From: Gammaproteobacteria bacterium
GTDB lineage: Bacteria; Pseudomonadota; Gammaproteobacteria; GCA-001735895
Assembly (NCBI GenBank): GCA_029862125.1
Contig: JAOTXY010000034.1
Location: 1-32,742 of the forward strand
DNA length: 32,742 nt
Direction: 5' to 3'
Of the stretch, positions 1-32,742 are shown piece after piece; within the stretch, counting starts at the first letter, position 1; the number at the start of each line of letters is the position of its first letter. The translations under genes and the position numbers were made by a program. The notes beneath the pieces are model-generated. The model did not search any database. It had not been told where the DNA came from and saw only the letters and a list, made by a program, of their open reading frames with translations.

Positions 1-666
1 CTGGATTTTATCGCGGTAGGCATACAGGGCGGTCATGAACTGGTGCATGCCGTCAAGCGCATTGTTGCCGAGTCCCGGATCGCTGGCGTGCCCGGATTGA
101 CCGACGAACTCGACCGACATGGTCAGATTGCCCTTATGCTGTCTAATAGGGGACAGACCCGTCGGTTCACCGATGACGCAGAAGCGCCCCAGTTTCTTAC
201 CATTGTCGGCGATCAGCCTGGCGCCGCTCATGGTGGTTTCTTCATCAGCGGTTGCCACCAGGGTGAGAGGTTTTTTGAGATCTTTAAAATTAATCCCGCT
301 ACTTGCCTTGAGCGCGAGTGCGAGAAAACTCTTCATATCGCAGCTGCCGAGCCCGTAAATGCGATCGTCTGCCTCGCGGGCGGTGAACGGATCGCTGCTC
401 CACAAGGAAGGATCACAGGGCACGGTATCGGTATGGCCCGAAAGCACTAGGCCATCACTGCCGCTACCGGCACGTGCAACCAGGTTGAATTTATCGTTGT
501 TTACCGACTGGATTTCGATCTCGAAACCAAGGCCTTCACTCCACTCGGCCACGCGATCGATAACGCCGCGGTTACTCATATCGAGATCGGTGTGCACGCA
601 GCTCACCGAAGGGGTAGCGATCAATTCCTTGATCATTTCGTGCGCAGAGGGTAATCCGGTCGACAT
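1..666 (-). CDS. argE: Acetylornithine deacetylase (M20 metallopeptidase family), partial at its C-terminus
   Basis: This enzyme hydrolyses N-acetyl-L-ornithine to ornithine in the cytoplasm, a step of the linear arginine pathway. The gene runs off the left edge of the window, so only the first 222 residues are present, from an ATG at 666 preceded by an AAAGG ribosome site. Visible M20 metal-site motifs are SGHTDTVP (H78, D80), LGSCDMKS (D110), ADEETT (general base and ligand at E142/E143) and IGEPTGL (E167). The stretch LWSSDPFTAREADDRIYG is typical of ArgE. DapE and other M20 peptidases share the fold, but the N-terminal pattern ATPSVSC fits ArgE better. The gene begins 14 bp after the ilvD stop on the same strand, so the two are probably co-transcribed. 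The dimerisation-domain end and the last metal ligand lie outside the window. Confidence 0.9.
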   Translation of the reverse strand, partial: MSTGLPSAHEMIKELIATPSVSCVHTDLDMSNRGVIDRVAEWSEGLGFEIEIQSVNNDKFNLVARAGSGSDGLVLSGHTDTVPCDPSLWSSDPFTAREADDRIYGLGSCDMKSFLALALKASSGINFKDLKKPLTLVATADEETTMSGARLIADNGKKLGRFCVIGEPTGLSPIRQHKGNLTMSVEFVGQSGHASDPGLGNNALDGMHQFMTALYAYRDKIQ

Positions 667-680
667 CGAAGTAACCTTTA

Positions 681-2390
681 TTACTCCGGCAGGTCGGTTA
701 CCGCGCCTTCGGAAGCGGAGCTGACCAGGCGAGCGTACTTGGCCAGTACACCGCGCTTGTAACGAGGTTTCGGTTGTTTCCAGGCCCTGGCGCGACGCTT
801 GAGTTCGGCCGCGCTCAGCTTGACGTTGACTTCGCGTTTCTCGGCGTCGATGGTGATGATGTCGCCATTCTTAAGCAAGGCAATTGGTCCACCGACCGCG
901 GCTTCAGGCGTGACATGACCCACAACGAAGCCATGCGAGCCGCCGGAAAAGCGCCCGTCGGTCAGAAAAGCGACATCCTTGCCCAGACCTTTGCCCATGA
1001 TGGCCGAAGTAGGTGACAACATTTCGCGCATGCCGGGACCGCCCTTCGGGCCCTCGTAACGCACCACGATGACGTCGCCTTTTTTAACGGTGCCGTCGAG
1101 AATCTTCTTCAGCGCCTGCTCTTCGGAGGCGAAAATGCGCGCCTTGCCGGTGAAATGCAGCCCTTCCTTACCTGAAATCTTCGCGACCGAACCTTCGGGG
1201 GCCAGGTTACCGCGCAGGATGACCAGGTGACTGTCCTTCTTGATCGGGTTATCGAGTGCATGCACGATATCCTGGCTTTTGGGGTAGGGTTTTACCGCGG
1301 CCAGGTTTTGCGCCAGGGTCTTGCCGGTGACAGTCAGGCATTCTCCGTGCAGCAAGCCGGCGTCGAGCAGCATTTTCATCAATGGCTGAATACCGCCGAT
1401 TTCGATCAGTTCGGACATCATCGCCTTACCGCTGGGTCGCAGATCGGCGAGCACCGGCACGCGCTTGCCGATGCGGGTGAAATCGTCGAGCTTGAGGTTA
1501 ACCCCGATAGACGAGGCCATTGCCAACAAGTGCAGCACCGCGTTGGTCGAGCCTCCCAGGGCGATGACGACCGTGATTGCGTTTTCGAACGCCCTTTTGG
1601 TCATGATGTCACTGGGACGGATATTGGCCTTTAGCAAACGCATGGCCGCCTTGCCGGCCTCGATACAGTCCTTTGTTTTATCTTTCGAAATCGCCGCCTG
1701 TGCAGAGCTGTTGGGCAGGCTCATTCCCATCGCCTCGATCGCGGAGGCCATGGTATTTGCGGTATACATGCCACCGCAGGAGCCCGGTCCCGGGATCGCG
1801 GTGCATTCGATATCCTTGAGCTCCTTCTTGCTGATCTTGCGCTGTGCCTGTGCGCCGACCGCTTCGAATACCGAAACCACGTCGGTGCTTTTGTTGTTGT
1901 GACAGCCCGGCATGATGGTGCCGCCATAGACAAATACCGAGGGTCGATTGAGGCGTGCCATGCCCATCAAGCAACCGGGCATATTCTTGTCGCAGCCACC
2001 GATCGTGACCAGTGCATCGAAACCCTGGCAACCGGTTACCGACTCGATTGAATCGGCAATTACCTCGCGTGACACCAGCGAGTATTTCATGCCCTCGGTG
2101 CCCATCGAAATGCCGTCTGAAATGGTAATGGTATTAAAAATCACCGCTTTGCCGTTGGCAGCGTTGGCGCCCTCGGCAGCCTTTAATGCGAGCTGATCGA
2201 TGTGCATGTTGCACGGCGTCACCATGCTCCAGGTCGATGCGATTCCGACCTGTGGTTTTCTGAAATCGGCATCACCGAAGCCAACCGCACGCAGCATCGA
2301 GCGACTAGGTGCGCGATCGACGCCATCGACGACCAGCGACGAGTATTTACGCGGATTAGCCCTGCGTGATGCGGTTTTTTTAGTAGCCAT
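681..2390 (-). CDS. ilvD: Dihydroxy-acid dehydratase
   Basis: IlvD dehydrates 2,3-dihydroxy-isovalerate and 2,3-dihydroxy-3-methylvalerate to the keto acids that precede valine, leucine and isoleucine. The product is 569 residues, which matches the shorter bacterial IlvD form. Three conserved cysteines expected to hold the iron-sulfur cluster are visible: C60 (VTPCNMH), C133 ([10 protein letters not shown]) and C205 ([14 protein letters not shown]). The C-terminal [19 protein letters not shown] motif is intact. I chose the ATG at 2390, giving [10 protein letters not shown]. The open frame continues upstream to 2474, but that extension does not resemble the family. The ribosome site before 2390 is weak. 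The gene is divergent from the GGDEF/EAL gene across 145 bp and lies upstream of argE. Confidence 0.96.
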
Positions 2391-2535
2391 AATGTGATTA
2401 ATTTCTGCAATTTGAGAATCGAGGTAGGTTAGGCAAAGGCGGTAGGCGATGCAAGCGAATAAATCGGCTCTCAAAACCCAATAATCCGGATTCTTGCCTA
2501 TACTCCTTCTAATCCAGATTTAAGCCGATTGGTTC

Positions 2536-4845
2536 ATGCTCGAAACGATTTTGGTAGCCATACTTGCCGCGCTGATCAGCGCAACTCTGACGTGGTACTT
2601 GCTAAAGGGTTTCGCGGCAAATCGGGCCCGTCGGCAAAGGCAAAATCGTAAGGATAGACTGCATGACCTGATCGAAGGCACGGTCGGAACCACTGGCGAA
2701 ACCTACTTTTATGCCCTGGTCCGGGAATTATCCCAGTTCCTTTCAATTGATACGGTATTCCTGGCTGCGGGCAATGGCGACGAGCAGCAGGAATATCAGA
2801 GTCTTTCTTACTGGTGTGACGGCGGTTACACCATGAACCACAGCGTTTCCCTACTAGACTGTCCCTGCGCCGAAAGTGGTGCCTTCTGGTATCTCGAAAA
2901 TTCTGCCTGCCAGCTATTTCCCGATGCGACTTTTTTACGGGAACGATTTGGTGCTTCCGGTGTGTTTACGGTAAAGCTGCAGGATACGTCCGGTCGACAG
3001 ATCGGGGTGCTTGCCGGTACCAGCCGCACCAGGTTAGACCTTGAAAAAAGTGATATCCACGTGATCAAGTTGTTCGCCGCGCGCGCCGCCGCCGAACTGG
3101 AGCGAAAGCTCGCACTGGGTGAGACCTTGATGGAAAAGGAACGTGCGCAAGTCACCCTGCACTCGATCGGTGACGGCGTCATTACCACCGACAGCAAGGG
3201 TTGCATCGACTATATGAACCCGGTGGCCGAGGCCTTGACCGGTTGGCGCTTCCACCAGGCGATGGGCTTATCGATGGAAGCGGTGTTGCATCTCGAAGAC
3301 GAGCAGAGCGGGAAGGTGATTCCGGACCCGGCACAACGCTGCCTGAAAGAGAAAAGAGTGATTGCGCCGAAAACCGATAATGTGCTGATATCCCGCAACG
3401 GTGACCGCTACTCGATCCAGGGTACCGCGGCGCCGATGATCGACGGCCAGGGCAACAGCATTGGCGTGGTGCTGGTATTTAAAGATGTGACCGACTCGCG
3501 TCGCATGCAGAAAATGATGGTGCACCAGGCAACGCATGACTCATTGACGGGCCTGGTCAACCGCACCGAGTTCGTGGAGCGGCTGGAACAGTCCCTGCAA
3601 TCGGCCAAGGATTTCGAAAATACCCACGCGCTGTTGTTTCTCGATCTCGACCAGTTTAAATATGTGAATGACAACGCGGGACACGTGGCCGGCGATGAGT
3701 TGCTGAAACAGATTTCATCATTGCTCGCGGGCCAGTTGCGCGGTCGCGATACCCTCGGTCGCCTCGGCGGCGACGAGTTCAGCGTGTTACTGGAAAATTG
3801 TCCGCTAACCAAGGCCAGTAAAGTGGCTGAAATGCTGATCGGCGTGGTCCGTGAATACCGTTTCACCTGGGATCAAAAGACTTACCAGGTCGGGGTTAGC
3901 ATTGGCATTGTGCCGATAACCGCGGAAACGACGACCTGCAAGCAGTTGATGCATGATGCGGACCAGGCCTGTTACGTCGCCAAGGATATGGGTCGTGGAC
4001 GTTATCACGCTCACAGCAATGCTGATTCAGGCTTGCGCCTCAGCCCGGGTGAAAAACTGCAACGTAAGGATATCCAGGATTCGCTCTCGGATGGGCGTTT
4101 TCTATTGCTGTACCAGCCAATTATTGCGCTCGATCCGGAGCCGACCCGATTGCATACCCGTGCCGAGATCCTGTTGCGTATGCTGGACGAAGCCGGTAAC
4201 GTGATTACGCCCGGTGCATTCCTGCCGGTTGCGGCGCGCTGCGGCCTGCTGCCGCAAATCGACCGCTGGGTTATCGAACGGGTATTCAGCGCTTATTCCC
4301 ACCTTTTTATGCAGAATCCTGGCCTGGTGCTGAGTTTGAACCTGTCGGCGCCATCCATTGCCGATGAAACTTTGCTCGATTATATTTTGCTGATGTTTGA
4401 CAAATCCGTGGTCAAACCGCAGCAAATCTGTTTCGAGATATCTGAAAGTACGCTAAGTCACAATCTCACGAACGCGAGTAGACTGGTTAAACGTTTACGT
4501 GACCTCGGCTGCAGTTTGGCGCTCGACAATTTCGGCAGCGGGTTGGCCAGTTTTGCCGCGCTTAAGGATTTGCAACTGGATTACGTCAAAATCGACGGCA
4601 ACCTGATCCGCGACATTTGCACCGATGAAATCGATCACACGATGGTTGAGTCGATCAATTCCATGGCACATTTACTGGACATCAGGACGATTGCGGAATG
4701 CGTCGATGGTGAGGCAACTTTCGAGAAGCTGAAATCGATTGGTGTCGATTATGCACAGGGATTCTACCTGGGTGAATTGATGGGACTGGATGAAATAGAC
4801 AGTACCGATCAGGATCAATCCCTCTCCGAGATCCAGGTTAGCTGA
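2536..4845 (+). CDS. Membrane-anchored GAF-PAS-GGDEF-EAL cyclic-di-GMP signalling protein
   Basis: This 769-residue protein should sit in the inner membrane and adjust cyclic di-GMP. The order is one N-terminal membrane segment (about residues 4-24), a GAF-like region (about 50-190), a PAS domain (about 203-322), a GGDEF domain (about 325-490) and an EAL domain (about 510-750). The cyclase motif is intact at GRLGGDEF (GGDEF 411-415), and the inhibitory I-site RxxD is present at R402/D405 with the usual five-residue spacing. The EAL domain is altered. EAL reads E544-I-L, and the metal-binding DDFG motif reads D664-N665-F-G. N602, E634, K685, E721 and Q741 are conserved. I infer an active, product-inhibited cyclase with a weakened or c-di-GMP-sensing EAL domain. 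The gene stands alone, and its stop codon lies in the base of a long hairpin. Confidence 0.92.
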   Translation: MLETILVAILAALISATLTWYLLKGFAANRARRQRQNRKDRLHDLIEGTVGTTGETYFYALVRELSQFLSIDTVFLAAGNGDEQQEYQSLSYWCDGGYTMNHSVSLLDCPCAESGAFWYLENSACQLFPDATFLRERFGASGVFTVKLQDTSGRQIGVLAGTSRTRLDLEKSDIHVIKLFAARAAAELERKLALGETLMEKERAQVTLHSIGDGVITTDSKGCIDYMNPVAEALTGWRFHQAMGLSMEAVLHLEDEQSGKVIPDPAQRCLKEKRVIAPKTDNVLISRNGDRYSIQGTAAPMIDGQGNSIGVVLVFKDVTDSRRMQKMMVHQATHDSLTGLVNRTEFVERLEQSLQSAKDFENTHALLFLDLDQFKYVNDNAGHVAGDELLKQISSLLAGQLRGRDTLGRLGGDEFSVLLENCPLTKASKVAEMLIGVVREYRFTWDQKTYQVGVSIGIVPITAETTTCKQLMHDADQACYVAKDMGRGRYHAHSNADSGLRLSPGEKLQRKDIQDSLSDGRFLLLYQPIIALDPEPTRLHTRAEILLRMLDEAGNVITPGAFLPVAARCGLLPQIDRWVIERVFSAYSHLFMQNPGLVLSLNLSAPSIADETLLDYILLMFDKSVVKPQQICFEISESTLSHNLTNASRLVKRLRDLGCSLALDNFGSGLASFAALKDLQLDYVKIDGNLIRDICTDEIDHTMVESINSMAHLLDIRTIAECVDGEATFEKLKSIGVDYAQGFYLGELMGLDEIDSTDQDQSLSEIQVS

Positions 4846-4883
4846 CCCGGTCACTAAATGCGCAAGCATTTAGTGACCGGGTC
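4844..4883. repeat. Perfect 18-bp palindromic hairpin with GCAA loop, fused to the stop codon
   Basis: Arms 4844-4861 and 4866-4883 are perfect inverted complements around the loop GCAA (4862-4865). The first arm begins inside the TGA stop (4843-4845) of the GGDEF/EAL gene. No T-run follows, so it is not a standard Rho-independent terminator. It could still protect the mRNA 3' end or separate the convergent genes. The core GCGCAAGC is the same as in the neighbouring short palindromes, which suggests a common origin. Confidence 0.85.
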
Positions 4884-5008
4884 ATCCCCGCGCAAGCGGG
4901 GATCTTTCAAACCTACCGTCATCCCCGCTCAAGCGGGGATCTTATAACGCGCCACCATTTCAAGATTCCCGCTTGCGCGGGAATGACCTAAATTTGCTCG
5001 GGAATGAC
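4884..5008. repeat. Cluster of short REP-like palindromes (GTCAT-CCCGC type)
   Basis: Three complete 20-bp palindromes with 8-bp stems are visible at 4884-4903 (loop GCAA), 4921-4940 (loop TCAA) and 4965-4984 (loop TTGC). A half copy ending GGGAATGAC follows at about 4997-5008. The first two carry GTCAT on the left. The third and the half copy are inverted and end in ATGAC. This is the general form of dispersed extragenic palindromes in proteobacteria. They lie between the convergent GGDEF/EAL and GNAT genes, a usual place for such elements. Confidence 0.8.
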
Positions 5009-5031
5009 ATCAATACTGCGAGTTATCGCGA

Positions 5032-5517
5032 TTAAACGCCGACTTTTTTAGAGCGTCGTTCCATAATTAAAGTGTTACGCCAACGACCGTCGCGCTGGGC
5101 GATTCGCTCGCGAATGCCGACTTCGCGAAAACCGTGTTTCAGGTGCAGTTTCAGCGTCGCCTGGTTTTCGGGAAAAATGGATGAATAAAGGCTCCAGATG
5201 CCATTACTCTCCGACTCTTCGACGAGCCGAGCCATCAGCTTGCTGCCGATACCCTGTCCAGCAGACTCCGTGGCGACATAGATACTGATTTCGGCAACGC
5301 CGCTATAGCAGTCCCGTACTGACACCGGTGCCAGGGCCGCCCAGGCCTTCACCATGCCGCCCTGCTCCCACACCAGGCGTGAATAGGGGAGATATTTTGC
5401 CTGCCAGATTTCCCAGTTCGGTGCACTGGTTTCGAACGAGGCTTCACCCGTATCAAGCCCCTGCTGGTATATTTTGAGTACGGGCCCGGAGTCGGAATTT
5501 CGCAGTTTTCGGATCAT
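5032..5517 (-). CDS. GNAT N-acetyltransferase, phosphinothricin/methionine-sulfoximine acetyltransferase type
   Basis: This 161-residue protein is a single GNAT domain that uses acetyl-CoA to acetylate a primary amine. It begins MIRKLRNSDS. The acetyl-CoA pyrophosphate-binding motif reads VATESAGQGIGSKL (GQGIGS at residues 87-92). ASFET near residue 26 and the C-terminal LHLKHGFREVG are typical of the PAT/MnaT group, whose known substrates are L-methionine sulfoximine or sulfone and phosphinothricin. The in vivo substrate cannot be read from sequence. I chose the ATG at 5517. A TTG immediately upstream at 5520 would add one residue. The gene is isolated, convergent with the GGDEF/EAL gene and divergent from the aap operon. 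Confidence 0.85.
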   Translation of the reverse strand: MIRKLRNSDSGPVLKIYQQGLDTGEASFETSAPNWEIWQAKYLPYSRLVWEQGGMVKAWAALAPVSVRDCYSGVAEISIYVATESAGQGIGSKLMARLVEESESNGIWSLYSSIFPENQATLKLHLKHGFREVGIRERIAQRDGRWRNTLIMERRSKKVGV

Positions 5518-5753
5518 CAATCAGCTTTATACTGGGATCTGGGTGTCGGACGCAATATGCACTTTCAGTAAAAGCGGTTCTTAAGTAAGCAATCTATGCC
5601 TTGGCTGAAAGCCATTGTTATGTTACTTTTCCTTCACGGAGCAATATTAGAAGACTCCTTAATCTGTCGTCACGGTTAAAACTAAAGGGTGGAAAAGCCC
5701 CGTATACCGCGTTGACACTTCATTAAAGTAATAACAATTGGAGAGAGTGACCA

Positions 5754-6779
5754 ATGAAACTTTTTAAAACGCTGGCTGTATCTGCAGCTGTAGCGCTTGC
5801 CTCAACTTCTGGTGCTGCGACTGCGGGTACGCTACAAGACGTACAGGCCCGTGGTGAACTTAACTGCGTTGTAACAACCGGTGTTGCCGGATTTGCCGCT
5901 CCAGATGACGCTGGTCGTTGGGCGGGTTTTGACGTAGATTTTTGTCGTGCCACTGCTGCGGCCGTATTGGGTGATGCCGACAAGGTTAAATTTATCCCGA
6001 CGACTGGTAAAACTCGTTTTACCGTGTTGAACTCGGGTGAAGGCGATCTGCTTTATCGCAATACTACAATCACGATGAGCCGTGACGCAGACCTCAAACT
6101 GACGTTCCTGGGCGTTAACTACTATGACGGCCAGGGCTTCATGGTACCGAAGGCGCTTGGAGTAACTTCAGCCAAGGAACTCGATGGAGCTTCAATCTGC
6201 ATCCAGACTGGTACTACTACCGAGTTGAACCTTGCTGACTACTTTCGTGCTAATAACATGAGTTATGAGCCAGTAGCGATCGAGACTAATGAAGAAGGTC
6301 AGGTAAATTACCTCGCCGGTCGTTGCGATGTATATACCACTGATGCATCGGGTCTGGCGTCTACTCGTGGAACCTTCGATAGCCCCAACGCACATATCAT
6401 CTTGCCGGAAATCATTTCCAAGGAGCCGCTGGGACCAGCCGTTCGCCAGGGCGATGATCAATGGGCCGATGTTACCCGTTGGGTACTGAATGTCTTAATC
6501 GCCGCCGAAGAAGCGGGCCTCACCCAGGGCAATGTCAAGGGTCATGCCGCAAAAGCCGGAAGTAACGTCGATATCAACCGTATGGTCGGTACCGAGGGCG
6601 ATTTTGGTTCGATGATCGGATTGGACAAGCAGTGGGCGGTACGCGCGATTTCCGCGGTAGGCAACTACGGCGAAATTTTCGAGCGCAACATCGGTGTCAA
6701 CACCGGGCTGGGTCTTGCTCGCGGACTGAACGCGCAGTGGACCAATGGCGGAATCCTGTATTCTCCACCTGTTCGTTAA
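5754..6779 (+). CDS. aapJ: Periplasmic general L-amino-acid binding protein of an Aap-type ABC importer
   Basis: AapJ captures L-amino acids in the periplasm and delivers them to the AapQM permease. The product is 341 residues, the usual length for the family. It starts with a signal peptide of charged MKLFK, a hydrophobic core and probable cleavage after ATA (residue 24). The mature part has the type-3 solute-binding fold, with motifs such as ARGELNCVVTTG, WAGFDVDFCRA, YDGQGFMV, ICIQTGTTTELN and RCDVYTTDASGL. A good ribosome site (GGAGAG) precedes the ATG. Codon choice is richer in GCT, GGT and CGT than in neighbouring genes, which suits a strongly expressed binding protein. It is the first gene of aapJQMP. 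A GC-rich hairpin follows its stop. Confidence 0.94.
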   Translation: MKLFKTLAVSAAVALASTSGAATAGTLQDVQARGELNCVVTTGVAGFAAPDDAGRWAGFDVDFCRATAAAVLGDADKVKFIPTTGKTRFTVLNSGEGDLLYRNTTITMSRDADLKLTFLGVNYYDGQGFMVPKALGVTSAKELDGASICIQTGTTTELNLADYFRANNMSYEPVAIETNEEGQVNYLAGRCDVYTTDASGLASTRGTFDSPNAHIILPEIISKEPLGPAVRQGDDQWADVTRWVLNVLIAAEEAGLTQGNVKGHAAKAGSNVDINRMVGTEGDFGSMIGLDKQWAVRAISAVGNYGEIFERNIGVNTGLGLARGLNAQWTNGGILYSPPVR

Positions 6780-6793
6780 ACTGTAGTAATGAA

Positions 6794-6815
6794 GCGGCGG
6801 TCTTACGACCGCCGC
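6794..6815 (+). terminator. Intercistronic hairpin after aapJ (partial terminator or mRNA stabiliser)
   Basis: A perfect 9-bp GC-rich stem (6794-6802 with 6807-6815) closes the loop TTAC. It lies 14 bp after the aapJ stop and 53 bp before aapQ. No U-tract follows, so full termination is unlikely. Hairpins in this position commonly keep binding-protein mRNA more abundant than permease mRNA. Confidence 0.6.
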
Positions 6816-6868
6816 CTCACTTAAGTCATGGCGATTTGGCATGACTGAATTTTCGGGGGCTAAAAAGA

Positions 6869-8065
6869 ATGGCGGCAACAGAAACGTCCAGCAGCAATCC
6901 TTCACTTTTCTATCGCCTGTTTTTTGACAAGGAACTGCGTTCGGTCACGATACAGGTCATTACCATGGCCCTGATCTTCGCATTTTTCTTTTTTATAGTT
7001 AACAACGCGATCACCAACCTTGAAGCCATTGGTAAGGGATATAGCTTTAGCTTCCTGTGGGATGCGTCAAATTACGATATCAATCAAACCCTGATCGAAT
7101 ACAATTCTCGCAGCCCGCACTGGCGAGCTGCTGTCGTCGGCCTCATCAACACCCTGCTGGTGGCGGTAGCCGGAATTATTCTCTCGACCATTGTCGGGTT
7201 TCTGCTCGGCGTTTTACGCCTGTCAAGTAACTGGCTGATCAACCGGGTCGTTTATGTTTACATCGAATACGTACGCAACGTACCGGTGTTACTCCATATT
7301 TTATTGGTTCACGGTATCGTCGTGAATACCCTGCCGATTCCAAAAAATGCATTGATGGCCTTCGACGGCACATTGTTCCTGACGAATCGCGGCTTCTATA
7401 CACCTAAACCCTTGTTTGAACCGGCGATGTGGGCGGTACTGATAGCCTTCGTGATTGGCGTCGGATTCACTATCTGGTTTAAAGGTTATGCCAAGAAAAT
7501 CCAGGACGCGACAGGCAAAATTTACCCCGTTCTATGGATAAGCCTTGGCGCCATTTTACTCTTCCCGACAATCGTATTTTTTCTCGCCGGTTTGCCGGTA
7601 AACTTTGAATACCCTGAACTCAAAGGCTTTAATTTCAAGGGTGGGCTGGTCTTGAGACCTGAATTCGTGGCCCTGTGGCTGGCGTTGTCGCTGTATACCG
7701 CCGCTTTCATCGCGGAGATCGTGCGTGCCGGTATCCAGGCGATCAGTCACGGGCAAACCGAGGCCGCATTTGCGCTCGGCATCAAACCGAGTCGCACCAT
7801 GTCGCTGGTCATTATTCCACAGGCACTACGAGTCATTATTCCTCCGCTCTCGAGTCAGTACCTCAATATCACCAAGAATTCGTCGCTCGCGATTGCGATC
7901 GGCTACATGGATATTGTGGCGACCATCGGCGGCATATCATTAAACCAGACCGGACGCGAAATGGAATGTATGACCATCGTGCTGGCCATTTACCTGGCAT
8001 TCTCGTTGATGATTTCAGCGTTTATGAACTGGTATAACAAACGCATGAAACTGGTGGAGCGCTAA
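6869..8065 (+). CDS. aapQ: Amino-acid ABC transporter permease AapQ
   Basis: This 398-residue inner-membrane protein is one of the two permease subunits of the Aap importer. It has a long N-terminal part with a first membrane segment near residues 28-48. The conserved permease core then begins around GLINTLLVAVAGIILST. The ATPase-contact (EAA) loop reads EAAFALGIKPSRTMSLVIIPQALRV in two adjoining parts, followed by the NITKNSSLAIAIGY signature of polar amino-acid permeases. Length and domain order match rhizobial AapQ, which carries a large periplasmic insertion between its membrane segments. Its TAA stop is one base before the aapM ATG, so translation is probably coupled. Confidence 0.93.
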   Translation: MAATETSSSNPSLFYRLFFDKELRSVTIQVITMALIFAFFFFIVNNAITNLEAIGKGYSFSFLWDASNYDINQTLIEYNSRSPHWRAAVVGLINTLLVAVAGIILSTIVGFLLGVLRLSSNWLINRVVYVYIEYVRNVPVLLHILLVHGIVVNTLPIPKNALMAFDGTLFLTNRGFYTPKPLFEPAMWAVLIAFVIGVGFTIWFKGYAKKIQDATGKIYPVLWISLGAILLFPTIVFFLAGLPVNFEYPELKGFNFKGGLVLRPEFVALWLALSLYTAAFIAEIVRAGIQAISHGQTEAAFALGIKPSRTMSLVIIPQALRVIIPPLSSQYLNITKNSSLAIAIGYMDIVATIGGISLNQTGREMECMTIVLAIYLAFSLMISAFMNWYNKRMKLVER

Positions 8066-8066
8066 G

Positions 8067-9191
8067 ATGAGTACTGAACGATCCCACGCAGTGGGCGAAC
8101 ATCCGGAACTGCCACCTCCCTCGACTGAAGTCGGCATTATCGGCTGGGTTCGCCACAACCTGTTATCTTCAACCACCAACATCGTTATTACGGTGCTGAC
8201 GATATATTTTCTCTACATCATAGTCCCGCCGATGCTGAACTGGATTTTCTTCGACGCGGTCTTCTCTGCCGACTCGCGCGATGATTGTCGAGCCATTGCC
8301 AAAGCGGCTGGACACGAGATGGGCGCCTGCTGGGCTTTTATCGGTAAACGTTTCGAAATATTTGTGTATGGCTTCTATCCCGCGGAAGAACGCTGGCGGA
8401 TCAACCTGTCGTTCATCCTGATGCTGGCCGCGCTGGTCCCGGTGCTGTTTGACCATGTCCCCTATCGCAAGCAGGCATTGTGGTTTTCGCTAGCTGCACC
8501 TTTTATTATTGGCTGGCTGCTGCTTGGCGGCATGGGCCTTACCCCGGTGCCAACCGATAAGTTCGGCGGCTTCATGCTGACGCTGGTTATCGGTGTCACC
8601 GGTATTGTAGGTTCCTTGCCCATAGGGATTGCGCTCGCGCTCGGGCGGCAATCACACATGCCGGCGCTGCGCATGGTCTGCGTCGCGTTTATCGAGTTCA
8701 TCCGTGGTGTACCACTGATTACCCTGCTGTTTGTTGCCTCGACCATGTTGAATTACTTTCTGCCGCCGGGTACGACCTTTGACCTGCTGCTACGCGTACT
8801 GATCATGGTGACGCTGTTCTCGGCGGCCTATATCGCCGAGGTCATCAGGGGCGGTTTACAGGCATTACCCAAAGGGCAGATCGAAGCCGCCGACTCGATG
8901 GGATTGAAATACTGGCAGTCGATGCGATTGATTATCTTGCCGCAGGCGTTGAAGATTTCGATCCCCGGGATCGTGAATACGTTCATCGGCCTGTATAAAG
9001 ATACCACGCTTGTCATCATCATCGGCCTGTTCGACCCACTCGGTATGGGACGTGCATCACTGGCCGATACCAAGTGGCAGGGACTGTCGACGGAGATTTA
9101 CGTGTTCGTCGCGATCTTTTTCTTTGTATCCTGCTTCTCGATGGCGCGATACTCACTTTATCTAGAAAAGAAACTCTATACCGGACATTAA
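8067..9191 (+). CDS. aapM: Amino-acid ABC transporter permease AapM
   Basis: AapM is the second membrane subunit of the importer, at 374 residues. Hydrophobic segments are visible near residues 32-55 and at about 110-155. The conserved permease core follows from about 165, with LALGRQSHMPALRMV, EFIRGVPLITLLF and AAYIAEVIRGGLQALPKG. The EAA loop is EAADSMGLKYWQSMRLIILP, followed by the channel-lining LYKDTTLVIIIGLFD. The gene starts one base after aapQ ends and is followed 22 bp later by aapP. It should form a heterodimer with AapQ. Confidence 0.93.
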   Translation: MSTERSHAVGEHPELPPPSTEVGIIGWVRHNLLSSTTNIVITVLTIYFLYIIVPPMLNWIFFDAVFSADSRDDCRAIAKAAGHEMGACWAFIGKRFEIFVYGFYPAEERWRINLSFILMLAALVPVLFDHVPYRKQALWFSLAAPFIIGWLLLGGMGLTPVPTDKFGGFMLTLVIGVTGIVGSLPIGIALALGRQSHMPALRMVCVAFIEFIRGVPLITLLFVASTMLNYFLPPGTTFDLLLRVLIMVTLFSAAYIAEVIRGGLQALPKGQIEAADSMGLKYWQSMRLIILPQALKISIPGIVNTFIGLYKDTTLVIIIGLFDPLGMGRASLADTKWQGLSTEIYVFVAIFFFVSCFSMARYSLYLEKKLYTGH

Positions 9192-9213
9192 AAGTTAACC
9201 AAGGTACAAAATT

Positions 9214-9996
9214 ATGAGTAGTCAACCAGAAGAAGCAGCCCCTGATCTTCAAGTATCCGACGAGCTGATCATCAAAATCAAGGATATGCATAAATGGTAC
9301 GGATCCTTTCACGTTCTCAGGGATGTCAATCTCGATGTTTACCGGGGCGAGAGAATCGTAATCTGCGGGCCTTCCGGTTCGGGTAAATCTACCTTGATTC
9401 GTTGCATCAACCGCCTGGAAGAACACCAGCAGGGCGACATCATTGTCGAAAATGTCGAGTTAACCAACGATTTGAAAAATATCGATGCGATTCGTCGTGA
9501 AGTCGGTATGTGTTTCCAGCATTTTAATTTGTTCCCGCACCTGACGGTCCTGGAGAATTGTTCGCTGGCACCGATCTGGGTAAAGCAAGTCCCACGCAAG
9601 GAAGCCGAAGCAACGGCTATGAAGTACCTGGAGCGCGTAAAAATTCCCGAGCAGGCTGACAAGTTTCCCGGCCAACTGTCGGGTGGCCAGCAGCAACGGG
9701 TTGCGATCGCACGCTCGCTGTGCATGAATCCAAAAATCATGTTGTTTGATGAGCCGACCTCGGCACTCGATCCGGAAATGATAAAAGAGGTTCTCGACGT
9801 CATGGTCGAACTCGCCAAAGAAGGTATGACGATGTTGTGTGTCACCCACGAAATGGGATTTGCCAAGACCGTTGCCAACCGGGTCATATTCATGGATGGC
9901 GGCCAAATCATCGAAGAAAACGATCCGCATGAATTCTTCGATAATCCGCAACATGAGCGTACCAAGCTCTTCCTGAGCCAGATCCTCGCGCATTAA
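9214..9996 (+). CDS. aapP: Amino-acid ABC transporter ATP-binding protein AapP
   Basis: AapP supplies ATP hydrolysis for the Aap importer on the cytoplasmic face. The 260-residue product has Walker [10 protein letters not shown] (52-60), a Q-loop near [11 protein letters not shown], the ABC signature LSGGQQQR (155-162), Walker B IMLFDE (175-180), the D-loop SALDPE and the switch histidine in CVTHEMGFA. It is closest to the GlnQ/HisP/AapP group. It is the last gene of the operon. The DNA encoding its last dozen residues has been copied into the downstream intergenic region, but the gene itself looks intact. Confidence 0.95.
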
Positions 9997-10137
9997 CCGA
10001 TTGTCATACCGCGGCTTAGCCGCGGTATCCAGCAAGGCTGGAAATCCTGGTTTCCCTCTGGATCCCGCGACCAAGTCGCGGGATGATAGGCCCGCTCGAT
10101 GAATCCGTTCAAGTAATCCCGTGACTTTAGTCAGCAG
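9960..10137. repeat. Tandem duplication unit 1 (aapP tail, paired palindromes, rep-tail remnant)
   Basis: This segment recurs at 10138-10327 with an offset of about 184 bp. It contains the true aapP 3' end, two palindromes (10006-10028, stem 10 bp; 10062-10084, stem 9 bp) and a smaller stem-loop at 10029-10041. It ends in a degraded copy of the rep gene tail (about 10112-10137). Across the 84-bp palindromic core (10001-10084 against 10185-10268) I count six differences. Several keep the stems paired or fall in loops. Confidence 0.8.
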
Positions 10138-10327
10138 TACCAAGCTCCCCCTCCCACTGAGCAAGATATTCGAGCATTAATCGATTGTCATACCGCGGCT
10201 TGACCGCGGTATCCAGGAAGGCTGGAAATCCTGGTTTCCCTCTGGATCCCGCGATAAATTCGCGGGATGACACAGGCTGAGCGGTGGAATCGGCTAAAGT
10301 GATCTCGCGACTTTAATCAGCGGTTCC
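10138..10327. repeat. Tandem duplication unit 2 (aapP-tail remnant, paired palindromes, rep tail)
   Basis: This copy begins with ACCAAGCTC, the same string found at 9960, and then carries a decayed copy of the aapP end and stop (10157-10180). Palindromes follow at 10190-10212 (stem 9 bp) and 10246-10268 (stem 9 bp). It ends in the true 3' end of the convergent rep gene. The outer edges of the palindrome pair read TGTCAT and ATGACA, the same GTCAT/ATGAC edges seen at 4884-5008. The remnant gene tails are not part of any functional gene. Confidence 0.8.
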
Positions 10328-12328
10328 CAGTAGCGCTTTCAGGTCGGCAAAAGTATCGAGTCCGCGCTGGTGTTTTTCACCGTCTGACAATTTACTGAGC
10401 GTGTGTTCGGCACCCTCGAGATCAGCTTCCGGTAATTCATACAGAAACCGGCTTGGCTCGCATTGCAGTAACTCGCCGAATTTCTGCCGGATTTTGGCAT
10501 AAGTCAGTGTCAGGCTGGTCGCGGCCCGGGTTATGCCGACATAAGCCAGTCGGCGTTCTTCCTCGATACCCTCGGCATCCTGCGACTGGTGATGTGGCAG
10601 GCTGTCTTCTTCGAAACCGGCCAGGTAAACATGTTCAAATTCGAGGCCCTTGGCCGCGTGAATGGTGGTCAGCTGAACTGCATCCTGTTGCTTGTTATCT
10701 TCATTATTCTCGAGTATCGACATTAATGACAAATGCGACACGATAGCATCGAGTGATTGGTCATCACGATCTTTTTGCAGGTTTCCGATCCAGCTGATCA
10801 ACTCCATGACGTTTTCGATCGCGGACTCCGCCTGCTTTGCAGAGGTGGAAGTTTCGTAGAGCCAGTCGGCGTAGTCGAGTTTTGAAACCAGTGATCGGCA
10901 AACTGTCATCGCATCGTCCTGTTGCGCCTGGTGTCGGAGTTCCTCTATCAGATCGTTAAAACCGCTTAATCGGATGCGGGCCCGGTTACCGAGAGATTCG
11001 AGCAGGCCGAGCTCCCGCATGGCGACATCGAGACTGCGCTTTCTAGAGCCAGCGTATGTTGCCAACGCCTTGATGCTGGTTGTGCCGATTTCACGCCTCG
11101 GGACATTGATTATTCTTAGCAGGGCCTGGTCGTCGTCTGGATTGGTTAGCAAGCGCAGGTAAGCCATTATGTCCTTGATTTCACGTCGCTCGAAGAAAGC
11201 GTTACCACCGGCAACCTGGTAGGGGATCGAGTGATCGCGCAGGGCTTTTTCGTAGTTACGCGACTGAAAATTGCTGCGGTAAAGAATCGCAAATTCCCTG
11301 CAGGGCGTATTTTCCTGAAAGCGCCGGCTCAGAATATCGACCGCCACTCTATCGGCTTCATCCTCGGCATTTTTGCACGGGAATACGCGAATAGGATCGC
11401 CTGCACCCGAAGCCGACCAGAGTTTTTTCTCGAACAGGTGTTGATTGTTTGCGATAAGCTGATTGGCGGCGCCGAGAATACGGCTGGTGGAACGATAATT
11501 TTGCTCCAGTTTGACCAGTTCGATTGACGGAAAATCATGCTGCAGGCGCTGCAGGTTTTCGGGGCGTGCACCTCGCCAGGCATAGATCGACTGGTCGTCA
11601 TCACCCACCACGGTAAGTTTCTGGCGCACGCCGCAAAGCGCTTTGACCAGTTCGTACTGGCTGGTGTTGGTATCCTGGTATTCGTCGATCAACAGGTAAC
11701 GAATCCTGTCCTGCCACTGGTTCAGTACTTCGGCATGCGCACGAAACAACTGTACCGGTAACATGATGAGGTCATCGAAGTCCATCGCATTGCAGGCCAG
11801 CAGCTGTTGCTGGTACTCCGCGTATAACCTGGCCTGGGCCTGCAAAGTCGGATTATCGGCGCTCGAAAATGCGGTCTCTGGGTCGATGAAGTCATTTTTC
11901 CAGCGACTAATCTGGTACATGGATAACTTTATAGTGTCGTTATCCTGATCGATCCTGTGCGCCAGGCCATCGAGACAGGTTTCGACGTCGCGTGAATCCA
12001 TAATGCTGAAGCCCCGCCGATATCCGAGGCGATGCGATTCCTGAAACAGGATGCGTTGTCCGAGGCTATGAAAGGTCGATATTTTCAACCCTTGCATTGT
12101 TTTGTTGTCCATGAATCGGTTAACCCGTTGCCGCATTTCTCTGGCTGCCTTGTTGGTAAAGGTAACGGCACATATCTGGGGGGCTGCGTAACCCTGGTGA
12201 ATCAGCCAGGCTATTTTGCGGGTGATAACGCCGGTCTTACCGCTACCGGCGCCCGCCAGTACAAGACAGGGCCGATCTATGCATTTGACCGCCTGTTGTT
12301 GCGGTTTATTGAGATCTTGCAGGTTCAA
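10313..12328 (-). CDS. rep: ATP-dependent DNA helicase Rep (UvrD/Rep superfamily 1A)
   Basis: Rep is a 3'-5' DNA helicase that removes proteins ahead of replication forks and helps restart. The 671-residue product begins like Rep, with a Q-motif (LNKPQQQAV) followed by Walker A AGAGSGKT (25-32). Further motifs are AVTFTNKAAREM (Ia), LLIDEYQDTN (II), VVGDDDQSIYAWRGA (III), LEQNYRSTSRIL (IV), LTTIHAAKGLEFEHV (V) and EEERRLAYVGITRA (VI). Overall spacing matches Rep better than UvrD. The only plausible start is TTG at 12328, because no in-frame ATG lies between it and Walker A. No clear ribosome site precedes it, so expression may be low. The gene is convergent with aapP and divergent from ampD. 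Confidence 0.92.
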   Translation of the reverse strand: MNLQDLNKPQQQAVKCIDRPCLVLAGAGSGKTGVITRKIAWLIHQGYAAPQICAVTFTNKAAREMRQRVNRFMDNKTMQGLKISTFHSLGQRILFQESHRLGYRRGFSIMDSRDVETCLDGLAHRIDQDNDTIKLSMYQISRWKNDFIDPETAFSSADNPTLQAQARLYAEYQQQLLACNAMDFDDLIMLPVQLFRAHAEVLNQWQDRIRYLLIDEYQDTNTSQYELVKALCGVRQKLTVVGDDDQSIYAWRGARPENLQRLQHDFPSIELVKLEQNYRSTSRILGAANQLIANNQHLFEKKLWSASGAGDPIRVFPCKNAEDEADRVAVDILSRRFQENTPCREFAILYRSNFQSRNYEKALRDHSIPYQVAGGNAFFERREIKDIMAYLRLLTNPDDDQALLRIINVPRREIGTTSIKALATYAGSRKRSLDVAMRELGLLESLGNRARIRLSGFNDLIEELRHQAQQDDAMTVCRSLVSKLDYADWLYETSTSAKQAESAIENVMELISWIGNLQKDRDDQSLDAIVSHLSLMSILENNEDNKQQDAVQLTTIHAAKGLEFEHVYLAGFEEDSLPHHQSQDAEGIEEERRLAYVGITRAATSLTLTYAKIRQKFGELLQCEPSRFLYELPEADLEGAEHTLSKLSDGEKHQRGLDTFADLKALLGTAD

Positions 12329-12402
12329 GGTGGATAAACTATCGTGCCGGAAGTTGCGGGTAATATTTCAAGGCTTCAGTGATACCAGGTGATAATTGGC
12401 GA

Positions 12403-12954
12403 ATGACAAATCTTTTCATTGATGATGCAGGCTGGTTGCAGTCGGTGGAAGTTATTCAGTCCCCCAATTTTGATGCCAGGCCAGCCGACAGCAAAATTAA
12501 ACTGGTGGTTGTGCATGGCATTAGTTTACCACCGGGCGAATACGGTGGTGGTCATATTAAAGATTTTTTTTGCAATAATCTGAATGTCGACGAGCACGAG
12601 TACTTCGTTTCGATTTGTGAATTGAAAGTCTCGGCCCATTGCCTGGTCGAGCGGGATGGTAAAATACTACAATTCGTGTCATTCCTCGATCGCGCCTGGC
12701 ACGCGGGTGAGTCGGAGTGGATGGGCGAGCAGGCCTGCAATGATTTTTCGATCGGGATCGAGCTCGAGGGTTGTGATGACCAGGCTTATACCGAGGATCA
12801 GTATTCAAGCCTCGCAAATCTTATCGCAAGTCTGCGTAGCAAGTACCCCACTATCGGTAAAGATGCCTTCGCCGGACATAGCGACATAGCACCCGGTCGT
12901 AAAACCGATCCCGGTTTGGCATTTGACTGGAAGAAATTAAGACGGCTGGTCTAG
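12403..12954 (+). CDS. ampD: 1,6-anhydro-N-acetylmuramyl-L-alanine amidase AmpD
   Basis: AmpD is a cytoplasmic zinc amidase that removes the peptide from anhydro-muropeptides during cell-wall recycling. In species with AmpR this lowers the signal for beta-lactamase induction. From the ATG at 12403 the protein is 183 residues, the family length. Zinc ligands H38 (VVHGISLPPGE), H159 (GHSDIAP) and D169 (RKTDPG) are present, with catalytic E120 (IGIELEG) and K167. An AGGTGA ribosome site precedes this ATG by 10 bases. A GTG at 12379 would add eight residues and is less likely. Its 3' end overlaps the convergent bpt gene by 18 bp. Confidence 0.95.
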   Translation: MTNLFIDDAGWLQSVEVIQSPNFDARPADSKIKLVVVHGISLPPGEYGGGHIKDFFCNNLNVDEHEYFVSICELKVSAHCLVERDGKILQFVSFLDRAWHAGESEWMGEQACNDFSIGIELEGCDDQAYTEDQYSSLANLIASLRSKYPTIGKDAFAGHSDIAPGRKTDPGLAFDWKKLRRLV

Positions 12955-13653
12955 CGCGACCCACTGGTCGGCCAGGTAGGCCTCGAGCGGTTTATAGCGG
13001 CGCTTGTAACTCATTTTATTGCAGTCGCGAATCCAGTAACCGAGGTAGAGGTAATCAAGATCGCGCAGGCGTGTTTCCTGGATCTGGGTCAAAATCGCAA
13101 AATGGCCCGGACTACGATCGGAATAGTCCGGATCGAAAAAAGTATAAACAGCGGACAATCCGCTATCCGTTATGTCGCAAACCGCGACGGCGATCAAAAT
13201 CCGGTTGCATCGATATTCGAAAAATAAGGTATCGGTCCAGTCGCAAATCAGGAATCGGTGATAGTCGGATTTGCTGGGATTGGCCATACTGCCATCGCTG
13301 TGTCGGCTTTTAATGTAGCGTTTATAAAGGTCAAAGTGCTCATCCCGGAAACGCCCGGGCACAATGTTGATTTTCAGATCACCATTGCGCTTGATGGCGC
13401 GCAGTTCATTACGTGAATAAGCATGTTTCCTAACCGGTACCCTCACCGAAATACATTCCTGGCAACTCGGGCAGTGCGGTCGGTAGATATAGCCCCCGGA
13501 ACGACGAAAACCGTGCTGAATCAACTCGTTATAGGTTTTCATATCCATATCCATATGGGGGTTAGCGAAGGCACTAACGGATTTACGATTATCCAGGTAG
13601 CTACAGGGCTCCGGAGTAGAAGCGAAGAAATTGATTTTTACCTGGTCATTCAT
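12937..13653 (-). CDS. bpt: Aspartate/glutamate leucyltransferase (leucyl-tRNA-protein transferase Bpt)
   Basis: Bpt moves leucine from leucyl-tRNA onto proteins with N-terminal aspartate or glutamate, marking them for ClpS/ClpAP degradation through the N-degron pathway. The 238-residue product shows the ATE N-domain with the CPSCQEC cysteine cluster after GFRRSGGYIYRPHC, and the C-domain with FFDPDYSDRSPGHFAIL and LYLGYWIRDCNKMSYK. Both are characteristic of the family. The eukaryotic relative ATE1 uses arginine, but bacterial members of this length are normally Bpt. The usual neighbours aat, clpA and infA are not present here. A candidate promoter lies at 13681-13709. The gene ends overlapping ampD on the opposite strand. 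Confidence 0.92.
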   Translation of the reverse strand: MNDQVKINFFASTPEPCSYLDNRKSVSAFANPHMDMDMKTYNELIQHGFRRSGGYIYRPHCPSCQECISVRVPVRKHAYSRNELRAIKRNGDLKINIVPGRFRDEHFDLYKRYIKSRHSDGSMANPSKSDYHRFLICDWTDTLFFEYRCNRILIAVAVCDITDSGLSAVYTFFDPDYSDRSPGHFAILTQIQETRLRDLDYLYLGYWIRDCNKMSYKRRYKPLEAYLADQWVALDQPS

Positions 13654-13680
13654 AGTTTAAAACCATTAGGCTCAACACTA

Positions 13681-13709
13681 AGTTTAGAACGGATAACGGA
13701 AGATGTAAC
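13681..13709 (-). promoter_or_regulatory. Candidate sigma-70 promoter for bpt
   Basis: On the minus strand a GTTACA box (13704-13709) is followed by 17 bases and a TAAACT box (13681-13686). Each matches four of six consensus positions. It lies about 28 bases before the bpt ATG, a reasonable distance. This is a pattern match only. Confidence 0.3.
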
Positions 13710-13790
13710 CAGTTTTTGGGCTTAAATTAACCTGCTTAATGCCGGTAATACGGCGCGCAGACCGCGGCTCGAGGCCGATTGCGTCGTGAA

Positions 13791-14576
13791 CTAGAGTCCG
13801 AAAAAGTTTCGGCTGTTTTGCAGGGTTTGCCGGGCTAACTGCTCAGGAGACTGATTCCGGTGGTAGGCTACGTTCTCGAGAATATGAGGTAAATACGCCG
13901 GTTCGTTGATGCGACCCGAGGGCTTAGGGTCGAGGTTTCGCGGCAACAGGTAAGGCGCGTCGGTTTCCAGTAACAGCCGATCTTCGGGTATCAGTCGCAC
14001 CAGTTTTTGCAGTTCCAGGCCTCTGCGTTCATCGCAGATCCAGCCGGTAATGCCGATATAACAATCGAGGTCCAGGCAGTCAATCAAGGCCTCGCGTGTG
14101 TCGGTAAAACAATGAACTACCAGCCGACCGATATCGTCACGGTATTCGCGCAGCATCTCGACGAAGCGCTTATGCGCGTCCCGTTGATGGCAAAACAAGG
14201 GCATTTTCAAGGTCACCGCCAGTTCCATTTGCTGCTGAAATGCGATTTCCTGTGATGGATGTGGCGAATAGTTGCGATTGAAATCGAGTCCGGTTTCCCC
14301 GATTGCACGCACGCAGTCGTGCTGTGCGATGGACTTAAGTTCGTCAAAGCTGTTTTCGTTCCAGTCGCTGGCGTGATGGGGATGGACACCGCAGGTCGAC
14401 ACCAGGCGGTCGGGATATTGATTACAGAGATCGACAGCCTGGCGACTTTCTTCGATCGAAGTACCGGTTACGACCATCTGCCTGACGCCGGCATCCCGGG
14501 CGCGTGTTATTACCCCATCCAGATCTTTCAGCAGACTCTTGTTGGTCAGGTTAACGCCAACATCGATCAATTCCAT
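13791..14576 (-). CDS. tatD: TatD family metal-dependent deoxyribonuclease
   Basis: The 261-residue product matches TatD, a cytoplasmic metal-dependent 3'-5' exonuclease linked to repair of oxidative DNA damage. Its N-terminus reads DVGVNLTN rather than the DxHxH of the paralogues YcfH and YjjV, which is normal for TatD itself. Other landmarks are GVHPH (64-68), GETGLDFNRNYS (E94), H130, VVHCFTDTRE (H155), the TatD signature GITGWICDERRG and LLETDAPYLLPR (D206). The ATG at 14576 shares its A with the TGA stop of yadH, so the two are translationally coupled. A GTG at 14579 is a less likely start. It is not next to tatABC here. Confidence 0.94.
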   Translation of the reverse strand: MELIDVGVNLTNKSLLKDLDGVITRARDAGVRQMVVTGTSIEESRQAVDLCNQYPDRLVSTCGVHPHHASDWNENSFDELKSIAQHDCVRAIGETGLDFNRNYSPHPSQEIAFQQQMELAVTLKMPLFCHQRDAHKRFVEMLREYRDDIGRLVVHCFTDTREALIDCLDLDCYIGITGWICDERRGLELQKLVRLIPEDRLLLETDAPYLLPRNLDPKPSGRINEPAYLPHILENVAYHRNQSPEQLARQTLQNSRNFFGL

Positions 14577-15349
14577 CACTGGCGGATGCCGGTTCCGCGA
14601 GCCAGCAGGGTTAAACTGACGCTAAACAGCAAGGCAATGAAAAACAGGATGACGATTATCGCGGTTAACAGGTCGATATCGCTGGTGCCGCGAAAGCCGT
14701 AACGAAAACTGTTGACCATGTAGAGTATCGGGTTACCCAGTGAAACCTGCTGCCAGAATTCGGGCAGCAGCTTGATCGAGTAAAAAATTCCGCCAAGATA
14801 GGTCAGTGGAGTTAGCACGAAAGTCGGGATAATGGTGATATCGTCAAAGCTGTTGGCAAAAATTGCGTTGATCAGTCCGGCGAGTGCAAACAGGCAGGAC
14901 GTCAACAGCGCAACCAGTAGAACGATTAGTGGATTGTGAATACTGAATTCGGTGAATAGTAACGACACCAGCGTGACCGCGATGCCGACGCTGATTCCGC
15001 GCGCGACACCACCGGTCATGAATCCGAGCAGGATCACGATATCGGGAACCGGTGCGATTTGCATTTCCTCGATATGACGTGAGTACTTGGCTCCGTAAAA
15101 CGACGATACGACATTGGTATATGAATTGGTAATGATCGACATCATTACCAGTCCTGGCATGATGAAATCAACGTAGAGCATGCCATCCATTTCACCGATG
15201 CGTTGTCCGATCAGGTTACCGAAAATAATGAAATAAAGCGCAACCATCACCACGGGCGGGATAATGGTCTGCACCCAGATACGGGCGAAGCGCATGATTT
15301 CCTTGCGCGTGATTGTCAAGTAAGCGACCCAGAACCGGTATAGCATCAA
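14576..15349 (-). CDS. yadH: ABC-2 type transporter permease YadH
   Basis: This 257-residue inner-membrane protein has about six hydrophobic segments and the ABC-2 layout. Landmarks are RIWVQTIIPPVVMVALYFIIFG, split around the first membrane segment, then LIGQRIGEMDG, MPGLVMMSIITNSYTNVVSS, GFMTGGVARG and FDDITIIPTFVLTPLTYLGG. The agreement with E. coli YadH is close. The substrate is unknown. It starts inside the last codons of yadG through a 4-bp ATGA overlap and ends on the first base of tatD, forming a compact yadG-yadH-tatD unit. Its ATPase partner is YadG. Confidence 0.92.
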   Translation of the reverse strand: MMLYRFWVAYLTITRKEIMRFARIWVQTIIPPVVMVALYFIIFGNLIGQRIGEMDGMLYVDFIMPGLVMMSIITNSYTNVVSSFYGAKYSRHIEEMQIAPVPDIVILLGFMTGGVARGISVGIAVTLVSLLFTEFSIHNPLIVLLVALLTSCLFALAGLINAIFANSFDDITIIPTFVLTPLTYLGGIFYSIKLLPEFWQQVSLGNPILYMVNSFRYGFRGTSDIDLLTAIIVILFFIALLFSVSLTLLARGTGIRQ

Positions 15350-16278
15350 GCAGCACTCGCATCGTCGGTTTTAGTCGTCATCTTGACGAATACTTCCTCG
15401 AGCCGGTTGGCTTTATTTCGCATGCGCTCGACGACAATATTCTGCGTTTCAAGTTCGTGGATTAAATCGTTTATCGAAAGGCGTTCCGGGACTTCAACTT
15501 CGATACTGTGATGATCGAGCCTGATGATTTTGTTAAAGCTTTCGAGTTGCGGTGCCTGTTCCAGGTCGTCACGCAGGTAGAGTACAAAGGTTTCATTATT
15601 TAACTGCTTCAGCAGTCGCTTCATGCTGCTGTTCAGTATGATATCGCCCTCGTCGATAATGGCGGCGTTGCGGCACATGCGTTCCGCTTCTTCCAGGTAA
15701 TGCGTGGTCAGGATAATCGTGGTTCCCTGGTCGTTGATTTGCTCCATGAAATCCCACATCGAGCGTCGTAACTCGATGTCGACCCCGGCGGTGGGTTCGT
15801 CCAGGATTAAAAGCCGGGGTTTATGCACCAGCGCGCGTGCAATCATCAGGCGTCGTTTCATACCACCCGACAATCGCCGTGCCTGCGATCTGCGATGCTG
15901 CCAGAGTCCAAGTTGTTTCAGGTAATGTTCGGTCTCTTTTCTTGCAATGCGTGCCGGTACGCCATAGAAACCGGCCTGGTTGGTAACGATCTCCTCCACC
16001 GGTTCGAAGGTATTGAAATTAAACTCCTGTGGTACCGAACCCAGCAACGATTTAGCGAGGATGAATTCGTCATCGATGGAGTGACCGAATATCTTGACGT
16101 TACCGCTGGTCCTGTTGACGAGGCCCGAAATGATACCGATGCAGGTCGATTTTCCGGCGCCATTAGGACCGAGTAATGCAAAGAAATCTCCCTCCTCAAC
16201 CCTCAGGTCGATCCCCTTGAGGGCCTGCAGACCGCTGGCGTAAGTCTTGTGAAGATTGGAGATTTCTAAAGCTAGCAT
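15346..16278 (-). CDS. yadG: ABC transporter ATP-binding protein YadG
   Basis: This 310-residue ATPase should power the YadH permease. It has Walker A GPNGAGKST (37-45), a Q-loop at SVPQEFNFNTFE, the signature LSGGMKRR, Walker B LLILDEPTAGVD, and the switch histidine in ILTTHYLEEAERMCR. The C-terminal extension ends NKANRLEEVFVKMT, as in YadG. The ABC-2 class includes both drug and polysaccharide exporters, and nothing here identifies the cargo. It is the first gene of the yadG-yadH-tatD unit and is divergent from the antiporter gene across 134 bp. Confidence 0.93.
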   Translation of the reverse strand: MLALEISNLHKTYASGLQALKGIDLRVEEGDFFALLGPNGAGKSTCIGIISGLVNRTSGNVKIFGHSIDDEFILAKSLLGSVPQEFNFNTFEPVEEIVTNQAGFYGVPARIARKETEHYLKQLGLWQHRRSQARRLSGGMKRRLMIARALVHKPRLLILDEPTAGVDIELRRSMWDFMEQINDQGTTIILTTHYLEEAERMCRNAAIIDEGDIILNSSMKRLLKQLNNETFVLYLRDDLEQAPQLESFNKIIRLDHHSIEVEVPERLSINDLIHELETQNIVVERMRNKANRLEEVFVKMTTKTDDASAA

Positions 16279-16412
16279 GTGAATTGCCGGTGCTCAAACA
16301 GCCGACAAGCTTATGCAATTGCTTTTAAAAATCAAGCGCAAGGCCGTTGCAGGATAAATTACCTTCAAATGGTGGTAGTCAACGGGCAATGTCGTGTTAA
16401 TCTTTTTAACCT

Positions 16413-17582
16413 ATGGATAATACCTCGATCGTTTATATCCTGTTTCTGGTCTTTTGCGGGGCAGCCCTGCTGGCGACATTGGCGCTAACGATTCGCCAGT
16501 CGTTGATCATTGCCTACATCGGCCTGGGTATCGTTATCGGTCCCTGGGGCCTGAACCTGATTTCCGATGTCAACCTGATCCAGAATATTGCCAATGTCGG
16601 AATTATTTTCCTGCTGTTTTTACTGGGCCTTAACCTGCATCCACAGGAACTGATCAGGCTTGCCGGCAAAACGACGATTATTACCGGGTTCAGTTCCCTG
16701 GCTTTACTCGGGCTCGGTTACGGGTACAGCCTGGCGTTTGGCTATACCCATACCGAGGCCCTGATTGTTGGATCCGCGCTGATGTTTTCCAGCACGATCA
16801 TCGGTTTGAAACTCATTCCAACCACGGTATTGCACCATCAGCATACCGGCGAGGTCATTATCAGTATCCTGTTGCTGCAGGATATCATCGCAATCTTTCT
16901 GTTACTGCTGCTGGAGGGCAGCGCCAGTTCGGATTTCGGATGGTATGCCATGAGTAAACCTTTACTCGCGTTTCCATTACTGGTGTTGGCCTGCTACCTG
17001 CTGGAGAGATATCTTCTGTCGAACCTGATCAGGCGCTTCGACCGCATCCAGGAGTACATATTTCTACTCGCAGTGGGATGGTGCCTTGGCGTGGCCGAGG
17101 TTGCCGAACAAATCGGGCTGTCTTATGAAATTGGCGCATTCATTGCCGGGGTATCGATCGCACGCAGCCCGATTGCACTGTTCATCTCGGAAAATCTAAA
17201 GCCGCTACGCGATTTCTTCCTGATTATTTTCTTTGTCGCGCTCGGTGCCAATTTTAACCTTGGGGTTCTACCGGCGATATGGCTCGAAGCGTTGGGATTA
17301 ACCCTGATTGCAATAGCGGTCAAACCGGCGCTATATCGCTTATTGATGCGCCTCAACCAGGAGGGCCCCGGACAATCAACCGAAATTGCCATGCGCCTTG
17401 GTCAAATGAGTGAATTTTCGTTGCTGATTGCGGTCATGGCGACCGAGCTTGCAATTGTTCGAGCAGAGGTATCCTACCTGATCCAGATTGCGACCCTGGC
17501 CAGTTTTGTTTTCTCTTCATACTATGTTGTGGCACGTTATCCGACTCCGATAGCAATCAGCGACAAGCTGCGGCGGGACTAG
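16413..17582 (+). CDS. CPA2-family monovalent cation:proton antiporter (KefB/KefC-like membrane domain only)
   Basis: The 389-residue product is almost entirely hydrophobic, with roughly 11-12 membrane segments. It matches the Na+/H+ exchanger domain of the CPA2 family. Recognisable parts are FLLFLLGLNLHPQEL, GSALMFSSTIIGLKLIP, ISILLLQDIIAIFLLL, YEIGAFIAGVSIARSP and MRLGQMSEFSLLIAVMA. Kef-type potassium efflux systems carry a C-terminal TrkA-N (RCK) domain. This protein stops just after the membrane domain, so it probably works as an unregulated exchanger or relies on a separate regulator. The ion cannot be assigned. It is divergent from yadG and followed by a folded intergenic palindrome. 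Confidence 0.88.
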   Translation: MDNTSIVYILFLVFCGAALLATLALTIRQSLIIAYIGLGIVIGPWGLNLISDVNLIQNIANVGIIFLLFLLGLNLHPQELIRLAGKTTIITGFSSLALLGLGYGYSLAFGYTHTEALIVGSALMFSSTIIGLKLIPTTVLHHQHTGEVIISILLLQDIIAIFLLLLLEGSASSDFGWYAMSKPLLAFPLLVLACYLLERYLLSNLIRRFDRIQEYIFLLAVGWCLGVAEVAEQIGLSYEIGAFIAGVSIARSPIALFISENLKPLRDFFLIIFFVALGANFNLGVLPAIWLEALGLTLIAIAVKPALYRLLMRLNQEGPGQSTEIAMRLGQMSEFSLLIAVMATELAIVRAEVSYLIQIATLASFVFSSYYVVARYPTPIAISDKLRRD

Positions 17583-17613
17583 GCTTTGCCCGTTAGCCTG
17601 TTGCATTTGCAAG

Positions 17614-17660
17614 ATCCCGGCGGTCCGACGCATCGGTAATCCCTGCGGGATTTCCGGGAT
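17614..17660. repeat. Compact three-stem palindromic structure downstream of the antiporter gene
   Basis: An outer stem pairs ATCCCGG (17614-17620) with CCGGGAT (17654-17660). Inside it are a 4-bp hairpin (CCGA 17625-17628 with TCGG 17633-17636) and a 5-bp hairpin (ATCCC 17639-17643 with GGGAT 17647-17651). All stems are perfect. It begins about 30 bp after the antiporter stop and has no T-run. It may be a REP-like element or a transcript-end structure. Confidence 0.5.
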
Positions 17661-17706
17661 AACGTCCCAGAAGTGGATATGAATTCGCGATTTGAAAATA
17701 ATTCAC

Positions 17707-17742
17707 AATCAAGCAGGGCGTTAAGCTTGTTAAGGCTTGATT
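17707..17742. promoter_or_regulatory. Inverted repeat upstream of the glycine-zipper gene, possible operator
   Basis: AATCAAGC (17707-17714) and GCTTGATT (17735-17742) are exact inverted complements 20 bases apart. A partly symmetric TTAAGCTTGTTAA lies between them. The repeat ends 52 bp before the ATG of the glycine-zipper gene, where a regulator site could sit. No regulator can be named from this. Confidence 0.35.
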
Positions 17743-17794
17743 CAGTTAGTTCCGCCTATATTGCCGGTCATACTCTTAAATGAAGGAGACAGGC

Positions 17795-18361
17795 ATGAAA
17801 ACTCTGAAAACTACCGTTGCTGTTGCAATTCTGGTATTCGCCGGCTCAGTCAGCGCGGGCCATAAAAATCACGGCCAAGAGCAGTATGGCGATAGCCCCC
17901 GACAGGATCTTTTCGAATATGCGAAAGTCGTAGACGTGCGTCCGATCTACCGTGAAGTGCAGGTATCCAGGCCAGTGCGCGAGTGCTGGGAAGAGCCGGT
18001 ATATCACACCCGTGATCATTACCCCAAATCAGCCGGAGGTATGCTTGCCGGTGGACTGATTGGCGGTATTGTTGGGCACCAGTTTGGTAAAGGAAGGGGT
18101 AATAAAGTTGCCACCGCTGTTGGAACACTCATCGGTGCGCAAATCGGTCACGATGCGGTCAACGGGCACTCGCAACAGCACGACACTACGGTTGTCGGTT
18201 ACGAGGAGCACTGCAAGACCCGGCACCAGGTGAGCTACGAGGAAGTCGTCGATGCTTACGACGTGACCTATAAATATCGTGGCAGGAAATATCACGTCGA
18301 AATGCCCTATGATCCTGGTAAGCGGATAAAAATGCGCATTCAAATTACGCCTGTGATCTAA
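17795..18361 (+). CDS. Glycine-zipper 2TM domain envelope protein
   Basis: The 188-residue product has a signal peptide (MKTLKT, hydrophobic core, SVSAG around residue 22), so it should be exported. There is no lipobox cysteine. Residues about 79-123 form a glycine zipper of the Rick_17kDa_Anti/SlyB type (GGMLAGGLIGGIVGHQFGKG, then VATAVGTLIGAQIG). The flanks AKVVDVRPIYREVQV and VTYKYRGRKYHVEMPYDPG are typical of a widespread proteobacterial family of unknown function. C64 and C140 could form a disulfide. The ATG at 17795 has a strong GGAG site. An earlier in-frame ATG at 17780 overlaps that site and is unlikely. It lies 29 bp before the PhoP-type regulator, probably in one operon. Confidence 0.85.
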   Translation: MKTLKTTVAVAILVFAGSVSAGHKNHGQEQYGDSPRQDLFEYAKVVDVRPIYREVQVSRPVRECWEEPVYHTRDHYPKSAGGMLAGGLIGGIVGHQFGKGRGNKVATAVGTLIGAQIGHDAVNGHSQQHDTTVVGYEEHCKTRHQVSYEEVVDAYDVTYKYRGRKYHVEMPYDPGKRIKMRIQITPVI

Positions 18362-18390
18362 TATTTATAACGAGGTATGCGAGAAATCCT

Positions 18391-19077
18391 ATGCGAGCAA
18401 TAGTCATAGAAGACGATGTCGATATCCAGCAGCAAATTGTCACACGTTTGAAATCCGAGGGCTTTGCGGTCGATAGCGCTGACAATGGTGCCGAGGGCCT
18501 TTACCTGGTCCAGGAATATCCAGCGGATGTTGCCATTATTGACCTGGGTCTACCCAAAATGTCCGGGCTTGAAGTGATTAACCAGATCCGCGACCAGGCC
18601 AACAAAATTCCAATCCTGATCCTGACTGCCAGGGGTCGCTGGCAGGACAAGGTAGAGGGACTTGATGCAGGTGCCGATGATTACCTGGTCAAGCCTTTCC
18701 ACCACGAGGAAATGATGGCGCGGATTCGTGTACTGATCAGGCGTGCTTCCGGATGGTCGGATTCACGCATTGTGTGTTCACCGGTCATCCTCGATACCGC
18801 GGCCCAGCGCATCTATGTCGATGAGCGTGAACTGGATTTAACGGCGTACGAGTATAAGGTGCTGGAATACCTGATGCTGCATGCCGGAGAAGTGATCTCG
18901 AAGACGGTTTTAACCGAGCATTTATATGATGATGAATCGGACAATGACAGTAATGTCATTGAAGTGTTTATTCGACGTTTACGTCAGAAACTGGATCCTG
19001 ACGAGAGCTTAAAGCCGATTGAAACCCTGCGTGGCCGAGGCTATCGTTTTACGCTGCAGCGTGCGGAGCAGACCTAG
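18391..19077 (+). CDS. phoP: OmpR/PhoP-family response regulator
   Basis: This 228-residue DNA-binding regulator has a receiver domain (about 1-115) with acidic pocket E7-D8-D9, phospho-acceptor D51 (IIDLGLPKMSG), T79 and K101 (DDYLVKPF). A winged-helix output domain follows (about 128-225), with LDLTAYEYKVLEYLM, ESDNDSNVIEVFIRRLRQKL and ETLRGRGYRFT. The run PILILTARGRWQDKVEGL resembles Pseudomonas PhoP strongly, and the paired kinase is PhoQ-like. Assignment to PhoP rather than another OmpR member rests on that resemblance. Its stop at 19077 is followed 4 bp later by a 302-bp structured element that separates it from the kinase gene. Confidence 0.88.
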   Translation: MRAIVIEDDVDIQQQIVTRLKSEGFAVDSADNGAEGLYLVQEYPADVAIIDLGLPKMSGLEVINQIRDQANKIPILILTARGRWQDKVEGLDAGADDYLVKPFHHEEMMARIRVLIRRASGWSDSRIVCSPVILDTAAQRIYVDERELDLTAYEYKVLEYLMLHAGEVISKTVLTEHLYDDESDNDSNVIEVFIRRLRQKLDPDESLKPIETLRGRGYRFTLQRAEQT

Positions 19078-19081
19078 ACTG

Positions 19082-19383
19082 GTGCTCTTTCAACATTATA
19101 ATTGCGAGTTCAGTAAGCTTGTCAACGTTCACGGCAAGGCACGCCTCGCAGATAATGGCCACACCCTTGTCAAGAGGCGCAACGCAGTCCGTGGGCGTTG
19201 ACAAGCTTATCCGAAGGGGCGTCCCTGTGCTGTCCCGCAACCGCGTTGCAGTGCTCGACAAGGGAAGACCCAAAGCATTCGCTTCGCTCATGGGGCCAGC
19301 TTTGGCCCATGCGCTTCGCACTGCACTTTGTTGCGAAACAGCACAGGGACGCTGAATCCGTAATTATAATGTTGAAAGAGCAC
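19082..19383. mobile_element. MITE-like non-coding element with perfect 22-bp terminal inverted repeats
   Basis: The ends 19082-19103 and 19362-19383 are perfect 22-bp inverted complements. Two further stem-loops fill the interior. Arm A pairs 19114-19134 with 19189-19209: 14 perfect base pairs, two T-G positions, then five more pairs. A CGCCTC/GAGGCG stem lies inside it at 19142-19147 and 19174-19179. Arm B pairs 19219-19241 with 19330-19352, including a 15-bp perfect stretch. It continues inward with an 8-bp stem (19247-19254 with 19318-19325) and a capped hairpin at 19289-19311. The whole 302 bp can therefore fold as a three-way junction. No transposase is present, the short open frames inside look like by-products of the repeats, and I see no clear target-site duplication. 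It accounts for nearly all of the 310 bp between the regulator and kinase genes. Confidence 0.75.
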
Positions 19384-19387
19384 TAAG

Positions 19388-20734
19388 GTGAAATCGATCA
19401 AATCCAGGCTGACACTGGTATCGATGGTGGTGCTGGTAGTATTCATGGTGCTCACTGCGATTGCGCTCGAGCGTGCCGTCGTAAAGCGCGCCCTACAGGC
19501 GGAGGAAGATGGGCTGCAACTGCTGATATACAGCCTGTTGGCCGCGGTCGATCAGGATAGCCGGGGTCTCAGTATTACCGTATCTGAAGATCGTCTGTTT
19601 GAACCGGGCCTGGTGATTCGAAATTCGGGGCTGTACGCGCTTTTGTACAACCGGTATAAACGGGAAATCTGGCGTTCCGAGTCGATTACCGTCAGTTTCC
19701 CGGCAATCGGCGGGATAGATCCCGGGGAATGGGATTTTCAAACAGTAGAACATCTTGCCACACCTTACTTTCGCCTCGGATTTTCACTGCAGTGGCCGGA
19801 CGTCAACAACCAGCTGCAACGCTATGAAGTGGTTATCTGGCGTAACGCGGTCGATTATTTCGAACAGCTCAACCGGTTCAGGCAAACGCTATGGGCCTGG
19901 CTGATCGTAACCACGATTCTGCTGTTGGTCATTATGTATCTTGTTACCCGCTGGAGCCTGCGACCACTGCAGCAAATCGGACTCGAAGTTAAGGCCATCG
20001 AGGATCAAAAGCAGTCAGGATTCGAGCAGGATTATCCCGCTGAGATCGCTCCGCTAACCGAAAACCTGAATATCCTGTTGAAACGGGAACAATACCAGCG
20101 CCAGCGTTATCGCAATGCGATGGATGATCTTGCCCATAGTCTGAAAACACCGCTCGCGGTATTGACCGGCTTGAGTGATCAGGATGCTATCGATCAGGCA
20201 CATATCGAGATCCTGCGCGATCAAACCGAGCGCATGAACCAGATTGTTTCTTACCAACTGCAAAAAACAACCGGGTCGTCAGATATTCGCATTAGCAAAC
20301 CGGTTGACCTGATCAAGATTGTCGACAAGCTCCTGTCTGCGCTGGAAAAGGTTTACCAGGAAAAAGGGATCGTTGTCGAACGCGACCTGCCTGCTCAAAT
20401 ACTGCTGCGTATGGATGAAGGGGATTGCCTCGAAGTAGTCGGGAATTTACTGGATAACGCCTTCAAATATGGCAAAAAAAGAATCTTGATCGAAGCCAGC
20501 ACAAGCGAGTCCAGGTCGATGACACTGGCAATTGAAGATGATGGCGATGGCTTGCCCGGGGAAGAAATACAACAGATTCTGAATCGAGGTACGCGTCTTG
20601 ACCAGGCCACGGAAGGGCAGGGCATAGGACTGGCGGTGGTCGCTGATATTGTCGAGTCTTACAATATTGAGTTGAATTTCAGCGCCGCAAAATTAGGTGG
20701 CTTGAGGAGCAGTCTCGGATTCCAGACGATCTGA
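19388..20734 (+). CDS. phoQ: PhoQ-like sensor histidine kinase
   Basis: This 448-residue inner-membrane kinase should phosphorylate the regulator encoded upstream. It has a membrane segment at about 8-28, a periplasmic sensor region of about 140 residues, a second membrane segment at about 168-190 and a HAMP linker. The H-box reads DDLAHSLKTPLAVLTGL (phospho-acceptor H250), which matches the PhoQ-type HSLKTP rather than the usual HELRTP. ATP-binding boxes follow: N-box VVGNLLDNAFKYGKK, G1 IEDDGDGLPGEE and G2 GQGIGLAVVADIVE. The start is GTG at 19388, four bases after the inserted element, with no strong ribosome site between. GAAAGAG within the element's end is the nearest purine-rich stretch. 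The ligand cannot be read from sequence. Confidence 0.85.
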   Translation: MKSIKSRLTLVSMVVLVVFMVLTAIALERAVVKRALQAEEDGLQLLIYSLLAAVDQDSRGLSITVSEDRLFEPGLVIRNSGLYALLYNRYKREIWRSESITVSFPAIGGIDPGEWDFQTVEHLATPYFRLGFSLQWPDVNNQLQRYEVVIWRNAVDYFEQLNRFRQTLWAWLIVTTILLLVIMYLVTRWSLRPLQQIGLEVKAIEDQKQSGFEQDYPAEIAPLTENLNILLKREQYQRQRYRNAMDDLAHSLKTPLAVLTGLSDQDAIDQAHIEILRDQTERMNQIVSYQLQKTTGSSDIRISKPVDLIKIVDKLLSALEKVYQEKGIVVERDLPAQILLRMDEGDCLEVVGNLLDNAFKYGKKRILIEASTSESRSMTLAIEDDGDGLPGEEIQQILNRGTRLDQATEGQGIGLAVVADIVESYNIELNFSAAKLGGLRSSLGFQTI

Positions 20735-20739
20735 CCGGA

Positions 20740-20868
20740 TCAGACGTTTAGCGACAGCCAGAGGCCGTAAAGCATTACCAGGGCTCCGGGAATATAGATG
20801 AGCCGGTCCCAGATATGAAACCAGAGGTTCATGTTTTTATTGTCCAGGCGATAGACCTGCCTTTGCAT
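20740..20868 (-). CDS. Small single-pass membrane protein, 42 residues (unrecognised)
   Basis: From an ATG at 20868 this frame encodes 42 residues starting MQRQVYRLDNKNMNLWF and ending in a hydrophobic stretch (IPGALVMLYGLWLSL) before the TGA. A good GGGAGA ribosome site lies 9 bases before the ATG. It begins 38 bp after the stop of the zinc-ribbon gene on the same strand, and its end nearly meets the convergent kinase gene. One membrane segment with an N-terminal basic and aromatic region is the only visible property. I do not recognise a family. Because it is so short, coding status rests on the ribosome site and the placement. Confidence 0.45.
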   Translation of the reverse strand: MQRQVYRLDNKNMNLWFHIWDRLIYIPGALVMLYGLWLSLNV

Positions 20869-20906
20869 CGATGCTCTCCCGAAACGGGCTTAATCGTTAC
20901 CCGCGC

Positions 20907-21107
20907 TTATACCATCAGATAGCGTTTCGTATCCGCAGCAGGTGCTTCAAAAGACTCGTTCGACTCGTTGCTGGCGGCTTCAAAAACCGGTTCCGATGAA
21001 ACGTGCTCGCTGACGCAAATACTGCAGCGATAAAAGGTGACCTGGCTTCTCGCATTAGCGGTTTCATCGGTAACAAACATCTGAGATTTGCAGTTGGGGC
21101 ACTTCAT
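20907..21107 (-). CDS. Small zinc-ribbon protein, 66 residues
   Basis: The product has two cysteine pairs, CPNC (C3, C6) and CSIC (C28, C31), spaced as in a zinc ribbon. An acidic, serine-rich and probably unfolded tail follows, ending TKRYLMV. It is likely a cytoplasmic zinc-binding protein, and no specific role can be assigned. The ATG at 21107 has a modest GGGA site. It precedes the 42-residue membrane gene and may be co-transcribed with it. About 200 bp of AT-rich DNA without a recognisable feature separates it from the purD stop. Confidence 0.6.
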   Translation of the reverse strand: MKCPNCKSQMFVTDETANARSQVTFYRCSICVSEHVSSEPVFEAASNESNESFEAPAADTKRYLMV

Positions 21108-21307
21108 ATGGCGGATCCCGGTTGAGGTTCACGGTAGTATAGCCATAAAATATTAAATCACAATATCTTGCGGTATTTATTATTTAAACATACAATATGT
21201 AGTGGTTGTGTCGATTTCACAGGGACGTGATTTTTTTAGTTAGTTGTCAGTAAATTACACCAACAAGTTCAGAAATCACTTCACGAAACGTTGTTAACCG
21301 GGGCACA

Positions 21308-22579
21308 TTAAAGCGCCTTGAATCCGATATCGGTGCGAAAATATGCCGATTCCCAGTCGATTTTGTTAACCAGTTGGTATGCGCATTGCTGGGCGCTACG
21401 GATGTCATCTCCGAGGCCGACCGCGCAAAGTACACGACCCCCGTCCGATAAAATATTACCGCTGGCATCGGTTCGGGTTCCGGCATGGAAAACCTTGGCT
21501 GTTGGCGATTCCGGGGGTATGTCTTTTATTAAATCCCCCTTGTCATAACTATCGGGATAGCCATTCGCAGCCATCACAACACCCAGGCTTGCGCGTTCAT
21601 CCCATTGCGTTGATTTGGTATCGAGTTCTCCGCTGCAGGCGGCAAGGCAAAGTTCGACCAGGTCGGATTTCAATCGCATCATGATGGGTTGTGTTTCAGG
21701 ATCCCCGAAACGACAATTGTATTCGACTACCCGCGCAATTCCGTCAGCCCCGATCATCAATCCCGCGTACAGAAATCCGCGGTAGCGGTTGCCCTCGGAA
21801 TTCATACCACGCACCGTGGGTAATATAATGTCCTGCATCACCTGGGCTTCAATTTCGGCGTTGACTACCGGGGCCGGGGAGTAGGCACCCATACCACCGG
21901 TATTGGGCCCAAGATCACCATTGTCACGTGCCTTGTGATCCTGTGAACTCGCCATGGGCAAAACCTGCTCGCCATCGACGATGCAGATATAGCTTGCTTC
22001 TTCACCTGGCATGAATTCTTCGATTACGACGCGGTGGCCGGCTTCGCCAAACCGGTTTCCCGACAGCATATCCCTGATAGCAGACTCTGCCTCGGTTTGA
22101 GTCTGGGCGACGATCACCCCTTTGCCGGCGGCAAGGCCGTCTGCCTTGATTACGATCGGACTGCCCTGGGTTGCGCTATATGCACAGGCTGCGTCGACAT
22201 CGGTAAAACTCCGATAGGCGGCGCTCGGGATCTTGTGGCGAGCGAGAAAATCCTTGGTAAAGGTCTTTGAGCCCTCCAGTTGAGCAGCCCCGGCACTGGG
22301 ACCGAAAATTGTCTGCCCCTCTGATTCAAAGCGGTCGACGATACCGGCAACCAGCGGTGCCTCGGGACCGACAATGGTGAGTTCAATATCATTGCTGACG
22401 GCGAATTCAAGCAGGCCGTCAATATCTTCGGCGCCAATATCAACGTTTTTAACACCCTGTTCCAACCCGGTACCCGCATTTCCGGGCGCGATATATACCT
22501 GCTCCACTTGCGTTGATTTTGCTGCTTTCCAGGCCAGTGCGTGTTCTCTGCCGCCACCACCAACGATTAACACTTTCAT
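21308..22579 (-). CDS. purD: Phosphoribosylamine-glycine ligase
   Basis: PurD joins glycine to phosphoribosylamine with ATP, the second step of purine synthesis. The product from the ATG at 22579 is 423 residues, the family length, and begins MKVLIVGGGGREHALAWK as expected. Further landmarks are FGPSAGAAQLEGSKTFTKDF, IVIKADGLAAGKGVIVA (ATP-grasp), EASYICIVDGEQVLPMASSQDHKA (in two adjoining parts), GPNTGGMGAYSPAP and EYNCRFGDPETQ. The open frame runs upstream to 22675, but that extension overlaps purH and is not part of the protein. It is the last gene of the fis-purH-purD arrangement and starts 16 bp after purH ends. Confidence 0.97.
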   Translation of the reverse strand: MKVLIVGGGGREHALAWKAAKSTQVEQVYIAPGNAGTGLEQGVKNVDIGAEDIDGLLEFAVSNDIELTIVGPEAPLVAGIVDRFESEGQTIFGPSAGAAQLEGSKTFTKDFLARHKIPSAAYRSFTDVDAACAYSATQGSPIVIKADGLAAGKGVIVAQTQTEAESAIRDMLSGNRFGEAGHRVVIEEFMPGEEASYICIVDGEQVLPMASSQDHKARDNGDLGPNTGGMGAYSPAPVVNAEIEAQVMQDIILPTVRGMNSEGNRYRGFLYAGLMIGADGIARVVEYNCRFGDPETQPIMMRLKSDLVELCLAACSGELDTKSTQWDERASLGVVMAANGYPDSYDKGDLIKDIPPESPTAKVFHAGTRTDASGNILSDGGRVLCAVGLGDDIRSAQQCAYQLVNKIDWESAYFRTDIGFKAL

Positions 22580-22595
22580 CGGGTCGTAACCATTA

Positions 22596-24152
22596 CTAGT
22601 GTCGAAAATGCCGCATTCCGGTAAATACCATGGCCATGCCATGTTCGTTTGCGGCCGCGATAACCTCATCGTCACGCATCGACCCGCCGGGTTGGATTAC
22701 CGCGCGAATACCGACATCGTTAGCCGCATCGATACCATCGCGAAACGGGAAGAATGCGTCCGATGCCATGACCGAACCAGCCACTTCGAGGTCGGCGTGC
22801 CCGGCCTTGATGGCCGCGATACGGGCGCTGTTAATACGCGACATTTGTCCAGCACCCACACCGATGGTTCGCTGGTTGCGTGCATAAATTATGGCGTTCG
22901 ATTTGACAAACTTGGCGACCTTCCAGGCAAATACCATGTCCTGCATTTGCGGGTCATCCGGTTTGATCTCGCTTACCACTTCGAGACCCTGGTAGAGCGC
23001 CTGGTCGGCGTCCTGCACCAATATGCCGCCGTTAACGTGTTTATAATCAAACCGAGTTGCCGCTGTATCCCATTGCCCGCAGCTGAGCAGGCGCACGTTT
23101 TCCTTGTTTGCGACCACCTTGATTGCATCGTCCTCTACCTCGGGAGCGATAATAACTTCAACGAATTGCTTTTCGACTATTGCCTCCGCGGTGCTCGCGT
23201 CGAGAGGGCGGTTAAAGGCTATGATGCCGCCGAAGGCGGATTCCGTATCGGTGCTGAAAGCATTCTGGTAGGCATCGTGGATATTGTCCGCCAACGCGAC
23301 ACCGCAGGGATTGGCATGCTTGACGATAACGCAGCACGGTGTTTCGAACTGCTTGACGCACTCGAGTGCAGCATCGGTATCGGCAATGTTGTTAAATGAA
23401 AGCGATTTGCCCTGGATCTGTTGGGCGCTCGCAACACTGGGCTCCCGATTTTCGTGCGCGACGTAGAAGGCCGCGGACTGGTGAGGGTTTTCCCCGTAGC
23501 GCATCGACTGGGCATGTTGAAACTGCAGGTTTAAGGTACGCGGAAACGCCTGCTCTTCAGGCGACTGGACCATATGACCAAAGTAATTGGCAATCGCGCC
23601 ATCATATTGGGCGGTATGTTCGTAAGCCTTGATAGCGAGCGAAAAACGCGTCTTATCGCTGACTTCGCCGTTAGCCTCCATTTCGTGCAGGAGCAATGTG
23701 TAATCTTCCGGGTCAACCACGATCGTAACGCTGGCATGATTTTTGGCTGCCGCGCGCACCATTGCGGGGCCGCCAATATCAATATTTTCGATCGCGTCTT
23801 CAACACTGCAATCGGGTTTGGCTACGGTTTGCTGAAAAGGGTAGAGATTGATCACGACCAGGTCGATGGGGACGATGTCGTGTTCCTGCATGACCGCATC
23901 GTCGATTCCCCGGCGTCCAAGAATGCCACCGTGAACCCTGGGGTGCAGGGTTTTGACACGACCTGCCATCATTTCGGGGAAACCGGTGTAGTCGGAAATC
24001 TCGGTAACCGCGATTCCCTGCTCGGCGATCATTTTGGCGGTGCCACCGGTGGAAAGCAGATCGACACCTTTATCATGAAGATTCTGAGCCAGTTCGATGA
24101 TGCCGGTTTTGTCTGAGACGCTGATCAGTGCGCGGCGAATAGCTTGGGGCAT
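22596..24152 (-). CDS. purH: Bifunctional AICAR formyltransferase / IMP cyclohydrolase
   Basis: PurH carries out the last two steps of IMP synthesis. The 518-residue product has the N-terminal cyclohydrolase ([51 protein letters not shown]) and the C-terminal transformylase. The latter shows [33 protein letters not shown] with the catalytic lysine-histidine pair, [13 protein letters not shown], and a conserved end with [14 protein letters not shown] and [12 protein letters not shown]. It lies 60 bp after fis and 16 bp before purD, all on the minus strand. I see no separate promoter or purine-responsive leader in the 60-bp gap. Confidence 0.97.
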
Positions 24153-24212
24153 ATTGGGTCCGTAGCGGTACTTAAAGAGACGGCATTATATCTGATCGAG
24201 AATCCGTCAGTA

Positions 24213-24497
24213 TTAATGTTCGATATGGTATTGCTTAAGTTTCTTACGTAAAGTGCCGCGGTTGATGCCAAGACAGGAGGCAGTTCTGGACTGGTTGTTA
24301 TCACAATGTCGAAGCACGGTTTTGAGCATCGGTTGTTCGATTTCGGAAATCACGGTGTCGAACAGGTTGCAGGGCAGCTCACCGTCAAGATCGTTAAGAT
24401 ATTTACGTATCGCCCTTTCTACCGACTGCTGCAATAAGCTTGTATTTTTCTTTTTTATCACACTCACTAACCACGTTGCGCCGTGGGCTATCTTCAT
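24213..24497 (-). CDS. fis: DNA-binding protein Fis
   Basis: Fis bends DNA and shapes the nucleoid. It also activates rRNA and many growth genes. The 94-residue product carries the family core EIEQPMLKTVLRHCDNNQSR and the C-terminal helix-turn-helix NQSRTASCLGINRGTLRKKLKQY (about 68-90, written in overlapping parts), nearly identical to the E. coli recognition helix. The N-terminal segment (about 1-20) is unlike E. coli Fis, as is common outside enterics. Its ATG overlaps the dusB stop by 4 bp (ATGA), so its translation is coupled to dusB. The dusB-fis pairing is the standard gammaproteobacterial arrangement. Confidence 0.95.
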   Translation of the reverse strand: MKIAHGATWLVSVIKKKNTSLLQQSVERAIRKYLNDLDGELPCNLFDTVISEIEQPMLKTVLRHCDNNQSRTASCLGINRGTLRKKLKQYHIEH

Positions 24498-25489
24498 GAT
24501 GCCCTGTCATAGCTCTTCAGGTAGCAGTCGTTTAAGTAAGCTTCGATCGTTTCCAGCTGCTGCGCCGATGTACGTGCCTGCATTAGCAGGGGCTTGACGA
24601 TGTAATAGTTCTTTTTGTTGCCAAGCTGCCAATTAATATGCTTACGCGCGATCTGCACCCCCTGGTGCTCACCGTAAAACACATGCAGATTCTGTAAATG
24701 GTTAATTAACCATTTCTGTTTTAATTCGTCCGGTGGTTCTTCGGGCTCGTTGCCGGTGCTCAGATAGTGTTCAATCTGGCCAAATATCCACGGACGTTGC
24801 TGCGCAATACGGCCGACCATAATAGCATCAGCAGCTGTGAAGTCCATGACCATTTGTGCTTTTTTCGCGGAATCGATGTCGCCATTTGCGATTATCGGAA
24901 TTCGAACATTCCTTTTGACCTGTCGAATTGTCTCGTACTCGGCTGAGCCCAGGTACTTGTCTTCGCGTGTGCGCCCGTGAATGGTCAGTGCCTGGATTCC
25001 GCAGGTCTCGGCAAGGCCTGAGACTTCAATCGCGTTGCGCTTATCTCGCGACCAGCCGGTGCGGATCTTGAGCGTTACCGGTACCGAAACCGCGTTCACA
25101 ACCGCGCGTAAAATAGATTCGACCAGCCCGGTATCCTTCAGCAAGGCAGAACCTGCATCGACCTTGCATACCTTCTTCGCCGGGCAGCCCATGTTGATAT
25201 CAATGATCTGGGCACCGTGTTCGACATTGTAGATCGCGGCCTCCGCCATCATTTCCGGGATGCCCCCGGCAATCTGAACCACGATTGGACCGGGTTCACC
25301 CTCGTGGTCCATTCGTAACCGGGTTTTACGGCTGTTACGCAGGTCGGGACGACTGCTTATCATTTCGGATACGGTCATCCCGGCACCGAGCCGTCGACAC
25401 ATTTGACGGAAGGGACGATCGGTGACCCCGGCCATGGGCGCCAGCACCAGGCGGTTATCGAATTTATATGGACCTATCGCAAATGGCAT
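24494..25489 (-). CDS. dusB: tRNA-dihydrouridine synthase B
   Basis: DusB is an FMN enzyme that reduces uridine to dihydrouridine in the tRNA D-loop (U17 in E. coli). The 331-residue product shows the TIM-barrel FMN site LAPMAGVTDRPFRQ and the catalytic cysteine C102 in DINMGCPAKKVCK. It also has VTLKIRTGW, TIHGRTRE, IIANGDID and MVGRIAQQRPWIF, followed by a helical tRNA-binding C-domain with RKHINWQL. It starts only 5 bp after the sulP stop, which leaves no room for its own promoter next to the start. It overlaps fis by 4 bp. Confidence 0.96.
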   Translation of the reverse strand: MPFAIGPYKFDNRLVLAPMAGVTDRPFRQMCRRLGAGMTVSEMISSRPDLRNSRKTRLRMDHEGEPGPIVVQIAGGIPEMMAEAAIYNVEHGAQIIDINMGCPAKKVCKVDAGSALLKDTGLVESILRAVVNAVSVPVTLKIRTGWSRDKRNAIEVSGLAETCGIQALTIHGRTREDKYLGSAEYETIRQVKRNVRIPIIANGDIDSAKKAQMVMDFTAADAIMVGRIAQQRPWIFGQIEHYLSTGNEPEEPPDELKQKWLINHLQNLHVFYGEHQGVQIARKHINWQLGNKKNYYIVKPLLMQARTSAQQLETIEAYLNDCYLKSYDRAS

Positions 25490-25494
25490 GAAAC

Positions 25495-27282
25495 TTATTT
25501 GGCCTTTTTAGCTTTCTTCTTTTTGACTTTTTTCTCGCGTGGCTTGCATTCGAGAAAAATTCGGTTTTCACAGGTTGCGCAGATATCCTTATCGAGGCGC
25601 TCAAAAATAGTAGGAATTGCCTCCGCCTTGGTGTCGAATATATTGGCGTCGCCAATTTCCTCGTGATAGCCACCGCGATCAAATACCTTTGACGCGGTAT
25701 CCCTGAGCCGATACATGTAAAGATCACCCCCCACAGTGCGTCTTTCGCGTGCCTCGGTGACCAGCAATTCGGCACCGGCGACGTCGACCTGGGCGATACC
25801 CTTGGTCAGCAGCAATAAATGTTTTTGCTGCGGGTAATGTTCCCGGTAGCGGCGCAATAGTTCACCCACGTGGGCAACCGAGCCAAAGTAAAGTGAGTCG
25901 TCAAGACGCAATATCTTGAGCTGCGGGCATTCGGGGTGGGAATGCCCATATATGAACTTGCGGTTTGCCGATTCCGGGTCAGGGACCCTGGGGGATAACC
26001 TGGGACGTGAAGTTTTACGCAGGAAAATCATCAACGATAAAATGACGCCAGCCAGAATCGCAAATTCGATTGAGAAAAATACCGTGCCAAAGAAAACGAC
26101 TCCTAGAATTACTGCTTCATTTTTATCGGAGCGCAGAATTTTACGAATCTGTTTGAAGTTGATTAAGCGCCAGGCAACCAGAAACAGCAATCCGGCCACG
26201 GCTGCTTTCGGCAGAAAGGCTGTCAGCGGGGCCACCAGCAATACGAGTACGACGAGTAATACGCCCGCCAGTGCCGCTGCCATCGGGGTACGTGCCCCGG
26301 CATCGTAATTTGCACCGCTGCGGTTGAACGACCCGGTCGCGACATAGGATGAAAAGAAACTGCCGACGATATTGGATAGCCCCTGTCCTATGAATTCCTG
26401 GCTACCCGCGATTGGCTGACCCGACTTAAGTGAAATCGAGCGCGCGATTGATACAGCCTCGGTCAATGCAAACAGCGTCATCGCCAGCGCCAGCGGCGAG
26501 AGTTGACGAAAAGTTTCGAGCGTAAACTGTGGCATCGACAATGGCGGCAACTGTTGTGGTAGTGCCCCCACCATTTGAATACCGGAAGTCTGTTCCCCGA
26601 AGGCGAGGTTAAACAGGGCCGCCGCGAGACCGCCAACCAGGAGCGCGGCGATCATACTTATACCGCCCAGGTGGCGCTGTGTCAGGATTCCTGTCAGCAG
26701 GGTGATCATTGCGACCAGCATTACCAGTGGATGCAGTTGCTCCAGGTTCAACCATAGAAACTCGATCGTATTGAGCAGGTGGATGCCGTCGGGAATGTCT
26801 ATTCCCAGAAACTGCTCGCCCTGCTTTGCGGCGATCAGGCAGGCCGCGCCCGCGGTAAATCCGACCACAACCGAGTGAGATATAAAATTGACCAGGGCTC
26901 CGAGTCTCAGCATACCCATAATGAGTTGCAGTGCACCGACCATGAAGGCAAGCGTTATTGCAAGTGCGACGTACTCTTCGCTACCGGGCGCAGCCAGGCC
27001 GCTCAGCGAAGCAAACATGATGACAGAGGCCGCGGTGGTGGGCCCGGATACAAGGTGCCAGGAAGAACCGAACAGCGCCGCGATAACGGCAGGTACCATG
27101 CTGGTGTAGAGGCCGTACTCGGGGGGCATCCCGGCTATCGCCGCAAAAGCCACACCCTGTGGCAGGACGATAGCGGCACCCACTAAACCAGCCATGACAT
27201 CGGCTCGCACACTACGGCGATCCATGTTTCTGCCCCAGCGTAAAAATGGCAGGAACTTAGTGAGCTGATACTGAAGATTCAT
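25495..27282 (-). CDS. SulP-family anion transporter with STAS domain and Cys/Lys tail
   Basis: The 595-residue product matches SLC26/SulP permeases: a hydrophobic domain of about 400 residues (GAAIVLPQGVAFAAIAGMPPEYGLY, split at the first membrane segment, then SGPTTAASVIMFASL, LTEAVSIARSIS and GQGLSNIVGSFFSSYVATGSFNRSG in parts) followed by a STAS domain. Substrates in the family include sulfate, bicarbonate and dicarboxylates. Where many STAS domains have D-S/T-S-G, this one has D500-V-A-G, so the phospho-acceptor serine is absent. The tail holds C568, C571 and C579 and ends in a lysine-rich run. I chose the ATG at 27282. An upstream TTG at 27300 directly follows AGGAA and is an alternative. 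The gene ends 5 bp before dusB. Confidence 0.88.
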   Translation of the reverse strand: MNLQYQLTKFLPFLRWGRNMDRRSVRADVMAGLVGAAIVLPQGVAFAAIAGMPPEYGLYTSMVPAVIAALFGSSWHLVSGPTTAASVIMFASLSGLAAPGSEEYVALAITLAFMVGALQLIMGMLRLGALVNFISHSVVVGFTAGAACLIAAKQGEQFLGIDIPDGIHLLNTIEFLWLNLEQLHPLVMLVAMITLLTGILTQRHLGGISMIAALLVGGLAAALFNLAFGEQTSGIQMVGALPQQLPPLSMPQFTLETFRQLSPLALAMTLFALTEAVSIARSISLKSGQPIAGSQEFIGQGLSNIVGSFFSSYVATGSFNRSGANYDAGARTPMAAALAGVLLVVLVLLVAPLTAFLPKAAVAGLLFLVAWRLINFKQIRKILRSDKNEAVILGVVFFGTVFFSIEFAILAGVILSLMIFLRKTSRPRLSPRVPDPESANRKFIYGHSHPECPQLKILRLDDSLYFGSVAHVGELLRRYREHYPQQKHLLLLTKGIAQVDVAGAELLVTEARERRTVGGDLYMYRLRDTASKVFDRGGYHEEIGDANIFDTKAEAIPTIFERLDKDICATCENRIFLECKPREKKVKKKKAKKAK

Positions 27283-27432
27283 AATCTGAATTTTGTTCAA
27301 TTCCTGGGGGTTTCGAGCGCTGTCAGGATGATTCGAAGCTGCGCAATATACTCCGACTTTCGGCCTACATATAACAGTATATTTGGATGTTGGTATTAAT
27401 GTGACTTATTTAGAAAAAATAGGGCCCGGGGG

Positions 27433-28227
27433 TTAGAAAAATTCGAATTCATAAGTTAACGCATCGGTCCCGGGATCGATTATTTCAAGCCGAAACTGAA
27501 TCGGTAGTCCAGGTTTTATGACCCCGCGATTTTTATCCTCGGACAGGTATTCAGTGGGGGTGAAAAGCCGGTTCGCTATCAACTTGCCCTGGAGATCAAA
27601 CAGGCTGATCAGCAGGTCGGGCAACTTCTGCGTAAAAGGTGCTCGATTGACAAACGAACCCGTTACCATGAGCGCATTGGATGTTACAGGGTGGGTAAAA
27701 ACATTACGCTCTACCAGGCGGATTTGGCCAGTGCTGGAGAAATCGGACTCGGCACAGGGTAAAAATCGACACAGCGCGATCACCTGTTGCTGGTAACGCG
27801 GGTTTTCGATCAGCTGGTAGCGTTGATAATAAACCACCTGTGCTGCACCAACCGCGCTCAGCAGCAATATCCCGATAAGCCAGGTCAAGGGTCCGAAGGT
27901 AAATATTGACCTTCGCTCGGAACCGTACATGGCTTCATGCAAACTGAGCTCGGGGCGTTGGTCAAAATCTGATTCCAGGTCGAAATCGGTTACCGGCTGG
28001 GTCTCGTCTGCAGCTGAATCTTTTTGCCGATGTTGTTCAACATAGCCCGGGGGTAAATTCTCCTCGTAGTTCTTGAGACCTATAAGCGCGTTGAACAAAG
28101 TCCCGCATTCCCCGCAGCGAACCTTGCCGTAAGCCTGCTTCAACTGCTCTTCTGTAAGGCGAAAACGACTCTCGCACTCGGTGCAGGTAGTTTCCATCAC
28201 GTCGCCTAATTGCGTGCTGCTAAACAT
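27433..28227 (-). CDS. MJ0042-type zinc-ribbon plus DUF3426 membrane protein
   Basis: The product of up to 264 residues has an N-terminal zinc ribbon (C15, C18, C38, C41: CTEC and CGEC) and a charged linker. One membrane segment follows at about 113-135 (FGPLTWLIGILLLSAVGAAQ), then a C-terminal domain of about 120 residues with the DUF3426 pattern (RYQQQVIALCRFLPC, VTGSFVNRAPFTQKLPDL). The topology suggests a cytoplasmic ribbon and a periplasmic domain. The function is unknown in the family. The ATG at 28227 lies 10 bp after the prmA stop with a CAGGT site. The ATG at 28197 (METTCTEC) after AGGCGA is equally possible. The gene usually sits between prmA and dusB, but here sulP intervenes. Confidence 0.85.
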   Translation of the reverse strand: MFSSTQLGDVMETTCTECESRFRLTEEQLKQAYGKVRCGECGTLFNALIGLKNYEENLPPGYVEQHRQKDSAADETQPVTDFDLESDFDQRPELSLHEAMYGSERRSIFTFGPLTWLIGILLLSAVGAAQVVYYQRYQLIENPRYQQQVIALCRFLPCAESDFSSTGQIRLVERNVFTHPVTSNALMVTGSFVNRAPFTQKLPDLLISLFDLQGKLIANRLFTPTEYLSEDKNRGVIKPGLPIQFRLEIIDPGTDALTYEFEFF

Positions 28228-28237
28228 CGTTTACCTG

Positions 28238-29119
28238 TTAAAGCCGTTTACCGCTGACACACACCCATTCGTCACGGTAACTCGCTGGATCAAGTTTGAA
28301 AAAGGGCTGATAAGCTAATTGTATATCTTCTAGCTGTGTTTTGAGTATCCCCGAGAGCAATATTTGACCTTCTGGCCTGACCATGGATGCAAACCGCGAA
28401 GCAGAATCGATCAGTGGCCTGGCTAGAATATTGGCCATCAGCAGGTCCGCGCTTGTCGATACAGCATCCTCGGGCCGGCACACGAGTATCTGCTCCGTGC
28501 CGATTGCATTCACTTCCATATTGGACCGACAGGCGCTCAGGGCCTGTTCGTCTATATCGACCGCGGTGACGTGTTTTGCGCCAAGCTTTATGGCCGCAAT
28601 TGCCAGGATGCCCGAGCCACAGCCAAAATCGATTACCTGGCTGCCCTTGACATCGCTTGAACCTAACCAGGCCAGGCAGAGTGCTGTCGTTGGATGGGCC
28701 CCGGTACCAAAAGCGAGGCCTGGATCTAGCTGTATGATGGTTGCAGCAGGATCTGGAGGCTCCGACCAGCTGGGCACGATCCAGAGGTCCGGAGCGCATT
28801 GCAGCGGCTGGAAATGCTGCTTGTAGGCCTGGTCCCAGGCTTGGTCCTGCAAGTTCTCCTGCAGCACTTCGCCTGCCAGATGAGCCGGTAACCTGTCGAC
28901 CAGCTGTTGTTGCAGTAACCCGGGGTCACGTCCTTCATCGAAGGTTGCGGTAACGATGGATTCCTGCCACACCGGATTGTCGCCGGGGAGAGGTTCATAG
29001 ATTGGCTCGTCACCCGCGTCGCGCAGTGAAATGCTGACTGCCCCCAGCTCCAGCATCAGATCTTCAACCAGTTCAAGTTCGGATGCCTGACAATTTAGGC
29101 TGAATTGCCACCAAGTCAT
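28238..29119 (-). CDS. prmA: Ribosomal protein L11 methyltransferase
   Basis: PrmA trimethylates ribosomal protein L11 using S-adenosylmethionine. The 293-residue product has the small N-terminal L11-binding domain (MTWWQFSLNC, ELGAVSISLRDA), the linker QDQAWDQAYKQHFQP, and the methyltransferase domain. The latter shows LDPGLAFGTGAHPTTALCL, the SAM-binding VIDFGCGSGILAIAA, VTAVDIDEQAL, and the catalytic-face motif LLMANILARPL (family N-I-L-A). It starts 11 bp after accC ends, with the DUF3426 gene following, in the conserved order accB-accC-prmA. Confidence 0.96.
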   Translation of the reverse strand: MTWWQFSLNCQASELELVEDLMLELGAVSISLRDAGDEPIYEPLPGDNPVWQESIVTATFDEGRDPGLLQQQLVDRLPAHLAGEVLQENLQDQAWDQAYKQHFQPLQCAPDLWIVPSWSEPPDPAATIIQLDPGLAFGTGAHPTTALCLAWLGSSDVKGSQVIDFGCGSGILAIAAIKLGAKHVTAVDIDEQALSACRSNMEVNAIGTEQILVCRPEDAVSTSADLLMANILARPLIDSASRFASMVRPEGQILLSGILKTQLEDIQLAYQPFFKLDPASYRDEWVCVSGKRL

Positions 29120-29130
29120 CGTCAGCAGGG

Positions 29131-30474
29131 CTAATCGATCCCGAGTTTCTTTTCGAGGTAATGGATATCGGTGCCACCGACCGCAAAATTCCCATCACTG
29201 AGGATATCTTGTTGTAGTTCGATATTGGTCTTGATGCCTTCGATGACAATTTCCGAAAGTGCTCCGTTCATGCGGGCTATCGCAGATTCGCGTGTATTGC
29301 CGTAAGTGATCAGCTTGCCGATCATCGAGTCGTAGTAGGGCGGTACCGTGTAACCATTGTAAATATGTGAGTCCATTCGCACCCCGGGACCCCCGGGCGC
29401 ATGATAAAGAGTTATTTTTCCAGGCGAGGGCAGAAACGTCTTCGAGTCCTCGGCGTTAATTCTGCATTCAATCGCATGTCCTTGCACCTGGATTTCTTCC
29501 TGTTTATACCGCAGCCGATTACCGGAGGCGATCGAGATTTGTTCCTTGATAATATCAACCCAGGTTATCATTTCGGTGACCGGATGTTCGACCTGAACTC
29601 GGGTGTTCATTTCGATAAAATAAAACTCGCCATCCTCGTACAGGAATTCGAAGGTGCCGGCGCCTTCATATCCCATCTTGATGCAGGCCTCGGCGCAGCG
29701 GATACCGATTCTATTGCGCTGATCTTCGGTGATCCCGGGCGCGGGTGCTTCTTCAACAACCTTTTGATGCCGCCTTTGCATTGAACAATCACGCTCCGCC
29801 AGGTGAATGGCATTACCGTGTGCATCCGCGAGCACCTGGATTTCGATATGACGTGGAGCACCGAGAAATTTTTCCATGTAAACCGTGTCATTGTTAAAAG
29901 CCGCAGCTGCTTCTGACTTGGTTAACTGGATCGAGTTCAGCAGGCTGCCTTCGGCGTGCACGACGCGCATGCCGCGTCCGCCCCCGCCCCCGGCAGCCTT
30001 GATGATTACCGGGTAACCGACCTTGCGACCCATCTCCAGATTTTTACTGTCGCTGTCTCCGAGAGGCCCATCCGAACCGGGTACGGTTGGCACATCGGCT
30101 GCCTTCATCGCTTTTATCGCGGCGACCTTGTCACCCATGGTGCGGATTGCAGCGGCGCTGGGACCGATAAACTTGAAGCCACTCGATTCGACCTGCTCTG
30201 CAAATTCTGCATTTTCGGAAAGGAAGCCATAGCCTGGATGGATACCGTCGGCATTGGTCAGCTCGGCGGCACAAATCAGCGCCGGGATATTGAGGTAGCT
30301 TTCCAGCGAGGAAGGCGGCCCGATGCAAACCGATTCATCGGCAAGCCTGACGTGTTTCAAATCACGATCCGCCGTGGAATGTACCGCAACCGTCTTGATA
30401 TCCATTTCGCGGCAGGCACGCAGGATTCGAAGTGCGATTTCACCGCGGTTGGCGATTACAATTTTTTCCAGCAT
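29131..30474 (-). CDS. accC: Biotin carboxylase subunit of acetyl-CoA carboxylase
   Basis: AccC carboxylates the biotin on AccB with ATP and bicarbonate, the first half-reaction of malonyl-CoA formation. The product is 447 residues (E. coli 449), starting [19 protein letters not shown]. Landmarks are [16 protein letters not shown], the ATP-grasp loop [36 protein letters not shown] (in two parts), [17 protein letters not shown] and [13 protein letters not shown] placed the start at 30474, preceded by GGGAAG. The open frame extends to 30546, but that overlaps accB and is not needed. It lies 19 bp after accB. Confidence 0.97.
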
Positions 30475-30493
30475 CTGGTGGCTTCCCGCTTGT

Positions 30494-30943
30494 TTACTGA
30501 ATAACAAACAGGACCTGGTCGAATTCGACCGGGCTGCCGTTTTCAACCATGATGGAACGCACCGTGCCGGCCTTGTCGGCTTCGATCTGGTTCATCATCT
30601 TCATCGCTTCGATGATGCACAGGGTATCTCCAATATTCACCTTTTGACCCGGGGTTACAAAGGGTCCAGAAGTGGGGGAGGCGGCGATATAAAAAGTGCC
30701 CACCATCGGTGATTTGACCTGGTGTCCACCTGCCTCCTCGGCAACCTCTGCAGGCGCAGCAGCATGTCCTGGAGCGGCGGCGACCGGCATTGCCTGTGGT
30801 GCCGCGTTCAAGGCAACACTTTGCACGGCAGTCGACGATTGACGGCTGATTCTTACAGACTCCTCGCCCTCCTTTATTTCGAGCTCGGAGATACCCGATT
30901 GTTCGAGTAACTCAATTAATTTTTTGACTTTACGAATATCCAT
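30494..30943 (-). CDS. accB: Biotin carboxyl carrier protein of acetyl-CoA carboxylase
   Basis: AccB carries carboxyl-biotin between AccC and the carboxyltransferase. The 149-residue product has a short N-terminal region ([20 protein letters not shown]), a proline/alanine-rich linker (about 40-75), and a biotinyl domain with the modification site [15 protein letters not shown] (biotin lysine K115). The thumb segment [12 protein letters not shown] of bacterial AccB is present. Its ATG directly follows the aroQ TAA stop with no gap, so translation is likely coupled. accC follows on the same strand. Confidence 0.96.
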
Positions 30944-31405
30944 TTATTCGGTTCCCTGGTTTGAGGATTGATTGCAATGGATGATGGCGGCCTCGAACGC
31001 CAGCAAATAGCTATTTTTACCAAAGCCACTGATTACGCCTACCGCGAGGTCTGAAAGATAGGATTGCGTTCTGAATTCTTCGCGTGCGTAAATATTAGAT
31101 AAGTGGACTTCGATGAACGGGACGCGGGTCGCCAGAAACGCGTCCCGTATTGCGACGCTGGTATGGGTGTAAGCAGCTGGATTTATGATAATGAACTGAA
31201 TATCCTTTTCGCCCGCCTGCTGGATGCAGCTAACGATATCGCCCTCCTTGTTGGACTGGTAGGTCTGCACCCTTGCACCGTTCTGCTCCGCCATTTGCGC
31301 CAGGCTCTGGTTGATCGAGGCAAGGGTATCGGCACCGTAAACCTCCGGCTCTCGTGTACCGAGCAAGTTCAGGTTGGGGCCATGGATGACTAGAATGTTC
31401 GCCAT
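30944..31405 (-). CDS. aroQ: 3-dehydroquinate dehydratase, type II
   Basis: AroQ dehydrates 3-dehydroquinate to 3-dehydroshikimate in aromatic amino acid synthesis. The 153-residue product has the type II signature [18 protein letters not shown], with R18 and the catalytic Y23. It also has [28 protein letters not shown] (catalytic histidine region) and [14 protein letters not shown]. Members form dodecamers. It heads the tight aroQ-accB-accC run and lies 135 bp downstream of the tlpA-like stop, a gap in which I could not identify a firm promoter. Confidence 0.97.
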
Positions 31406-31540
31406 TTGGAACTTTTCCAGGTTAGGAATAGTGTTCCGGGATTTTCACATAACGACCAGATAGAGTCCAGTTTTTGCGAGATAAGCGCTAGTTTGGCGAA
31501 GTTGTCGACAGTTTCTGTATCGTCGGGCTAGTCAGATTCG

Positions 31541-32077
31541 CTATAACAGGGCCTCGAGCTGTTCGCGTAGCTGGTTGGCGGTGAGTTCACCATTGTGTTG
31601 AAACAAAATGCGGTGATCCTGGTCAAGCAGTGCGGTAAAAGGCAGGCTGCCGCTCAAGTTACCGAAGGCAGCGTTGTACATCGCGGCACGATTCCCCGCC
31701 AGGAACATCGGGTAATTGATTTGATAATCAGCGGCGAATCGACTGACCTGCGGTTCGTTATCGTAAGCAATACCCAGTACGCGAACACCACGTTGCGCAT
31801 AATCCTGGTGAAATTTAATCAGGGTTGGCACTTCGCGCCGACAGGGCGCACACCAGGGGGCCCAGAAATTAACGATCAGAATGTTAGCCTTCCAGTCGCC
31901 AATAGTGGTTTGCTGACCGCTTAAATCGAAAAGTGGAATCGAATGCAATGCCACCGTAGTTTCCGCGCTGGCAGATGTCTTATTCTGCGGGTCGGGTTGT
32001 AGCTGATTGAACAACAGAACACCTGCCAGCATCGAAACCAGGCCGATGGCGGTCAGCCACAGGAAATTACGATTCAC
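31541..32077 (-). CDS. TlpA/ResA-like membrane-anchored periplasmic thiol-disulfide oxidoreductase
   Basis: The 178-residue product has an N-terminal signal anchor (about 5-24, LWLTAIGLVSMLAGVLLF) and a redoxin-type thioredoxin fold. The active site is W-C76-A-P-C79 in VNFWAPWCAPCRREVP, followed by VLGIAYDNEP and a cis-proline near SLPFTALLD. Such proteins reduce specific periplasmic disulfides, for example in cytochrome c maturation. The real partner here is unknown. Its ATG overlaps the dsbD stop by 4 bp, so DsbD, which brings electrons across the membrane, is the likely reductant. Confidence 0.88.
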   Translation of the reverse strand: MNRNFLWLTAIGLVSMLAGVLLFNQLQPDPQNKTSASAETTVALHSIPLFDLSGQQTTIGDWKANILIVNFWAPWCAPCRREVPTLIKFHQDYAQRGVRVLGIAYDNEPQVSRFAADYQINYPMFLAGNRAAMYNAAFGNLSGSLPFTALLDQDHRILFQHNGELTANQLREQLEALL

Positions 32078-32742
32078 TGAAAGGTGGCGACGACGTGATC
32101 GGCAAATCGGTCGCCCGACATTTCACCGACGACGCGTCGATTTCGTATCTCTCGGCCATTGGTGTCGAAAAACAATATTGCGGGTGGGCCATAAATTCCC
32201 AGTGAAGCCATTAGCTCGGTATCGATGTTGTCATTGTCGGTGACGTCAGCCTGCAACGTAGCCACATCTTCGAGTGCGGCAAGGACCCGGGGGTGACTGA
32301 AGGCGTATTTTTCCATTTCCTTGCAGGAGATGCACCAGTCGGCGTAAAAATCCAGCATGGTGGTCCGGTCCTGCTGCACAGAGTCGTTCAAGGCGAGCTG
32401 CAGGCCCTTTTGGCCCTTGATCTGTCGAAACGCGAGGTGTTGTTGAGCCTGAACGGTGTTGCCTGCAGACGCGGTGATTCCGCGTAACGGCTGGATCAGA
32501 TCGTTACTGCCCGCGGCTGCGCCGATGAGATAGGCAACGCCATAAACCAGGATTAACAATCCGAACGATTTTAAAAGTCGGTGCCAGCCGTTGGCTGATT
32601 CACTCAGGCTATCCAGCGCGCCCATATATATTGCCGACGCGATTAACAGTGCGGCGATCAGGGCCATGGTAATACCTACCGGCAGAATGCGTTCCAGCAG
32701 CCAGATTGCAACCCCGAGTAACACCACTCCGAATACGGCCTT
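32074..32742 (-). CDS. dsbD: Thiol:disulfide interchange protein DsbD, C-terminal part (truncated by the window edge)
   Basis: DsbD passes electrons from cytoplasmic thioredoxin to periplasmic thiol proteins. Only the last 222 residues are in the window; the frame stays open to base 32742. Visible are the last membrane helices (LLGVAIWLLERILPVG, MALIAALLIASAIYMGAL, LLKSFGLLILVYGVAYLIG). The periplasmic gamma thioredoxin domain follows, with active site C-I-S-C in DFYADWCISCKEME and a cis-proline near GIYGPPAILFFD. The N-terminal alpha domain and the first membrane helices lie beyond the edge. It overlaps the tlpA-like gene by 4 bp. Confidence 0.94.
   Translation of the reverse strand, partial: KAVFGVVLLGVAIWLLERILPVGITMALIAALLIASAIYMGALDSLSESANGWHRLLKSFGLLILVYGVAYLIGAAAGSNDLIQPLRGITASAGNTVQAQQHLAFRQIKGQKGLQLALNDSVQQDRTTMLDFYADWCISCKEMEKYAFSHPRVLAALEDVATLQADVTDNDNIDTELMASLGIYGPPAILFFDTNGREIRNRRVVGEMSGDRFADHVVATFQ

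Follow-up and report, generated by a model that had tools for sequence, protein, structure and literature searches.

The 302-bp element at positions 19082-19383, between a phoP-like and a phoQ-like gene, has about 14 copies in its own genome, itself included, and is very probably a non-autonomous transposon (MITE) of the IS630/Tc1-mariner type. Two hairpin arms lie between its ends, and the fold of these arms is conserved while their stem sequence changes almost completely. The mobile-element part of this explanation is well supported; for the arms, our best guess is a direction-independent mRNA hairpin. Positions refer to the window, the whole stretch of 32,742 nt that was analysed (contig JAOTXY010000034.1 of a Gammaproteobacteria bacterium).

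Structure of the element and its site

A first-pass annotation had described the ends at 19082-19103 and 19362-19383 as perfect 22-bp inverted complements. This was confirmed, and the pairing extends to a 32-bp terminal inverted repeat, P1, at 19082-19113 (plus strand) and 19352-19383 (minus strand), 91% complementary over the 32 bp. P1 resembles IS630-type ends. Arm 1 (19114-19209, plus strand) has an inner stem of 19114-19134 paired with 19189-19209, the head motif CAAGGC at 19135-19140 and CAACGC at 19180-19185; its mismatches are T-G on the plus strand, as had been claimed. Arm 2 (19219-19351) is an arm of the same kind read on the minus strand, with an inner stem of 19219-19241 and 19330-19352. 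Its outer head motif is degenerate in the window copy, CAAAGT compared with CAAGGC in the copy at locus L002. The earlier description of the interior as two stem-loop arms was correct for both arms but omitted a fourth small helix between them, the linker mini-hairpin TCC-GAA-GGG (TCCGAAGGG) at 19210-19218 on the plus strand. The extent given for the 302-bp unit also stood, except that 36 bp within it (19267-19302, plus strand) form a small repeat of their own within the loop of arm 2. This repeat is missing from 264-bp copies such as L003 and accounts for the greater length of the window copy over the 264-bp core. It belongs to a REP-like palindromic stretch of 36-48 bp (CCCAAAGCATTCGCTTCGCTCATGGGG type), separate from the element, that recurs across the genus within the arm loops of large elements and apparently also standing alone; besides the window it was seen at L012 near a 5S rRNA gene, at L009, and in genomes G009, G012, G003, G004 and G007.

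The plus strand of the element, as RNA, is predicted to fold end to end, as had been proposed, at -174.5 kcal/mol compared with -97.4 (sd 4.7) for 100 shuffled sequences (z -16.5). The minus-strand RNA gave z -13.5 and the element as DNA z -13.9, so that both strands fold far beyond shuffles and the structure is as unusual as first thought. No ORF of at least 100 aa, the lower limit of the ORF list, lies inside. No Rfam family was found at gathering score over the window or at E 5 over the element, and a scan of the element found no intrinsic terminator. Five promoter-like sites were counted against 0.3 expected, all of them consensus matches in the window copy, the only one scanned; two read inward, with TATAAT inside the element ends.

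Upstream lies an OmpR-type response regulator gene (18391-19077, plus strand; best NCBIfam model PhoP, below cut-off), its stop codon ending 4 bp short of the element. The GTG start of the downstream sensor histidine kinase gene (19388-20734, plus strand; best NCBIfam model PhoQ, below cut-off) lies 4 bp after it. The element is flanked by TG at 19080-19081 and TA at 19384-19385. The TA is presumably one copy of a duplicated target and the TG a degenerated second copy, G006 having TA at the same place. This insertion is common to G006, which is 94% identical. In G008 the same site (L080) holds an element remnant in the opposite orientation, and in G004 it retains an end-like GGAGTACTA.

Copies, insertion sites and the IS630 connection

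A BLAST search of the element's own genome gave 23 matches, six places being full length, including the window's own. Since two of the partial matches, L009 and L010, showed the same architecture with nearly all stem sequence replaced, a covariance model of one arm (R1) was built from four arms; its E-values are rough. R1 gave at least 27 matches in the own genome, at 14 elements including the window's own plus one weak single match, two of the 27 being the same arm on the other strand. At least 21 of 39 genomes, own included, matched in the search of relatives, and in a sample of the class at least 103 of 369 genomes and 79 of 271 genera did so at E ≤ 1e-4 per genome. These counts are lower bounds, as 150 of 1255 candidates were scored in the own genome, up to 114 per genome among the relatives and 12 in the class. 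A pattern search of named genomes yielded 87 stretches, 80 of them listed; carriers among the matches listed were Sedimenticola, Candidatus Thiodiazotropha, Thiobacillus denitrificans, Halothiobacillus, a Lysobacteraceae, Hydrogenophilales and many MAGs. Of these stretches, 28 were checked with a model-free script, and in 25 of them at least 26 of the 32 end positions are paired. The exact pattern CAAGGC..CAACGCNGTCC was too strict, with just two matches in the own genome, and a distant-mode search of plasmid and phage collections gave no match. The search for further copies that had been suggested at the outset thus showed the element to be multi-copy and dispersed at unrelated loci. In G220, an assembly of many contigs, 63 end matches with at most three mismatches were seen, about 38 of them exact and many near contig ends, and several arms had equal model scores. 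This suggests that the G220 copies are a recent burst and a cause of the fragmented assembly.

A script requiring paired ends collected 67 candidate elements, one of them foreign (the second L132 match, 223 bp); leaving out this match, L009, L063 and L116 gave 63 oriented elements. The family core is typically 264 bp and consists of a 32-bp P1, arm 1, a nine-base linker, arm 2 and P1. The linker is usually a CCC-N3-GGG mini-hairpin, in many copies with the form C-GNA-G. Of the 111 recognised arms, 90 have the start of the head motif CAAGGC at 53 nt from the end and the other 21 at 54 nt; 15 of 126 arms were dropped from the arm tables because the motif was unrecognised. The motif is on the top strand in the left arm and on the bottom strand in the right.

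Several variants were observed. Deletion derivatives, namely L344 (G008) compared with L041, L008, and the G008 phoP-phoQ remnant, are hardly more than a short palindrome of the outermost 13-14 bp of each end, or one half only. L164 (G038:C31:102421-102595) and L214 have the terminal stem and a single arm, so an arm can be lost. Quite different ends, of the GGGAAA, AGAGCCTATTTC and AAGGAACCTCTG types, occur at L202, L206, L212, L225, L236, L255 and L272 and are perhaps served by other transposase families. At L132 (1629-1877, G021) a family member seems to have inserted into one end of a different palindromic element, whose ends are TAACACTAGTTGAAACGTCACTG.

TA was present on both sides of 35 of the 67 script-found candidates, and CT/AG at many element borders. 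Comparison with empty sites gave a net gain of 2 bp for L037 against G006, L010 against G008, L005 against G008 and G003, L003 against G006, and L041 against G012. The empty site read CTAG at L003, L005 (in G008) and L037, GTAG at L010 and TTAG at L041; CTAG is the target that IS630 prefers. An exact base-for-base duplication of TA could be read at L037 only among these five. A clean gain of 2 bp was absent at L002, L004, L006 and L034, comparisons at L007 and L031 were ambiguous, and some with more distant genomes differed by other lengths. A net gain of 2 bp at a TA, as an IS630-type target duplication would give, was thus observed at five loci. Together with the multiple copies and the IS630-like ends, this bears out the initial description of the element as MITE-like and non-coding.

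The flanking ORF pairs were co-directional in 36 of 40 cases compared with 69 of 110 other pairs at the same loci (p 0.001), and under a looser count 50 of 64 were co-directional, 6 convergent and 5 divergent, with 3 lying inside an ORF; the genes in these counts were called by longest ORF and are guesses rather than annotated genes. In 28 of 62 elements the TAG stop of the neighbouring ORF takes its G from the first base of the element, while 10 of 64 other CTAG sites in the element loci are stop-codon sites. On their other side, 30 of the 62 elements have a start codon no more than about 30 nt away, and in the wider sense both features are found at 21. A TAG stop was read directly in the empty site at L003, L005 and L006 only, and a border TAG can arise by chance in an interrupted ORF. 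Since CTAG often holds a TAG stop and the element starts with G, it would be able to settle in an operon with neither gene broken.

No IS630 transposase was found in the element's own genome, which is about 91% complete. In a PF13358 search of six genomes the domain was present in G220 and G235, with no match in G000, G021, G038 and G107; IS630 relatives were found in 2 of 31 genomes of the genus and in 35 of 369 sampled from the class. The G220 IS630 element is 1,242 bp long, lies between CTA and TAG, and has perfect ends of about 30 bp (GTACATCGACCAGTTTATATTGACGGAT) and two open frames, which match PF13358 and NF033545 (the C-terminal frame above cut-off, the N-terminal below). Its ends differ from most P1 in G220. 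IS630-family insertion sequences in other genomes of the class are 1.2-1.4 kb. Of 14 IS630 loci inspected, 10 provided 11 ends; both ends were found by inverted-repeat search for three insertion sequences only, and seven further ones contributed one end each, hand-chosen from TAGT-type text matches near the transposase. Each of the 11 ends matched some copy in a set of 133 P1 sequences, seven of them added by hand, at 20-25 of 28 bases (each p ≤ 0.002), compared with 13 on average and 20 at most for permuted ends. The comparison with insertion sequence families that had been proposed thus revealed a resemblance to IS630 ends, in other genomes. The closest pair was GTGGTCTAACAACTTAGTATTGATGGATAGAG in G313 and GTGGTCGAACAACTAAGGATTGATGGATGCAG in a small element of G021.

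The pairs that match best belong for the most part to separate genomes, which leaves mobilisation in trans by IS630-type transposases an inference. In no genome did we see an insertion sequence together with a small element whose ends equalled its own. No autonomous end pair 1-1.5 kb apart was seen either, with two end patterns tried on 14 G038 match loci and, among the matches listed and judged by eye, on G220, G087, G235 and G335; these searches showed small elements and solo ends. A partner in the same genome is not required because it can be lost, and as the IS630 ends of other genomes resemble P1, trans mobilisation of this type is the best explanation. R1 gave a single match of E 0.012 in the 14 IS630 loci and nothing better, so these insertion sequences seem to be armless. 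At L368 (G003:C209) an IS630 element at TA abuts an end-like stretch of a small element with a different end type.

In the mechanism we propose, an IS630-type transposase acting in trans would cut at the P1 repeats, and the element would be pasted into TA, often within CTAG. Insertion at a TAG stop borne by CTAG would restore the stop, the element supplying its first G.

Pairing and strand sense of the arms

In an alignment of 150 arms, 95.1% of cells were paired (67.0 after shuffling), 1337 cells had changed on both sides (353.5), and double changes occurred at 31 of 33 pairs (25.0); none of 500 shuffles reached any of these values. The alignment leans toward pairing, being the best 150 of 182 matches fitted to the R1 structure. 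A model-free count of 111 arms found several positions with all four Watson-Crick pairs in quantity. Covariation across copies, which the first-pass annotation had proposed to examine, is thus very strong in the arms. P1 is 92% Watson-Crick in 61 distinct copies, compared with 58% when shuffled and 24-27% when slid.

The mismatches depend on the strand. On the plus strand of the 63 oriented elements, arm 1 has 88 mismatches of G-T type and 21 of A-C, while arm 2 has 18 and 81; P1 is roughly balanced, with 78 and 60. With each arm read from its own terminus towards the interior, the non-Watson-Crick cells comprise 380 G-U, 68 A-C and 175 others, 33 of the 68 A-C cells sitting at two head-adjacent pairs of doubtful pairing. 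RNA folding is better in the inward sense for 128 of 150 arms. Inward-read arms favour G-U, and therefore each arm has a preferred strand, the two arms having opposite ones. As the arms are mirror images, a single RNA would contain one arm right and one wrong, and a transcript from either side would meet the correct arm first. G-U tolerance on one strand over the whole structure, as expected of a structured RNA, was not found. The earlier idea of a structured RNA carried by a MITE therefore gains from the very strong covariation, but mirror-image arms do not fit an RNA read from one strand.

We believe that the internal arms may be a fold maintained by selection rather than leftover sequence. 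Whichever side the mRNA is read from, the arm that RNA polymerase reaches first would fold in its preferred sense. The correctly folded arm could be a hairpin for processing, by RNase III or otherwise, or for stability, and could keep the insertion tolerable in either orientation.

The arms might instead act as folded single-stranded DNA, for example as strand-specific sites for the transposase or a host protein, a reading we consider possible but doubtful. The mirror symmetry about the two ends would suit it as well as it suits an mRNA, as would the many C-GNA-G linkers and the preference for G-T and G-A mismatches; C-GNA-G forms very stable mini-hairpins in DNA, and G-T and G-A are the more stable mismatches in DNA too. 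Apart from the one match at E 0.012, however, the 14 IS630 loci have no clear arm, and ISY100 transposase alone, binding the terminal repeats, suffices for transposition (PMC2170065).

A mutational origin of the pairing, in which quasi-palindrome correction keeps the stems paired and the covariation reflects no selection, appears unlikely. Such correction occurs when template switching copies one arm onto the other. It would account for P1 and arms that are nearly perfect although little stem sequence is common between copies, and partial or deleted palindromes do exist (L008 and the G008 form of L041). It would not be expected to leave mismatches at fixed positions, but two neighbouring arm pairs retain U-G, in 74 and 46 of the 150 arms, and three pairs retain G-A type mismatches; nor does it explain the fixed stem lengths, the head lying 53 or 54 nt from the end throughout the recognised arms.

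A resident structured RNA gene or riboswitch of a phoP-phoQ leader, transcribed from the plus strand, would fit the very stable fold, the strong covariation and the 4-bp distance to each gene, but is highly improbable given the copies at unrelated loci, the reduced form in G008, the failure to find the element at this site in ten more distant relatives, the opposite mismatch bias of the two arms on the same strand and the lack of an Rfam match; the single-copy structure kept in place between phoP and phoQ that the first-pass annotation had held out as the alternative to a mobile element was thus not what we found. Equally hard to credit is an element that moves as single-stranded DNA and duplicates no target, in the manner of REP/RAYT or attC, which the palindromic non-coding sequence, the CT/AG borders and the four compared sites that were not clean might favour, but which the net 2 bp at five empty sites and the long IS630-like terminal repeats speak against.

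Relation to known repeats and meaning

The usual view of MITEs is that each arises from one insertion sequence by deletion. The closest parallels to the IS630-type MITE described here come from other bacteria. The RUP element of Streptococcus pneumoniae is likewise a small non-coding repeat with IS630-like ends and a TA target, for which trans-mobilisation by IS630-Spn1 was proposed; it is 107 bp long with 9-bp ends and belongs to one species (PMC2229807), while the present family has 32-bp ends, is typically 264 bp long, contains two arms with conserved heads and occurs in many genera of the class. The Correia (NEMIS, CREE) elements of Neisseria also have TA at their ends, ends that fold in mRNA and frequent positions next to genes, and RNase III binds or cuts their stem (PMC2229807, PMC2649163). 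They are about 107 and 155 bp long and are set apart here by description, not by sequence; their mobiliser is given as not determined in PMC2649163. IS630 and ISY100 (Tc1/mariner) share the TA duplication (PMC2170065), as well as the CTAG preference and similar ends, but encode a transposase and had no clear arm in the 14 loci searched. QMITE1 and QMITE2 of Coxiella (PMC5896051) and the MITEs of Candidatus Thiomargarita nelsonii (PMC4853749), one of which was likened to IS630, are gammaproteobacterial and strongly structured as well; compared by description, they differ in their direct repeats, reported as 2-3 nt, 7-11 nt, 10 bp and TATAG (PMC5896051, PMC4853749), but may be kin.

No published description of this MITE family was found in titles and abstracts, with supplements, subscription journals and ISfinder outside the scope of that search. 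A literature text search with strings of the element sequence returned one plant herbicide-resistance paper, judged unrelated. We therefore regard this class-wide family of IS630-type MITEs provisionally as undescribed.

A broader history can be offered only tentatively, and as a whole we think it rather unlikely to be right: an ancient MITE core with two mirror arms would have spread class-wide, its ends tracking changing IS630-type transposases, while the arms served as an mRNA device working in either direction that made the element harmless in operons. What the family presents is one internal fold joined to many different ends. Such a combination would mean that the interior of a parasitic element is under selection, or that some mutational mechanism keeps palindromes close to perfect. 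Landing at operon stop codons and completing the stop would be a neat route to tolerance. The arm model also offers a way to annotate many intergenic hairpins that lie outside Rfam.
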